Source of the DNA: Pirellulaceae bacterium
GTDB lineage: Bacteria; Planctomycetota; Planctomycetia; Pirellulales; Thermoguttaceae
Length of the DNA: 64,000 bases
NCBI GenBank assembly: GCA_012744395.1
Contig: JAAYCB010000265.1
Span: 1 to 64,000, forward strand
Direction: 5' to 3'
Part shown: positions 1 to 64,000 of the stretch, one piece after another
Position numbering within the stretch: the stretch's first letter is position 1
Layout of the letters: each line of letters begins with the position of its first letter
Made by a program: the position numbers and the translations under genes
The notes under the pieces: generated by a model
Database searches by the model: none
Told to the model about the DNA's origin: nothing
Seen by the model: only the letters and a program-made list of their open reading frames with translations

Positions 1-747
1 CGCAACGGCCGGATCGGCAAAGTCGAGCGGGTGCTTTCGATCGTCCCCGGCGCCCCGGTCGGGCCCGGCCCCGGCTGGCAGCCGATGCCGGTCCCGGAGG
101 GTTTCGACTACGAGCTGTGGCTGGGCCCTGCCCCGAGCGCGCCGTATCACGCGGACCGCTGCCTGTACCGATTCCGTTACAACCTCGATTACTCCGGCGG
201 GCAGGTGACGAACAACGGTGCGCATTCGAACGACATCGTGCAGTGGGCGCTGGGAACCGACGGCACCGGGCCGGTGGAGTTTGAAGACTCAGGCTCCGCC
301 TGGCCTCCGGAAGGACATCTCTACAACACCGCGGTGACAACCAACTTCCGCGCGCTGTATGCCAATGGAGTGGAACTCGTCTGCCGGACGCAGAAACCCG
401 GGTTCGGCGTGCGATTCGAGGGGAGCGAAGGCTGGATTCAGTACGCGGAAGGGAAGCTCACGGCGCATCCGGAGTCGCTCGCCGATTCAGAGATCGGTGC
501 GGACGAAATCCACCTTCCCGTCAGCACGAACCACTACCGGAATTTCTTTGATTGCGTCAGGTCGCGTGAAGAACCGATCGAGCCGGTGGAAGTCGGCCAC
601 CGCACGGCAAGCGTCTGCCATCTGGGGAATATCGCGATGCAGCTCAAGCGCAAGCTGCGATGGGACCCGCAGGCGGAGCGCTTCCTCGACGATGACGAGG
701 CGAACCGAATGCTGCGGCGGCCTTACCGCGAGCCGTGGAGCTTGTAA
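1..747 (+). CDS. Gfo/Idh/MocA-family oxidoreductase, C-terminal part (5' end outside window)
   Basis: The frame is open from the first base and ends at TAA 745-747, so this is the last ~248 residues of a longer gene. It matches the C-terminal substrate-binding domain of planctomycete Gfo/Idh/MocA oxidoreductases: FDYELWLGPAP, then GAHSNDIVQWALG, and the late SREEPIEPVEVGHRTA segment usual near the end of these proteins. The same pattern recurs in the complete gene at 31805-33127. The Rossmann domain and the EKP motif lie upstream and cannot be seen. Substrate unknown; the family mostly acts on sugars or sugar derivatives with NAD(P). A GTG at 31 is internal, not a start. Confidence 0.9.
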   Translation, partial: RNGRIGKVERVLSIVPGAPVGPGPGWQPMPVPEGFDYELWLGPAPSAPYHADRCLYRFRYNLDYSGGQVTNNGAHSNDIVQWALGTDGTGPVEFEDSGSAWPPEGHLYNTAVTTNFRALYANGVELVCRTQKPGFGVRFEGSEGWIQYAEGKLTAHPESLADSEIGADEIHLPVSTNHYRNFFDCVRSREEPIEPVEVGHRTASVCHLGNIAMQLKRKLRWDPQAERFLDDDEANRMLRRPYREPWSL

Positions 748-778
748 TCGAGAGCTTGTGCGAGAGTCCCGTTCACCG

Positions 779-1001
779 TCACCGGATGCGAATCTCCTGA
801 CCGAAGACCTTCAGGATGAGGATGATCTCCAGCAGCACCAACGGCGCGGTGAACCAGACGAGCAACCCGGGCACTTCCCGGCGCTCCGAGCAGAAGGCTG
901 ATCCAGATGGCGGCGAAGACGGGCTCCTCGGCCAATGCAATGTCGCCGTCGTAAAGCCCCCACACAAGGAGGAGCCAGAGGATCAGAAAGGCAATACACA
1001 T
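779..1001 (-). pseudogene. Small hydrophobic membrane protein split by a frameshift
   Basis: Reading leftwards from ATG at 1001, the first frame gives MCIAFLILWLLLVWGLYDG and later FAAIWISLLLG, a plausible membrane hairpin, and then turns to Arg/His-rich noise. From about 885 a second minus-strand frame gives EVPGLLVWFTAPLVLLEIIL and ends KVFGQEIRIR with TGA at 779. Joined, the two make one coherent ~73-residue protein with three hydrophobic stretches. The switch lies near 875-895, in a GC-rich stretch. No family is recognised. It could be a decayed gene or an assembly/sequencing indel; the conserved look on both sides favours a recent event. It is convergent with the oxidoreductase end at 747. 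Confidence 0.5.
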
Positions 1002-1087
1002 CGCACATCGTGACGACCTTGAGATGAGCCAGGCTCGGTGAGTGGTTGCCCGCCGGAGCAATCTGTCGCCCCCGCGGCAACGAAGGG

Positions 1088-1093
1088 TATAAT
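1088..1093 (+). promoter_or_regulatory. Possible -10 box for the HtrA gene
   Basis: A perfect TATAAT sits 179 bp upstream of the chosen htrA start at 1272. No convincing -35 hexamer lies 16-18 bp upstream, so it is only a candidate. If real, it argues against the in-frame GTG at 1038. Confidence 0.3.
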
Positions 1094-1271
1094 GACGGGG
1101 TATCCCCCCGGCTGCCGATCCTCTTTTCCGAGCCGATCCGATGTCGTCGCCCGATCGCACTCCGCCGCCAGGTTTCGAAAACGCCCCGAGACTCGGGAAG
1201 AGGGCCTCCCCCGCACCCTTGCGGAGGAGCGATCGACCAACCGGGATTCCGCCCCCCCGCCGATCGTCGCG

Positions 1272-2438
1272 ATGGCCCCAGCCTCCGAATCCCGCTACGG
1301 CGAGTCGGGCCGGCCCTCGCTGCTCCGGCTGTCAACTTGGACGCTGCTGATGGCGATGCTCCTGGCACTGCTCGTACTCCCCAAGCTGGTGGAACGGATC
1401 CAGTACGCTGTGAGCCGAGGCGACCAGCGGGCCAAGGCCGAGGTGGCTCGCCAGGTGCTTGCGGAGTTTCCCGAGTCAACAACCCGCCTTGCCTATGTTG
1501 CCAAAAGCATCGCTCCAAGTGTCGTTGGCATTGAAACGGCGCAGCTTTCCGCGCCGTCGCCGACCGACGAGAGGGAACTGCTTTTTGGTGTTCCCGGCCT
1601 CCGCACGGAAGGGATGGGCTCGGGCGTGATTGTCGACGTGGCCGGTTACGTGGTGACCAACAACCATGTGATCGACCAGGCGGCTCAAATCACCGTCAAG
1701 ATGAGCGACGGCTCGAAGATCCGCGATGTCAAGGTCGTGGGGCGCGACCCGCTGACCGACCTGGCGTTGCTCAAGATGGAGGGCGGGCCGTTCCTGCCCG
1801 CACCCTGGGGCGACAGCGGCACGCTGGAGGTCGGCGACCCGGTCCTGGCGGTCGGCAACCCCTTCGGCCTCGATCGCACGGTCACGGCCGGGATTGTCAG
1901 CGCCACCGGGCGGCGAGCGCAAATCTCACCGCTCGCTCACCAGGATTTCCTGCAAACCGACGCCGCGATCAATCCCGGCAACAGCGGCGGCCCGCTGGTC
2001 AACATGCAGGGCGAAGTGGTGGGAATCAACACGGCGATCTACGGACGGCAGAACCTCGGCATCAGCTTCGCCATCCCCAGCCAGATCGCAAAACAGGTCT
2101 GCAACGGTTTGCGAAAGAATGGGCGCGTCGTCCGCGGCTGGCTCGGCGTGGCGATGCTCGACGTCAACGAGGCCGTGGCGGGGCAATTCGACCTGCAAGA
2201 GCGCTCCGGGGCGCTTGTCACGGAGGTCATTCCCCGTTCGCCCGCTGACAAGGGCGGTGTGCGGCGCTACGACGTGATTGTCGAATGGAACGGGCAGCCG
2301 GTGACGGCCGCGGCGGGCCTCAGCCGGGCGGTTGCCGATACGGAAGTCGGCTCGATTGCCACGATCGTCGTCGCCCGCAACAATTCGCGCCTGGAACTCG
2401 ACGTGCAAGTCGGCGAGCGCCCGCTGCAATTGGAGTAG
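1272..2438 (+). CDS. HtrA/Deg-type trypsin-like serine protease with one PDZ domain
   Basis: A 388-residue membrane-anchored periplasmic protease for quality control of damaged or misfolded envelope proteins. Residues ~18-40 form one transmembrane helix; a short linker leads into an S1C protease domain. The triad is visible: His132 in TNNHVID, Asp163 in DPLTDLALL, Ser238 in NPGNSGGPL. A single PDZ domain follows (from about GWLGVAMLDVN to the end). This DegS-like layout (anchor, protease, one PDZ) could indicate regulatory proteolysis rather than bulk degradation. ATG 1272 is chosen because it places the helix near the N-terminus; the frame stays open to a GTG at 1038, but that extra part has no protein-like character. 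Confidence 0.9.
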   Translation: MAPASESRYGESGRPSLLRLSTWTLLMAMLLALLVLPKLVERIQYAVSRGDQRAKAEVARQVLAEFPESTTRLAYVAKSIAPSVVGIETAQLSAPSPTDERELLFGVPGLRTEGMGSGVIVDVAGYVVTNNHVIDQAAQITVKMSDGSKIRDVKVVGRDPLTDLALLKMEGGPFLPAPWGDSGTLEVGDPVLAVGNPFGLDRTVTAGIVSATGRRAQISPLAHQDFLQTDAAINPGNSGGPLVNMQGEVVGINTAIYGRQNLGISFAIPSQIAKQVCNGLRKNGRVVRGWLGVAMLDVNEAVAGQFDLQERSGALVTEVIPRSPADKGGVRRYDVIVEWNGQPVTAAAGLSRAVADTEVGSIATIVVARNNSRLELDVQVGERPLQLE

Positions 2439-2612
2439 ACTGCAAGCTGCTGGCCGCAGCCTGGAGCGGTTCCAACGGGCACGAGCCGGGCGATTCCACG
2501 GCGAAACGCATGGCGCAGCAGACTTGTCGCCGGACGTGTCGGCCGTTCCCGACCGGCAAACGCGGAGACGGGTAGGAATTGCGCGACAGCTACCAGCCGC
2601 GGGGGCTAACCG

Positions 2613-2641
2613 TTGACACCCCATTAGGCTACCCATAGAAT
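2613..2641 (+). promoter_or_regulatory. Sigma70-type promoter upstream of acs
   Basis: TTGACA (2613-2618), a 17-bp spacer and TAGAAT (2636-2641). The -35 is perfect and the -10 matches at five of six positions. It ends 76 bp before the acs start, so it very probably drives acs. It is the best match to a housekeeping promoter in the window. Confidence 0.65.
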
Positions 2642-2717
2642 GCACGGTCCATATGACGGATACTGTCGGCACAAACCGGTTGACTATTAGTGTCTCGGAC
2701 CTGGAGGAAGCTCGATA

Positions 2718-4679
<1,962 letters not shown>

Positions 4680-4733
4680 TCGATCAGCCGGCGGAGGGCT
4701 GCCGGCTGCCGCCCCCGTTGGCCGCGAAGAGAG

Positions 4734-6860
4734 ATGGCACGTTCACGTCCCATGCCGCAATCCAGACGCCGCGATCCAGAGGTGCCCGGCAGCGGCCGGG
4801 GGCCGCGCTCGTCCTGGCTCTGGCCGGCGATTGCCGCGACGGGCTGGTTCTGGGCCGTGCAGATCGTGGCACTCCGCCAGCACTTGATCCTCTTCTACGA
4901 GACGATCGCGGGCGCCCCTCCGGCGTGGGGCGTGATGGCGACTTCGCGCCTGCACCTGGTTCTCGCCTTCTCGGGGGCGGTGCTGCTTGGCCTCGGCTGC
5001 CAGAGCGTCGGCAAAACGCTGAACAAGAGACTTCCTGCGGCGACCGGCTGGCTGCTTGTAGCCTGGTTCGTGCCCGTGTTCGACGTGCTGCGGCTTGGCG
5101 GCGTGGCGATTCCGCGGCCATTCTGGGAGCCGCTGTTGCTGGCGGGGGCGACGGGCGCGGCGGCCGCCCAGATCGCGGTGCATGTTCAGATGCCGCCGCG
5201 CTGGCGAGCGGCGTGGAACCGGCTGCCGCATTGGGCGATTGTCGCCGCGTGCGCCGCCAGCCTGGGCGCCTGGTGGTACATTCAAGGCTGCCGCGCCTAC
5301 GCGGACTACATGATCGGATTCGCCGATTTCGCCCAATTTGGCTGGCGCGTCGCCAGCACGTGGGACGGCCGCGGCCTGTTGAGCGAGACGCCGAGCCTGG
5401 GCCCGTTTTGGGACCACTTCAACCCGGTCCTGATCCTGTTTGCGCCGCTCTGGGGCGTTTGGCCCGATGCGCGGCTGTTTATCCTGATCCAGGCGCTGTG
5501 CCTGGCGGCGCCCGGATTGCTGGTCTACGCGATCGTTCGCCGCTGGGGCGGGACGCCGTGGACGGCCGCAACCTGGTCGTGCTCCTACCTAGCGCTGCCG
5601 GCGATTGGGCAGTTGAATCTGAACTACACCTACGGCTGGCATCCATCGAGCGTGGCGCTGGTGATGTTCTTCGCGGCCGCTGCACTGCTCCTGGGAGGTT
5701 CCCGCCGCTGGGCCGCGGCAGCCGGGCTGGTTGCCTGCGGTTGCCAGGAGGACGTGTTCGCCACGCTCGGGTGGTTCGCGTTCGTGATGGGGGTTGCGGC
5801 CTGGACCGAGGAGCGGCGCCGGGCCGCGGGCCGGGCTGGGCCGTCGCCGGCGGCCCGGCTTGCGCGGTGCATGCCGGCGCTCGTTTGGTGGGCCGTTGCC
5901 GGCGTGCTGGCCCTGGGGTTCCTGCTCGTCTTCCAATATGCCGGCTTCGCCGGCTTTCAAACGGGTCGATTCGCGACCCTGGGCGATTCGGTCGCTGAAA
6001 TCCTGCTCTCGCCGATCCTCCGCCCCGCCGTCTTCTGGGGCAACGTGTTTCGGCCCCGCTGCGTGTACTTCCTGCTGGCGCTGACGATCCCCTTGGGGTT
6101 GGCGAACGTGGCTCGCGGTTGGCCGTTCGCACTCGGCGCGGCCCTGCCGCTCGGCGTGCTGCTGGCGTGGGATTTCATTCCCGCGACGAGCATCGCCTTC
6201 CAGTATCACACGCTGATCGTGCCGCTGCTGATGCTTGGGGCGATTGCGGGCGCTGCCGGCATCGAGCCGGACGCGGGCCGATGCCCCAAGGAGGGCCCTC
6301 GCAAGCAGGCCGGCGACAGCGCGGACCGGGCGTTCTGGACGGACCGCGGCCTGTTGATTGGGGGAACCGCCGCGCTGGCGGCCTCGTTGACCGCTTCCTT
6401 GCCATTGGGAGCCATGCCCTGGAGCACGCCCACGCTGGTCGAGGCGGCCGCGGGGACTTATGTCGACGATCGGGGAGCTCCGCTGGCAGGCCGTCTCGAG
6501 CGGGGTTCCGCCGAGAATTCGCTGGTCAATGACCTCCTGGCGCGGATTCGGGACGAGGGAACAGCCATCTTGTCGACGGGCCGACTGGCGACCCACCTGT
6601 TGACAGTCGAGCGGCTGGAGGTGGCCGGATTCGCCCGTTCGCGCTGGGAAGCGATCCGGCGGGAAGTCGGGCCGGGGCGATCGCCGATCGAGCTGTTCGA
6701 TTGGGTTGTTTTGGACACCCGGGAACAATTCTGCCAGTCGCCCGAGGATATCCAGTTCCTGGCCGGCGAGGCTCGGGCCGCGGGCTATCAGCTGGTGCAG
6801 CAAGACCTTGGGATTCTGGTCTTCGTGAGGGGGCGGCGGTCGGCGGCCGTTCGACCGTAG
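4734..6860 (+). CDS. DUF2079 multi-pass membrane protein (GT-C-like)
   Basis: A 708-residue integral membrane protein with many hydrophobic helices. It carries the marks of the DUF2079 family: FDH-like FWDHFNPVLILFAPLW around residues 220-240, a GWHPSSVAL segment, and a conserved CQEDVFATLGW acidic turn. The large soluble C-terminal part (about 560-708) contains VVLDTREQF. DUF2079 proteins resemble GT-C glycosyltransferases, but their substrates are unknown. It starts 54 bp after acs and could be co-transcribed. ATG 4734 is preceded by GAAGAGAG; a second ATG eight codons downstream is also possible. Confidence 0.85.
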   Translation: MARSRPMPQSRRRDPEVPGSGRGPRSSWLWPAIAATGWFWAVQIVALRQHLILFYETIAGAPPAWGVMATSRLHLVLAFSGAVLLGLGCQSVGKTLNKRLPAATGWLLVAWFVPVFDVLRLGGVAIPRPFWEPLLLAGATGAAAAQIAVHVQMPPRWRAAWNRLPHWAIVAACAASLGAWWYIQGCRAYADYMIGFADFAQFGWRVASTWDGRGLLSETPSLGPFWDHFNPVLILFAPLWGVWPDARLFILIQALCLAAPGLLVYAIVRRWGGTPWTAATWSCSYLALPAIGQLNLNYTYGWHPSSVALVMFFAAAALLLGGSRRWAAAAGLVACGCQEDVFATLGWFAFVMGVAAWTEERRRAAGRAGPSPAARLARCMPALVWWAVAGVLALGFLLVFQYAGFAGFQTGRFATLGDSVAEILLSPILRPAVFWGNVFRPRCVYFLLALTIPLGLANVARGWPFALGAALPLGVLLAWDFIPATSIAFQYHTLIVPLLMLGAIAGAAGIEPDAGRCPKEGPRKQAGDSADRAFWTDRGLLIGGTAALAASLTASLPLGAMPWSTPTLVEAAAGTYVDDRGAPLAGRLERGSAENSLVNDLLARIRDEGTAILSTGRLATHLLTVERLEVAGFARSRWEAIRREVGPGRSPIELFDWVVLDTREQFCQSPEDIQFLAGEARAAGYQLVQQDLGILVFVRGRRSAAVRP

Positions 6861-6966
6861 GGCGGCCGGGCGGGCGTGGCCGGCTGCCCGCGCCAAGGGC
6901 GGACGCCCGGGAAAACGCCAACCAGCGGCGTCCCGCCGCTGGCATGGCAGCCGGTGGGCATGGCCG

Positions 6967-8685
6967 CTACGGCATCCCGCCCGGCATCCCGCCCGGCATC
7001 CCGCCTGCGCCCATCATTGCGGGGCCCCTGGGGATGATTTCGTACTCGACCGCCGGGGGCGGCGCGGGGCCGACCGACGCCACGGCGGTGGCCAATTTCT
7101 CGCGTGCCTCTTCGATCGCCTTCGCCAGATCGATGGTCGAGATCGGCCTGTTGTCCTTCTTCTCGTCGATCACGGCGAAACAGTCGTGGATCGGTGTGGA
7201 GAGTCTGGCGATCAGGTCCTTCTGTGCCTGCTGCCCGGCGATTGCCTCCAGTCCGTAAGGCGCTTCATTTCGCGAGGGCGTCTTCGACTTCTTGCCAAGT
7301 CCGATCAGCACGGCGCTGAGCCCTTCTTTGAATCGGCGGCGCAATCGATCAATCCGCCGCGTCTCCTCGGTGCTTGCCGGCGCGGCCATGCCGTAGCCCA
7401 TCCCCATGCCGAATTCAGCGTCCATGCCGTACGCGGACGAGGCCATGCCCCCCTCCGCCCCTGGCGGCATGCCGGCCCCGTAGCCCATGCCGCCGGGCGC
7501 GCCGGATTGACTCGCCGAGAGCTGCTCGTCGTGCAGCCGCTCACGCTCGATGTCGCATACGCTCACCGCGAGCATGCCCAGGGTGTGCAAGTACGCGTTC
7601 ATGTCGAGGCTCACGTTGCCCTGGTAGGCCACCTTTCCGAGAGCCTCGGCGGCCGCGTAGCGGAGAAACAGCGGACTTTCCGTCTCGGCAACGATGTTGC
7701 GGAAGACGTCGGCCAGGGCGGCCGGATTGCTGGCGCCACCCCATTCGGCGAGGGCTTCCACCGCCAGCGTCCGCATCCACGCGTGCCCCTCGTCGCTCCG
7801 CACCCGCTCCGGATCCCGCATCTTGGCCAGGGCGACCAAGGTCGAGATCGCCTCAAGGCTGATCGCCTGGAGATTGTTGCGGCTCTTCAGGGCCACGACA
7901 TGCCGGCAAATGCCGTTCAGCGCGCCAATCTTGACTTCGTCCGTCTGGGCCGGGTCCTGGAACACCGAGACCAGAAACGGCATCGCCTCGGCCAAGGGGA
8001 GCGGGGCCTGGGCGCCGGTGCCGGCTTCTTCCTGGTTCAGGTCCCCGATCATCAGGATCGCGTTGGAGCGGGCGGCCGGCGAGAAGTTCAAATCCATCCG
8101 CACCACGTTCTTCATGAAGTTCAGCACAAGCATCGCGAGATGGTCGTGCGCCTGATTCGCTCTCCCCGCCTTGTACGACATACTCAATTCGTTCCGCAGC
8201 TCGCGCCGGTAGCCCGCCACCTCGTGCTGGCGGTCGACATAAGTCCACCGCGCGAGCGCATAGCCATAGTAGTATTGGCGAAAGGCCTGCTCCTGGTCGG
8301 GCGGGATCGTGCCGTTGCGGAGACTCCTCTGGATGTTCGAGCGTTGCGCGCGGAATGCCTTCTCCTGCTCTTCGGTGACCACCGGGAGCTGCCGGAAGGG
8401 GGGGAGTATGCGCGGCTTGTCGGGCAGTGGGGGCTTTGCCGCAGCGTCGTCCGCGGGCTTTTCTTCCGCGGCGGACGGCTTGGGAACGGCCGCGGCAGGT
8501 TCTGGCGCGGCAGGTTCCGGCGCGGCCGCCTTCGCCGGCGAAGCGGCGTCTGGCGCAGCGGCCGCCGGTGCCTGGGCGGCGGCGAGCGTGCCGCCCGAGA
8601 CCACTACTAGTGCCAGCATGGCAGGCAACAAAGCCGTGCAGGCTGCCGCGCGGCGCGCAACATGACTACGTGGGGGGACACGCAT
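6967..8685 (-). CDS. Secreted HEAT-like repeat protein with Gly/Met-rich segments
   Basis: A 572-residue exported protein of unknown function. Signal peptide: residues ~1-38, ending near TLAAAQA. Next is an Ala/Pro-rich low-complexity linker (~40-90), then a helical region with HEAT-like units such as LRYAAAEALGKVAYQG and MRTLAVEALAEWGG. A Gly/Met/Ala-rich insert with repeated GMGYG and MPPGAEGGM follows, and the tail is three GGMP repeats (bases ~6967-7005). ATG 8685 has GGAG upstream and a good promoter at 8734-8763; an in-frame TTG lies five codons earlier. Such planctomycete proteins are often outer-surface or periplasmic scaffolds; that is inference. Confidence 0.8.
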   Translation of the reverse strand: MRVPPRSHVARRAAACTALLPAMLALVVVSGGTLAAAQAPAAAAPDAASPAKAAAPEPAAPEPAAAVPKPSAAEEKPADDAAAKPPLPDKPRILPPFRQLPVVTEEQEKAFRAQRSNIQRSLRNGTIPPDQEQAFRQYYYGYALARWTYVDRQHEVAGYRRELRNELSMSYKAGRANQAHDHLAMLVLNFMKNVVRMDLNFSPAARSNAILMIGDLNQEEAGTGAQAPLPLAEAMPFLVSVFQDPAQTDEVKIGALNGICRHVVALKSRNNLQAISLEAISTLVALAKMRDPERVRSDEGHAWMRTLAVEALAEWGGASNPAALADVFRNIVAETESPLFLRYAAAEALGKVAYQGNVSLDMNAYLHTLGMLAVSVCDIERERLHDEQLSASQSGAPGGMGYGAGMPPGAEGGMASSAYGMDAEFGMGMGYGMAAPASTEETRRIDRLRRRFKEGLSAVLIGLGKKSKTPSRNEAPYGLEAIAGQQAQKDLIARLSTPIHDCFAVIDEKKDNRPISTIDLAKAIEEAREKLATAVASVGPAPPPAVEYEIIPRGPAMMGAGGMPGGMPGGMP

Positions 8686-8733
8686 GGCAAAGGGCTCCAA
8701 AGCCGAATGGCATTGTCAACTTGGACAATTTCC

Positions 8734-8763
8734 ATGCTAGCCGCGCGATTTCCAGTATGTCAA
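8734..8763 (-). promoter_or_regulatory. Sigma70-type promoter for the secreted HEAT-like protein
   Basis: On the minus strand: TTGACA (complement of 8758-8763), an 18-bp spacer, and TAGCAT (complement of 8734-8739). It ends about 49 bp before ATG 8685, giving a short leader. A second TTGACA lies at the complement of 8714-8719, inside the presumed leader. Confidence 0.6.
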
Positions 8764-9149
8764 GTTTTTAAGCGCCAGCCCCCCCTGTAGGCGATGTTTG
8801 ACAGGGTCCAGGGTGTGGCCGTAAAGTGGTCTGATGGCGGGGGTACGCGAATCGGGCCAGCCAACCAGGAGTGTTGCGGCAATTGTGTCGGTTATGACGA
8901 TAGGGAACGCCCGGATTGGCCGAGTTTCAGAATCCTGGTGTCTGGGAAGGGACGGGTGGCAATCGCCGAGCGTGTAAGGCCTTTTTTTCGTCACTGAGAT
9001 TCCAGTTGTACAACGTTCAGGGCTCCGTTTCCAATGGCCAAGGGCGGCAAGACCGAATCTTTGGCTGAGCGCAGCGGGCGACTGCGACTTGGACCTTGCG
9101 CCATGGGTTCTGAACCTTGCCTTCCCTTGTGGATCGAGATTGGCTGCCC
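8764..9149. other. Intergenic region between divergent genes
   Basis: About 390 bp without a supportable gene. On the plus strand TTGACA at 8798-8803 and TAAAGT at 8822-8827 are 18 bp apart and may be a promoter directed towards the deacetylase, although its start is ~320 bp further on. Short open frames here show no recognisable protein. Confidence 0.5.
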
Positions 9150-10091
9150 ATGACGTTGCTCTACGAAGACCGGCGTTTTCTGAACCACGAGACCGGCGCG
9201 CATCCCGAGCGCGGCGCACGCATCCGCGGGCTGGGCGAGAAATTCGCCGAGGCCGGTCTTGCCGAGCGGGTCCGCCGAGTGACCGGATCGGAACTCTCGC
9301 GGTCGCGGCTCTCCCGCGTCCATTCCCTCGCCTATGCCGACGAGATCTGGGCATTGGCCAAATCGGGCGGCGGCGATGCCGATGCCGACACCGTGGTCAG
9401 CCCCGATTCGTATGGTGTGGCCATGCTGGCGGCCGGCTCGGTCTGCGACGCAACCGAACGGGTTGTCCGGGGCGAAGACACGCAAGCGCTCTGTCTGGTC
9501 CGCCCGCCGGGACACCACGCCCTGGTCAACCGCGCGATGGGGTTCTGCCTGTTCAACAATGTCGCCCTGGGCGCGATCACCGCTGTGGACGAGTTCGGGG
9601 TCGACCGGGTGCTGATCGTCGACTGGGACGTACACCACGGAAACGGCACCCAGCACACATTTTGGGAAGACCCCCGCGTCGGATTTCTCTCGATCCACCG
9701 CTTCCCCTTCTTCCCGGGAACCGGATACGAGGATGAGACGGGCGGCGGGCGGGGCGCCGGCACAACCCTCAACCTGCCCGTCCGCTTCGGCATCCCGCGG
9801 GCCGACTACCTCGATATCTTCGGCGACGCACTGGACCGCTTTGCCGCCAGGCTCCGACCCGAGATGATCTTCATCAGCGCCGGGTTCGACAACCATCGCG
9901 CCGATCCAGTCGCCGGGCTGTCGCTGGAAACCGAGGATTTCGGCGAATTGACCAACATGGTCCTCGATGTCGCCGCGACTTACGCGGCGGGCAGGGTGGT
10001 CAGCGTGCTCGAAGGCGGATATGATCCGGTGGTCCTGGCAGAGTGCCTCAAGGTCCACCTTGCCGAGATGGTCAGGCGGCAAGAGCCGTGA
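9150..10091 (+). CDS. Histone deacetylase-family amidohydrolase (AcuC/AphA type)
   Basis: A 313-residue zinc amidohydrolase that removes acetyl groups from lysine or polyamines; cytoplasmic. Visible signatures: HPERGARI near the N-terminus, the tandem catalytic histidines H122-H123 in RPPGHHA, zinc ligands D160 and H162 in DWDVHHGNGT and D247 in SAGFDNH, and the transition-state tyrosine Y291 in EGGYD. All key residues are present, so it should be active. Its closest resemblance is to class II-like bacterial deacetylases. ATG 9150 gives the normal family start; a TTG 11 codons upstream adds nothing family-like. A role in reversing Acs acetylation is possible but unproven. Confidence 0.93.
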   Translation: MTLLYEDRRFLNHETGAHPERGARIRGLGEKFAEAGLAERVRRVTGSELSRSRLSRVHSLAYADEIWALAKSGGGDADADTVVSPDSYGVAMLAAGSVCDATERVVRGEDTQALCLVRPPGHHALVNRAMGFCLFNNVALGAITAVDEFGVDRVLIVDWDVHHGNGTQHTFWEDPRVGFLSIHRFPFFPGTGYEDETGGGRGAGTTLNLPVRFGIPRADYLDIFGDALDRFAARLRPEMIFISAGFDNHRADPVAGLSLETEDFGELTNMVLDVAATYAAGRVVSVLEGGYDPVVLAECLKVHLAEMVRRQEP

Positions 10092-10364
10092 GCCGACCCG
10101 TCTGGGAGAAGGTTCAAGGTTCAACCTCCTGGTTCCCCAGCTCAGCTTTCCTGGTTCCCCAGTTCCAGCTTGGGAACCAGAGCCACCTGACCAACGATGG
10201 TTGTTCGTCATTCCAGGCGCCGCCTGGCGACGGCCACAAGCCAGCGCTGCCAAGCCGGAACTTGGGAGCGAGTCGGAGGCAAAAACTGAACCCTGAACCC
10301 CGGACCCTCAACCTTGACGCTGATTTCTTGCAGTCCCCGGTTTGCTTTCTTCAGGAGTCACGCC
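10092..10364. repeat. Intergenic spacer with GGTTCCC/GGGAACC palindrome
   Basis: The spacer contains CTGGTTCCC (10151-10159) and its exact inverted copy GGGAACCAG (10172-10180), plus a partial direct copy at 10130-10140. Related palindromes occur at 58069-58094 and 62094-62119. It looks like a dispersed intergenic repeat of planctomycete genomes able to fold as a hairpin; it may also end transcription of the deacetylase gene. Confidence 0.6.
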
Positions 10365-11423
10365 ATGCGATTTGAATCTTCCGCGTTGCACTGCGTTCTG
10401 TCCACCTGTGTCTTCCCGCTCTTCTGCGCGGCGGTCCTGACCGGCCTGATCGGGCAGGCCGCCCCGGCGGCCGAGACGGTCCCGCTGATCTTCGACACCG
10501 ACATGGGCAACGACGTCGACGATGCCATGGCACTGTGCATGATCCACGCGCTGGAGAGCCGCGGAGAATGCCGCCTGCTGGCCGTCACGCTGACCAAGGA
10601 CAATCCCTACGCGGCCCGATTCGTCGATCTTGTAAACACCTTTTTCGGGCGCGGCGGAATCCCGATCGGCACGGTGCGAGGAGGGGTCACGCCCGAGGAC
10701 GGCAGATACATCCGCCAGACGGCCACGGCGGAAGACGGCGGCCGCCCCCGCTACCCGCACGACTTGCTGGACGCGAGCCGGGCGCCGGAGGCCGTGGCGC
10801 TCTTGCGTTCAACGCTCGCGGCCGCGGACGACGGCTCGGTGGTCATCGTCCAGGTCGGCTTCTCGACGAACCTCGCCCGGCTGCTCGAATCGAAACCGGA
10901 TGACGCGTCGCCGCTTGCCGGGCGCGACCTGGTCGCCAAGAAGGTCCGCCTGTTGTCCACGATGGCGGGCGCGTTCTCCGACGAAATGAAGGCCCAGCGC
11001 CGCAAGGAATACAACGTAGTCCAAGACGTGGAAGCCGCCCGAAGACTGTTCGCCCAATGGCCGACCCCGATCGTGGCCAGCGGCTGGGAGATCGGCAACG
11101 CAATCCAGCATCCGGCGGTCAGCATGCAGCGCGACTACGGCTACGTGGACCACCACCCGTTGCGCGAGGCCTATGCCTACTATCGCGGGCTGGAGAACGA
11201 CCAGTCGACCTACGACCTGACAAGCGTCCTCTACGCCGTCCGCCCCGATCGGGGGTACTTCACGCTCTCCGAAGCGGGGCGGATCACGATCGCCGCCGAC
11301 GGGTATTCCGAGTTCGCGCCGGCCGCAAACGGAAACTGCCGCTTCCTCTCCGTCACTCCGGAGCAGATCGTCCGGGTCCGCGAGGCGCAAGCCTGGCTCT
11401 GTAGCCAGCCGCCGTGCAAGTGA
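10365..11423 (+). CDS. Secreted inosine-uridine-type nucleoside hydrolase
   Basis: A 352-residue protein predicted to hydrolyse the N-glycosidic bond of ribonucleosides. A signal peptide covers about residues 1-36 (hydrophobic core CVFPLFCAAVLTGLIG, cleavage near APAAE). The family's calcium-binding motif follows directly: DTDMGNDVDDAMA, with Asp44, Asp46, Asp50, Asp52 and Asp53. A late YVDHHPLREAYAYY resembles the C-terminal region of the family. Export is unusual compared with the cytoplasmic enzymes of model bacteria but common among planctomycete homologues. ATG 10365 is preceded by AGGAG; the frame is open upstream to 10314 without a better start. Confidence 0.88.
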   Translation: MRFESSALHCVLSTCVFPLFCAAVLTGLIGQAAPAAETVPLIFDTDMGNDVDDAMALCMIHALESRGECRLLAVTLTKDNPYAARFVDLVNTFFGRGGIPIGTVRGGVTPEDGRYIRQTATAEDGGRPRYPHDLLDASRAPEAVALLRSTLAAADDGSVVIVQVGFSTNLARLLESKPDDASPLAGRDLVAKKVRLLSTMAGAFSDEMKAQRRKEYNVVQDVEAARRLFAQWPTPIVASGWEIGNAIQHPAVSMQRDYGYVDHHPLREAYAYYRGLENDQSTYDLTSVLYAVRPDRGYFTLSEAGRITIAADGYSEFAPAANGNCRFLSVTPEQIVRVREAQAWLCSQPPCK

Positions 11424-11594
11424 CGCAAAAGGGGAAATGTCGAATGTCGATTTGGGGAATGTCGAATGGGGGCGTGTGCGGTTGCCATCCCATTTCCCGC
11501 GCGCCAGGGCGTTGAACAGCCCAGCCCAGGGCAGAGCGCAGCGACGATAGCCGCGCAGCGCCGTGGCTGGGTTCGGGAAGGGATGCAGACGCAT

Positions 11595-11700
11595 GCCCTG
11601 AAAGGGCGAGACAAGCCGGGCGCACGGAACATGACGCGACCGGAGATGGAACAAACGGTATGTTTGGGAGGGCGACACTATTGTACCGCCCTTTCAGGGC
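11595..11700. repeat. Inverted repeat pair GCCCTGAAAGGGCG / CGCCCTTTCAGGGC
   Basis: Two 14-bp arms (11595-11608 and 11687-11700) are exact reverse complements separated by 78 bp, and each arm is itself nearly palindromic (GCCCT-GAA-AGGGC). This GGGC-rich pattern belongs to repeats widely seen between planctomycete genes. No transposase is present. Confidence 0.7.
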
Positions 11701-11724
11701 TGTCGGTCCGTGCTGGATACCGTG

Positions 11725-11760
11725 CCCAGGGCGTTCCCCTCACGCTGGTTTGTTGCGGCC
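11725..11760 (+). repeat. Dispersed intergenic repeat, copy 1
   Basis: Begins CCCAGGGCGTT and ends CGCTGGTTTGTTGCGGCC. The same 36 bp with three substitutions lies at 62003-62039, also intergenic and in the same orientation. Confidence 0.7.
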
Positions 11761-12323
11761 CCCTCGGGGTCAAATAGCGGAGGTTCGCAAGTCGGGCGGC
11801 GGTGCCGCCTGACCAGAAACGCGGTGGCCGGATGGAACGGCAAGTTGACGGCTAGCACGAAGGTTCGCAGATTCCCCGATTTTCCCGCGATCGATGTCCG
11901 CGCCGGCCCCCCCGCGTGCACCCCGTTTGCCAGCTTACCGCCATCTCGTCTTGACCTCTGCGTTTGGGCGGAAGTACTATATGGTGTCCAGGTTTGTGTG
12001 CGAGAAGCTCCCGCTGGTCCGGGGGCGCGGAACGGCGGCGCGGCGAACGCACAGCCCGCCGGCCGCGTAATCATCCCGGCAGGCCGCAGCGGGCGAGCGA
12101 TTGGGGGTCGTTGGAGCCCGTTTTTCGGCAAGGTTCAATTCCCAATGGCCAAAACTGGGCAAGGCCGGCCCCATGATCAAGATCAGCAGACGCGGCAATC
12201 GGGACCTCAGTCGGATTCTGAACCTCGCCCCGTTTTGCGGCCGCGGGCCGGCGGATGTGAGCGTGCCGGTCGGCTGCTTCCCGGCTGGCTGACCAAGGAG
12301 GGTTTGTCGTCATTGTCCGAGGC

Positions 12324-15300
12324 ATGGTGAATCTCTGCTGGGGCTTCTTCAAATGGGGGCTGCTGATCGGAGTGGTCGGCGTCGTCGTTGCCGTGCCCTA
12401 TTTCTATAACCAGCTCGACTCGGAGATCCGCCAGCGGATCGAATCGTTGCTCTCGGAGCACTATCCGGAGCTCGAGGTGTCGATTCGATCGGCCCAGTTC
12501 CTCGAAGACGAGGGGATCGACGTCCGCGACCTGGTGATTGTCGAGAAGGGTGCGAAGGGACCGCGCGCCGAGCTGATCCACGTGCCGGAAATCCGCATCC
12601 TGGCCCGGGGAGACCTGCAGGAATTGCTGTCCGGCGGCCCGGATGTCCAAGAGATCATCGTCCGCCGGCCCGTCTTGCGAATCACCCGCCGGCACGACGG
12701 GAGTTGGAGCGGTTCGCGCTTGCTTCCGCTGCCGCGATTCGATAAGCGCCCGCCGAAGGTGCGGATTGAAGGGGCGACGATCGAGGTTTTCGATCCGACG
12801 AAGAACCCCTCGTCGAGCCTGGCACTGAGAAACGTCAACCTGACGCTGTGCGACCCGGATGCCGCGGCGGCGGGTGGAGAGGACGCGCACACCCGGCGGA
12901 TCGATGGCACGCTCGAAGGGGACCACATCGGCAGGGCGGAGGTCCACGGGTTGATCAATCCGCACACCCGGCGGTGGTCTCTCTCCGGGCTCGTCGAGGG
13001 CTGCCAGTTGACGCAGGAGTCGTTGCGGTCGCTGCCGAGCGATTGGCTCAAGGGGCGCCGGCTGCCCGGCAGGTTCCAGTCGCGACTGGCATTTCAATAC
13101 AAGGTCTCCGGCGGCGAAGCGGGGGGCTTTCCGTGCCGGTTTCAGGTTTCGGGCCGGCTCGCCGAGGGCCGGATCGAAGACGTTCGGCTGCCCGGCCCGA
13201 TCAGCGAACTGGAGGCCGAATTTCAGGTCGACAACGAGGGGCTGGCGGTGACGGGCGCCGCCGGCCGCGTCGGGCAATCGGCCTTCGCGATCCATTCCCT
13301 GCGGACATGGGGCTTCGACGCGGCGAGCCGCAAGTCGATCGACGCCCAGGTGCAGTCTCTGGAGTTGAATCGCGATTTGCTCGCCGTGCTGCCCGACGAC
13401 TACAGGGAGCGCTGGTCGAAGTACCTGCCCAGCGGGCGGGTAAACGTTGCGGCCTGCGTGGCGGAATTCGACGGGCAGAAATGGCGCCCGCAGAGCATGA
13501 CGGTCGAGTGCGTCGACGTCTCCTTCAGCTACTACAAGTTCCCCTACCGCCTGTACCGAGCGCGGGGCAATCTGAGGCTGCAGAGCGGCGTGCTGGCGAT
13601 CGGGATCGAGGCCTTCAGCGGCAACCAGTTGGTGCAGATCTCCGGTTCGGTCGCCCAGTTCGGCGGGGTCCCGTCGGGCGAGGTGATCGTCAGGGCAGAC
13701 GAGCTGGACCTGAGCGATGAACTGTTCGAGGCGATGCAGCCCGGCCCCCGCGAGGTCGTCGAGTCGCTCCGCCCGCAGGGCAAGGTCAACCTCTACCTGC
13801 GGATCTGGAACGAGACGCCGGGCAGCCCACCGCGGAAGCACCTGGTCGCCAACGTGCTGGGCGGGTCGATTCGCTACGACCGCTTCCCGTACCCTCTCCA
13901 GGTGCACGGCGGGCAGATCGAAATGGTCGACGGCGAGTGGACGTTCCGCGACTTCCGAGCGACCAACGGAACGGGCGTCGTGTTTTGCGGCGGCAGCTTT
14001 GGCCAGGCGGAACAGGGCAAACAGCTTCTGCTCCGTTTCCGGGGGGAGAATGTCGCCCTGAATGAGGAGTTGCGCGACGCGCTCGGCCATCCGAACATGC
14101 AGCGGCTGTGGAGCGGGCTGCGGGTCCGCGGCACGGCCGACATCGAAGACCTCACGGTCCGCTACTCCGCCGAGCCGAGGGAGCTGTCGGTCAGCTTCCG
14201 CGCGATCCCCGATCCGGACACGACGTCCATCGAATCGGTGCAGTTGCCCTATCGCCTGGAGAAGCTGCGGGGAATCCTGGTCTACGACAATGGGCGGGTG
14301 GCGATCGACCGGTTCAGCGGCCAGCACGGAGAGGCGCGGCTGACGGCGCGGGTCCACTGCGCGTTTCTGCCGGATGAGAGCTGGCAACTCTTCTTCGAGG
14401 ACCTGGCCGTCGAGCAATTGCCGCTGGACAACGAACTGATCCGGATTCTCCCCTCGCGGATCCGGTCCGCGGCCGGCCGCCTGAATGCGAAAGGACCGGT
14501 CAATCTGCGGGGCCGCGTGGAGGTAGCGCGGAGCGCGGCGGCGCCCGACCGGCTGGTCGCCAAATGGGACACGAACGTGGTCTTCCACCGGGCGAGGATC
14601 GACTGCGGCGCGACGCTCGAGGAGATGAGCGGCGCCGTGCATTTCGTGGGAACATCCGACGGCGCGCGATTCGCTTGCCGCGGCGAGCTCGACGTAGACT
14701 CGATGGTCTGCAACAAGATCCAGGTCACCCAGGTCACCGGACCGATCTGGATCGACGGCGAGCGGGTATTGCTCGGTGCTTCGGTCAGCCCGCAAGAGGG
14801 GGATCGCCAGCGGTCGCTGAGCGGCCTGATCTTCGGTGGCCGGGTCTTTGCCGATGGCTCGGTGAGCCTGGGCGATGTGCCGAGTTACCGCTTGATGGGG
14901 CGGCTTGCCGAAGCCGACCTGGCAAGAACGGCCCAGGAATTGCTTTCCGGCCGCCAGGCCTTGCGGGGAAAAGTCTTCGCCAATGTCGAGGTCTGGGGCC
15001 AGGGGCGGAGCCTCAACTCGCTCGCCGGGCGGGGCAACATCCGCCTCCGCGACGCGGACATCTACCAGTTCCCGCTGATGATCTCGCTGCTGAAGATTCT
15101 CAGCATCCGCGAGCCGGACAAAAGCGCGTTCAGCGAGAGCGACATCGATTTCGTGATCGAAGGCGATCACATCTACCTGGCGCGGATCAACTTCAAGGGC
15201 GACGCGATCAGCCTGGAGGGCGCCGGGGAGATGGACTTCAACCGCAACCTGAACCTGACGTTCGGGACGCGGCTCGGACGCGGCGACCGCAACTTGCCCA

Positions 15301-15521
15301 TCTTGCGGGAGCTGCTCGGAAACGCCGGCGACCAGATCGTAGTGATCCACGTGGAAGGGCCGGCCTCCAATCCGAAGATCGTCCGCCAGCCCTTGCCGGC
15401 GATGAACCGGATGATCGAACAACTCCAAAAGGACCTACAGATCCCCGTGCAAACGCCGGGAGCGTTCCCGGATTTCCGCGCCTGGGAAGCGGACCGGCGA
15501 ACCGCGCCGGGCAGACATTGA
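12324..15521 (+). CDS. AsmA-like / YhdP-type giant envelope protein
   Basis: A 1065-residue protein anchored by one N-terminal helix (about residues 7-26) with a very long beta-rich periplasmic body. It shows AsmA/YhdP-family logic: a short cytoplasmic start, repeated strands of the LRNVNLTLCD kind, and a C-terminal AsmA-like segment in which GEMDFNRNLNLTFGTRLG is followed by VIHVEGPASNPKIVRQPLP. Family members are thought to form bridges carrying phospholipid between inner and outer membranes. It is followed 148 bp later by a small protein gene, then dapF and an acyltransferase, suggesting an envelope-related neighbourhood. ATG 12324 has GGAGG about 22 bp upstream and a closer CGAGG. Confidence 0.82.
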   Translation: MVNLCWGFFKWGLLIGVVGVVVAVPYFYNQLDSEIRQRIESLLSEHYPELEVSIRSAQFLEDEGIDVRDLVIVEKGAKGPRAELIHVPEIRILARGDLQELLSGGPDVQEIIVRRPVLRITRRHDGSWSGSRLLPLPRFDKRPPKVRIEGATIEVFDPTKNPSSSLALRNVNLTLCDPDAAAAGGEDAHTRRIDGTLEGDHIGRAEVHGLINPHTRRWSLSGLVEGCQLTQESLRSLPSDWLKGRRLPGRFQSRLAFQYKVSGGEAGGFPCRFQVSGRLAEGRIEDVRLPGPISELEAEFQVDNEGLAVTGAAGRVGQSAFAIHSLRTWGFDAASRKSIDAQVQSLELNRDLLAVLPDDYRERWSKYLPSGRVNVAACVAEFDGQKWRPQSMTVECVDVSFSYYKFPYRLYRARGNLRLQSGVLAIGIEAFSGNQLVQISGSVAQFGGVPSGEVIVRADELDLSDELFEAMQPGPREVVESLRPQGKVNLYLRIWNETPGSPPRKHLVANVLGGSIRYDRFPYPLQVHGGQIEMVDGEWTFRDFRATNGTGVVFCGGSFGQAEQGKQLLLRFRGENVALNEELRDALGHPNMQRLWSGLRVRGTADIEDLTVRYSAEPRELSVSFRAIPDPDTTSIESVQLPYRLEKLRGILVYDNGRVAIDRFSGQHGEARLTARVHCAFLPDESWQLFFEDLAVEQLPLDNELIRILPSRIRSAAGRLNAKGPVNLRGRVEVARSAAAPDRLVAKWDTNVVFHRARIDCGATLEEMSGAVHFVGTSDGARFACRGELDVDSMVCNKIQVTQVTGPIWIDGERVLLGASVSPQEGDRQRSLSGLIFGGRVFADGSVSLGDVPSYRLMGRLAEADLARTAQELLSGRQALRGKVFANVEVWGQGRSLNSLAGRGNIRLRDADIYQFPLMISLLKILSIREPDKSAFSESDIDFVIEGDHIYLARINFKGDAISLEGAGEMDFNRNLNLTFGTRLGRGDRNLPILRELLGNAGDQIVVIHVEGPASNPKIVRQPLPAMNRMIEQLQKDLQIPVQTPGAFPDFRAWEADRRTAPGRH

Positions 15522-15669
15522 AGGCGGCTTCCCTCCAAGTGCGCGGACACGACGAAAGACGCCGATCGAGCGGCCGGAGGGGCGCGCTGGGGCTTCACGT
15601 GACGAAACACCAAACCGCGGGGCATCCGACCGCCGGAAGCGCGGCGGTCCCAACACGAGGAGGTGCCGC

Positions 15670-16005
15670 ATGAGCATCGGTCCGCTCGGCGGGCTGGCCG
15701 CCAGTGCAGCCGGTACGCCCATTGCGCAAACGAAAGGGTCGGAACCGGATCAGGTCCAGCAGGGGGCTTCCGCCCAGCGGCGGAAGACGCAGAACGACCA
15801 GAAGGCGGAGATGGCCGCCGGGATCGGCCAGGCCGACGGCGAAGACCACCATACCGGCCAGCGCGATGCCGACGGCCGCCGTCTATGGGAGAACACGTCC
15901 GGCCCAGGGCCGCAAACCGCCGCGGACCAGAGACCGCCCGCGGACAGCCCGAGCGGCAAGGACCCGACCGGCCAGAGCGGCAGCCAGCTCGATCTGACCG
16001 GCTGA
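15670..16005 (+). CDS. Small acidic hydrophilic protein of the MSIGPLGG type
   Basis: A 111-residue protein without signal peptide or membrane segment. It begins MSIGPLGGLAASAAG, has a Gln/Asp/Arg-rich middle containing KAEMAAGIGQ and RDADGRRLWE, and ends SQLDLTG. To my recollection proteins with the same start, RDADGRRLWE core and LDLTG-like ending recur in planctomycetes, with no known function. Composition suggests an intrinsically disordered protein. AGGAGG sits just before ATG 15670. It lies 62 bp upstream of dapF and is probably co-transcribed with it. Confidence 0.75.
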   Translation: MSIGPLGGLAASAAGTPIAQTKGSEPDQVQQGASAQRRKTQNDQKAEMAAGIGQADGEDHHTGQRDADGRRLWENTSGPGPQTAADQRPPADSPSGKDPTGQSGSQLDLTG

Positions 16006-16067
16006 GAGAATTTGAAAGCGGAAGACGGACAACTGAAAACTGAAAACCAGACCTGGACCAATCGACG

Positions 16068-16907
16068 ATGCGATTCACCAAGATGCACGGGGCAGGCAAC
16101 GACTATGTCTATGTCGACTGTTTCCACGAGAGAATGCCGGACGACCCGGGGGCGTTGGCGCGGCGCGTTTCAGACCGCCATTTCGGGATCGGCGGCGATG
16201 GACTGGTGCTGATCTGCCCGGCGGAGTCGGCCGACGCCCGGATGAGGATGTTCAACGCCGACGGGTCGGAAGCCGAGATGTGCGGCAACGCGATTCGCTG
16301 CGTGGCCAAGTATGTGTACGAGCAGGGGATCGCCCGCAAGAAGGAGTTGAAGATCGAGACCGGAAGGGGCGTTCTCTCGCTGGAATTGGATGAAGAGAAC
16401 GGCAAGATCGAGCGGGTGCGGGTCGACATGGGAGAGCCGATCCTGGAGCCGGAGAGGATTCCCACAACCTGGCCGGGAGAGCGCGTCGTGGATGCCCCCT
16501 TGGAGATTGCCGGGCGGACGTTCCGGGTCACCTGCGTTTCGATGGGCAACCCCCACTGCGTCACCTTCGTCGATGAATTGACGGACGAGTTGGTGTTCGG
16601 CATCGGGCCGGTGATCGAGCGCGACCGGCATTTCCCCAACCGCGTGAACGCCGAATTCGTCCGCGTCTTGTCGCCCGGCGAGGTCCGCATGCGGGTTTGG
16701 GAACGGGGGGCGGGCGAGACCCTTGCCTGCGGGACCGGCGCCAGCGCCGTCTGCGTGGCGGGAGTCCTCTCGGGACGAACGGAGCGGGAGATCGTCGCCC
16801 ACCTGCCCGGCGGGGACCTCCGCCTGCAATGGGCCGGGGACAATCATGTTTACATGACCGGGCCGGCGGTCGAGGTGTTTTCGGGCGATTGGCCCGACGG
16901 CACGTAG
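16068..16907 (+). CDS. dapF: Diaminopimelate epimerase
   Basis: Converts LL- to meso-diaminopimelate, the last shared step before lysine and the peptidoglycan cross-linking amino acid; cytoplasmic. At 279 residues it is the usual length. Both catalytic cysteines are present: Cys72 in [13 protein letters not shown] and Cys221 in [13 protein letters not shown]. The N-terminal [15 protein letters not shown] is typical. Its presence fits current evidence that planctomycetes make peptidoglycan. It lies in a plus-strand run after the AsmA-like and MSIGPLGG genes and before the acyltransferase. Confidence 0.97.
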
Positions 16908-16964
16908 CCTGACTTCAGGGCCGGCGGCGCGGGGGCGTCGCGCCGGCCGAAGGAGGTTTGCAGC

Positions 16965-17015
16965 GTGATCGCGGGATGCATTCTGACTACGGCGACAGGG
17001 AGGCCGCCATCATGA
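16965..17015 (+). CDS. Possible 16-codon leader ORF overlapping the acyltransferase start
   Basis: A strong ribosome-binding site AGGAGG (16951-16956) is followed after 8 bp by GTG 16965. The frame encodes MIAGCILTTATGRPPS and its TGA (17013-17015) overlaps the acyltransferase ATG (17012) as ATGA. The arrangement would couple translation of the two. It is too short for its amino-acid sequence to prove expression. Confidence 0.35.
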   Translation: MIAGCILTTATGRPPS

Positions 17016-17800
17016 AACTCGACCATCCGCTAATTTATGCCTACGGAGGACTGCTCGCCCGGCTGGCGGTGCGGACCTGGTTGGACACGCTCGACACCCA
17101 GGTGGCATACTACGATCCGGCGGCCGACCCAGCCTTTCCCGCCGCCGGCACGCGTCGCATCTACGTCTTCTGGCACGAATATATCCTGCTGCCGTTTCAG
17201 ATGCGCGGGCACTGCCGACTGGCGATGCTGCTGAGCCGGCATCGTGACGCCGGGATTCTCAACGAGGCGGCGCGGCTGGGGGGGTTCGGCGTGGTTCGCG
17301 GCTCGACCCGGCGGGGCGGAGCATCCGCCCTGCGGCAGTTGCTCGACCAGGGCGAATTGACGCATCTGGCGATCACCCCGGACGGCCCCCGCGGCCCGCG
17401 CCGCAGGTTGGCTCAAGGGGCGGTCTACCTGGCTTCGAAGCTGCAAATGCCGCTGGTCGCCCTGGGCATGGGATTCGACCGGCCGTGGCGCGTGAAGAGC
17501 TGGGATCGGTTTGCGATTCCGCGTCCCGGAAGCCGGGCTCGGGCGATCCTCAGCCCGGAAATCCAGGTGCCGGCCGGCCTGGGCCGGGCCGGGGTGGAGC
17601 ATTTTCGCGGGCGGATCGAGCATCTGCTGAACCACTTGACGCGCGAGGCCGAGGAATGGGCCCGCCGCGGCAATCACAAGCTGGGGCAATATGCCGCATG
17701 GCCGGGGCCTGTCCAGCCCTATTCGATGCGGTGGTACCGCGCGGCGGCGGTCTGCCCGGGGCGGGCTCGAACCGCGCTGGACGCCGATGCGGCAGCGTGA
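17012..17800 (+). CDS. DUF374 lysophospholipid acyltransferase-family protein
   Basis: A 262-residue membrane-associated acyltransferase homologue. DUF374 proteins resemble LpxL/PlsC-type acyltransferases and probably modify a lipid-A-like or other envelope lipid. Visible: the N-terminal MKLDHPLIYAYGG hydrophobic start, VFWHEYILLPF (HxxxxL in place of the PlsC HX4D box), RGSTRRGGASALRQLL, and TPDGPRGPRRR, the family's PDGPRGP signature. ATG 17012 is chosen because GGGAGG lies 8 bp upstream and the family starts here; in-frame TTG 16958 and ATG 16976 are alternatives. It may be translationally coupled to the short upstream ORF. Confidence 0.85.
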   Translation: MKLDHPLIYAYGGLLARLAVRTWLDTLDTQVAYYDPAADPAFPAAGTRRIYVFWHEYILLPFQMRGHCRLAMLLSRHRDAGILNEAARLGGFGVVRGSTRRGGASALRQLLDQGELTHLAITPDGPRGPRRRLAQGAVYLASKLQMPLVALGMGFDRPWRVKSWDRFAIPRPGSRARAILSPEIQVPAGLGRAGVEHFRGRIEHLLNHLTREAEEWARRGNHKLGQYAAWPGPVQPYSMRWYRAAAVCPGRARTALDADAAA

Positions 17801-17923
17801 GCGGCACAAGGGGGTAGAATCGGAGTGGCGAAAATACTGGCCCGACCGTGCGGGCGGCGGGAGACTGCCGTTGCCCGCACCGCTGCGGGTTTCTTGAACG
17901 GCGGACAGTGATGGAGCAGGGCG

Positions 17924-19168
17924 ATGGTCCAACTTGAACTCTTCTCGGGGCAGGATGGCGAAGAAGAACCGCGAACGCTGACCGTCGGAGAGCTGACCGC
18001 CCAGATCAAGGGGCTTCTCGAGGGGAGCTTCCCCAATGTCTGGGTCGAGGGGGAGATCTCGAACTTCTCCCGGCCCAGCTCGGGGCATTGCTACCTGACG
18101 CTCAAGGACGAGGAGGCCCAACTGGCCGGCGTGATCTGGAGGAGCGTGGCCGCGCGGCTGCCGTTTGCCCCGCACGATGGGCTGGAGGTCGTCTGCCTGG
18201 GGCATCTGGATGTGTATCCGCCCCGCGGCCGTTATCAATTGGTGATTCGCGAGATTCATCCCAAGGGGATCGGGGCCCTGGAGCTGGCCTTCCGGCAATT
18301 GCGCGACAAGTTGGCCACGGAAGGGCTTTTCGATCCGCGGCTCAAGAAACCGCTGCCGGCGTACTGCCGGCGGATCGCCGTGGTGACGAGCCCGACCGGG
18401 GCGGCAATCCGCGACTTCCTGGAGGTGCTCCGCCGCCGCTGGCGGGGGGCCGACGTGTGGATCGTTCCGGTCCGCGTGCAGGGGGAGGGGGCGGCAGCGG
18501 AGATCGCGGCCGCGATCGGCGAGGTCAACCGGTTGGCGGAGCCGCCCGACTGCCTGGTGGTGACCCGCGGAGGCGGGAGCCTGGAGGACCTTTGGGCGTT
18601 CAACGAGGAGGTCGTGGTTCGGGCGATTCACGCCTCGCGGGTGCCGGTGGTTTCGGCCGTGGGACACGAGATCGACGTGACGCTTTCCGACCTGGTGGCC
18701 GACGTCCGCGCGTTGACGCCGAGCGAGGCCGCCGAGCGGGTCGCTCCGGCGGCGGAGGAGTTGGCGATCCGCTTGCGCCAAGTCCAGAGGCGGCTTGCGG
18801 CGACGCTCCGTTCGCGTCTGGCGGCCGCCGCAGCGCGGCTGGAGAATCTTGCGCGGCGGCGCGTCTTTCGCCGCCCCTTGGAGATGGTCTTCGAGCGGGC
18901 CCGGCGGGTCGATGAACTGGAAGCGCGGCAGACCAGGGCGATGGCCAACTTGCTGCGGACCGCTCGGGGACGGCTCGATGCGACCGCCGCGCAGCTCGAC
19001 TCGCTCAGCCCGCTGGCCGTCCTCGGCCGCGGCTACAGCATCACGGAGCGGTTGCCGAGCGGCGAGGTGGTCCGCGACGCATCCTCCCTGGCGCCGGGCG
19101 AGAGGATCCGCACGCGCTTGGCAAACGGGGGGGCGATCTCGCGAATCGAGCGGATCGACGGCGCGTGA
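17924..19168 (+). CDS. xseA: Exodeoxyribonuclease VII large subunit
   Basis: The catalytic subunit of ExoVII, which degrades single-stranded DNA from both ends in repair and recombination. It has 414 residues: an N-terminal OB-fold (about 20-115, WVEGEISNFSRPSSGHCYLTL) and the nuclease core with VTSPTGAAIRDFL, TRGGGSLEDLWAFNEE and SAVGHEIDVTLSD, then a coiled-coil C-terminal region rich in Arg and Ala. The small subunit gene xseB, often next to xseA, is not found in the window. ATG 17924 follows GGAGCAGGGCG. Confidence 0.96.
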   Translation: MVQLELFSGQDGEEEPRTLTVGELTAQIKGLLEGSFPNVWVEGEISNFSRPSSGHCYLTLKDEEAQLAGVIWRSVAARLPFAPHDGLEVVCLGHLDVYPPRGRYQLVIREIHPKGIGALELAFRQLRDKLATEGLFDPRLKKPLPAYCRRIAVVTSPTGAAIRDFLEVLRRRWRGADVWIVPVRVQGEGAAAEIAAAIGEVNRLAEPPDCLVVTRGGGSLEDLWAFNEEVVVRAIHASRVPVVSAVGHEIDVTLSDLVADVRALTPSEAAERVAPAAEELAIRLRQVQRRLAATLRSRLAAAAARLENLARRRVFRRPLEMVFERARRVDELEARQTRAMANLLRTARGRLDATAAQLDSLSPLAVLGRGYSITERLPSGEVVRDASSLAPGERIRTRLANGGAISRIERIDGA

Positions 19169-19185
19169 CGCGGAGCCCGCCGGCT

Positions 19186-20052
19186 CTAGAGTTCCAGGAA
19201 TTCCTCGACCGACTCGCGCATCACGGTCCGCTCGGGCTCCAGGCCGGTCCAGAGGCGGAAGTTGAGCACGGCCTGTTCGAGGAAAATGTCCAACCCGTTG
19301 ACCAGGGAAAGCCCGCGCTCGGACGCCTCGACCAGAAGCCGAGGACGGGTGTCCTGAAGGTTGGCGTCGACCGCGGTCGCCCCAGTCGCCAGCGACTCCC
19401 AGTCGAAGGGGAGACGGCCGTTGTCGGGTTGGCTGCCGACCGGGGTGGCGTTGATCAGAACGTCGAATCCTTCGGGCAATTGGATCGATTCCTCCCAGGG
19501 GGAGACACGCGCGGAAAGTCCGGGCCTTTCGCCGAGCATCTCGCAGAGGGCTTGGGCGCGTGTGGCATCGCGATTGACGACAACGATCAGCTCGACCCCG
19601 GCGTCGGCCAGTTCACAGGCCGCCGCCCGGGCCAGGTCGCCGGCGCCAAACAGCAGGACGCGTTGCGGAGGGGCGCCGCGGCAGGCTTCGATCGACTTGA
19701 GCATGCCCTTGCCTTCGGTGTTCTCGCCCACCAGCCGCCCCTCGTCACGCAGAATCACGTTGACCGAACCGGAGCGTTCCGCGACGGGCCCGAGGCGATC
19801 GAGAAACCGGCCGGCGAGCCGGTTGTGGGGCCGGGCGCAGTTGCCGCCGAGGAAGCCCATCGCCCGGATGCCGCGGACGGCGTCACCGATCGCCTCGGCG
19901 GCCACTTCAACCGTGAGGTAGCGCCAGTCCAATTGATGGCGTTCGAAGCTCTTCTCCACCATGTATTGGGAAGGGTTTCCGCCGGCGGATTGGCTCAGCA
20001 GAACCAGGATGGGCTGGAGAGATACGTCTGACACGTTCCGGGTAGCCCTCAT
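19186..20052 (-). CDS. AroE-like protein (shikimate dehydrogenase fold) with altered active site
   Basis: A 288-residue homologue of shikimate dehydrogenase. The NAD(P)-binding half is clear (LLFGAGDLARAAACELA; VLINATPVGSQPDN). The substrate half is aberrant: the NVTxPxK motif reads GGNCARPHN, so the catalytic lysine is Asn77, and the invariant Asp of NTDG is Glu113 in ENTEG. The N-terminal SxS substrate loop is not recognisable in QSAGGNPSQYM. It may be a quinate/shikimate-like enzyme with another substrate or a non-catalytic relative, so I do not assign aroE. It is convergent with xseA, 17 bp away. No clear ribosome-binding site precedes ATG 20052. Confidence 0.82.
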   Translation of the reverse strand: MRATRNVSDVSLQPILVLLSQSAGGNPSQYMVEKSFERHQLDWRYLTVEVAAEAIGDAVRGIRAMGFLGGNCARPHNRLAGRFLDRLGPVAERSGSVNVILRDEGRLVGENTEGKGMLKSIEACRGAPPQRVLLFGAGDLARAAACELADAGVELIVVVNRDATRAQALCEMLGERPGLSARVSPWEESIQLPEGFDVLINATPVGSQPDNGRLPFDWESLATGATAVDANLQDTRPRLLVEASERGLSLVNGLDIFLEQAVLNFRLWTGLEPERTVMRESVEEFLEL

Positions 20053-20264
20053 GAACGGCCCGAACCAAACGGTGACTTGATGGGCAGTCCGCTGCGCTCG
20101 GAGCCTGGCCTCTGTCTTTGTCCGGGAATTCCCGATTGCCCCCCCTTAACGGGTGAGGCATCGGGGGCCGGCCGCTCCCCAACCGACCCAGTCCTGATTG
20201 TCGCCCAATCTGCTGAAGAATGCAACGGACCGGGAGACGGCCCGCGCCGCGCAGCGCGGCGATT

Positions 20265-21542
20265 TCACTTGCGGGCTGGCGGATCCTGCACGGCAGAGAA
20301 GTCCGCCTCTTCGGGCATGCCCGGCTGGGGCCTTCCAGGTTGCCGCAAGAATTGGCGAAAGCACTTCGCCATGTTGCGTCCCAGCTCGCGGCAGCTCACG
20401 TCGTCAACAACAGCGCCTTCGGCGTTGGCGTATGGGACCTCAAATGTCCCCGCCCAGAGACAGTTCTCCTGCGTGGCCGCCCAGGTCTTGGAGGCCATCT
20501 GCGGTTGGGCACCGGGCGCTGGATTGTAGTTCGACGTCGTGTTCCAGCCTTGGCCAAAGGGCAGGTTGTTGCTCTCCTTGTACGGAATGATCGCGCCCTT
20601 CTGGCGGGCTTCCAACAGGTCGCTGAAACGCTTCAGAGCCGCGATCATCTTCGGCGATTCCGGCCCCGGGCTATACAGCGCCTCGTTGTACCTGCCCCCG
20701 CGGAGCCAGGGACAATGAAGATCAAGGAAGATGTAATCCTTGGCCTGCATCGCCTCGGGAACCTGTTGCTTGATCGCCCGGATTTCGGGATAAATCGCCT
20801 GATGGTAATCGCGATTGTGATCATGCGGCCGCCGATTCTTCCCCTGGTCTCCTTCCTCCACTCCATCCTTGTCAACGAACGGAACGACGAAAAGGCTCAC
20901 GTTCTCGGCAAGCCACGCGCCGTCGCCGCTGCCAGAGAGGACCTCCTCCAAAATGCCCTCGATGACAAAGTTGGCCATCATTTCGCAGCAGTGGTGACGA
21001 GCGGTCAGAACGCAGCCGAACCTGGCCTCGGCATTGCCCAGCCGGAGCAGCTCCACGTCGCGGCCTTTGCGGGACTTGCAGAGCACGGACGTTTTCAGAC
21101 GAGGCCGTTTCGACAGAAACCGGTCCCAGTCGGCCTGGGTATAGACAAAGCTGGTGGCAAATCGGACGTCCTTGTCGTCCGGCCCAAACTCGTAGCGGAA
21201 CTGGCGGGAATTGAACCCCGGCTTGTCGGAGAGAAACTTCCAGCTCTTCCCCCCATCGAGGCTGACGGCCGGCCCCCGAGCGCCCACCCGGTTGTCGTGA
21301 TCGAAGACGAACTGGAGCGTGCGCCCCTGGGCGTGCCTGACGCGGAAGGCGAAGTAGAACCAGTCGCCCCGCGTATCCCGCAGGTCGGGGCGAAGGTTGA
21401 CAACATCCCCTTCGATCGAGTCGACCTTGATGTTCCCGCCCGCAAAATCGCCATCGATTGCGACTCGGGATTCTTCGGCCAGCGCCGTCCCCAAGAAGAG
21501 AAGGCCACACAATAGCGCAAGGGAAACGAATGCGTTTTTCAT
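20265..21542 (-). CDS. Secreted M14-family zinc carboxypeptidase
   Basis: A 425-residue exported metallocarboxypeptidase. Signal peptide at residues ~1-22 (ending GTALAEE). Residues ~25-145 form an N-terminal beta domain like that of cytosolic carboxypeptidases, with RQFRYEFGPDDKDVRFATS. The catalytic domain has the zinc motif H184-x-x-E187 in RHHCCEMM, third ligand H276 in FLDLHCPW, an HNRDYH segment replacing the usual NRN, and catalytic Glu368 in AGTFEVPYA. All metal and catalytic residues are present. Its target is unknown; murein or host peptides are possible. GAGG lies upstream of ATG 21542. The next gene upstream on the same strand is another metallopeptidase-like protein. Confidence 0.9.
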   Translation of the reverse strand: MKNAFVSLALLCGLLFLGTALAEESRVAIDGDFAGGNIKVDSIEGDVVNLRPDLRDTRGDWFYFAFRVRHAQGRTLQFVFDHDNRVGARGPAVSLDGGKSWKFLSDKPGFNSRQFRYEFGPDDKDVRFATSFVYTQADWDRFLSKRPRLKTSVLCKSRKGRDVELLRLGNAEARFGCVLTARHHCCEMMANFVIEGILEEVLSGSGDGAWLAENVSLFVVPFVDKDGVEEGDQGKNRRPHDHNRDYHQAIYPEIRAIKQQVPEAMQAKDYIFLDLHCPWLRGGRYNEALYSPGPESPKMIAALKRFSDLLEARQKGAIIPYKESNNLPFGQGWNTTSNYNPAPGAQPQMASKTWAATQENCLWAGTFEVPYANAEGAVVDDVSCRELGRNMAKCFRQFLRQPGRPQPGMPEEADFSAVQDPPARK

Positions 21543-21675
21543 CGGTTTTCCTCGGTGTTCTCCGAAATCTTAGACTGAACAGGCGGGAGGCGGAGACTCC
21601 CGCGTTCGCGGCGCGCGGGGCTCTGATTTGATCCCACGGCGATTGGCGGCGCGCCGGGCGTGCGGCGCATCTGCT

Positions 21676-23781
21676 TCACCGCGACGGCCGAAACGTGACG
21701 GCATCGGCGATCACGAGCCCTTTCGAGCCCTCGGCGAGGATTTCCACGAATCCGTCCATCCCCTCCTCAAACGTGAAACTGCCGATCGACCGGCTCTCCG
21801 CGGGGCGCATGCGGACCACCTTCTCGCCCTCTGCATGCCGCACGCGGACATCAAACTCGCCGCCCGCGGAAAACGGTGTCTGATCGCTCAACGCCACCTC
21901 GTAGGCCCCGGCGCGCAGGTCGGGCGTGAAGCGGACGAACTCACCGGCAGCGGCTCGGCCGCCGTTGGTCAGATAGAATCCGCCGTATCCGCGCTTCTTC
22001 TCCGGGCAGCGGCAGAAGCGGTGCCCGACCCAGAAATCGGGCGTCGCGTAGAATCCCGCATCGCGATCGTCGACCGTCACGCTCTCGGCCGGCTGGTCGC
22101 CCGCGACGACCAGTTCCACGCGAAACCAGTCCGGGCTGGTCCCACTTGTCTCGTTGGAGACGCGAACAAGCGCCTGGTATGCACCGCTGGCCAGTCTGCC
22201 GGAATCGGCGCGGACATCCAGCCACGCTCGGCGATCCTCCCGTTTGTGCTGTACGCGAAGCCACGAAGCCGCCCCTTCTTCGATCTCAACGCGCAACTGC
22301 TCGCCCGGGGCAGCCCCAAGGCCCTCCAACTGGACGATCCTGCCTTGCGGCGCCGGTCGCGACGGCCGGGCGAGGAACCGCAGCGTGCGCGGGATGGTCT
22401 TGACCGGCGGGCCGTAGACGGCGGCGGCACGAACCGGCCAGGGTCGAAACGACGGCTCGTCCGCGGCCGTGAGCCTCAGCGCCGCGCCGCTGAGCGGATC
22501 GCCACGGACCGTGATCCAGCCGCGTGCCGCGTCGAGCCCCGCCCCGTCGTCAACCGTCAGCCAGACGGAATAGACGCCCGGTCGCGGGAATACGTGGGTC
22601 ACCGAAGCGCCGAGCGCTGACCCTCCGTCGCTAAACGTCCAAAAATACTGCAATCGCCTGCCGTCCGGCCCCGGGCGGGAACCCTCGGCCGAGAACGCCG
22701 CCGGCTGGCCCGCCCGCGTTGGCCCGAACGGCCTGATTGCCGCCCGCAGCGCGCCGCGCCGCGTCTTCCGGTCCTCGAAAGCCTGCCAGAAGACAATCCA
22801 CGGATCGAGATGCAAAACCTCGGGCTGCTGTTGAGCGAGCGCGGAATCGTCGTCGAAATCGATCGGCGTGGCGATCGACGCCGGATCGCCAGCCGAGCCG
22901 GCGCGCGGCCGGCCGATTTTGAATTCAAAATGGGTGTGCTGATGGCTGCCCACGTGGACGCCGGCGGTTGTTGCGTATTTTGTGCCGGAGGCCAAGGGCG
23001 TTTTCTCGTCGATGAGCAGCTTGATCAGGTGGTGGCTTTGCAGGGCCCACACGTCGCCGTTGTCCCAGCGGCGAATCCCCCGCCAGCGGTTATTGTTGTG
23101 TCCCATCGCCAGGCTGTTGAAATAGGCCTGGGTATCCAGCGCGATCGGGGTGAACAGGACGCTCCCTTTCGGCTGGTTGATGTCCATCCCGACGTGGCAG
23201 GCCTCGCCCAGGTAGGGCCCCAGGTAGCAGTCGTCGCCGTTGTAGCACCGGCCCACGTCGAGCGTGCTCGGCTCGTGTTCGATCCAGAGGTTGACTTCCT
23301 CCGGGCAAATCCGCAGGGAGGCGTCCTGGAGTGCCAGGCGGGCCGATTTGCGCGGCCGGCACCGGAGGTTGCCCTGGCGCGGGTAGCGAACCGGGATCAG
23401 GTCAAAGACATCCTTGACGATGTCCAGCCAGATCCGCAGGCCGTTGACGACGTAGGGCTCGTAGAAACACTCCTGCGAGCAGACAAATCGCTCGAGCGTC
23501 ATCGGCTGGCCGTCGATCCGCACGCTGGCCGAGAAACGATAGACGATCCCGCCGGGGACGACCTTCTCGACGATCGCCGCGCCGGTATCCTCCAACAGAA
23601 GCGTAACCGGCCGGCCATCGCGGAGTTGGAAGCGGACCTGGTCGCCGGGCTCCATCTCCACGGCGGTGAGCGTGTCTTTGGCCTTGCACTCGACTTCGGC
23701 GCCGGCCGCGTTCGCGACGAAGGCGAGCGCAACGAGCGCGGCAGCGTGCCGGAGGAGAACGGTTCTCGTTGATCGGATCAT
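21676..23781 (-). CDS. Secreted M23-like metallopeptidase with PKD domain and golvesin-like C-terminus
   Basis: A 701-residue exported multidomain protein. Signal peptide ~1-28 (ends NAAGAE). About 190-290 looks like an M23/LytM peptidase: H196-xxx-D200 in ACHVGMDIN and H282-x-H284 in QHTHFEF, with a GTKYATTAGVHVG loop between. A PKD-like domain follows near 390-440 (FWTFSDGGSALGASVTHVF), then a linker, and a C-terminal module (about 600-700, VDDRDAGFYATP to GLVIADAVTFRPSR) like the golvesin/xly carbohydrate-binding domain. M23 enzymes cleave peptidoglycan cross-bridges. GGGAGA precedes ATG 23781. The frame is open far upstream, but that part is antisense to pntA. Confidence 0.75.
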   Translation of the reverse strand: MIRSTRTVLLRHAAALVALAFVANAAGAEVECKAKDTLTAVEMEPGDQVRFQLRDGRPVTLLLEDTGAAIVEKVVPGGIVYRFSASVRIDGQPMTLERFVCSQECFYEPYVVNGLRIWLDIVKDVFDLIPVRYPRQGNLRCRPRKSARLALQDASLRICPEEVNLWIEHEPSTLDVGRCYNGDDCYLGPYLGEACHVGMDINQPKGSVLFTPIALDTQAYFNSLAMGHNNNRWRGIRRWDNGDVWALQSHHLIKLLIDEKTPLASGTKYATTAGVHVGSHQHTHFEFKIGRPRAGSAGDPASIATPIDFDDDSALAQQQPEVLHLDPWIVFWQAFEDRKTRRGALRAAIRPFGPTRAGQPAAFSAEGSRPGPDGRRLQYFWTFSDGGSALGASVTHVFPRPGVYSVWLTVDDGAGLDAARGWITVRGDPLSGAALRLTAADEPSFRPWPVRAAAVYGPPVKTIPRTLRFLARPSRPAPQGRIVQLEGLGAAPGEQLRVEIEEGAASWLRVQHKREDRRAWLDVRADSGRLASGAYQALVRVSNETSGTSPDWFRVELVVAGDQPAESVTVDDRDAGFYATPDFWVGHRFCRCPEKKRGYGGFYLTNGGRAAAGEFVRFTPDLRAGAYEVALSDQTPFSAGGEFDVRVRHAEGEKVVRMRPAESRSIGSFTFEEGMDGFVEILAEGSKGLVIADAVTFRPSR

Positions 23782-24056
23782 GGAAGTCTCCCGACTCAGG
23801 AAGGCAGGAACCCGCTTGAACCTACCGCGCGGCCGGGCCTTATGCCAGCTTTTTCGAATCTTCCGATCCGTTATTTGCGGCTTGCCAGGCCCACACAATT
23901 CGGGCCGGCCAGGCGCGAAGAAGCGCGGAAGTGGGGAGTCGTCGGATCGGTCGCCCAGACAACACGATTCACCGCGGCGTCGAGCCGGAGAACGGCCGGG
24001 CGATGCTCCGGGCAATCCGCCGGTATGGGAGACATGGCTGCCCCGGCGGGCCGCTG

Positions 24057-25223
<1,167 letters not shown>

Positions 25224-25744
25224 GCTATTTTCCCACAACGATCCAGAACCTGGGGATATCCGAGCATCCAGCGTCTCGCGGCAGCGTGCCGCCCCTGGCG
25301 GCCGGCGCACGCCCCTGGATGACTCCCGAAGCCCGCGCGGCGAAATCGGGGACGGTCCCCCGCGGGCCGGCCTCCGCAGCGCGGCGTGCCTTCTTGCCAG
25401 GGCGATCCCGCGATGGCGAACCATCCATTATCCATCCGGCGGAATCAGCGAAAATAGCCCATCTGGGTGGCACGCCGTGAATTCGGGGGCTTTCTTGGGC
25501 GCGCCGCTTGCGCCACCTTGTCCGCAAGCCGATAAGAAGGTAAATTATGCGTTTTGCATCTTCACGAACAGCAAGGCCAGGGGAGTGCTCGGTCGCCGAG
25601 AAGTGTCTCGGCTTCGCGCGAGCCTTCGCCCCGGACGACCTGAGAGGCGTGTTTGCCGTGAAAGCGGGGCGTTTTCCGTGGCAGCACGCGAAAGAAAATC
25701 GTTAGCCCCGATTGGAGCGCGCCCCGGGCGGGCGCAGGCGAGAG
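25224..25744. other. Intergenic region between divergent pntAA and rplM
   Basis: 521 bp without a supportable gene. It contains GGGGACGGTCCCC near 25347-25359 and a likely rplM promoter at 25518-25546. The ~200-bp leader between that promoter and rplM could host ribosomal-protein autoregulation, but I recognise no structured leader. Confidence 0.5.
25518..25546 (+). promoter_or_regulatory. Candidate promoter for rplM-rpsI
   Basis: TTGTCC (25518-25523), 17-bp spacer, TAAATT (25541-25546), each matching the consensus at four of six positions, inside the most AT-rich part of the region. It lies ~200 bp upstream of rplM. Confidence 0.45.
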
Positions 25745-26194
25745 ATGGCAATGCAGAAGACATATATGGCCAAGCCGGCCGAGGTCGAGCCCAAGTGGTG
25801 GGTCGTGGATGCCGCCGGCAAGGCGGTCGGGCGGTTGGCAACCGAGATTGCGGTAATTCTCATGGGCAAGCACCGCCCCACGTACACCCCCCATGTCGAC
25901 ACGGGGGATTACGTAATCGTCCTGAACGTCGACAAGGTGGTCTTCACCGGCAACAAATGGGACGCGAAGCGGTATACGTGGTATACGGGCTACACGGGCC
26001 TGCGGAGCGAGACGGCGCGGGAGCGATTTGAGAAGAAGCCCGAGGCGATCCTTCACGATGCGGTCCGCCGGATGCTGCCCAAGAACAAGCTCGCCCGCTG
26101 CATGCTCGAAAAGCTCAAGCTGTATTGCGGACCGGAACATCCGCATCAGGCGCAGAGGCCCGAGGCGATTGAGCTCGGCGGCGACACGAAATAG
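25745..26194 (+). CDS. rplM: 50S ribosomal protein L13
   Basis: Large-subunit ribosomal protein, an early assembly protein that binds 23S rRNA. At 149 residues it is the normal size. Family segments: KWWVVDAAGKAVGRLATEIA, the HRPTYTPHVDTGDYVIV core and AVRRMLPKNKLARCML. ATG 25745 is used; a second ATG two codons later would also fit. It forms the usual pair with rpsI, 26 bp downstream. Confidence 0.98.
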   Translation: MAMQKTYMAKPAEVEPKWWVVDAAGKAVGRLATEIAVILMGKHRPTYTPHVDTGDYVIVLNVDKVVFTGNKWDAKRYTWYTGYTGLRSETARERFEKKPEAILHDAVRRMLPKNKLARCMLEKLKLYCGPEHPHQAQRPEAIELGGDTK

Positions 26195-26220
26195 GCCCTA
26201 ACCAGACGGGATCAAGACCG

Positions 26221-26637
26221 ATGTCAGAAGCAACGATCGAACGTAGGGGAACGGACGATTTCCTTGGAACGGGGCGTCGCAAGAGTTCTGTTGCCCGGGT
26301 CAGGGTTCGCCACGGGGGTGGACAGATTCTGATCAACGAGCGCCCGCTCGACGAGTTTTTCCGCAACGAGCAGCAGCGCGAGGCGGCGCTCGCCCCGCTG
26401 AAGGCGACGGGAGTCCTCGGACAGGTCGACGTGGTGATCCGCATCCACGGTGGCGGCTTGACCGGCCAGGCGGACGCCTGCAAGCTGGGAATCGCCCGGG
26501 CGCTGAAGGTCATGGATCCCGAGCTGGAGCCGTGCCTGCGCTCCGAGGGGCTGCTGACCCGCGACGCCCGCATGAAAGAGCGTAAGAAGTACGGTCTTCG
26601 CGGGGCGCGGCGCGGCACCCAGTTCTCAAAGCGCTAG
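26221..26637 (+). CDS. rpsI: 30S ribosomal protein S9
   Basis: Small-subunit ribosomal protein whose C-terminal tail reaches the P-site tRNA. 138 residues with FLGTGRRKSSVARVRVR, the IHGGGLTGQADACKLGIARAL core and a C-terminal KKYGLRGARRGTQFSKR ending in the invariant Lys-Arg. Co-transcribed with rplM. It is convergent with the hypothetical gene ending at 26654. Confidence 0.98.
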   Translation: MSEATIERRGTDDFLGTGRRKSSVARVRVRHGGGQILINERPLDEFFRNEQQREAALAPLKATGVLGQVDVVIRIHGGGLTGQADACKLGIARALKVMDPELEPCLRSEGLLTRDARMKERKKYGLRGARRGTQFSKR

Positions 26638-26653
26638 GCGGCGCCGCGGTCGT

Positions 26654-27292
26654 TCAACTCGCCGGCATGCGGTTCTCGAAGGCCAGGCTCTCGAGAAACC
26701 GCTTGGCCACCATGTATTCCTGCGGCGGCACCTGGGAAATCATGTCCTTCAGTTCTTGCTCGGCCGCCCGGATCGTCTCCGCGATCAGCGAGTATTCGTC
26801 CCAGGTGCCTTCACCGTAAGCGGCGCGCTTCGCAAACAGCGCATCGAGTTCCGCGCGGCTCGCCTCGAACTCGGGGCGCATCAGCACCCGTGGCCACTTG
26901 ATCTTGCCGGTGACGGAATCCAACTGGCTGGGGCTGAGCGGCTGGGGCTTGCCCGCCGCGGCGTAGCGGACCCAATCCTCACGGGTCGAGCGTGGGCGCT
27001 TCTCCGCCGCACGGTACTCCTTGTTTTTCTGGCGCATCTGGAAGTAGGTGTCCGTCCACTGCTCCCGATTCTCCATGTCGAGGCGCGCCGCTTCGGTCAT
27101 GTTGACCGCCGCCCGGGAATTCATCAGGTTGGCGGCGCCTTGTGAACGGACCACATCCGCCATTCCCCGAGCGTAGCTCTCACCAACGGTTGACGCTCTG
27201 CTGTCGAAGTAGGCGCCGCCGTAGAACTGGCCCAAGGCGAGCGACGCTCCTACGCCAACAATCAACAATCCTCCGACTGCCATCTTTCTCAT
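26654..27292 (-). CDS. Secreted hypothetical protein
   Basis: A 212-residue protein with a signal peptide (about 1-21, MRKMAVGGLLIVGVGASLALG). The mature part is charged and helical, with MADVVRSQGAANLMNSRAAVNM, then TYFQMRQKNKEYRAAEKRPR, and a C-terminal helix rich in Glu (SLIAETIRAAEQELKDMIS). No enzyme motif is visible. I recognise it only as a type of planctomycete exported helical protein. ATG 27292 is chosen because AGGAG precedes it; a GTG one codon earlier is possible. A minus-strand TATACT lies ~50 bp upstream without a clear -35. Confidence 0.65.
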   Translation of the reverse strand: MRKMAVGGLLIVGVGASLALGQFYGGAYFDSRASTVGESYARGMADVVRSQGAANLMNSRAAVNMTEAARLDMENREQWTDTYFQMRQKNKEYRAAEKRPRSTREDWVRYAAAGKPQPLSPSQLDSVTGKIKWPRVLMRPEFEASRAELDALFAKRAAYGEGTWDEYSLIAETIRAAEQELKDMISQVPPQEYMVAKRFLESLAFENRMPAS

Positions 27293-27716
27293 CACAGGTC
27301 AACTCCTGACTGTCCGGGGCATCCCGCCGGTTCACTCCAAAGTATAAACTCCCGCCGCGCGCTCTCTGGTTTCGGCAGAGCAGCGTCGCTTGCCACGATT
27401 CTACGAATTTTCGACGGCCCGTCGAGATGCCCCACCGACAGGTGGGGTATCCGTTTCGCTCCGACTTCCGGCAAGGGGCGGTTTCTTCCCGCTGATTTCC
27501 TGGCCAGGTGGCGGTTCCCCTGCCTGATCCAGGGGCTATAATGTTGGCAATTCTCGGGATGTCAATTCGCGGCGTTGGAAGTGGGGGAATGCTCACCGCG
27601 AGCGTGGGTCCGCTTCTTCGCGGCGGAGCGCCGGCCTTGATGACGCCCGGGGGGCGCTCGAGGCGGGAAGCGTCCAGGGCGCCTTGCCAAGCCACCAATC
27701 AGAATGGGAGTAGAAC
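27293..27716. other. Intergenic region between divergent genes
   Basis: 424 bp without a supportable gene. TATAAT at 27537-27542 on the plus strand may be the -10 of the HEAT-repeat gene, 175 bp before its start; no clear -35 was found. Confidence 0.4.
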
Positions 27717-29354
27717 ATGAAACGGCCTACCTTGATCGCTCTAATGATGGGGATAGTGTGTTGTGCCGCTCAGGGCCCCGCCGCCGAGCGGCCGGTCGCT
27801 GATCTGATTGCGTCCTTGCAGGCCGCCGACACCGCCTCTCAGATCGAGGCCCTCGTGGCGCTTGAGGCCAAGGGGGCCGATGCGGCCGCCGCCGTGCCCG
27901 CGCTGATCGGGCTGCTCAAGGCCGCTTCGGCCGATGTTCGCGCCCATGCGGCCGAGACCCTCGGGGCGATCGGGGCTTCCGCCAGGCCGGCGGCCGAGGA
28001 ACTCGCCGGACTGGCGGGCGGGGACGCCGATCCGATGGTCCGCCGCGAGGCGATCGAGGCGCTGGCCAGTATTCGCCCGGGACCGAAAGTCATGCTGCCG
28101 GTCCTGGCCCGCCTGCTCAAGGACCCCGACCCGGCCGTCCGCGCCCGCGTCCTCGGCGCGGTGGCCGACCAGGGGATCGCAGCCAAGGAACTGTTGCTCA
28201 GCGCCCTCGAAAACAAGGAGACGGCCTACTGGGCATCGCTGGTAGTCAGCGAACTTGGGCCACAAATCCCGGAGGCCGTTCCCGCCCTGGTGAAATTGCT
28301 CGACAGCGAAGATCCCGCCATGCGGCGGGAGGCGGCCTTGGCGCTGGCGGCAATCGGCGAGGCGGCCACCGCGGCCCTGCCCGGCCTGGAGTCGATGATC
28401 GACGATCCGCTCCACTCGGCTGCCGCGATCTACGCACTGGGGAGGATCGGAAAGGTCACCTCGGGCGCCGTGTCGAAGCTGATCGCCAAGGCGGAGGGCG
28501 GCCGGCCGGTGGAGAAGACGGTCAGCGCCTGGGCGCTGGCCAGGCTGCATCCCGGCGACAAGCGCTATGTCCGCAAGGCGGTGACCCTGCTGATCGCCTC
28601 GCTTCAATCCGACGATCCCCGGGTGAGGCTCGCCGCGGCCAAGGGCCTGGAGTCTCTCGACGGAGAGCCGCAGATCATCCGCCCGATCATCCTCGAAGCC
28701 CTGAACAAAGCCGACGAGAAGACGCTGATCGCGATGCTCGACGCGATCGCGACGCTCGGACCGCAGATCGTCCCGCGGCTGGTCGGCACGCTGGAGATCG
28801 AGGCCGCCCGGCCTTATGTCTGCTATATCCTGGGCCACCTCGGCCCCGAGGCGGCGGCGGCGGTCGACGGGCTGGTCAAGGTGCTCGCGGACAAAGACCC
28901 GGCCGCCCGCCACGAGGCGATGATGGCCCTGGCGGAGATCGGGCCGGCGGCCAAGGCCGCCGTGCCCGCCCTTGCCGAGGCCCTGGAAAGCCCCGACCGG
29001 GATCGCTTTGCCGCGGCCTACGCGCTTGGGCGGATCGGCCGCGACGCAATCGATGCCAAGCCGGCGCTGCTCGCCCTCCTGGAGAACGAGGACCACGCCC
29101 TGGCGCTGATCAGCGCGTGGGCGCTGGCGTACATCCACCCCGAATGCCCCACCTGCTGTGCAAAAGCCCTGCCGGTCCTGATCGCCGGCCTCGGCGACTC
29201 GGAGGCCAGCTTCCGCAAGGAGGCGGTGTCCGGACTGCGCTGCTTCGGAAAGACCGACAAGCGGGCGGGCGAGGCCCTCAAGAAGGCCCTTGACGATCCG
29301 GATGAGGACGTGCGCAAGGCCGCCGCCGAGGCACTCGAGGCGATCGGCCAATAG
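27717..29354 (+). CDS. Secreted HEAT-repeat protein
   Basis: A 545-residue protein built almost entirely of HEAT/PBS-lyase-type repeats after a signal peptide (about 1-22, MKRPTLIALMMGIVCCAAQG). Repeat units recur about every 36-40 residues, for example AVPALIGLLKAASADVRAHA, AVPALVKLLDSEDPAMRREA, AVPALAEALESPDRDRFAAA and KKALDDPDEDVRKAAAEAL. Such solenoids bind proteins rather than catalyse. A short Cys-containing unit (HPECPTCCAKALPVL) interrupts the pattern near residue 480. GGGAG precedes ATG 27717. Partner unknown. Confidence 0.85.
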   Translation: MKRPTLIALMMGIVCCAAQGPAAERPVADLIASLQAADTASQIEALVALEAKGADAAAAVPALIGLLKAASADVRAHAAETLGAIGASARPAAEELAGLAGGDADPMVRREAIEALASIRPGPKVMLPVLARLLKDPDPAVRARVLGAVADQGIAAKELLLSALENKETAYWASLVVSELGPQIPEAVPALVKLLDSEDPAMRREAALALAAIGEAATAALPGLESMIDDPLHSAAAIYALGRIGKVTSGAVSKLIAKAEGGRPVEKTVSAWALARLHPGDKRYVRKAVTLLIASLQSDDPRVRLAAAKGLESLDGEPQIIRPIILEALNKADEKTLIAMLDAIATLGPQIVPRLVGTLEIEAARPYVCYILGHLGPEAAAAVDGLVKVLADKDPAARHEAMMALAEIGPAAKAAVPALAEALESPDRDRFAAAYALGRIGRDAIDAKPALLALLENEDHALALISAWALAYIHPECPTCCAKALPVLIAGLGDSEASFRKEAVSGLRCFGKTDKRAGEALKKALDDPDEDVRKAAAEALEAIGQ

Positions 29355-29364
29355 ACGCGCGCGG

Positions 29365-29829
29365 CTACGCGCCCGGACCGCTTGCCTCATGGGGCAAGAT
29401 CACGTCGTCGAGCAGGTAGCGGCGGAGGGATTTGACCACGGCAAGAAACTGCGGGAGGTCGAACGGCTTGGTCAGATAGCTCTCGACGTGGAGGTTCTCG
29501 CTCTTGAGGATCTCCTCGTGGGTCCGCGAGACCGTCATCACCACAACGGGGATCGTCTTCAGCGATTCATCGGCCTTGACTTGGGCGAGGACCCCGCGGC
29601 CGTCGAGTTTGGGAAGCTGGATGTCCAAGAGGATGATGTCCGGCCGCGGCACGCGGGCGTAACGGCCGACGCGGCGGAGGAATTCCAGCGCCTCCTCGCC
29701 GTCGCGAACCAGGCTGATCCGGCAGGGGACCTCGCCCCGCCTGAGGGCCTCAAACGCCAGGCCGGCGTCCTCCAGGTCGTCCTCGACCAGCAACACCTCC
29801 ATGGCACGTCCAACGGTTTCGGGTTTCAT
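29365..29829 (-). CDS. Single-domain response regulator, Rcp1-like
   Basis: A 154-residue stand-alone receiver domain. Acidic pocket EDD (in VLLVEDDLEDAG), phospho-acceptor Asp in DIILLDIQLPKLDG, the Thr/Ser position in VVVMTVS and Lys in YLTKPFD are all present. The inserted length between strands and the ...ALRRGE...RDGEEALEFLRR pattern match the Rcp1 subgroup that partners with phytochrome-like or hybrid kinases. With no output domain it presumably works by protein contact. ATG 29829 is chosen; ATG 29802 would remove nine residues. It lies 50 bp downstream of the ABM gene and is probably co-transcribed. Confidence 0.9.
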   Translation of the reverse strand: MKPETVGRAMEVLLVEDDLEDAGLAFEALRRGEVPCRISLVRDGEEALEFLRRVGRYARVPRPDIILLDIQLPKLDGRGVLAQVKADESLKTIPVVVMTVSRTHEEILKSENLHVESYLTKPFDLPQFLAVVKSLRRYLLDDVILPHEASGPGA

Positions 29830-29879
29830 CGCAGAACGGCTCTCATCGTGGCCTGGGCTGGTCCCCCGCAACGCATGGC

Positions 29880-30200
29880 TCAGCCTCCGCTGCGCCAGCC
29901 CGCGGCCGTCTCCGGAAACAGGGCCCGGTGCGCGACTCCGCGGCGCGGCTCCGCCATCCAAGGGGCAACCGCGTCGCGCCATTGGGCGTAATGGGCGGTC
30001 TCCTTGTGGGCTTGCATGCCAGCCGGGTCGCGATAAACCTCGTAGAGAACGAATCGGTTCGGATCGTCAGCCTGCTGGATCACGTCGAACCGCAGGTTGC
30101 CCGGCTCCGCCAGCGTTAGCCGGGCGTTTTCCAAAGTGGCCGCAAGGAACTCGGCCCGATTCTCTGGCTTGACGTGTACGTAAACACAGACGGCGTGCAT
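29880..30200 (-). CDS. Antibiotic biosynthesis monooxygenase (ABM) domain protein
   Basis: A 106-residue protein with the ABM ferredoxin-like fold: [18 protein letters not shown] at the start, the middle strand [20 protein letters not shown] and the histidine-containing [10 protein letters not shown]. The closest relatives by pattern are LsrG-like or quinol-monooxygenase-like small enzymes, usually dimers and often detoxifying reactive metabolites. Substrate unknown. GGAGA precedes ATG 30200. It heads a two-gene minus-strand unit with the response regulator. Confidence 0.85.
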
Positions 30201-30384
30201 GACGGGATTCTCCGTGGCCAGACCCGTATCTGCTGGTCCAAACCCTCCGACCCCCCAGGGTACAAAGCCAATATATCAGGACCTGGCCGCCGGCAAAAGA
30301 ATCCCCGCGGCCGGTACGCTACTTTACAGGGGCGGGGCGGGTCGGCAAGAATGACGGGAAACAAAATCCTCGGAGAAACTCGCG

Positions 30385-31773
30385 ATGGACGGAAGAGATG
30401 GCAGGGCGGCGGCTGCGGGCGTCTATTTGGGCATCGACGTCGGGGGAACGAAAATCCAAACGTCGCTGGTCACCCAGTCGGGTTCCGTCTTGTCGCGGCA
30501 CCGCGGCCCCACGCCCCGCGACGGCCAGTCCGACAGCGTTCTGGCGGCCGTCGTGGCGGCGGCCGAAGAGACGATGCGCGGCAATGCGTTCGAGCCGGCG
30601 AGGCTGACCGCCCTGGGAATCGCCATTCCCGGCGTCGTCGACCCGCAGCGCGGGCTGGTCGTGGTGACCCCGAACATGAGTCTGTCGGGCGTCCGGATCG
30701 GGCCTTACCTGGAGGACCGCTTCCGTGTGCCCGTCGCCCTCGGCAACGACTGCAACCTGGGGGCCCTGGGCGAATCCTGGCTCGGCGCGGCGCGCGGCAC
30801 CACCAGCTCGATCACGATCCTCGTCGGAACCGGCGTGGGCAGCGGGATTGTCCGCAAAGGCAAGCTCTGGGCCGGCGCGCGGGAGTCCGCCGGCGAGATC
30901 GGGCATATCGTCAGCCAGATCGGCGGGCCGCAGTGCGGCTGCGGCAACTGCGGATGCCTCGAGGCTTTGGCCAGCCGATCGGCCATCGAGCGCGAGATCC
31001 GCGCGGCCGTGGCCGAAGGGCGCGCCACCGTGCTGACGGAACTCGTCGGCGGCGAGCTGTCGATCATCCGTTCCAAGATGCTCCGCGACGCCCTCGACGC
31101 CAACGACGCCCTGGTGACCGAAGTCATGCACAAGGCTTCCGAAGTGCTCGGCTACGCCTGCCTCTCGGTCCGCCATCTGCTCGACCCCGAAGTGATTGTG
31201 CTCGGCGGCGGCGTGGTCGAAGCCTGCGGCGGCTTCATGCTCCCGATCATCGACGCAATCCTCGCATCCGACCAGCTTGCCGGCGCGCGCAGCGGCGGGC
31301 ATGTCGCGCTCTCGGCGCTCGGGGACGACGCCGTTGTCCTCGGGGCCGCGGCGCTGGCGGCAACCAAGGCCGGCCGCAATCCCTTCAAACAGCGGAACTC
31401 GATTCTGCCCGCATACCCGCAGATCGGCGATGCCACCCCCGGCGAACTCGTTGTCGGCGAGAAGACCTTCTCCACGGATGTCACGATCCACGTCGACGGC
31501 AAGGTCAAGAAGCGCAAGCAAGCCCAGGTGAAACAGCGCCACGGCACGACGCACATTCTCGACGCGGTGGAGGTCCGCAAGCTCTGCCGGGGAGGGCCCG
31601 AGGTCGTCTTCGTGGGCACCGGCCACGCGAACCAGTTGCACCTCGATGAAGAGGCCCGGCAATTTCTCAGCCGGCGGCTGATCAAGGTGGAATTGCTGCC
31701 CACGCCCCAGTTCGCCGAGGCATACAACGCCTGTTCCGCGCGCAAAGCCGCCCTGATCCACGTGACCTGCTAA
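30385..31773 (+). CDS. ROK-family sugar kinase fused to a C-terminal Mth938-like domain
   Basis: A 462-residue two-domain protein. Residues 1-~335 form a ROK kinase: ATP-binding DVGGTKIQ at 18-25, catalytic Asp122 in GNDCN, His174 in SAGEIGHIV, and the zinc motif C184-G-C186-x2-C189-G-C191-LE. These features fit a glucokinase-like sugar kinase. Residues ~354-462 match the Mth938/AAMDC fold (DUF498): GELVVGEKTFSTDVTIH, then PEVVFVGTGHANQLHL and LPTPQFAEAYNAC. I know of no established role for this pairing. GGAG precedes ATG 30385. The next gene, 31 bp downstream, is an oxidoreductase of sugar-metabolising type. Confidence 0.88.
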   Translation: MDGRDGRAAAAGVYLGIDVGGTKIQTSLVTQSGSVLSRHRGPTPRDGQSDSVLAAVVAAAEETMRGNAFEPARLTALGIAIPGVVDPQRGLVVVTPNMSLSGVRIGPYLEDRFRVPVALGNDCNLGALGESWLGAARGTTSSITILVGTGVGSGIVRKGKLWAGARESAGEIGHIVSQIGGPQCGCGNCGCLEALASRSAIEREIRAAVAEGRATVLTELVGGELSIIRSKMLRDALDANDALVTEVMHKASEVLGYACLSVRHLLDPEVIVLGGGVVEACGGFMLPIIDAILASDQLAGARSGGHVALSALGDDAVVLGAAALAATKAGRNPFKQRNSILPAYPQIGDATPGELVVGEKTFSTDVTIHVDGKVKKRKQAQVKQRHGTTHILDAVEVRKLCRGGPEVVFVGTGHANQLHLDEEARQFLSRRLIKVELLPTPQFAEAYNACSARKAALIHVTC

Positions 31774-31804
31774 GTCCGATGGCACCCAGCAAGGAGAAAC
31801 GAAC

Positions 31805-33127
31805 ATGGCATCCAGCGCCGTATCGCGACGACATTTCCTGGAAACCTCGGCGGCCGCCGGCGCGGCTCTCGCGACCGCCCGAGCCGCCGGGAACAGCTCC
31901 GGCTCGAAGACGATCCGCATCGGGATCATCGGCTGCAATGGCATGGGCCGGGGCAACCTGGACAACTGTGCGCGGCATCCCGACGTGGCCGTGGCGGCGG
32001 TCTGCGATGTCTGGCAGGCGCGCCGCAAGGCCGTGCTGGAGAAATTCCCGCAGGCGAAGGAATACGCCGATTACCGCGACCTGCTGGCGGACAAAAACGT
32101 CGACGCGGTGATCGTGGCCACGCCGCCCCACTGGCACGCGCTGGTGGCCATCCACGCCGCGCAAGCCGGCAAAGACATCTATCTCCAGAAGCCGATGACC
32201 CTCCACCTGGGCGAAAGCCTTGCCGTCAAGAACGCCGTCAAGCGCCACGAAGTGGTCTGCCAGATCGGCACGCAGATTCACGCCGGGGAAAACTACCGCC
32301 GGGTGGTGGAGAAGGTCCGCGCCGGCCACATCGGCCAGGTCAGCGGCGTGCGGACGTTCAACGTGATGAACCAGGGGCCCGCGGGGATCGGCAAGAACCC
32401 CGACACGACCGTTCCCCAAGGCCTTGACTGGGAGATGTGGCTCGGTCCCGGGCCGAAACGCCCCTACAATGCCCTGCTGGCGGCCAACTCCTACAACCAT
32501 TGCTCTTTCATGGCGTACAGCGGCGGTTGGACGCCCGGCATGGCGCCCCACATTCTCGACCTGCCGGTCTGGGCGCTCGATTTGGGCTACCCGACGATGG
32601 TCGCCTGCTCCGGGGGCCGTTACATCATCGACGACGATGGCGACGCCCCGGACGTGCAGGAAATGGTCTTCCAGTATCCGGGCTGCACGGTGACCTGGTC
32701 GATGTCGACGATCAACAGCTTCGGTTTCGACTTCGGCCGCGGAACGCCGGCGCGGCGGCTGGGAATCTACTTTTTCGGCTCCAAGGCAACGCTGTTCGCC
32801 AATTACGGGACCCACGAAGTCGTCCCGGAAGGCCAGTACTTCGATCCCCAGACCGTGCCGGGCGCGGACGACCAGATCGCCCCGTCGCCGGGGCATGAAC
32901 TGGAGTGGATCGAGTGCATCAAGTCGCGCCGCCAGCCGAGTTGCTCGCCCGAATATCACTCGCGGGTCGACATCCCGCTCGTCCTCGGCAACCTCTCCCA
33001 GCGGCTCGGCCGCTCGATCCGGTTCGATCCGGCCGCGCTGCGGATCGTCGGCGACGACGAGGCGGCGAGGCTGGCGGTGCCGGAGTACCGCCCGCCCTGG
33101 AAGTTCCCCGTCGAATACCTCGCCTAG
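31805..33127 (+). CDS. Tat-exported Gfo/Idh/MocA-family oxidoreductase
   Basis: A 440-residue NAD(P)-dependent oxidoreductase with a twin-arginine signal (SRRHFLETSAAAGAALATA). The Rossmann domain starts IRIGIIGCNGMGRGN; IVATPPHWHALVAIHA and the LQKPMTLHLGE motif follow (EKP replaced by QKP). The C-terminal substrate domain includes WEMWLGPGPKRPY and SYNHCSFMAYSGGWTPGMAPH. Planctomycetes carry many such exported paralogues; substrates are mostly unknown sugars. AAGGAGAAA precedes ATG 31805, and the gene follows the ROK fusion closely, suggesting an operon. It is convergent with the gene ending at 33141. Confidence 0.93.
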   Translation: MASSAVSRRHFLETSAAAGAALATARAAGNSSGSKTIRIGIIGCNGMGRGNLDNCARHPDVAVAAVCDVWQARRKAVLEKFPQAKEYADYRDLLADKNVDAVIVATPPHWHALVAIHAAQAGKDIYLQKPMTLHLGESLAVKNAVKRHEVVCQIGTQIHAGENYRRVVEKVRAGHIGQVSGVRTFNVMNQGPAGIGKNPDTTVPQGLDWEMWLGPGPKRPYNALLAANSYNHCSFMAYSGGWTPGMAPHILDLPVWALDLGYPTMVACSGGRYIIDDDGDAPDVQEMVFQYPGCTVTWSMSTINSFGFDFGRGTPARRLGIYFFGSKATLFANYGTHEVVPEGQYFDPQTVPGADDQIAPSPGHELEWIECIKSRRQPSCSPEYHSRVDIPLVLGNLSQRLGRSIRFDPAALRIVGDDEAARLAVPEYRPPWKFPVEYLA

Positions 33128-33140
33128 ACAACGCCCGGCG

Positions 33141-34742
33141 CTACCACTTGAGGCGGTAGATGTGCACGGCCAGCGGCCGGAAGGCATCGGAAAACGAGCC
33201 GTCCTCGGAACGCACGGAGCGGTTCTCGTCGACGACCTCGATCTCCCTGCCGGCAGCCAGCCCCTCGACACGAATCCGCGCGGCGGCGTCCACGAGGCGC
33301 TCGTCGTAGTTGACCGCAAACACGTACAACTGGCCGCCGTGCATCCGCGCCAGGGCAGCCAGCCTGGCATCGCCCTGGGTCCCGATTTCCACGGCCCCGG
33401 CCGGCTTCCGGCCGAGAATCGCCGGCGCCAGGCGGGTAATCTGGCCGTTGATTTCCCGCAGCGCCCGGCGGTTCTCCTCGGGCACGCCGAACTGGCTGTA
33501 CGCCGGCTTCCAGACATGCGTGAAATACCCAATCGCCGTGGCCCCGCCGCAAATCGACATCCAGACCTCGGCGCGGATGTGCTCGGCGGTCACCTCCTTC
33601 TGATTCTCCAGCGCGCCGGTCCACTGCCCTCCCCGGCTCGTCTCGATCCAGGCGTAGACGGGCCGCGGGCCGGCCTGCTCGGCCAGCAGCCTGGTCGCTT
33701 CGTAGACGAGGTGGATCCACTCCGGCTTGTTCCAGCCGTAGATCGGATAGATGTCGTAACCGACCACGTCGGCGGCGCGGATGTACTGCGGATAGAGTCC
33801 GGTTCGTTGCGCGTCGGTCCACTTGCCGAAGTGGGGGTGGAAGTTGCCGGTCAGCGTGAGAAACACTGGGCGGGCGGGATCGCCGCGCTGGATCGCCTCA
33901 TAGGCCGCCAACGTCTTGGCCGGTTCCGCCCGCGGTTCGTACCGCAGCGGCGAGAGCAACAGGTTCTCGCCCTGTGCGTCAAAGCCCTCGATCTCGCTGA
34001 TCGAGCCCCACAGGTTTTTTCCCGGGTAGGTGGAAAGGACAGTCATTTCGAGCGCGTCGAACGTGGCCGGCTTCTCCAGGGGGAATTTCTGCCGGCCCCT
34101 CTTGTTCTCGAGAGTCGCCCGCAGAATCTCGCGGCCTGCGGCCTGGAAGGCGACCTCCTTGGCCACGGCCAGCCCCGGCGAGACGGTCAGCCACAGGGCC
34201 AGGCTTTCCACCGTTACCGGCTGCTTCAGGCGGATCGTGATCGACGCCTTTTCCATCGGGTCGAGCACCGACCAGCTATGCGTCACGCCGTCGACGATCT
34301 TCCACAGCGGCGTGCTCCGGTTGACGTGGAGCCCCGCGCCGGGGACGACTTCCGCATCGTTGACCTGCTGGGGCAGGTCCGGCTCGTCGTCGTGGATATA
34401 CGCCAACAGTCCGGGGTGCCCCTTGAGGCGCGCGTCGAGCGGCATCACGCCGTAGAGGCCCGCCTCCCAGACCTTGTCCAGGTATTCGCCGACGTGGGCC
34501 GTGCCGCTCGACCCGCCCCAGTAGCCGGCGGTCGTATTCATCCCGCAGGCCTTGACCGCGGCGAAGTTCTCGGCATCCTGGAGCCAGGCCATGAGGGGAA
34601 AGAACGGCTTGCCGTTGACGGAGAAGGCTCGGTCGGAGCCGATTTCGACCTTCTCGACGGGCGGAGGGGCTTCCGCGCCGCGCGCCGCCTGCAATCCGAT
34701 GGACAGGAAAACACTCCCCAGAACCGCACCCCATTTCGGCAT
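33141..34742 (-). CDS. Secreted glycoside-hydrolase-like TIM-barrel protein
   Basis: A 533-residue exported protein of unassigned function. Signal peptide ~1-22 (ends AARGAEA). The opening VNGKPFFPLMAWLQDAENFAAV is typical of glycosidase-like TIM barrels in planctomycetes. An inserted beta domain (about 135-260, with ITIRLKQPVTVESLALWLTV) resembles a discoidin-type module. The barrel resumes with HDDEPD before the insert and ADVVGYDIYPIYG and VYAWIETSRGG after it; the acidic residues could be catalytic. The C-terminal beta domain ends AVHIYRLKW. GAGGAG precedes ATG 34742; an upstream in-frame ATG at 34820 has no such site. Confidence 0.7.
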   Translation of the reverse strand: MPKWGAVLGSVFLSIGLQAARGAEAPPPVEKVEIGSDRAFSVNGKPFFPLMAWLQDAENFAAVKACGMNTTAGYWGGSSGTAHVGEYLDKVWEAGLYGVMPLDARLKGHPGLLAYIHDDEPDLPQQVNDAEVVPGAGLHVNRSTPLWKIVDGVTHSWSVLDPMEKASITIRLKQPVTVESLALWLTVSPGLAVAKEVAFQAAGREILRATLENKRGRQKFPLEKPATFDALEMTVLSTYPGKNLWGSISEIEGFDAQGENLLLSPLRYEPRAEPAKTLAAYEAIQRGDPARPVFLTLTGNFHPHFGKWTDAQRTGLYPQYIRAADVVGYDIYPIYGWNKPEWIHLVYEATRLLAEQAGPRPVYAWIETSRGGQWTGALENQKEVTAEHIRAEVWMSICGGATAIGYFTHVWKPAYSQFGVPEENRRALREINGQITRLAPAILGRKPAGAVEIGTQGDARLAALARMHGGQLYVFAVNYDERLVDAAARIRVEGLAAGREIEVVDENRSVRSEDGSFSDAFRPLAVHIYRLKW

Positions 34743-34951
34743 CTTGGCATCTCCTCGGGTCTGATCAACGGCCGCACCAAGCCGTTCGGCCCTGGGGCGG
34801 TGCGAAGCGAATTGTTGCATATCAGGACTCGGCCGTCGCGGCGGCAGGCCGGCCGCAGGCCCGCCGCCGCAGCGCCGCCTCGTGCGCGACCGTGGTTATG
34901 CGGCTGGCACGAGACGCGTTTACAGGACAGACCGCAGACCGGCCGCACGCG

Positions 34952-36862
34952 TCACTGGATTCCCGAGACCGTCACCTGCGACGATCCGAGCGTCGGAGCG
35001 CCGGTCGGCTTGGTCAACAGCTTGGGAAGCTCGATACGGTCGAAGTACTCGTAATTGGGCTTCTCCCGCTCCTTGATATACTGCTTCATCGTCTGGTCCT
35101 TGCCGAGGTGGACGATGAAGCCGGGCAGGTTGTTGCCCAGCGATTTCCAGGCGGTTTTTCCATCATAGATGAACTCGAGCCGGCTGATGAATTTCGTCAT
35201 CTTATACTTGTCGTAGCCGAAGCTGCCGAAACTCCGATATCGCAATTCTGCTTTCTTGGCGGCTTCTTCCACCCCGGCCGCGAGGGTGATCGTTCCATTC
35301 GCCCCCGCCTTGCAGCCGCGCGCCTCCAGCTTCTTGACCAGCGCGTCCTGGACCTTGGTGCGGGCGGCCGAGTCGGCGATCTTCCCGACGTCGATCTTCA
35401 CCGTTGTGCCCGGCTTGAACACGAAGAAGTCCGGATCGGCCATCGCCGTCTCGAGCTTGTCGGCAACTCCCTCGTGAGGCAATCGCGCGGGGACCAAGGC
35501 GCTCGGCTGCCGCTCGCCGGCGACGACGGCCAACCAGCACACGCCGCCGGCGATGCCCGCCTTCTGGTACCCCCGATAGTCCCAGACATTCACCTGGTTG
35601 ACAAAATCATACAGCCGGCCACTGCCGGCGAGAAGATGCTCCTCGCTGGGGCAGAGCAGCTCGTCGCCAGCGTGCACGCCCTCCAGGCGGCACTCCCGCT
35701 GAAGCTGGCCGGTGGCGAAATCCCACACGTACAGCTCGGCCCCGCTCAGCGTCACGAACCGCTTGCCGCTGGGCGTAAAAGCCAGCACGCCCCCGCTGAC
35801 CGGCGCGGCCTGTAGTGCCACGACCTTCTGGCCCTCCACGTCGAGTACGCCCACCTGCCCCTCGACCAGGAACGCGAGGTGCTTGCGGTCGGGACTGAGC
35901 GCAGGCCGCCCCTTGACGTCCAGATAGCAGATCGGTCGCGTTGTTTCGACATCCCAGATCGCCAGGCGGCCGCCTGCGCTGCACGTCGCCAGCCGATTCT
36001 CATCCAGATAGGCCGCCCACGTGACGTTGCGATCTCTATCCTTCTCGTCCGCGTAAGGGACCCATTTCATGCCGCGGCTGACGCCCGCAGCGTCGATCGT
36101 CCAGGTCTCCAGGCAATCCTGATTACCCAGGCCGGACTCGTTGCGCCGCATGAGGACCTCCGCGCGGCTGTCGTGGACCGCGATCGGAACGAGGAGCTCG
36201 CCCTCCACGGCGCCACTGCCCAGCAAGAGACCTTCCGCAAGGTCGCAGACCACCACGGTCGTGGTGACCTTGGCGTCCCTCGCCGGCGGCTTGCAGGTAT
36301 AGCCGACCGCCGCGTAGCGGCCGGTCCCGGCGATGGCCATCGCCGCCGCGTTTTCGAAAAAGCTCGTCTTGGAGGGCAGCGCGATCGGTTTGACCGATCC
36401 GCCGGCGGCCGGTGCCGCGGGCTCGGACAGCCTCCAGTCGCCGCCGCCGATCACGTCGATTTTTTTCGCGGTGCTCCAATCCGGCAGGGTTTCACGCGGC
36501 GAGGAACCGGTCCCCGCAGCCCGCGGCGATTCGCCGACGGGCAGCAACCGGTTGGGAGCCACCGTCTTGAAGGGGTTCTCGGCCGCCGCGGCGAGCCGTT
36601 GCCGGACGTACTCCTGATCGGCCGCGTTGAGCTTCTCCAGGGGAATCGAGACCTCGGTCCCGTCGGCCTGCTGTAGGGTGACCTTACCCGTCTGCACGCC
36701 GGCGAACTCCGCCCGCACGGAATACTCGCCCGTGCTGTCCGTCCAGGTTCGCATCGGCTCCGAGGCCTCCAGCGCGTGGACGCAGAACAAGGCAAGGGCG
36801 ACCGCCCCTGGCCCGAAGCCGACTGCCCGCCGTGTTTTCGCAGAGCACCGGTACAAGTACAT
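34952..36862 (-). CDS. Secreted SHD1-domain protein with beta-propeller-like body
   Basis: A 636-residue protein with a signal segment (about 15-34). An SHD1 domain follows at 37-90: MRTWTDSTGEYSVRAEF, then LQQADGTEVSIPLEKLNAAD. SHD1 is known from eukaryotic endocytic adaptor Sla1 and is amplified in planctomycetes. The middle (about 155-480) contains WD40/propeller-like strands such as RLAIWDVETTRPICYLD and AELYVWDFATGQLQREC. The C-terminal part (about 490-620) begins FFVFKPGTTVKIDVG and may be a further adaptor module. GAGGTGGAG precedes ATG 36862. Function unknown. Confidence 0.75.
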   Translation of the reverse strand: MYLYRCSAKTRRAVGFGPGAVALALFCVHALEASEPMRTWTDSTGEYSVRAEFAGVQTGKVTLQQADGTEVSIPLEKLNAADQEYVRQRLAAAAENPFKTVAPNRLLPVGESPRAAGTGSSPRETLPDWSTAKKIDVIGGGDWRLSEPAAPAAGGSVKPIALPSKTSFFENAAAMAIAGTGRYAAVGYTCKPPARDAKVTTTVVVCDLAEGLLLGSGAVEGELLVPIAVHDSRAEVLMRRNESGLGNQDCLETWTIDAAGVSRGMKWVPYADEKDRDRNVTWAAYLDENRLATCSAGGRLAIWDVETTRPICYLDVKGRPALSPDRKHLAFLVEGQVGVLDVEGQKVVALQAAPVSGGVLAFTPSGKRFVTLSGAELYVWDFATGQLQRECRLEGVHAGDELLCPSEEHLLAGSGRLYDFVNQVNVWDYRGYQKAGIAGGVCWLAVVAGERQPSALVPARLPHEGVADKLETAMADPDFFVFKPGTTVKIDVGKIADSAARTKVQDALVKKLEARGCKAGANGTITLAAGVEEAAKKAELRYRSFGSFGYDKYKMTKFISRLEFIYDGKTAWKSLGNNLPGFIVHLGKDQTMKQYIKEREKPNYEYFDRIELPKLLTKPTGAPTLGSSQVTVSGIQ

Positions 36863-37393
36863 GGCTCCACCTCGTAACAAACAGGTTGGGGAAACAGGTT
36901 GGGGGGGTGATTGAATTGGCAAATGCACGTTACCCCAAGGGCAATCCTCTGGCAACCCCCCAGGAATACGGCTTTGGGCGGACGCGGGCTTCGCGAGGAA
37001 CCGGCTCCATTCGACCCCGCATCCCGACTGCCCGTCGGATCGGCGGCGGCAATCCCACACGCGGGACGAATTCCCCACGGTGACGCCGGCGGCAGCCAGG
37101 GAGGGTTAACCCATTTTGGGGGAATGATGCGCGACTGTCCGTTTCAATCTGGCTTTCAAGGCGGTCGGTGCTAGAATTGGCGAGGATGCTGGGCGGATTG
37201 GCGTCACGCCGGATCATTGCGGGGCGGGGGGCTCTGACTGGCTCGGCGGCTAGGCGCTGCGAGCTGAGGAGAGGCCCCGTTCCTCGTGAAACGGGATTGC
37301 GTCGCTCGGGTTGCGGCGGGGTGTAGACGGTCTTCGAGACCGGTGATTGCCGCGAGTGACGAGGGTCGTGCACGGCCACCTGGGAGGATACTT
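36863..37393. other. Intergenic region between divergent genes
   Basis: 531 bp without a supportable gene. A short tandem ACAGGTTGGGG repeat lies at 36881-36908. TAGAAT at 37172-37177 has no -35 at proper distance. An in-frame GTG at 37286 extends the phosphomutase frame but lacks a ribosome-binding site. Confidence 0.4.
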
Positions 37394-38776
37394 TTGAGCG
37401 TTTATAAACGTTGTGACATTCGTGGTCAGGTTCCCACCGACCTGCACCCGGATCAGTATCGCGCGTGGGGCCGCGGACTGGGAAATGCGGTTTCCGCCGG
37501 GGCCAAGTTTGTCATTGGGGGAGATGTCCGATTCTCGACGCCCGGGTTGCTTGCCGCCCTCGGCGAGGGCCTTGTTGCGGCGGGAGCCGACGTTGTCGAT
37601 TTGGGGATTGTGCCAACGCCGATGATCTACTATGCGAAGCGCCGGCTCCGCGCCGAAGGCTGCGCGATCGTCACGGGGTCGCACTGGCCGCCCGACGAGA
37701 ACGGGCTGAAATGGATGCTCGGCGACCAACCGCCGGCGCCTGCCGAGGTCGATCTCCTCCGCCGCGGCGAGCAGGCGGCGCGGCAACCGGCGGCGCTCGG
37801 GGGAGACCGGCGGAATCTGGACATCTCCTACGACTACGTGGCGTGGCTCCAGGAGACCTGGGTTGACGCCCGCGACGCCGACGCCACGATCATTCTCGAT
37901 CCGATGCATGGCTGTTGGTCGCGGCGCGCCCGCCGGTATCTCCAGGCCGTCTATCCGCGGGTCGTGTTTTCCACCGTGCGGGATGAGCCCGATCCGGTCT
38001 TCCGCGGCGAGATTCCCGACTGTTCGCATCCCGAGCGGCTGGAGGCTCTCTGCGACGCCGTCGAGCGGCATCGGGCCCACCTGGGGATCGCCTTCGATGG
38101 CGACGGGGATCGACTGGCGCTGGTCGATGATCGCGGCGTCGTCCTCACGGCGGAGGAGGCAGCCTGGGTATTCCTGGAGAGCTTCGGTTGCGAATTGCGC
38201 GACGAGCCGTTCGTCTACGATTTGATGTTTTCGGGTTGTCTTCCCGAGCGCGCCGCCGAATTGGGTGCGCTTGCGCTTGCCGAACGGAGCGGCGACGCCT
38301 GTGTTCGCGGCCGCATGCTCCAGTCGCAGGCGATCTTCGGAGCGGAGGTCAACGGCCATTACTATTTCCGCGCGCTGGACGGCGGCGATGACGCCCTGTT
38401 CGCGGCGTGTTGGCTGATCGACTACCTGGCCGACTGCCGGCGGTCGCTCTCCGACCTCCGCAGCAGCTGCCCCGCCGTTTACCTGACCCCCGATCTGCGC
38501 TTGCCGGTCCAGCCGGCCGATGGCCAGGCAATCATCGATCGCGTCCGCAGCGTCTGGTCGAATTATCCGCAGCAGTCGGCCGACGGGGTCCGCGTCAACT
38601 TCCCCGACGGGTGGGCGATGGTTCGCCACTCCGCCGCCGAATCAGCGCTCTCGTTTCGGTTCGAAGCCGGCGGCGATGACGAACTGGCGTGCCTGGTCAA
38701 GCGGTTCTGCGACTCGATCCCGGAGATCGGGGAAGACCTCTGGCTGGAGTTCGAGCTCGGCCCCGGCAATTGCTGA
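37394..38776 (+). CDS. Phosphoglucomutase/phosphomannomutase-family protein
   Basis: A 460-residue alpha-D-phosphohexomutase. The four expected elements are visible: phosphoserine loop TGSHWPP with Ser96 (the usual TASHNP has Asn where Trp98 stands), metal-binding FDGDGDR at 234-240, sugar-binding GAEVNGHYYF in place of GEMSGH, and a C-terminal phosphate-binding region (HSAAESALSFRFEA). It probably interconverts hexose 1- and 6-phosphates for polysaccharide precursors; the altered loop leaves substrate open. The start is TTG 37394, with GGGAGG 6 bp upstream and the N-terminal YKRCDIRG typical of the family. Confidence 0.88.
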   Translation: MSVYKRCDIRGQVPTDLHPDQYRAWGRGLGNAVSAGAKFVIGGDVRFSTPGLLAALGEGLVAAGADVVDLGIVPTPMIYYAKRRLRAEGCAIVTGSHWPPDENGLKWMLGDQPPAPAEVDLLRRGEQAARQPAALGGDRRNLDISYDYVAWLQETWVDARDADATIILDPMHGCWSRRARRYLQAVYPRVVFSTVRDEPDPVFRGEIPDCSHPERLEALCDAVERHRAHLGIAFDGDGDRLALVDDRGVVLTAEEAAWVFLESFGCELRDEPFVYDLMFSGCLPERAAELGALALAERSGDACVRGRMLQSQAIFGAEVNGHYYFRALDGGDDALFAACWLIDYLADCRRSLSDLRSSCPAVYLTPDLRLPVQPADGQAIIDRVRSVWSNYPQQSADGVRVNFPDGWAMVRHSAAESALSFRFEAGGDDELACLVKRFCDSIPEIGEDLWLEFELGPGNC

Positions 38777-38809
38777 GCGGGTGGGCAGCGAGCGGACCGT
38801 TCGCGGCGC

Positions 38810-40102
38810 TCAGTTGGCGGCCGCGGCGGACGACTTGGGCTTGATCAGCAGGACGTCGGCCAGGTCGATCCAGCCGGAGCGCAGGTCCACGCGGAACCAG
38901 CCTTCGCTATTCTTGGCGTGAAAGCGGATCGGCGATCGCTTGCCGAACTCCTTCAGGTCGTATTCGGCCCACGTTTTTCCCATATCCGGAGAGATGATGA
39001 TTCCCGTGTTGAACGGCGAGGCGGTTGCGTAGTGCCCGGCGAGAATCACGCCGTCTTCGATGATCATGTTCGCGCATTCATACTGCGGGTTGAAGAGCAT
39101 CGTGTGCTTGTCGGGATTGGGGATGTCGGCCGGGTCGCAGCAGAAGATGCCGCGGTCGTGCGGCTTGGGTCCGTTGGCGTCGCTGATCCAGTAGACCTTG
39201 CCGTCGACGAAATTGATGCCGCCGCACTTGTAGCGCGTGTTCAGCCGCTCCGAGACGATCACCTTCCACTGCCAGAGGTCCTGCTTCGCGTCATACGTGC
39301 CTCGCAGCCAGTGGCACTCGAAACCCTCCGGCCGTTCCATGTCGCCGGTGCAGGCATAGAAGGCGTCTTCTGCCGGGTTATACGCAACGCAGTGGATGTG
39401 GCGGCAGATCACCGGGTTGTCGGGATCGCCCAGCAGCGTGCCCGTCGGCCCTCCGCCCGGAGAACCGTTGTCCCGATAATGTGGATTCTGCCCGAAGGCA
39501 TAGGCGATCTTCACGGTCTCTCCGCCATCGGTCGAATAGTAGATATTGGCGGGGGTGGCGCCGCCGCGGACGTTGCAGTAGTTCCCCCAGACGAGCATCT
39601 CCACGCCGCCCACGTCCCAGGTGTTCACGCCGGTCAGGGTTTCAAAGTAGCGGCCGGGATTTTCCGGGTTCTGCGGCGTATGGGGAGTGTAATCGGCCCC
39701 CTTGGCGTCCTTCAGCTTGACGGGCTTGTAGGTCTTCAGGTTGTCGGTGCTGACATACAGTCTCGATCCGGCGCCGAAGACAATGTTTCCCCCCTTGAGG
39801 ATGCAGCTGAACGTGATCTGCCGAGCGCCGGGAAAGGCAATCCCCGGCCCCCACGTGCGGCCGTTGTCTTCCGACAGATAGACCCGCTCGTCCGAAAATC
39901 CGAACGCCCTGTTGCCGCGCTGCGAATCGAAATACGGCCCCTCCGGCTGGAGGCGATACCAGAAGTCCTCGGTCGAAGGGAACTCGCCCGCGGCGGTGGC
40001 GATTGGATCGGCAGCTGCTGCAATCGTCGCCAGCGTCAACATCGCGGCGGCAATCCCCACGCCCACAAGCCAGCCGCGAGTCGGTCGTTGTCTGAATCTC
40101 AT
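38810..40102 (-). CDS. Secreted BNR/sialidase-like beta-propeller protein
   Basis: A 430-residue exported protein. Signal peptide about 1-30 (LVGVGIAAAMLTLATIAAAA). Asp-box motifs SEDNGRTWG, STDGGETVK and SPDMGKTWA are spaced along the chain as in sialidase-type propellers. The catalytic Arg triad of true sialidases cannot be shown, so the substrate is open. Several Cys and aromatic residues (CDPADIPNPDKHTM) may be structural. AAAGGTG precedes ATG 40102. It is divergent from the zinc-ribbon gene. Confidence 0.75.
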   Translation of the reverse strand: MRFRQRPTRGWLVGVGIAAAMLTLATIAAAADPIATAAGEFPSTEDFWYRLQPEGPYFDSQRGNRAFGFSDERVYLSEDNGRTWGPGIAFPGARQITFSCILKGGNIVFGAGSRLYVSTDNLKTYKPVKLKDAKGADYTPHTPQNPENPGRYFETLTGVNTWDVGGVEMLVWGNYCNVRGGATPANIYYSTDGGETVKIAYAFGQNPHYRDNGSPGGGPTGTLLGDPDNPVICRHIHCVAYNPAEDAFYACTGDMERPEGFECHWLRGTYDAKQDLWQWKVIVSERLNTRYKCGGINFVDGKVYWISDANGPKPHDRGIFCCDPADIPNPDKHTMLFNPQYECANMIIEDGVILAGHYATASPFNTGIIISPDMGKTWAEYDLKEFGKRSPIRFHAKNSEGWFRVDLRSGWIDLADVLLIKPKSSAAAAN

Positions 40103-40455
40103 GATGTCACACCTTTCGTGTCTGAGGGAGTATGCTGACCAGAGGAGAAATTATCCTCGAACGAAGCACGGAACGCCAGACCTGCCGGGGATGCCCGCAC
40201 ACCGGCCTTGACACGATCGTCGCTTGACGGGGGACGTCCCCCCTTGCATCCGCTCCCGGGTGTGGGCGACGGGAGTCGCCGCGTTCGAACGATTGCAGGC
40301 GAGGCGGGTTTGTCCGATACTCAATGCTGGTGGCAGGTTGCCGCGGCCGGCGCGGTCCTTGGCGCTTTAGGACGTTTCCCTGGAGACAACGGCTTGTTGG
40401 ACGCGCCGGGCCGCCGGTCCCGCTGGCCTTCAGGAATGCGATCCACGGTGGCCGT
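40103..40455. other. Intergenic region with GGGGGACGTCCCCC palindrome
   Basis: 353 bp between divergent genes. A perfect 14-bp palindrome GGGGGACGTCCCCC lies at 40229-40242. The plus-strand frame is open from 40324, but that stretch is Arg/Pro/Gly noise until the GTG at 40456. Confidence 0.5.
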
Positions 40456-42417
40456 GTGAAATTCACGTTTACTTGCCCTGAGTGCTACGCGTCGCTCCAA
40501 GGGCTCCGGTCGCGGGCGGGCACATACCAGACGTGCCCGAGTTGCAGCGCGACGATCCGCGTGCCCCAACCGCCCAAGCCGAAGTCCGTGGCCGGGCAAA
40601 CCGACCGGGTGCTCGGCGTCGCCGGGACCGCGGGAGGCGAATACGAGATCCGCGCTTCCGATCAGCCGTCCCCCAGCCGCGATGATGCGGCGGTCATCTG
40701 CCCGGCGTGCAAGACCAGGCTTTACACCGAGCGAAAGCGTCTTGGCGGAACGGCCCGCTGCGAGGAATGTGGCGCGCTGGTGCCGCTGGTCGAGGCCGCC
40801 AAGACCCAGGCCCAGATGCAGCGCCGCCCGGTGCTCGACGAGGCGGCGATCGGCGAATACGGCATCCGCACGGGCGACCGGCCCGCCCAGCCGGCGGCGG
40901 CCTCGATCCCGTTCCACTGCATCCTCTGCGACACGCTGCTCTATGGCCGGCCCGACCAGGTCGGCGCGAAGTTGACCTGCCCTGATTGCGGCCGACAGAC
41001 GCGCGTGCCCCCGCCGCCCAAGCGGCAAGCCGCGGCGGTGATCGGGGCCGCGGCCGGCGAAGGCGCCGCGGAATACGGGCTCGGGGGCGCTGGCGGACAG
41101 GGCGGGATCGCCGGCGACTGCTTCGCGGTCGATTGCTTCCTGTGCCACACCCGGCTGTTCGCCAGGGCCGACGAAGTGGGCAAGAAGATTCGCTGCCCGG
41201 ACTGCGGGACGGAGACCGTCGTGCCCCCGCCGCCCAAGCAGGCGCCCGGCGCCGTGCTCGGCGCGCTGGCCCAGGCGGGAGCGGAGAGCGCGGTGTTTTC
41301 CGTCCGGCCGGACCAATCGGAGCCGCGCGGCGCGAGCGCAGGGGCGAAGCAGAAGGCCCTCTTGATCGGCGTGAATTGCCCCGTCTGCGGGACCCGCGTG
41401 CAGGCCACCGAGCGCCAGGTGGGTGGGCAGGTCCGCTGCCCCGACTGCGACTCGCCGATCACCGTTCCCGCGCCGCCCAAAGACGCCCTTCCCCAGCCGT
41501 TCGATCTCGACTCCGCCGGGGAATACGGCGTCTCCGCCCCCGCGCATGTCGAGCCGCTCCGGCCGGCACTGTTGCGCTCGGCGTCCGCGGACCCGGGCGA
41601 CGACCCGGACTACGCCTTCCTCCGCGACATCGACGATCCCCATCTTCGCTGGCAGCTCCAGGACCGGTCGGACGAACTGGGCTTCCTCGGCCACCCGGAA
41701 GCGTCGCGGCGTTGGCTCGCCTACTCGATGAGCGGCGCGGCGGCGTGTCTCCTGCCGGCGTTCGCGCTGATCCTGTTGGGGATGCCGGTTGGCGATGAAA
41801 CGGCCGCCGTCACCTGGTTCGGCGGATGCGTCTTGCTCGGCGGCGCGGTGCTGGTCCTGCTCGGCTGGCTGGCGTTGTTCTCCGTCAACCTGCTGGCGAT
41901 CGTGGAAGACACCTCGGCGGGAAACCACGTGGTGGAGAATTGGCCCGACGGCGATTGGGGCGGATCGATTGGCGAGAGTTTCTATGCGCTGAATGCCTGC
42001 CTGGTGAGCCTGATTCCGATCGCCATCCTGTTGCAGACCTACCCGCCGGCTCGCCCGCTGGCGATCCACTTGTTGACGGCCGGCTTCTGGCTGGCCTATC
42101 CCCTGGCCTTGCTGTCGATGCTGGAGACCGGCTCGGCGCTGACGCCGGTCTCCGCGGCCGTCTGGTCGAGCCTTGCCCGCCGCCCCCAGGCCTGGCTCTG
42201 GTTCTATTTCCGCTCGGCGGGCATCGTGCTGGTGGCGGTGGCGATGTATCTGGCGTTCTGGCGGCACCTTGTCGGCCCGCTAGCGCTGCCCCTTCTCGCC
42301 CCGGTCGCGACGACCTTCGCAATGGTCTACTTCCGCTGGTTGGGCCTTCTCGGGGCAAGCGTCAGGGAAGTCATCGAGGAGCGGGACGCGAGGAGACGGG
42401 AGAGGCGAAGGGAATAG
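40456..42417 (+). CDS. Membrane protein with five tandem zinc ribbons
   Basis: A 653-residue protein with an unusual repeated N-terminus. Five CxxC...CxxC ribbons are seen at C7/C10-C27/C30, C82/C85-C102/C105, C155/C158-C175/C178, C227/C230-C247/C250 and C308/C311-C328/C331. Most end in VPxPPK and are joined by Ala/Gly linkers that often contain EYGI/EYEI. Residues ~422-630 hold about six membrane helices; the tail is RDARRRERRRE. It may be a metal- or nucleic-acid-sensing membrane adaptor; the function is unknown. GTG 40456 is chosen because MKFTFTCPECYASL begins a ribbon directly, and upstream sequence is non-coding in character. Confidence 0.8.
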   Translation: MKFTFTCPECYASLQGLRSRAGTYQTCPSCSATIRVPQPPKPKSVAGQTDRVLGVAGTAGGEYEIRASDQPSPSRDDAAVICPACKTRLYTERKRLGGTARCEECGALVPLVEAAKTQAQMQRRPVLDEAAIGEYGIRTGDRPAQPAAASIPFHCILCDTLLYGRPDQVGAKLTCPDCGRQTRVPPPPKRQAAAVIGAAAGEGAAEYGLGGAGGQGGIAGDCFAVDCFLCHTRLFARADEVGKKIRCPDCGTETVVPPPPKQAPGAVLGALAQAGAESAVFSVRPDQSEPRGASAGAKQKALLIGVNCPVCGTRVQATERQVGGQVRCPDCDSPITVPAPPKDALPQPFDLDSAGEYGVSAPAHVEPLRPALLRSASADPGDDPDYAFLRDIDDPHLRWQLQDRSDELGFLGHPEASRRWLAYSMSGAAACLLPAFALILLGMPVGDETAAVTWFGGCVLLGGAVLVLLGWLALFSVNLLAIVEDTSAGNHVVENWPDGDWGGSIGESFYALNACLVSLIPIAILLQTYPPARPLAIHLLTAGFWLAYPLALLSMLETGSALTPVSAAVWSSLARRPQAWLWFYFRSAGIVLVAVAMYLAFWRHLVGPLALPLLAPVATTFAMVYFRWLGLLGASVREVIEERDARRRERRRE

Positions 42418-42465
42418 ACCTTGCGGGCAATTGGCCGAACGGGCCGGCCATCGCGAATCGAGTCC

Positions 42466-42881
42466 ATGCAAGACGACTCCGACTGGTTTTGGACGGCGGC
42501 AACCGGAGCGAGCGTCTGCACAGCAGCGGCTGAATACGTGTTTTTGCATGAACCAATCACTAGGGATGATGGAGGGTGGGACGAACCCGGGAGAACAGCC
42601 ACGAGGTGCTCGCGCCCTGCGGCGGCATCTTCATGCCCGGCCTGCGGCCGGGCACGGCGGCAACGCTGATGCCCGACGACTTCGTCGAGCAGGGCCAGCC
42701 GCTGGGGCACATCACGCGCGAAAGCGACCTGGCGATTGTGCCCGTCCCTGCGCCGGTCTCGGGCTACTTGTGGCAGCTCAACGCGTGCCACGGGCAGGTT
42801 TGCGACGCCAGCCTGCCGGCGCAGCATCCTTACATGGAGGAAGGCGTCCGGCTGGCGCTGATCGTCGCCGGCAGCGTCTAA
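42466..42881 (+). pseudogene. Biotin/lipoyl-like domain protein split by a frameshift
   Basis: From ATG 42466 one frame reads MQDDSDWFWTAATGASVC, then EYVFLHEPITRDDGGWDEPG. Around 42588-42600 the sense moves to another frame: NSHEVLAPCGGIFMPGLRPG, FVEQGQPLGHI, APVSGYLWQLNA, ending LALIVAGSV at TAA 42879-42881. The second part resembles a biotinyl/lipoyl-like beta sandwich without the modified-lysine motif. The two parts together look like one ~138-residue protein. In the second frame the first start is GTG 42576, whose GGAGG is too close to work well, which supports a broken gene. A sequencing indel is equally possible. The gene directly follows the zinc-ribbon gene. Confidence 0.55.
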
Positions 42882-42897
42882 GAGGAGGCCAAAACGG

Positions 42898-43389
42898 TCA
42901 GAAGAACTCCCACTGCCCGACTGGCTGGCCGCGCCGCAGCTTGGCGGCGATCTGGTAGGCGTCGATGATCGCCGCAATCGCAATCGCGACGCCTCCCAAG
43001 CACGCCGTCGAGAACCAGGCGCCAAGGAACAGCAGAAAGACGACGATTCCCTTGACCGTCTGCCCGAGCACGACCTGGCCCAGGCCGGGCAGAATCAGGG
43101 ATAGGATGGCGATCACGGTCGGATCGCGGGGGGGACTGGCCGGCATGACCAGGTCGCCGCCGCCTTGGGCGGGCGCGGTGGGGACCGCGGGCGGACGGCG
43201 GGCCGAGGGCCCGCCGGGGGAAAACAGCCCGGCGATCTCGCCGGCGGCCTTCCATTCGGCCTGGCCCTCGGTCCAGACGTAGTCCGTCCTCAGCAGCTCT
43301 CCCGCAGCGGCCCGTTGTTGAAGCTGGTAGAACGAGACGGGCCCGGCGGGCTGGCCGTTCTCGGTGTAGTACCACTCCCCTTCCGCCAT
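42898..43389 (-). CDS. GYF_2-domain membrane protein
   Basis: A 163-residue protein with an N-terminal GYF_2 (DUF4339) domain: EWYYTENGQPAGPVSFYQL at 5-23 and YVWTEGQAEWKAAGEI at ~37-52, carrying the aromatic residues of the fold. A Pro/Ala-rich linker (60-90) leads to two or three membrane helices (AILSLILPGLGQVVLG, IVVFLLFLGAWFSTACLG, VAIAIAAIIDAY), resembling TM2-type domains. GYF domains bind proline-rich peptides; in bacteria the partner is mostly unknown. The gene lies between the broken lipoyl-like gene, with which it converges, and an oxidoreductase on the same strand. Confidence 0.85.
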   Translation of the reverse strand: MAEGEWYYTENGQPAGPVSFYQLQQRAAAGELLRTDYVWTEGQAEWKAAGEIAGLFSPGGPSARRPPAVPTAPAQGGGDLVMPASPPRDPTVIAILSLILPGLGQVVLGQTVKGIVVFLLFLGAWFSTACLGGVAIAIAAIIDAYQIAAKLRRGQPVGQWEFF

Positions 43390-43464
43390 ACACGGTACTC
43401 TCTGCGCTAAAGGAGCTTCGCAACCACCGCGCGGCGGCGCAGCAGCGCTCGTCGCGCCGGCTCG

Positions 43465-44748
43465 CTAAACGAACGGCGTGATGCCCGGCATCGCGGTCGG
43501 GTAGACCCCGTCGTCGCGCGGCTTGACGGGCGGTTCGGCATCGAGGCCGTAGGCGGGCAGGCGGTAATCGAGCGTCGACTGCATGGCCTTTTCCCAGGTG
43601 ATCTCCTGGCCCGTGTAGCAGACCATCTGGGCCAGGATCGCCAGCATCGTGGTGGTGTACATGTAACGGGTGTTGTTCACCGGCTTGCCCGTGCGAATCC
43701 CCTGGAAGAGCTCCACGTGTTCGAGGTCGTACATGCTCGCCTTCTGCCCGCGATACTCCCACGGGGTCGCCCCTTCGATTCTGCACCGCGAGGGCATCTG
43801 GGCGCGCCCCTTGGAGCCGAAGACGACGTCGGTGGTCCCGTTGTAGCAGCCCGGGATATCGCGGCAGAAGCCGAAGACCCGGACGCCGTTCTCGTATTCG
43901 AAGACGACGGCGTGGTGGTCGAACTGATCGCCGTACTTGGGGTCCAGGCAGACCTGCCGCCCTCCCATCCCCCAGGCCTTCAGCGGCGGCACGTCGCCGA
44001 GGACCCAAGAGGCCTTGTCGATGCTGTGGATCAACTGCTGGGCCGTCTGGTCGCCGGAGAGCCAGTTGAAGTGGTACCAGTTCTGGAACTGGTACTCCAT
44101 TTCGCTCCACCCGGGCTGCCGTTCGCGGAGCACGTAGGGCACGGTCAGGTAATTCTCCTGCACCGTGATGATCTCCCCGATGGCCCCATCGTGGATTCGT
44201 TGGATCGTCTCGCGGACCGCCGGATCGTACCGCCAGCAGAGGCCGGAGACGAGGCTCAGCCCTTTCCGCTTGGCCTCCTCGCCGGCGGCCATCGCCACCT
44301 TCAGCCCCGGCACGTCGAGCGCGTGGGGCTTCTCGCAGAAGACATGCTTGCCGGCGGCGACCGCCGCCTGGAGATAGGCCGGATGGAAGTGCGAAGCGGC
44401 CGCGATCAGGACGACATCCACGCAGTCGATCACCTTCTGGTAGGCGTCGAAGCCGATGAACAGATGATCGTCGTCGACGGCGACCTGGTCCGGCTTGAGC
44501 TGCTTGAGCCTCGTGCGCGCGCCCGTGGCGCGATCCGCGAAGATATCGGCCATCGCCACAAGCGTCACGTCCGGGCCGGCGTTCATGGCGTTGGCGGCGG
44601 CGCCGCTGCCCCGCCCGCCGCAGCCGATCAGCCCGATCTTGATTTTGTCGCTGCCGGCGGCGTGCGACGAGCGGGCCAGCGAAAGGGGGGCGGCGAGCGC
44701 CGTCCCGGCGGCGAGCGTGGATTTCAAGAAAGCGCGGCGCGTGGTCAT
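43465..44748 (-). CDS. Tat-exported Gfo/Idh/MocA-family oxidoreductase
   Basis: A 427-residue NAD(P)-dependent oxidoreductase with twin-arginine signal TTRRAFLKSTLAAGTALAAP. Rossmann domain IKIGLIGCGGRGSGAA; catalytic EKP motif intact in VFCEKPHALDV. The substrate domain contains LVSGLCWRYDPAVRETIQRI and WYHFNWLSGDQTAQQLIHSI. It is a different subfamily from the gene at 31805, which has QKP. AGGAG lies 9 bp before ATG 44748; upstream extension of the frame lacks a start signal. Substrate unknown. Confidence 0.93.
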   Translation of the reverse strand: MTTRRAFLKSTLAAGTALAAPLSLARSSHAAGSDKIKIGLIGCGGRGSGAAANAMNAGPDVTLVAMADIFADRATGARTRLKQLKPDQVAVDDDHLFIGFDAYQKVIDCVDVVLIAAASHFHPAYLQAAVAAGKHVFCEKPHALDVPGLKVAMAAGEEAKRKGLSLVSGLCWRYDPAVRETIQRIHDGAIGEIITVQENYLTVPYVLRERQPGWSEMEYQFQNWYHFNWLSGDQTAQQLIHSIDKASWVLGDVPPLKAWGMGGRQVCLDPKYGDQFDHHAVVFEYENGVRVFGFCRDIPGCYNGTTDVVFGSKGRAQMPSRCRIEGATPWEYRGQKASMYDLEHVELFQGIRTGKPVNNTRYMYTTTMLAILAQMVCYTGQEITWEKAMQSTLDYRLPAYGLDAEPPVKPRDDGVYPTAMPGITPFV

Positions 44749-45113
44749 CGTTTTAGTCTCCTGATTCAGTTCGGTCGGCATCCAGGGCCCATCGCCAAAG
44801 CAGCTTCTGGCGAGTTGGCTCCCTGCCGCCATTAAACCATCAGGACGGCCGCGATGCCACTCGTGCACCGCGGTTTTGGCGGTTTTCTTTTCTCCCGACT
44901 CGGCCTTCTTTTCTTTGCAGGGCGGCGGTATCATGGGTTATAGAGGGATCGGGCATGGCGGTTCGCTTCACCTCCGCTCCTCGATCATAGATCATTTCGA
45001 CCCGTGTCCGAAGACCGAACGGGGAATCGGTCCGCCCCCGAGAAGAGGCATTCTCAGCGGTTTTCGGCAGACTGGGCCGCACCAATTCCAATGGCGACCG
45101 TCCGGAGGAATGC
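44749..45113. other. Intergenic region between divergent genes
   Basis: 365 bp; no gene or clear promoter pair seen. GGAGG at 45104-45108 is the ribosome-binding site of the hybrid kinase. Confidence 0.4.
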
Positions 45114-48100
45114 ATGTCGGCTGCCGGCTCTTCTCCTGATCGGCGATCGCGGCTGGCCTTCGTCGCTTCGATTCTCATCGCGGGCATGGCGGTCTCACTG
45201 GCCGGGTACTGGCTGCTGGCGCGCGGCGAGGACGAACTGCTCGAAGCCCGGGTGATCGACCGAGCCGACCTGCGAATCCATGCGCTCAACCGTCGTTTCA
45301 GCCATGCGGCCGGCGCCAACCTGGTTCCCCTCAGCCGGCTGCACGGCAGCGGAAAAGACCGCCGCCAGGGGTTTCGCAACATGGCCGAAATACGGCTGTC
45401 GCCCAACAGCGACATCCTCGGCCTGATCTGGGCGCCGCGGGTCGACGGCCAGTCGCGGGAAGAGTTCGAGCAAGCGGTCGCCGCGGAAGACGTCGAGGGC
45501 TTCCGCATCCGCTCGGCGACGGACGCCGGCCGTCCCGCCGGCAGCCTCTATCCGGTCCTCTATGCGGAGCCCGAAGCCTGCCAATCGATGCTCGGCTTCG
45601 ACCTGGGATCCAGTCCGCCGCTGCGGACGGCCATGGAGGAGGCGCTGCAGGCCGACCGCGTGGCGACCACTCGGCCGATGGTCTGGCGGGATGCGCCATT
45701 CGATGGTCTGGTGGTCGCCGCATTCCGCGCCGTTGGATCCGGGCGGCCCCCCGGCGATGCCGCCGCGCCGTCCCACCCGAACCTGCAAGGGTTCGCCGTT
45801 TCGGTGATCGGGGTCGGCAAGATGATCGAAGACGCCCTCAACCCGTTCCCGCCGGGGATCGACGTGGTCTTGTTCGATGGGTCCGATCCGAACGCCCTCC
45901 GGCCGGAGTGCCTTTACAGTTCGTCCGACCGAGTTGTGCGGCTTGTCGACCAGGCAGGCCTGCCGCAACCCCCCGCCGGCCTGACAATGCCCATGCGCGA
46001 ACTGCTGGTGCCGGGCCGGCCGTGGTTCGCCCAGGGCATTCCGTCCGCGCAGTACGTCGCCGACCATGCATCGCTGACGCCGCTGGCCGTCCTTCTGGCT
46101 GGCGTGTTCGCCACCCTGGCCGTGGCGGCCTATGCCAGTATCTTGCTCGGCCGGAGCGAGAAGATCAGAGAACTGGTGATCCGCCGGACTGCCGAATTGA
46201 ACGCGGCGAATCAGGAGCTTTCCCGCGAGCGATTCCTGCTGGACACGCTGCTCGACCAATCCCCCGACTACATTTACTTCAAGGACACGGCCAGCCGCTT
46301 CCTCCGGGTCAGCAGGACGCTGGCCGAATACCTGGGTTTCCGCTCCGTCGCGGACGCCATGGGAAAGACCGACTTCGACGTCTTTCGCACCGAGTTGGCG
46401 GAGGGTTACCGCAAGGATGAAGAGCGGATCATGGCAACCGGCCAGCCGGTTGTCGACAAGGAAGAGCAGCAGACCGGCCGGGAGGGCGAGCCGATCTGCA
46501 TGTCGACGACCAAGGTTCCCCTCCGCGACCAGGAGGGGCGGATCGTGGGGACATTCGGCATCTCCCGCGACATTACCGAGCGGAAGAAGGCCGAGGTCGA
46601 ATTGGCCAGGGCCAAGGCCGAAGCCGAGGCCGCCAGCCGGGCCAAGAGCGACTTCCTGGCCAACATGAGCCACGAAATCCGCACCCCGATGAACGCCATC
46701 ATCGGGATGACCGAGCTGGTCCTGGAGACCCCGCTGGACGATTCCCAGCGGGAGTACCTCCGCATGGTCCTCGAGTCGAGCGAGTCGCTCTTGTCGATCC
46801 TCAACGACGTCCTCGATTTCTCCAAGATCGAGGCCGGAAAGCTCGATCTGGAGCGGGCGCCGTTCGATCTCCGCGAGGTCGTCGGCGACACGATGAAATC
46901 GCTCGCCTTCCGGGCCCACATGAAGGGCCTGGAGCTCGCCTGCCGGATCGACCCCGGCGTTCCGGACCGGCTCGTCGGCGACGCGGGACGGCTCCGCCAG
47001 GTGGTCGTCAACCTGGTCGGCAACGCGATCAAGTTCACCGAGTCGGGCGAAGTCGTCCTGGAGTTGTCCAGCGAATTCGTCTCCGACCAGAGGACCCGGC
47101 TGCTCGTTGCCGTCCGCGACACGGGGATCGGGATTCCCGAGCAGCGGCGGCAGGGGATCTTCAACGCCTTCGAACAGGCCGACCTCTCGACCACCCGGCG
47201 ATTCGGCGGCAGCGGCCTGGGGCTGACCATCTCCAGCCGCCTCGTGAAAATGATGGGCGGCCGCATCGGGTTGGAGAGTACGCCGGGCGAGGGGAGCACG
47301 TTCCATTTCACGGCCGTCTTCGAATTGGCGCCCGGCGTCGAACCGGCACGGATGACCCAGCTGGTCGCGGGCACCCCCGTGCTTGTCGTCGACGACAACG
47401 CGACCAACCGCCGAATTCTCCACGAAATGCTCTCCAGTTGGGGCATGAAGCCCACACCGGCCACCGGCGTGCCGGAAGCCATCACCCTGGCCGAACAGGC
47501 CCAGCGGGCCGGCTCCCCCTTCCCGCTGATTCTCACCGATGCCAATATGCCCGAACGGGACGGCTTCGACCTGGCCAGGCACATCCGGCAACACGAGGAA
47601 CTGGGCGGCACGATTGTGCTGATGCTGACTTCCGGCGGGTATCCGGACGGAGTCTCCCGCTGCAACGAGTTGGGCATTGCCGCCTATCTCCTCAAGCCGA
47701 TCAAGCAGTCCGAACTGTTCGACGCCGTGGTCATGTCGCTGGGCATCCGCGGCCAGACGGAACCGGTGCCGCGGGCGGACGTCTGCTGCCATCTTCCGCC
47801 CTTGCGGGTACTGCTTGCCGAAGACAGCCTGGTGAGCCAGAAGCTCGCGGTCGGACTGCTGGAGCGGCACGGCCACCAGGTTGTTGTCGCCAGCCACGGC
47901 CGCGAGGCGATTGCCGCTTTCCAGTCGCAGACGTTTGATCTTGTGCTGATGGATGTCCAAATGCCCGAGATGGACGGCTACGACGCGACCGCGGCGATCC
48001 GCGCCATGGAGCGCGGCACCGGGAAACACATCCCGATCGTCGCCATGACCGCCCACGCGATGAAGGGCGACCGCCAGCGCTGCCTGCAAGCCGGTATGGA

Positions 48101-48566
48101 CGGCTACATCGCCAAACCGATCCGCGCCGCGGCCCTCTTCCAGGCGATCGCCGACGTGCTGGCCGGCCGTGCCACCGAACCCGGCGACGCGGCTGCCGAC
48201 GAGCGCCCCCAGACGCCGGGCGTCGACTGGCAGGAGGCCCTGAACGCCGTCGGCGGCGACCGCAGGTTGCTCGACGACGTTGTCCGCGGGTTTCTCGAAG
48301 AATGCCCGCGACTGCTGGAGACCCTCCGCAAAGCCGTCCGCCAGTCCGACCCACGGGACGTGACCGATGCCGCCCACCAGCTCAAGGGCGTCTTGCGTTA
48401 CTTCGGGCCCGGCGAGGCCTACCAGGCGGCCTGGCGGCTGGAAAAGGTCGCGCGTCAGGGCGATCTGCGACATGCACCCGAGGAGTTGCAGCAACTCGAA
48501 GCGGCGACTGCCCAACTGATCGAAACCGTTGGCAGCACGTGGCGTCAGGGCGTGCCCGCCCGGTAG
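45114..48566 (+). CDS. Hybrid sensor histidine kinase with two receivers and HPt domain
   Basis: An 1150-residue membrane phosphorelay protein. Two helices (about 13-35 and 321-345) enclose a ~285-residue extracytoplasmic sensor resembling a CHASE domain (LGLIWAPRVDG, LYPVLYAEP). Then a PAS domain (~375-485, DYIYFKDTASRFLRVS), HisKA with His520 in NMSHEIRTPMNA, HATPase (NLVGNAIKF, FGGSGLGLTIS), receiver 1 with Asp809 in LTDANMPERDG, receiver 2 with Asp947 in LMDVQMPEMDG, and an HPt domain with His1088 in AAHQLKG. All phospho-acceptors are present, so it can run a full His-Asp-His relay; the final regulator is not adjacent. The ligand is unknown. Confidence 0.93.
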   Translation: MSAAGSSPDRRSRLAFVASILIAGMAVSLAGYWLLARGEDELLEARVIDRADLRIHALNRRFSHAAGANLVPLSRLHGSGKDRRQGFRNMAEIRLSPNSDILGLIWAPRVDGQSREEFEQAVAAEDVEGFRIRSATDAGRPAGSLYPVLYAEPEACQSMLGFDLGSSPPLRTAMEEALQADRVATTRPMVWRDAPFDGLVVAAFRAVGSGRPPGDAAAPSHPNLQGFAVSVIGVGKMIEDALNPFPPGIDVVLFDGSDPNALRPECLYSSSDRVVRLVDQAGLPQPPAGLTMPMRELLVPGRPWFAQGIPSAQYVADHASLTPLAVLLAGVFATLAVAAYASILLGRSEKIRELVIRRTAELNAANQELSRERFLLDTLLDQSPDYIYFKDTASRFLRVSRTLAEYLGFRSVADAMGKTDFDVFRTELAEGYRKDEERIMATGQPVVDKEEQQTGREGEPICMSTTKVPLRDQEGRIVGTFGISRDITERKKAEVELARAKAEAEAASRAKSDFLANMSHEIRTPMNAIIGMTELVLETPLDDSQREYLRMVLESSESLLSILNDVLDFSKIEAGKLDLERAPFDLREVVGDTMKSLAFRAHMKGLELACRIDPGVPDRLVGDAGRLRQVVVNLVGNAIKFTESGEVVLELSSEFVSDQRTRLLVAVRDTGIGIPEQRRQGIFNAFEQADLSTTRRFGGSGLGLTISSRLVKMMGGRIGLESTPGEGSTFHFTAVFELAPGVEPARMTQLVAGTPVLVVDDNATNRRILHEMLSSWGMKPTPATGVPEAITLAEQAQRAGSPFPLILTDANMPERDGFDLARHIRQHEELGGTIVLMLTSGGYPDGVSRCNELGIAAYLLKPIKQSELFDAVVMSLGIRGQTEPVPRADVCCHLPPLRVLLAEDSLVSQKLAVGLLERHGHQVVVASHGREAIAAFQSQTFDLVLMDVQMPEMDGYDATAAIRAMERGTGKHIPIVAMTAHAMKGDRQRCLQAGMDGYIAKPIRAAALFQAIADVLAGRATEPGDAAADERPQTPGVDWQEALNAVGGDRRLLDDVVRGFLEECPRLLETLRKAVRQSDPRDVTDAAHQLKGVLRYFGPGEAYQAAWRLEKVARQGDLRHAPEELQQLEAATAQLIETVGSTWRQGVPAR

Positions 48567-49119
48567 CCGCGGGCCGGAGCCGCCGCTCGCCTGGCGGTCG
48601 CCGGAGACGTGTTCCGGCTTCGCGCAAGTCGCGCCGATCCGGCGCTTGTCTGGACGGTTCCGCGTTGCCCCGATCCGCGGCTCCCAGCGCTGCGCGCGGG
48701 AGGTTTCAAGGGCGGGTTGCCGATGCTCGGGTGAACACATCGAGCGGCTCGGCGAGTTTTTGGCAAAGCTCTGGAAAAGTTGTATTGATTTTCTAATCAA
48801 GGACGATACAATCCCAAAGAATACGTCAGACGAGGCTCTCTCCAAGCCTGACAAGTCAGGCGGGCGTTTCGCTGGCGAAAGCATCTACTCGGCAGGACAA
48901 CCGAGCTTCAATAGAAACTCACATGACGCGCCGTCCGTTCGCGGTTGGCAAGAGAGCATCACACGACCTCCTGAGCGGCCCCGCGGCCGCCGGAAATGAG
49001 CGATCCCAACATCGTCCTGCTGCTCAGTTGAAGATGGGTTGCGCTCGTGCGCGCCTGCTGGGGCACGAAGGGAGCTCGTATGCCCCGGCCCATAGGTCGC
49101 TCCCCCGAGAGTTTCTGGA
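48567..49119. other. 553-bp intergenic region upstream of kamA
   Basis: No convincing gene. The most AT-rich stretch (~48770-48830) holds a good promoter pair. Several short open frames on both strands show no recognisable protein. Confidence 0.5.
48785..48812 (+). promoter_or_regulatory. Candidate promoter upstream of the kamA operon
   Basis: TTGATT (48785-48790), 16-bp spacer, TACAAT (48807-48812). The spacer contains the inverted arms GATT and AATC. It lies ~310 bp upstream of the kamA ATG at 49120 and would give a long leader. Confidence 0.5.
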
Positions 49120-50592
49120 ATGCGTCAGGCGGATACGGAAGAATGCGCGTGTACGGCCACCGACGAGGAGCCTCCGGGGCGTCCCCTCGTCTCGGCCACC
49201 CTCTCCCCTCACACTCTCACCCTGACTGCCAGGCCGGCTGAAAGCCGAAACGGACGTCGTCCCAGCAAGGCGCCTCCCCGCGCCGCAGCTCCGGCCGCCG
49301 GCCCTGTCGTATTGGCACCGAGTTTCGCCCGGCGAAAAACGCCCGTGCAGCCCGTCTGCCGGACCGTCGTCGCCCGCCCCCGTGCCGCTCCCTCCGCGGC
49401 GACTTCGCGGCGGGGAACCGACCCGCGAACGCGGGCCTTTCGCCGCCGCTTCTACCCGCAGGTCACCGACCGCGAGTGGAACGACTGGCACTGGCAACTC
49501 CGCCACCGGATCCGGACCCTGGGCGAAGCCGAACGCTTCCTGATGCTCTCCGACGGCGAGCGGGAAGCGATCCTCCGCGGCGGCGCGATGCTGCCGTTTG
49601 CAATCACCCCCTACTACCTGGCGCTGCTGGACGCCGGCGACCCGGACCAGCCGCTGCGGCGGACCGTGATGCCCTCACCCGGCGAATTCGTTCAGACGCG
49701 GGGCGAGGCGGACGATCCCCTGGGAGAAGACGGCCACAGTCCGGTGCCCGGCCTGGTCCACCGCTATCCCGATCGCGTCCTCCTCCTCGCCCTGGACTAC
49801 TGCTCGACCTATTGCCGCTACTGCACCCGGTCGCGCGTGGTTGGCCATGGCGAGTTGGCCCCCGGCGAAGCGCGATTGGAGGCGATCTTCGAGTACCTGG
49901 AGAATTCGCCGCAGGTCCGCGACGTCCTCGTCTCCGGGGGAGACCCGCTGGCGATGAGCGACGACCGGCTCGATTGGATCCTCGGTCGCCTGCGGGCGAT
50001 TCCCCACATTGAGCTGGTGCGGCTGGGGACGAAGATGCCGGCCGTCCTGCCGCAGCGGATCACCCCCTCGCTGTGCCGCATGCTGCGGAAATACCATCCG
50101 CTCTGGATGAGCCTGCACTTCACCCATCCGGATGAATGCACGCCGGAGTCCTTCCTGGCCTGCGCGCGGCTGGCCGATTCGGGGATTCCCTTGGGAAGCC
50201 AGACGGTGCTGCTCAAGGGGGTCAACGACAACGTGGCCACGATGAAGGACCTGGTCCACCGGCTGGTGATGATGCGGGTCCGGCCGTACTACCTTTACCA
50301 GTGCGACCCGATTTCCGGCTCGTCGCATTTCCGCACGCCGGTCAGCAAAGGCCTGGAGATCATCCAGGGATTGCGGGGCCACACGACCGGCTACGCGGTG
50401 CCCAACTACGTGATCGACGCTCCCGGCGGCGGCGGCAAGATACCGCTCCAGCCGGACTATCTCGTTGGCCGCGAGGGCGACGACCTCCTGCTGCGGAACT
50501 TCGAAGGCAAGCTCTACCGCTACCCCGACCCGGCCGGAGAGTCCGCGCCTGGGCAAGACACGATCGCTTCAGGGGCTTCCTGCGGAGCTTGA
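49120..50592 (+). CDS. kamA: Lysine 2,3-aminomutase (radical SAM, PLP)
   Basis: Interconverts L-lysine and L-beta-lysine. The radical-SAM cluster motif CxxxCxxC is C228/C232/C235 (CSTYCRYC). The PLP lysine is K440 in PGGGGKIPL. The two aspartates that bind the lysine side-chain amine in the clostridial enzyme correspond to D396 (YQCDPISGSSHF) and D433 (VIDAPGG), which argues for lysine rather than glutamate. The family core begins near residue 105 (FRRRFYPQV); the Arg/Pro/Ala-rich first ~100 residues look unreliable, and GTG 49345 (giving 415 residues, the usual length) is an alternative start. An EF-P-modifying EpmB role is possible, but no efp or epmA is in the window. Confidence 0.92.
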   Translation: MRQADTEECACTATDEEPPGRPLVSATLSPHTLTLTARPAESRNGRRPSKAPPRAAAPAAGPVVLAPSFARRKTPVQPVCRTVVARPRAAPSAATSRRGTDPRTRAFRRRFYPQVTDREWNDWHWQLRHRIRTLGEAERFLMLSDGEREAILRGGAMLPFAITPYYLALLDAGDPDQPLRRTVMPSPGEFVQTRGEADDPLGEDGHSPVPGLVHRYPDRVLLLALDYCSTYCRYCTRSRVVGHGELAPGEARLEAIFEYLENSPQVRDVLVSGGDPLAMSDDRLDWILGRLRAIPHIELVRLGTKMPAVLPQRITPSLCRMLRKYHPLWMSLHFTHPDECTPESFLACARLADSGIPLGSQTVLLKGVNDNVATMKDLVHRLVMMRVRPYYLYQCDPISGSSHFRTPVSKGLEIIQGLRGHTTGYAVPNYVIDAPGGGGKIPLQPDYLVGREGDDLLLRNFEGKLYRYPDPAGESAPGQDTIASGASCGA

Positions 50593-50598
50593 CAAGCG

Positions 50599-51192
50599 AT
50601 GAACGAGCGAGAGCCGCTTTGCGCCCGCTGCGCCGCGCAGCAGCAAACCTGCTGCCAGTGCCGGGATGTCTACGTAACCCTGCAAGATGTCCAGCGAATC
50701 GGTGCGCTGGCCGGCAGGGCTGATTTCTGGGAGTTCCGCGTTCCGCGGAACCCGGATTACCTCGATGTCGGCGACGACCCGCTCTGGTTGGAGCGGGTCG
50801 TCCGGGTGGACTGCTCCCGTCGCGTGCTGAGACAGGAGCCCAGCGGCGATTGTTGCTTCCTTGGGCGGGCAGGCTGCCGCCTGCCCCTGGAAGCCCGGCC
50901 GCTGGTCTGCCGTTTGCACCCCTTGGAGTACGACGAGCGGAGCATCAAGTCCAGCCTTGCCGGCGAGTGCCCCTGGCATCTGCTGGCGCCAGAACAGCCG
51001 AAGCTCTCGGCCATCAGCCTGAGCCAGGCCGACGCCGAGCGCTGGCACCGGCAATTGTACGACGAGATCCGCCAGGAACCCCGCTGGGCCGGCGGCCACC
51101 GGCGGTTGTTGCCAGAGTCCGCCGCGGCCGCTGTCCGCAAGCCGGCCCTTCTTGCCATGCCTCCCACTTCCTGCGAGAACCATTTGCCATGA
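50599..51192 (+). CDS. YkgJ-family cysteine-cluster protein
   Basis: A 197-residue cytoplasmic protein with the zinc/iron-chelating cysteine cluster of the YkgJ family: CARCAAQQQTCCQC near the start, a middle CSRR, then GDCCFLGRAGCRLPLEARPL and VCRLHPLEY. The spaced cysteines suggest a bound metal or Fe-S cluster. It begins 6 bp after the kamA stop and its TGA overlaps the ATG of the ATP-grasp gene as ATGA, so the three genes are almost certainly one operon. In the family such proteins are of unknown function; association with a radical-SAM enzyme hints at a cluster or maturation role (inference). Confidence 0.9.
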   Translation: MNEREPLCARCAAQQQTCCQCRDVYVTLQDVQRIGALAGRADFWEFRVPRNPDYLDVGDDPLWLERVVRVDCSRRVLRQEPSGDCCFLGRAGCRLPLEARPLVCRLHPLEYDERSIKSSLAGECPWHLLAPEQPKLSAISLSQADAERWHRQLYDEIRQEPRWAGGHRRLLPESAAAAVRKPALLAMPPTSCENHLP

Positions 51193-52265
51193 GAATTGGC
51201 CTGACTTACGACCTGCGCTCGGAGTACCTCGCGATGGGCCTGAGCGAATTGGAGACCGCCGAGTTCGATCGCCCCGACACGATCGACGCGATTCAAGGGG
51301 CCCTGGTCGAGCTGGGGCACGAGACCGACCGCATCGGCCACGCCCGGCAGCTGATCGGCCGGCTGGCCGTCGGCGACCGCTGGGACCTGGTGTTCAACAT
51401 CTGCGAGGGGCTTTACGGCCCGGCGCGGGAGGCCCAGGTACCGGCCATCCTCGACGTCTACGGCGTTGCTTACACGTTCTCGGATCCGCTCGTCCTGGCC
51501 GTCGCGCTGGAGAAGGCGATGACCAAGACGCTGCTGAAGGCCGCCGGCGTGCCAACAACCGCGTTTGCCGTCGTTCGCGATGCGGACGAGCGCCCTGCCG
51601 TCGAATTCGGCTATCCGGTGTTTGCCAAGCCGATCGCCGAAGGGACCGGCAAGGGCATCACCCCCGCCTCGCGAATCCACGCGCCGGAGCAACTCGCCGA
51701 GGTCTGCCGCGAGTTGCTGCGTGTTCACCGCCAGCCCGTGCTGATCGAACCCTACCTGCCCGGCCGGGAGTTTACCGTGGGCGTCTGGGGCACGGGGCGC
51801 GATTCCGAGGTCATCGGCACGCTGGAAATCGTCCTCCGCGCCCACGCCGAGGAAGGCGTCTATTCCTACGTCAACAAGGAACAGTGCGAGGAGCTGGTCG
51901 ACTATCTGCCGGTGTCAGCCGAGCGCGACGCGACGGTGTGGGAAGCCGAGACCATCGCGCTGGATGCATGGCGGGCCCTTGGATGCCGCGACGCCGGCCG
52001 GATCGATCTCCGTTGCGACGCGCACGGCCGGATCCAGGTCATGGAGTTGAACCCTCTGGCCGGCCTCCATCCGGAGCATTCCGATCTGCCGATGATCTGC
52101 ACCGCGCAGGGAATCCCCTACACTCGGCTGATCGAGCGGATCGTCCAATCCGCCTCTGAGCGAATCGGCGCGGATCGCCACCTGGTCGTAAAACCGCTGG
52201 CTGCGATGAACGGACAACGCGCATGGCGAACGGAGTGGATTCCGGGCTACGGGTCGACGGGGTGA
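51189..52265 (+). CDS. ATP-grasp ligase of the D-Ala-D-Ala ligase type
   Basis: A 358-residue ATP-grasp enzyme that would join two amino acids or an amino acid and a peptide with ATP. The N-terminal domain reads MRIGLTYDLRSEYL with the later LVFNICEGLYGPAREAQVPA, like Ddl NxxxG. The ATP-grasp part includes FAKPIAEGTGKGI, VLIEPYLPGREFTVG and the Mg-binding VMELNPLAGLHP. It is not a standard Ddl: the amino-terminal strand and the acceptor loop differ. It follows kamA and ykgJ, with ATGA overlap to ykgJ, so a beta-lysine-containing product is a reasonable guess. The last ~30 residues (WRTEWIPGYGSTG) are an unusual tail. Confidence 0.9.
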   Translation: MRIGLTYDLRSEYLAMGLSELETAEFDRPDTIDAIQGALVELGHETDRIGHARQLIGRLAVGDRWDLVFNICEGLYGPAREAQVPAILDVYGVAYTFSDPLVLAVALEKAMTKTLLKAAGVPTTAFAVVRDADERPAVEFGYPVFAKPIAEGTGKGITPASRIHAPEQLAEVCRELLRVHRQPVLIEPYLPGREFTVGVWGTGRDSEVIGTLEIVLRAHAEEGVYSYVNKEQCEELVDYLPVSAERDATVWEAETIALDAWRALGCRDAGRIDLRCDAHGRIQVMELNPLAGLHPEHSDLPMICTAQGIPYTRLIERIVQSASERIGADRHLVVKPLAAMNGQRAWRTEWIPGYGSTG

Positions 52266-52393
52266 ATTCCGGGCGACTTGTGCTGGGCAGAGGAAGTCGG
52301 TGACCCAAACACGCGCGGCTTCGACGAACATCGCGCCAGGTTTCTTCTCGCCGGTCGAAATCCCGACGTGATCGAACTGCATCGCGGCGCCCT

Positions 52394-53413
52394 TCAGAAT
52401 TTTCCATCACGGGTCTGGAAATGGGTCGGTTTGCCCAGCGTCTGGCCGCCCCGCCTGAGCCACTGGGCGATCCAGGAGATCATCTGCTCGCATGTCACCG
52501 CGGGGCGGCCGAGCCGTTCATAACCGGCCCGCGCATCGCTGAGCAAGGCGTCGCCCCCTTCGCTCCCGGTGAACGTTGCCGGCCGCTCGAACAGGCGGCC
52601 AAATTCCGCAGCGCAATCCCGCACGCTGAGCGTCTCCTCGCCGGTCAGGTTGACGATCCAGGGCGGGCTCGCGACGTGGTCGAACGAGCGGAGCGTCATC
52701 GCGTTGGAGTCCCCTTGCCAGATGGCGTTGAAATATCCCATCCCCAGGTCGACCGGCACGCCGGCCAGCGCCTTCTGGCCAATGTCCACCAGAACGCCGT
52801 AGCGGAGCTCCACGGCGTAGTTGAGCCGCAACAGTGCCACACGGGTGCCCTGCCGCATGCTGAAGTACGTGAACATCCGCTCGCGGCCCAGGCAACTCAT
52901 CGCGTAATCCCCGATCGGCTCCGCCGGCGTCTGTTCGGTCGCTCCGCCGGAATCGACCGGCACCAGTGGATAGACGTTGCCGGTGGAATAGGCGACGATC
53001 CGGCTCGCCGGGTACCGCTCGCAGACCATGCCCGCCAGGTAGGTGTTCATCGCCCAGGTCCGCGGCTCCTCGCCCGAGGTGCCGAACTTCTGCGCCGGAA
53101 GGTAGAGCAGGTTGGGCGCGTCGGGCAGCTGTTCGAGAGCCTTGCGATCCAGCACGTCGGCGGCAATCGTTTCCATCCCCCAGCTTTCCAGCCGCTCGCG
53201 CAGGCCCGGCGTGCTGAAGCGGGCAACGCCGATGATCCGCCGCCGGACGCCCGACTCCTGGTCGGCCCGCCGGGCCATGCGGGCGAGCGTCGGCCCGATC
53301 TTGCCGCCCACGCCAAGCACGATCAGATCGCCTTCGAGCCGGCGCATGGTCTCAACGACTTCTTTGGTCGGACGGCTGAGATACTCTTCGAGCTGTTCGA
53401 TCGTTTCAATCAT
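52394..53413 (-). CDS. NAD-dependent epimerase/dehydratase-like protein (extended SDR) lacking the YxxxK lysine
   Basis: A 339-residue protein of the extended short-chain dehydrogenase fold. Cofactor loop GVGGKIG at 34-40 follows an N-terminal helix. The third-strand and core motifs STGNVYP (~143-149) and YAMSCLG (170-176) align with the active site, but the usual YxxxK reads Y170-x3-C174, so the catalytic lysine is missing. The protein may bind a nucleotide sugar without typical catalysis or use another residue. The C-terminal half includes GMGYFNAIWQGDSNA. AAGGAAAG precedes ATG 53413. Substrate unknown. Confidence 0.85.
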   Translation of the reverse strand: MIETIEQLEEYLSRPTKEVVETMRRLEGDLIVLGVGGKIGPTLARMARRADQESGVRRRIIGVARFSTPGLRERLESWGMETIAADVLDRKALEQLPDAPNLLYLPAQKFGTSGEEPRTWAMNTYLAGMVCERYPASRIVAYSTGNVYPLVPVDSGGATEQTPAEPIGDYAMSCLGRERMFTYFSMRQGTRVALLRLNYAVELRYGVLVDIGQKALAGVPVDLGMGYFNAIWQGDSNAMTLRSFDHVASPPWIVNLTGEETLSVRDCAAEFGRLFERPATFTGSEGGDALLSDARAGYERLGRPAVTCEQMISWIAQWLRRGGQTLGKPTHFQTRDGKF

Positions 53414-53675
53414 CGTCTTTCCTTCATCCTCCTCGGCCTGTCGACGGCCCCCGCCGCCGGCCCACAAGTCTACCATTCCGGTCGACCGCAAGCGACCGGG
53501 GGCCGTGCGCGATCGATGACTTCGAGGAGCTGATCCTGGCTCATGCGTTTCAACGATCGGATAGAAAACTGAATCGGGTGGGGTTCTTCGCGCCGGTTGT
53601 TGCTTTCGCCTCCGCCGTCGAGGCTGCGCGGAAAGGCACCCCGATGGGCCGCGGGGGGCGCCGCTTGGCGCGCCG

Positions 53676-55391
53676 TTACCGCGCTACCTGCGCAAGGGCA
53701 AACTGGCTCACGGCGCGGAAGATGGCGACCAGGTCCCCGCCGTCCACCTGCTGCCGTTCCGCCGCGGGAACCGGGCGAAACAACCCTGGATGGATCGGCG
53801 CGCCGGTCTCGAAGACCCTCAACTCCACCTCGGCGCGACCGCCGCCCCATTCGACGTCAAGCCGTCGAACCTGATTCCGTTCGGGATCGAGCACGAGCCG
53901 CAGCCGCTCCGCAGAGCCGTTCCGCCGGGCAACGTGGACGATCGGCATCCCGCCTTCGCTCCCTTCGGCCACGGCGAAAAGCTGCTCGAACACCCCGGGC
54001 GCGATCGTGGCCGCGCGCAAGGCGCCGGCTACCGCCCGCAACTTCGTGAGACTCTTCTCATCAAGGATCGGCGCACGGCCATTCTCCTCTTCCATCCCGG
54101 CCGCCAGGATCCGCTCGCCGGCAAGCAGCCATGGCCCCGGCGACCACCCCAGCGCGATCCGGCCGAACTGCCTGGTTCGAGCATCGATCTTGAACCGTCC
54201 GTCGCCTGCCCGCGCGTAGTAGATGCCGGCAGCGAAGGCCGCCTGCTCGGCCGCCCCGTACACCGCGATCTCCAGGTCGAGCAGATGGCAGCGGTTCTCT
54301 GCCGGCTCCTCGCCCAGAAGCCGGGCCACTTGTTGCACGAAGGTGAGCCCCTGCTGCACCGCGGTCGGCGCGGCCGCGGCCTTCTCGGCGCGGCGGGCGT
54401 CCGGCGGCAGGTCCTGGCCGAAGAATTCAACGGTCCGCTGGAGCATGTCGGGCATGGCGGCCATCGCCGAATAGTGGCCCAGCCCGTCGAGCCAGACCAC
54501 CTTGCCGGCCAGTCCCAGCGCCGCGGCAAGCTGCTCGGTGCAGTCGCGGGGGACGACTTCGTCTTCGCCCGCATTGATCATCATCACGCGCCCCTCCGCG
54601 GCACGGCCGCGCAGCTTCGGCGCATGCGTCAAGGGATCGACCGTTTGCAGCGCCTGGAGGGCCGCCTCCCGCTCGGCGTCGGGCAGCTGCTGGAAGCTCT
54701 GTTTCAACTGGCGGAGCTCGTCCGCGTGGTCGATGATCGCGCGGAGGTCCCCGCCCGCGAGCACGAGCAAGGCTCGCCGGAGCCGCGGCTCGTCGGCTGC
54801 GGCGCTGGCGGCGACAATCCCCCCAAGACTGATCCCCGTGACCCCGATGGCGCGCGGATCGACCTCCGGGCGCGACGCCAGCAGGTCCACGGTCCGCCGC
54901 ACGTCGGCCCGCGCCTGCTCGAGCGCTGCGAGAAACCGCCGCGGCTGCCGGGCCAGCGCTCGCGTCCCCTCCGGCGGGCTCCGCTCGCCATAGTAGGGCA
55001 ACTTGAACATCAGCGCGCAAATCCCGTTCGAGGCGAGCATCGAGCAAGTCATCCGCTCCAGTTCGAAGTCCCCATCGAGGATGTGGATGCAGAGCACGGC
55101 CGGCCGGGGGGCGGGCCAGGACTGGGCGCCATCGGGCAGATAGAGCTCGGCGGGAATCGTATTGTTCTCCACAACATCGGTCGCCACCGGCGACGGGTAG
55201 GTCAGGGAGAGCACGGAGAAACCGCTTTGTTCCTTGACCGACCGGATCTGGTAGGAAAACGGCGCGCTGCCGGCCGCCTTCTCGACGCGAACTTCGCCCG
55301 TCGCCGCGCCGGATGCGGCCGTCACCCGGATCAGTAACAACAGAGCCAAAAAGCTCATCCGGCCAAGACGAACACGAGCGGGTCCAACCAT
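53676..55391 (-). CDS. Secreted alpha/beta hydrolase with a C-terminal extra domain
   Basis: A 571-residue exported serine hydrolase. Signal segment ~12-30 (MSFLALLLLIRVTAASGAA). The catalytic triad is visible: Ser188 in GISLGG, Asp277 in GEDEVVP and His306 in GLGHYSAM. The lid region MFKLPYYGERSPPEG resembles dienelactone-hydrolase or acetyl-xylan-esterase types. Residues ~380-571 form an extra beta-rich domain (DGRFKIDARTRQFGRIALGW, MPIVHVARRNG) without a recognised family. GGAG sits 8 bp before ATG 55391. Ester or peptide substrates are possible. Confidence 0.82.
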   Translation of the reverse strand: MVGPARVRLGRMSFLALLLLIRVTAASGAATGEVRVEKAAGSAPFSYQIRSVKEQSGFSVLSLTYPSPVATDVVENNTIPAELYLPDGAQSWPAPRPAVLCIHILDGDFELERMTCSMLASNGICALMFKLPYYGERSPPEGTRALARQPRRFLAALEQARADVRRTVDLLASRPEVDPRAIGVTGISLGGIVAASAAADEPRLRRALLVLAGGDLRAIIDHADELRQLKQSFQQLPDAEREAALQALQTVDPLTHAPKLRGRAAEGRVMMINAGEDEVVPRDCTEQLAAALGLAGKVVWLDGLGHYSAMAAMPDMLQRTVEFFGQDLPPDARRAEKAAAAPTAVQQGLTFVQQVARLLGEEPAENRCHLLDLEIAVYGAAEQAAFAAGIYYARAGDGRFKIDARTRQFGRIALGWSPGPWLLAGERILAAGMEEENGRAPILDEKSLTKLRAVAGALRAATIAPGVFEQLFAVAEGSEGGMPIVHVARRNGSAERLRLVLDPERNQVRRLDVEWGGGRAEVELRVFETGAPIHPGLFRPVPAAERQQVDGGDLVAIFRAVSQFALAQVAR

Positions 55392-55736
55392 TGGAACAAC
55401 TCCAGACCTGGGGAACGCCGCGCGGACGATGCCGCTTCGATCGGCGGATCGTGGAAGAGCGGCCGATTCCAGTCCCGCGGCAATCCCCATTATAGGCGGC
55501 GCAACCGAAAGAGCAACGAATCAGCGGCAGCCACTGCGGTAGACGCGTCTCTTGCCAGACGCTTACCCGCGGGCTTGGAGAGTCCGGGCCGCGGGATCGG
55601 CCGGCGGCCGGTTCTTGGAATCTTCCTCGGCTTCCATTATCCTTGGCTCTTCTTGCGTCTTACGAGACCCGAATCGGCCATTGAACCTTGGCCCTCCAGC
55701 ATTCAATACGAGCCATTGGACCCCGGGGTTGCCTCC
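55392..55736. other. Intergenic region between divergent genes
   Basis: 345 bp; no gene or clear promoter pair. An in-frame upstream extension of the nitrilase frame to 55575 is present but lacks family character. Confidence 0.4.
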
Positions 55737-56702
55737 ATGCGCGACATCCAGATCGCCGCGGCGCAGTTCGAAGCCCGCGACGCCGACAGGGACTACAATT
55801 TCAGCCGGATCGAATCGCTCGCCCAACGCGCCGCCGCCAAGGGCGCCGAGATCGTCAGTTTCCACGAGTGCTGCATCTGCGGCTACACGTTTCTTCAGGA
55901 GCTCTCGCGCGAAGCGCTCGAGGAGCTTGCCGAACCGGTCCCCGGCGAGAGCACCCGGCGGCTGGAGCGCCTGGCCGCCGATTTGAACGTCGCCCTGCTG
56001 GCCGGGCTTGTCGAGCGCCGCGGCGGCAAGCTCTACAACACCTACGTTGCCGTCGATCCGGAGCGCGGCCTGGTGGCCAGGTTCAGCAAACTTCACGCCT
56101 TCATCAGTTCCCACCTGAGCTGCGGCGACCGGATCGAGGTCTTCGAGCTTCGCGGCGTCCGCTGCTCGATCCTGATCTGCTACGACAACAACCTTGTCGA
56201 AAATCCCCGCATCGCGGCGCTCTCCGGGGCCGAGGTGATCTTCGCCCCGCATGTGACCTGCGGGCTGCCCAGTCCGATGCCTGGCCGCGGCAAGATCGAC
56301 CGGGCGCTGTGGGAGAACCGCCAGCGCGATCCGGCGCCGCTGCGAATGGAGTTCGACGGCCCCAAGGGGCGCGGCTGGCTGATGCGCTGGCTGCCCGCCC
56401 GGGCGTACGAAAATGGTGTCTATTACATCTTCTCCAACGCCGTCGGCGTGGACCACGATACGATCAAGACCGGCGGCGCGATGATCCTCGACCCGTTCGG
56501 CGAGATCCTCGCCGAATCCCGCGCGTTGGGCGACGACGTCGTCGTCGGCCTCTGCACGCCCGAGAAGATCGAGCTCTCCAGCGGCCGCCGCTACCTCCGC
56601 GCGCGGCGGCCGGACCTGTATGGAAGACTGACCGCGCCGCTCCCGCCCGGGCAGACCCCGCAGGTGACCCCCGGCTGGCGGCTGAAAGCGGCGGAGGAAT
56701 AA
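55737..56702 (+). CDS. Carbon-nitrogen hydrolase (nitrilase superfamily)
   Basis: A 321-residue amidase or nitrilase-like hydrolase. The Glu-Lys-Cys triad is complete: Glu44 in SFHECCICGY, Lys118 in RFSKLHAF and Cys148 in LICYDNN. Start MRDIQIAAAQFEARDADRDY is typical. It belongs to the carbamoylase/amidase-like part of the superfamily by overall pattern; the substrate cannot be read from sequence. ATG 55737 lacks a strong Shine-Dalgarno site but is the only family-like start. Confidence 0.9.
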   Translation: MRDIQIAAAQFEARDADRDYNFSRIESLAQRAAAKGAEIVSFHECCICGYTFLQELSREALEELAEPVPGESTRRLERLAADLNVALLAGLVERRGGKLYNTYVAVDPERGLVARFSKLHAFISSHLSCGDRIEVFELRGVRCSILICYDNNLVENPRIAALSGAEVIFAPHVTCGLPSPMPGRGKIDRALWENRQRDPAPLRMEFDGPKGRGWLMRWLPARAYENGVYYIFSNAVGVDHDTIKTGGAMILDPFGEILAESRALGDDVVVGLCTPEKIELSSGRRYLRARRPDLYGRLTAPLPPGQTPQVTPGWRLKAAEE

Positions 56703-56813
56703 GGGCTGCGGGGCGCGGGCCAACCGACCGGGAGACTGCGTCGAAGACAGCGTTTGCCTGATTGGCGCGCCGGGGAAAAAAGCGGTTTGCGGCGGTCCCG
56801 GGAGCGCGGCAGC

Positions 56814-58010
56814 TCAGGCTTGCGCGGCCCATTGTTCGAGCATCTGGAACTGGCGCACGAAGCCCTGTTCAGTGACGCCCTGGGGGCTTTTGAAGAAGCT
56901 CGCCAAAAAGGTCATCTGCCCGACCTGGCCGCGGCGCCGAGCCAAGTCGGTGAATCGGACCAGGTCGAGAACCAGGGGGGCGGCCAGGAGGGAGTCGCAC
57001 CCCTGCCAGGTGAACTGGAGCGTCATCGGCGTGCCCAGGAACCCCTGGAAATGGATGTGGTCCCAGGCGGTTTTCCAGTCGCCAAGGCTCTCGATGTACT
57101 CGATCGAGACCAGGGTCTGCGGCGCGTAGCCGAGAATCTCGCGGAGCAGATGGTCTTTGCTGGCGACTTTGCCGGCCTTGTTCACCGGATCGTCAAGCAC
57201 CTTTCCATCGAGGTTGCCGAAGATGTTGTGCCCGACCCAACTCATCACCCGGAGGTTGCGATGGTGAAACATCGGGGCCAGCACGCTCTTCATCAGCGTT
57301 TCGCCGGTCTTCCCATCGCGGCCCATGTGCCGGGTGTTGTGGGTCCGCGCCAGCTCATCGAGGGCCGCCGTGTCGGACCCCAGCGACGGCGTGAAGTTGA
57401 TGTAGGAGCAGCCCAACTCGATGGCCGCCACGGCGTAGAGCGAACTGGCCCGCAACGGGCAGCCCGAGGGCTCGTCGAGCATCGGATTCAGCAGAGCCCA
57501 ACTGTCCGGGACCCGCTCGGCGGCTACCGGCGGCTCAGTCGACGCGACATTCACCACGATCACGTGGGCAAGCCGCTCCGCCTCGGAAAAGCGGCGGATG
57601 TCGTCCTTGAGCCGCTCGACCGCCTCGCGGGGCGAGCGATCGCGGGGCGGCGGCATATCGGCCAATGCCGAGATCGTCGGGCCGCACCCGATCAGTGTGC
57701 CCGGCCGAATCCGCCCATCGGCCTCATCGAGCAGATCAGCGGACTGGCGAACCAGGCCCGGGTCAAATGCCCGGTGGTCCTCGGCAAGCCGCTGGGCCTC
57801 GTCGCGGAGGCCCCCCCCGCGGATTTCGTGCCCGCCGACGACCATCGCGTTCCAGCCGGGCAGGTCAAGACCGGCCAGCGCCGGCAATCGGCTGACAAGC
57901 GCCGCCTCGCCGACCAATCCCCGGGCCAGCGCACAGAGACCCACAGTTGCCGTCGTCGCGACGCCGCCGCGGGCGCCGATCAGCCAGATTCCCAGTCGTC
58001 CGTTTGCCAT
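56814..58010 (-). CDS. Inositol-3-phosphate synthase
   Basis: A 398-residue enzyme converting glucose 6-phosphate to inositol 3-phosphate with NAD. The N-terminal NAD loop IWLIGARGGVATTATVG and the C-terminal GHNIFGNLDGKVLDD followed by NKAGKVASKDHLL are family signatures. Planctomycete-type inositol synthases like this one have been linked to inositol phospholipids. ATG 58010 has no strong ribosome-binding site; the frame is open upstream without a better start. It is convergent with the nitrilase, 111 bp away. Confidence 0.9.
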   Translation of the reverse strand: MANGRLGIWLIGARGGVATTATVGLCALARGLVGEAALVSRLPALAGLDLPGWNAMVVGGHEIRGGGLRDEAQRLAEDHRAFDPGLVRQSADLLDEADGRIRPGTLIGCGPTISALADMPPPRDRSPREAVERLKDDIRRFSEAERLAHVIVVNVASTEPPVAAERVPDSWALLNPMLDEPSGCPLRASSLYAVAAIELGCSYINFTPSLGSDTAALDELARTHNTRHMGRDGKTGETLMKSVLAPMFHHRNLRVMSWVGHNIFGNLDGKVLDDPVNKAGKVASKDHLLREILGYAPQTLVSIEYIESLGDWKTAWDHIHFQGFLGTPMTLQFTWQGCDSLLAAPLVLDLVRFTDLARRRGQVGQMTFLASFFKSPQGVTEQGFVRQFQMLEQWAAQA

Positions 58011-58395
58011 CCGTTCAATCCACAATCGCGCGTTTCCGTTTCTGATTACCGCCGGGCAGCGTCCACCTCGTCCCCAAGCTCCAGCTTGGGGACGCTCCCC
58101 CCCAGCGGCCCCTGAACCGGCAGAGCGAAGCTCCCGGCGGGGCGACCGCCTCCGGAAAGAGCAGGCGACCGGCGCGGAGCGGCTCCCGCCCACTTGGAAG
58201 AGCGCCTCGAAAACACTATGATTGTCGGGTTCGCAACCGCTTGCGTCAACCTGGCAAGGAGCGCGCAAGCCTGGGCGGCCGCCGGATCTGCGCAAGACAC
58301 AAGAAACGGCTGATGCCGGGCGAGCTATTAATCGACCAGATGCCCCGCCGTTATCCCCGTCAACCTTCCGAATCCAGGCCCATGGAGCTGCAATC
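58011..58395. repeat. Intergenic region with a perfect 12-bp palindrome
   Basis: CGTCCCCAAGCT (58069-58080) and its exact reverse complement AGCTTGGGGACG (58083-58094) are separated by CC. This is related to the palindromes at 10151-10180 and 62094-62119. The rest of the region carries the aspartate aminotransferase promoter. Confidence 0.7.
58194..58222 (+). promoter_or_regulatory. Promoter upstream of the aminotransferase
   Basis: TTGGAA (58194-58199), 17-bp spacer, TATGAT (58217-58222; five of six match). It ends 173 bp before ATG 58396. Confidence 0.55.
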
Positions 58396-59589
58396 ATGAC
58401 ACTGAGCATCTCGCGAATCGTTCAAGCTTTGGAACCCTCCGCGACGATCGCGATGGCCACGAAGGCCAAAGCGCTGAAGGCGAGGGGCGAGACGGTCTAC
58501 GACCTCAGCCTGGGCGAGCCCGATTTCGACACCCCGGCGCACATCCGCAAGGCCGCCCTCGAAGCCATGGAGAGCGGGCGGACCCACTACACCCAGTCCG
58601 GGGGGATTCCTGAACTCAGAAGGGCGATCGTCGACGCGTACCGAACGACGCATGGGCTGGAATACGCTCCCTCTCAGGTGGTCGTGTCGAACGGGGCGAA
58701 ACACGCGTTGCACAACGTTCTCACGGTTCTTCTCGATCCGGGTGACGAGGTGATCATTCCGGCGCCTTACTGGGTCAGCTATGCCGAGTTGGTCCGGCTG
58801 ACGGGAGCGACGCCGGTGATTGCTCAGACCGAACAGGCCAACAATTTCCGACTCGCGCCCGAGGCATTCCGGGCGGGGATCACCGGCAAGACGAAGGTCC
58901 TGTTGTTGTGCAGCCCATCGAACCCGACCGGCAGCATGTACTCGCCGGAGGACCTCGGCGGCCTGGCCGATATCGTGCTGGAGAAGAACCTGACCGTCGT
59001 TGCCGACGAAATCTACGAACGGCTGGTCTACGGCGATCACAAGTTCGCCAGCTTCCCGACGGTCCGCCCCGGACTCCCGGAGCGCACGGTGGTCGTCAAC
59101 GGCGTCAGCAAGACCTATGCGATGACCGGCTGGCGGATCGGCTGGGCGATGGGGCCGGCCAGTCTGGCCAAGGCGATGGACGACCTGCAAAGCCAGCAGA
59201 CCTCGTGCCCGTGCAGCATCAGCCAATACGCAGCGCTGGCCGCACTGACCGGGCCGCAAGAATCCGTCGGCCAGATGCTCGCCGAGTTCGCCAAACGCCG
59301 CGACTATGTTGAACAGCGGATCGCCGCGATCGACGGCCTGAGCTGCGCGGAAATGGCCGGCGCGTTCTATGCCTTCATCAACATCAGCCGGCACCTTGGC
59401 CGAAAATACCAGGGCGTCCAGATCGACAACTCGGCCGAGTGGTGCCTGGAACTGCTCAGCCAGCAGAAAGTGGCCACGGTGATGGGCTCGGCCTTCGGCG
59501 CCGAGGGATACGCAAGGGCATCGTTCGCCACGAGCATGGCCAACCTGGAAGCCGCCTTCGACCGCATCGAGAAATTCTTGAAGCAGTAG
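58396..59589 (+). CDS. Class I aspartate/aromatic aminotransferase
   Basis: A 397-residue PLP enzyme. The PLP lysine is K239 in NGVSKTYAMTGWRIG. Substrate and cofactor motifs: LSLGEPDFDTP, THYTQSGGIPELR, PAPYWVSYAEL, CSPSNPTGS and the C-terminal ARASFATSM arginine. Length and motifs fit the AspC/aspartate aminotransferase subgroup Igamma found in thermophiles and many bacteria, transferring the amino group between aspartate and 2-oxoglutarate. GGAG lies 8 bp before ATG 58396. Confidence 0.93.
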   Translation: MTLSISRIVQALEPSATIAMATKAKALKARGETVYDLSLGEPDFDTPAHIRKAALEAMESGRTHYTQSGGIPELRRAIVDAYRTTHGLEYAPSQVVVSNGAKHALHNVLTVLLDPGDEVIIPAPYWVSYAELVRLTGATPVIAQTEQANNFRLAPEAFRAGITGKTKVLLLCSPSNPTGSMYSPEDLGGLADIVLEKNLTVVADEIYERLVYGDHKFASFPTVRPGLPERTVVVNGVSKTYAMTGWRIGWAMGPASLAKAMDDLQSQQTSCPCSISQYAALAALTGPQESVGQMLAEFAKRRDYVEQRIAAIDGLSCAEMAGAFYAFINISRHLGRKYQGVQIDNSAEWCLELLSQQKVATVMGSAFGAEGYARASFATSMANLEAAFDRIEKFLKQ

Positions 59590-59735
59590 CAGCGCAAGCC
59601 AGGCCGCGCACGGTGGTGCAGAGCGGCCAGACCCAAGGCGGTCCGAACCACGATCACCGCCTCGCGGAACCAGGCACGGCTGAATCGCCAAACACGTTAG
59701 GGCCGCCCCACCATTGGCTGGGCACATGGCGGCGC

Positions 59736-59789
59736 GACGGGCCAGGAGACCCGTCCTACGGGAAAGACGGGTCAGGAGTCCCGTCCTAC
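59736..59789 (+). repeat. Tandem pair of GACGGG...CCCGTC hairpin repeats
   Basis: Two 24-bp units (59736-59759 and 59766-59789) with period 30 differ at two positions. Each starts GACGGG and contains CCCGTC, forming a short hairpin, and ends CCTAC. They lie 27 bp before the RecD2 start. Similar units are frequent in planctomycete intergenic DNA. Confidence 0.7.
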
Positions 59790-59815
59790 AAGACTGTTTT
59801 CCGGTAACTGCTCCC

Positions 59816-61981
59816 ATGTCCGAGGAAATCAGCGGCTGGATCGAACGGGTCACCTACCACAACCCGGAAAACGGATTCACCGTTCTGAAGGTGAAGGTCA
59901 AGGGCCACGGCGACCTGGTCACGCTCGTTGGAACGGCCACCTCGGTCTCTACCGGAGAACGGGTTGAGGCGTCGGGACGCTGGGTCGTCGACCGAGAGCA
60001 CGGCCAACAGTTCAAAGCCGAGCGGTTGAAAACCTCGCACCCCGCCTCGGCGGCAGGCATCCAGAAGTACCTGGCCTCCGGGGCGATCCGCAGCATCGGC
60101 CCCAAACTGGCGGAGAGGATCGTCGGAATCTACAAGGAACGAACCCTGGAGGTATTCGAAAAGACGCCGGATTTTCTTCTCCACGTTCGGGGGATCGGCA
60201 GCGAGAAGCTGAGACGCATACGGCAGAGCTGGGACGAGCAGCGCGAAGTCCGCAAGATCATGCTCTTCCTCTCCGAGCACGGCATCGGTTCGGGGCGGGC
60301 CGTGAGGATCTATCGAACCTATGGCCAGGAGGCGATCGCCAAGATCGAGGCCAATCCTTACCAGTTGGCCGATGACATCCGCGGCATCGGTTTCAAGACG
60401 GCGGATCAACTGGCCGCGAAGATGGGCATCGCCCGCAATAGCCCGCACCGGGCGCGGGCGGCGGTCCGCTACACCCTCCAACAATTGTCTGCCGAGGGGC
60501 ACTGCGGCTACCCGGAGCCCGAAACCGTCGAGCGGACCGCCAGACTCCTCGAAATCGATCGGGGGATTGTCGGTGAGGCCGTCGAACATGGGGTCGGCGA
60601 GGGCCTGGTCATCCGGGAGGCCATCGACGGCCAACCCTGGCTTTACCTGGCGGCCCTCCACCGCGCGGAGATCGGTTTGGCCCAGTCGGTCCGCCGAATC
60701 GCTGCGGGACCGCACCCGCTGCCCCGGATCGACATTGAAAAGGCGATCGGCTGGGTCGAGCGGAAACTGGCGATCACGCTGGCCGAAGGCCAACGGGAAG
60801 CGATCCGGCAAGCCTGCCGGCGCAAGTTTCTCGTGATCACCGGGGGACCGGGGGTCGGCAAGACAACGCTTGTCCGCAGCATCCTGGAGATCTGCACAGC
60901 CAAGAAGCTCAAATGCGTGCTCGCCGCCCCGACGGGCAGAGCGGCGAAGCGGTTGGCGGAAACCAGCGGGCGGACGGCCAAGACCATCCACCGGCTGCTC
61001 GAGTTCGACCCCGCCGAGGCGGAGTTCAAGAGAAGCCAGGGAAATCCGCTCAAAGGCGACCTGTTCGTTCTCGACGAGACTTCGATGGTCGACGTGGTGC
61101 TCGGGCATCAGTTGCTCCGGGCGGTTCCCTCCGAGGCCGCGGTGGTCTTCGTCGGCGACGTCGATCAGCTCCCCTCGGTCGGCCCCGGCTGCGTCCTGGG
61201 CGATCTGATTGCATCCGGCGCCGTGCCGGTGGTCCGCCTGACGGAGGTTTTTCGCCAGGCGTCGGAAAGCCGGATCATCACGGCGGCCTACGCGATCAAC
61301 CACGGCCGCATGCCCGACTTGAAGACGCACGAGGGTCTGAGCGACTTCTACTTCATCGAGTCGCAAGAGCCCGACGCGATTCAGACGCTGATCGTCCGCC
61401 TGGTCAAGGAACGGATTCCGGGGCGTTTCGGTTTCGACCCCAAGACGGACATCCAGGTGCTCGCGCCGATGAACCGGTCGCAGCTTGGAGCGCGGAATCT
61501 GAACCTGGTGTTGCAGGAGGCCCTGAATCCCTCCACCGGAGGTCCGGAAGTTGAACGCTTTGGCTGGACGTTTCGGATTGGCGACCGCGTGATCCAGACC
61601 GAGAACGACTACCAGCGGGACGTATTCAACGGCGACCTGGGGATCGTCGAGGAAATCAACCGGATCGAGCAGGAAATGATCGTCCGTTTCGAAGGCCGGG
61701 CTGTGAAGTACGACTTCGCCGACCTGGACGAACTATCGCTGGCCTACGTGCTTTCGATCCACAAGAGCCAGGGCTCGGAGTTTCCCTGCGTGGTGATTCC
61801 GGTCCACACGCAGCATTACGTGATGCTCCAGCGGAACCTGCTCTACACGGCAGCCACGCGGGGAAAGAAGCTGGTGATCCTGGTCGGAACGCCGAAGGCC
61901 CTGGGCATTGCCATCAGCCGCGCCGACACGCGGCGGCGCTATACGGCGCTCCGGCAGCGGCTGGGGCAACGTGCCGAATGA
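59816..61981 (+). CDS. recD2: RecD2-type SF1B DNA helicase
   Basis: A 721-residue 5'-3' helicase. N-terminal OB-like region (1-~70, GWIERVTYHNPENGFTVLKV), helix-hairpin-helix repeats (~85-215, IRSIGPKLAERIVG, VRGIGSEKLRRI, DDIRGIGFKTADQ), then Walker A GGPGVGKTT (343-351), Walker B VLDETSMVD (418-426), and the C-terminal motifs VLAPMNRSQLG and SIHKSQGSEFP. The long HhH N-terminus distinguishes RecD2 from the RecBCD subunit RecD. It acts in repair or replication-fork maintenance. ATG 59816 is chosen; upstream is repeat DNA. Confidence 0.95.
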   Translation: MSEEISGWIERVTYHNPENGFTVLKVKVKGHGDLVTLVGTATSVSTGERVEASGRWVVDREHGQQFKAERLKTSHPASAAGIQKYLASGAIRSIGPKLAERIVGIYKERTLEVFEKTPDFLLHVRGIGSEKLRRIRQSWDEQREVRKIMLFLSEHGIGSGRAVRIYRTYGQEAIAKIEANPYQLADDIRGIGFKTADQLAAKMGIARNSPHRARAAVRYTLQQLSAEGHCGYPEPETVERTARLLEIDRGIVGEAVEHGVGEGLVIREAIDGQPWLYLAALHRAEIGLAQSVRRIAAGPHPLPRIDIEKAIGWVERKLAITLAEGQREAIRQACRRKFLVITGGPGVGKTTLVRSILEICTAKKLKCVLAAPTGRAAKRLAETSGRTAKTIHRLLEFDPAEAEFKRSQGNPLKGDLFVLDETSMVDVVLGHQLLRAVPSEAAVVFVGDVDQLPSVGPGCVLGDLIASGAVPVVRLTEVFRQASESRIITAAYAINHGRMPDLKTHEGLSDFYFIESQEPDAIQTLIVRLVKERIPGRFGFDPKTDIQVLAPMNRSQLGARNLNLVLQEALNPSTGGPEVERFGWTFRIGDRVIQTENDYQRDVFNGDLGIVEEINRIEQEMIVRFEGRAVKYDFADLDELSLAYVLSIHKSQGSEFPCVVIPVHTQHYVMLQRNLLYTAATRGKKLVILVGTPKALGIAISRADTRRRYTALRQRLGQRAE

Positions 61982-62276
61982 TGAAGACTAATTGACGAGT
62001 CCCCCAGGGCGTTGCCCTTGCGCTGGTTTGTTGCGGCCCGAACGGAGCCAATCGAGCGAGGCGCGCCGGAAACGCTTGCGGGGGAGGGGGGGAGGTTCCC
62101 AAGCCGGAGCCTGGGAACCAGGAACCTCCCGCCTTGCGCAGACGACCCGCGCCCCCTCTCTTCTCCGTCCTCCTCTTGCCTTGGTCCGCCTGAACTTGAT
62201 AGACTGCCGGCCCCCGGTTGATCTGAGCAGGAGGCTTGGAATCCGGGATGCGGGGTGAGCGACAAGGAGGTCGCCG
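61982..62276. repeat. Spacer with two dispersed repeats
   Basis: At 62003-62039 lies the second copy of the 36-bp repeat of 11725-11760. At 62094-62101 GGTTCCCA pairs with its inverted copy TGGGAACC at 62112-62119, related to palindromes at 10151 and 58069. AAGGAGG (62264-62270) is the ribosome-binding site of the following kinase. Confidence 0.7.
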
Positions 62277-63881
62277 TTGCTGTCGAATTGGCCAATTCGT
62301 CTGAAGTTCCTCGTCGGGCTGGGGTTGCTGCTGCTTTCCGTGGCGATCCTGGCCGGCAGCGGGCTGGTGAGCACCCACCGCTACCGGGCGATTATCAAGA
62401 ATCTGAGCTGGCGATCCGAGGAACTGCCCGTGGCCGACGAGCTGAGCCGCCACGTGGCCGACCTGCGGATTCTCTTGGGAGAGATGAGGGGGCTGAGGGA
62501 GAGTTCGTTCCCCAGCTCCCAAACCCGGCAGATCCCGCTGCGCGCCTGGGGGGTTCGCGAACAGTTCCACACCGAGTTGGCCGAGGTCGAAGAGACGCTG
62601 GCCACCTATCGGCGGCAACTGGAGAGCAAGATGCTCGACGAGTCGCCGATTGCCGACAACGAGCGGGAGTGGAAGACGGTCGGCCAGATCGAGGCGGCGC
62701 TGGAGGTGGTCCACCGCGCGCTGGACCGAGAAGACTGGACGCTCCACGAGGTGCAGATCGACAAGCTCGACGGCAAGCTGATCGACCTCCAGCGGCTGAC
62801 AAGCGAGCTTCCCAGCCACCTTTACAGCCGGTTTCGCGGATTTGCCGCCGCGGAGCGGAGCGAGTATCGCACGCTGATCATCGGCACGTGGATCGCCGCC
62901 GCGCTGGCGGCGATGATTTTCGGCCTGTTCATCAATCTCTTCTACCAGTGGATCTTCAGGCCGTTGCGGATTCTCATCGAGGGGTCGCGATTCGTGGCGG
63001 CCGGCCAGTTCAGCTACCGGATTCACCTCCGCAGCGGCGACGAGATGGCCGAGTTGGCCGAGGCATTGAACAGCATGACGCAGCGGTTCCAGGACATCCG
63101 CGACGACCTCGACCGCCAGGTCCGCGAGCGGACCCGCCAGATGGTCCGCAGCGAGCGGTTGGCGAGCGTCGGTTTCCTGGCCGCGGGGGTCGCCCACGAA
63201 ATCAACAATCCGCTGGCCTCGATCGCGATGTGCGCCGAGTCGCTCGAAGGCCGGCTGGTGGAGCAGGCCCTCGACGGCGGCGCGCCCGACCCGCTGACGC
63301 GAAAATACCTCCAGATGATCCAGAGCGAGGCCTTCCGCTGCAAGGAGATCACGGAGAAACTGCTCGATTTCTCCCGGACCGGATCGGTCAAACGCCAGAC
63401 GGCGGACCTCGGGGAAATCGTCGCCGGGGTGATCGAAATTGTCCGCCACCTCGGCAAATACCAGCAGAAGAAGATCGACTTCGACCGCGCCGAGCGCGTC
63501 TTGGCCGCGGTCAACCCGCAGGAGATCAAGCAGGTAGTGCTCAACCTGATGACCAACGCCCTGGATTGTGTCGCGGACGGCGGCGGCGTGGTGCGGATCG
63601 GCGTGACCGAGCGCGACGGCTTTGGCGTGTTGACGTTTTCCGACAACGGTTGCGGCATGCCCGCCGACGTGCTGGAACATGTCTTCGAGCCGTTTTTCAC
63701 CCGGCGGACCGTCGGCCAGGGGACGGGGCTCGGGCTGTCGATCACGCACCGGATCATCGCCGATCATGGAGGCGAGATTGAAGCGGCAAGCGACGGACCG
63801 GGCCGCGGCGCCACGTTTCGCGTGCGGCTCCCGCTGGCCGCGGCGAACAAGCAGACCGGTCCGGTGCCACGGGCCGCGTGA
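62277..63881 (+). CDS. NtrB-type membrane sensor histidine kinase
   Basis: A 534-residue two-component kinase. Helices near 6-28 and 203-226 enclose a helical extracytoplasmic sensor of ~175 residues rich in Leu/Glu; a HAMP domain (~227-280, FRPLRILIEGSRFVAAGQF) follows. HisKA has His307 in AGVAHEINNPLASIA, and the HATPase domain shows VVLNLMTNALD, DNGCGMP and GQGTGLGLSI. The AHEINNPL type is that of NtrB-like kinases that control sigma54 activators. Start is TTG 62277, with AAGGAGG 6 bp upstream. It is 25 bp from a response-regulator gene. Confidence 0.93.
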   Translation: MLSNWPIRLKFLVGLGLLLLSVAILAGSGLVSTHRYRAIIKNLSWRSEELPVADELSRHVADLRILLGEMRGLRESSFPSSQTRQIPLRAWGVREQFHTELAEVEETLATYRRQLESKMLDESPIADNEREWKTVGQIEAALEVVHRALDREDWTLHEVQIDKLDGKLIDLQRLTSELPSHLYSRFRGFAAAERSEYRTLIIGTWIAAALAAMIFGLFINLFYQWIFRPLRILIEGSRFVAAGQFSYRIHLRSGDEMAELAEALNSMTQRFQDIRDDLDRQVRERTRQMVRSERLASVGFLAAGVAHEINNPLASIAMCAESLEGRLVEQALDGGAPDPLTRKYLQMIQSEAFRCKEITEKLLDFSRTGSVKRQTADLGEIVAGVIEIVRHLGKYQQKKIDFDRAERVLAAVNPQEIKQVVLNLMTNALDCVADGGGVVRIGVTERDGFGVLTFSDNGCGMPADVLEHVFEPFFTRRTVGQGTGLGLSITHRIIADHGGEIEAASDGPGRGATFRVRLPLAAANKQTGPVPRAA

Positions 63882-63906
63882 ACATTCGTAGAACGGGAAT
63901 TCAACC

Positions 63907-64000
63907 ATGGCAGAAGTCAAAGACAAGCCGACGCGGCGGTCCGCTGCTTCCCTCAGACTCCTGTTTGCCGACGACGAGCCGTCGCTCCAGGAGTTGATGC
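63907..64000 (+). CDS. Response regulator, N-terminal fragment (runs off the right edge)
   Basis: Only the first 31 residues are present. After a basic start (MAEVKDKPTRRSA) the receiver's first strand and acidic pair appear in LLFADDEPSLQELM. GGGA precedes ATG 63907. It is almost certainly the partner of the kinase at 62277; an NtrC-type output domain is likely but lies outside the window. Confidence 0.85.
   Translation, partial: MAEVKDKPTRRSAASLRLLFADDEPSLQELM

Follow-up and report, generated by a model that had tools for sequence, protein, structure and literature searches.

A ROK sugar kinase with a C-terminal Mth938-like domain in Planctomycetota and its possible link to polyphosphate metabolism

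The window analysed in this study (the whole stretch of DNA, 64,000 nucleotides) contains a gene for an intact ROK sugar kinase, nearest to the glucokinases by sequence and by structural model, which continues in the same frame into a domain of the Mth938/AAMDC type (DUF498). With a probability that we place at roughly 0.5, the gene encodes a catalytically active ROK hexose kinase of the glucokinase type that takes part in polyphosphate metabolism and has the Mth938 domain permanently attached at its C-terminus. A sugar kinase would thereby join the candidate components of polyphosphate metabolism in this phylum, the Planctomycetota.

The gene and its two domains

The first-pass annotation of the window, made from the nucleotide sequence alone, had described one open frame joining both domains. 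This proved correct: a single ATG-to-TAA frame of 462 codons, without an internal stop, was found at 30385-31773 of the forward strand. Its features are as follows.

30372-30375 (+): likely ribosome binding site, GGAG, 9 bases 5′ of the ATG (from sequence)
30385-31773 (+): full gene, ROK kinase, linker and Mth938/DUF498 domain, 462 codons plus TAA (frame, Pfam, homologues)
30424-31365 (+): ROK kinase domain, residues 14-327 (PF00480, E 1.3e-58)
31366-31419 (+): linker GRNPFK...YP, residues 328-345, conserved among the fusions
31420-31770 (+): Mth938/AAMDC-like (DUF498) domain, residues 346-462 (PF04430, phmmer, fold search)
31498-31545 (+): basic loop GKVKKRKQAQVKQRHG, residues 372-387, net charge +7
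31759-31770 (+): C-terminal tail H-V-T-C-COOH, residues 459-462 (from sequence)

A full-length homologue (L031) is 92% identical to the window protein, and nine further homologues were found. The gene is preceded by a response regulator and followed by a Gfo/Idh-like oxidoreductase; this immediate context was dropped as a functional clue, since most relatives lack the same neighbours.

The N-terminal part matches the ROK family model (PF00480) with 199 bits against a cut-off of 22.9, covering positions 1-293 of the 294-position profile. It contains (i) the motif D18-x-G-G-T22, (ii) the catalytic Asp122, (iii) ExGH at residues 171-174 and (iv) the zinc site CGCGxxGCxE at residues 184-193. The DVGGTK, CGCGNCGCLE and His174 reported by the first-pass annotation are thus at the places it gave, and the active-site and zinc residues tested are kept in all 39 distinct fusions, with the exception of one G-to-A replacement at residue 21. 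Only 13 residues precede the ROK domain; there is no N-terminal DNA-binding domain, which rules out a ROK-type transcription regulator. The window protein did not reach the cut-offs of the models for ROK glucokinase (TIGR00744; 185.5 vs 260 bits) and polyphosphate glucokinase (NF045942; 43.7 vs 250 bits). The best structural matches of a full-length model (pLDDT 73.5, with the confidence of the C-terminal half too low to place the two domains relative to each other) are the ROK glucokinases of Enterococcus (2qm1), Thermus (3vov) and Streptomyces (3vgk), and the solved relatives of the kinase also include the polyphosphate glucokinase of Arthrobacter (1woq).

On the basis of this anatomy, hexose kinase activity is predicted with near certainty, and the closest relatives of solved structure suggest glucose as the likeliest substrate. 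ATP is probably favoured over polyphosphate as the phosphoryl donor; polyphosphate is an unlikely donor because the zinc motif is present and the polyphosphate glucokinase model is matched weakly. The polyphosphate glucokinases of methanotrophs are without this motif (PMC6406325).

The assignment of the C-terminal part, also proposed in the first-pass annotation with limits that were right to within a few residues, is supported by three lines of evidence, which define an Mth938/AAMDC domain at residues ~346-462. Residues 351-452 match PF04430 (E 4.8e-10) with a score of 39.8 bits, above the cut-off of 33; the figure for the domain alone is 42.8 bits. With phmmer, the C-terminal part finds MTH938 (1ihn, E 3.9e-10), PH1505 (2cyj, 1e-9) and human C11orf67/AAMDC (2ab1, 0.0056). 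An AlphaFold2 model of residues 340-462, built from 11 homologues without templates and of modest confidence (pLDDT 63), agrees with this result: its five top PDB matches are two chains of 2ab1 together with 2cyj, 2gm2 and 2fi9. Two of these entries (2ab1 and 2cyj) are family members recovered by sequence as well, and the other two presumably also belong to the Mth938/AAMDC family. A fold different from that of Mth938, which the first-pass annotation had named as a refutation, was thus not observed.

The two halves differ in their conservation. Compared with the window protein, the fusions have a mean identity of 62% in the ROK half and 44% in the DUF498 half, and the dN/dS values, calculated against L031 and L032, are 0.17 and 0.15 in the former and 0.24 and 0.29 in the latter; both halves are therefore under purifying selection, with the DUF498 half evolving faster. 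Linker residues G330, P333, F334, Y344 and P345 are retained in 32-37 of the 39 fusions. Within the basic loop (GKVKKRK...), G372, K/R373, K375 and R377 are retained in most fusions, and several fusions lack the loop. The fused DUF498 domains are mostly net positive in charge, whereas separate ones of the phylum are mostly near neutral or negative. The window protein ends with AALIHVTC; the T-C end is present in 26 of the 39 fusions and missing from 13, in which the kinase is intact. The loss of the tail from a third of the fusions, and of the basic loop from several, indicates that the original function of the domain is not always needed.

Several peculiarities of the DUF498 and kinase sequences were observed. 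H-x-T-C is the exact ending of almost every separate DUF498 protein in the phylum and supplies a fixed C-terminal cysteine across DUF498 proteins (loci L041-L067 and the fusions). One fusion (L091:1108-2877, reverse strand) carries a Lys/Asp-rich low-complexity insert of ~50 residues within the basic loop of its DUF498 domain, and three others with a degenerate tail (L040, L029 and L094) also have an insert of ~17-60 residues directly before the zinc motif of the kinase. A single separate DUF498 protein (L244, genome G015) shares the fused-type basic loop; nothing informative was seen in its gene context.

The fusion arose once

The distribution of PF04430 was surveyed in 392 genomes across the phylum. 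The window genome yielded one PF04430 match and three ROK matches, and in its family (f1) most genomes with PF04430 encode it together with a ROK domain, in one frame of 460-540 codons. Beyond this family the domain is mostly a separate protein, as the first-pass annotation had stated: among 30 sampled genomes with PF04430 outside f1, it is joined to ROK only in two, both from a distant family of a different class (f52), which hold the same fusion. Some of the remaining proteins, from several families (L062, L063, L065, L066 and L067; 208-238 codons), have several apparent membrane-spanning segments before DUF498. In one genome (L064:1474-2292, reverse strand) a DUF498 domain ending with HVTC is fused with an AhpC/TSA-type peroxiredoxin; of the redoxin profile, the frame includes no more than the C-terminal part.

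A tree of 89 ROK domains placed the 40 fused kinases on one branch with 100% support, within which the f52 pair is basal. Every member of this clade, 38 from f1 and two from f52, contains the Mth938 domain (degenerate in one case and split by contig ends in two). The lost stop codon, which the first-pass annotation had named as a possible refutation, and an assembly artefact are ruled out by the 40 fused relatives, and the two domains were not found as separate neighbouring genes in any related genome. The fusion is clade-wide and confined to one branch; it is therefore old and has been kept, and is not a local accident. Several genomes of f1 are without it and carry only distant ROK genes.

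A few candidates for a different architecture within the clade were rejected. L093 and L137 only appeared unfused, because their genes run off the ends of contigs and continue in L133 and L061, respectively, and L132 contains a degenerate DUF498 domain. The apparently larger fusions L036 and L037 (882 and 912 residues) owe their length to a region upstream of a good start codon that looks more like a stop-free frame than like an additional domain.

Polyphosphate genes near the kinase branch

The gene for PPK2 is located directly upstream of the fusion, on the same strand, in five f1 genomes representing four genera, and in a closed genome of 4.8 Mb a tandem PPK2 lies 7 kb from it. In f52 the ROK-DUF498 gene follows CHAD and two thymidylate-kinase-like genes and precedes the gene for an HD protein with similarity to domain III of Ppx/GppA; the same genes except CHAD recur in the second f52 genome, where the contig break falls within the fusion. 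Polyphosphate binding is established for the CHAD module, which is often encoded in operons with polyphosphate enzymes (PMC6537752). The unfused sister kinases, from other families of the order, form ROK-Ppx/GppA-PPK1-SixA-like clusters in 6 of 20 genomes.

Of the 57 loci with a fused or sister kinase, 14 thus had polyphosphate genes nearby, as against none of the 20 unfused control ROK loci of f1 examined in the same way (Fisher's test, 0.016, a value that overstates the evidence because the loci are related and not independent). None was found near the 25 separate DUF498 loci, with shorter flanks. The adjacency of PPK2 taken alone is not significant (p 0.15), and the presence of PPK2 tracks neither the fusion (p 0.38) nor the H-x-T-C tail (p 0.10). 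Most fusion loci have other, unrelated neighbours. The window fusion has no adjacent polyphosphate gene; its genome carries CHAD-Ppx/GppA-PPK1 and a tandem PPK2 on other contigs. Taken together, the neighbourhoods suggest that this branch of kinases serves polyphosphate metabolism.

Two further details of these loci were recorded. The adjacent thymidylate-kinase-like genes beside the f52 fusions (L119:1-2867 and L148:981-2538, CHAD being present in one) could be unrecognised polyphosphate or nucleotide kinases; neither PPK1 nor PPK2 was found in these two genomes. The ROK protein of one sister cluster (L231:1955-7420, reverse strand; five similar loci were identified) is without the zinc cysteines.

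Possible roles and relation to known systems

According to the reading that we prefer, the fused kinase would act on glucose or a similar hexose, with ATP as the most likely donor, close to the site where polyphosphate is converted into nucleotide triphosphates (PPK2) or turned over (PPK1, Ppx); it may, for example, use the ATP produced from polyphosphate by PPK2. A docking or regulatory function is then the best reading of the Mth938 domain. With its basic loop the domain may tether the kinase to polyphosphate or to a protein partner, and in this way couple sugar phosphorylation to the polyphosphate store. This docking step is the least certain part of the explanation and is put forward tentatively. 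The sugar-linked role suggested in the first-pass annotation is in keeping with a glucokinase-type partner; the link with polyphosphate was not part of that suggestion.

The protein may instead be a ROK glucokinase of the ordinary kind, with the Mth938 domain as an appendage that serves structure or oligomer formation and has no connection to polyphosphate; the neighbourhoods would then reflect shared gene-order ancestry. The weaker conservation of the DUF498 half, the loss of the tail and basic loop from part of the clade with the kinase intact, and the unrelated neighbours of most fusion loci are consistent with such an appendage, which we regard as possible, if rather doubtful. It is harder to reconcile with the occurrence of three different polyphosphate gene sets (PPK2; CHAD with a Ppx-like HD protein; Ppx-PPK1-SixA) beside three lineages of the kinase clade and its sister group, and beside none of the control ROK genes.

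Two other explanations give the domain a more specific task. It is improbable that it is a redox or cofactor sensor regulating the kinase through its C-terminal cysteine: the H-x-T-C ending of nearly every DUF498 protein of the phylum and the peroxiredoxin fusion of L064 point in this direction, but the kinase is intact in the 13 fusions that have no such cysteine, and we know of no chemistry of the H-x-T-C tail. Still less probable is a polyphosphate-dependent glucokinase in which polyphosphate is the phosphoryl donor and is delivered to the active site by the basic Mth938 domain. Polyphosphate glucokinases are ROK proteins, with 1woq among the matches obtained here, and the basic loop and the polyphosphate neighbours would suit such an enzyme; however, the ATP glucokinases are closest, the polyphosphate glucokinase model is matched weakly and the zinc motif is present.

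A broader extension of the preferred, polyphosphate-linked reading is that Mth938 domains in general bind polyphosphate or other polyanions (or dock a PPK), so that the fused kinase feeds polyphosphate energy into the sugar phosphorylation of f1. We consider this unlikely; if true, it would be the first biochemical function assigned to a domain that also occurs in humans, as AAMDC. Proteins of the Mth938/AAMDC family range from archaea to humans and, to our knowledge, no biochemical activity has been demonstrated for any of them. Human AAMDC is an oncogene candidate (PMC7998036). Since the partner in this family-wide fusion is an assayable enzyme and the neighbouring genes hint at a pathway, the function of Mth938 becomes directly testable.

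Both halves of the protein belong to known families, and their lineage-conserved combination is new as far as our literature search reached. The first-pass annotation knew of no description of the ROK-Mth938 pairing, and none was found in the open-access literature (subscription papers and domain-architecture databases lay outside the search); nor did this literature describe ROK kinases, with or without Mth938, as belonging to the CHAD-Ppx-PPK1 polyphosphate clusters, genes of which adjoin some of the fused and sister kinases.

The fused kinase shares with the ROK glucokinases (TIGR00744; 2QM1, 3VOV, 3VGK) the fold, the ATP motif, the catalytic Asp, ExGH and the CxCGxxGCxE zinc site, and differs from them by the additional C-terminal domain; its 185 bits against the TIGR00744 cut-off of 260 therefore set it on a separate branch. 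Like the polyphosphate glucokinases (1WOQ, NF045942), it belongs to the ROK superfamily and is a sugar kinase tied to polyphosphate, but in this case the tie is one of gene neighbourhood, the model match is weak and the zinc motif is present. The C-terminal domain has its sequence, predicted fold and HVTC terminus in common with Mth938/AAMDC (1IHN, 2CYJ, 2AB1), and the basic loop followed by G-T-[ST]-H in common with the archaeal members. Whereas members of this family are usually separate proteins of ~120 residues, here the domain forms the C-terminal part of a kinase.
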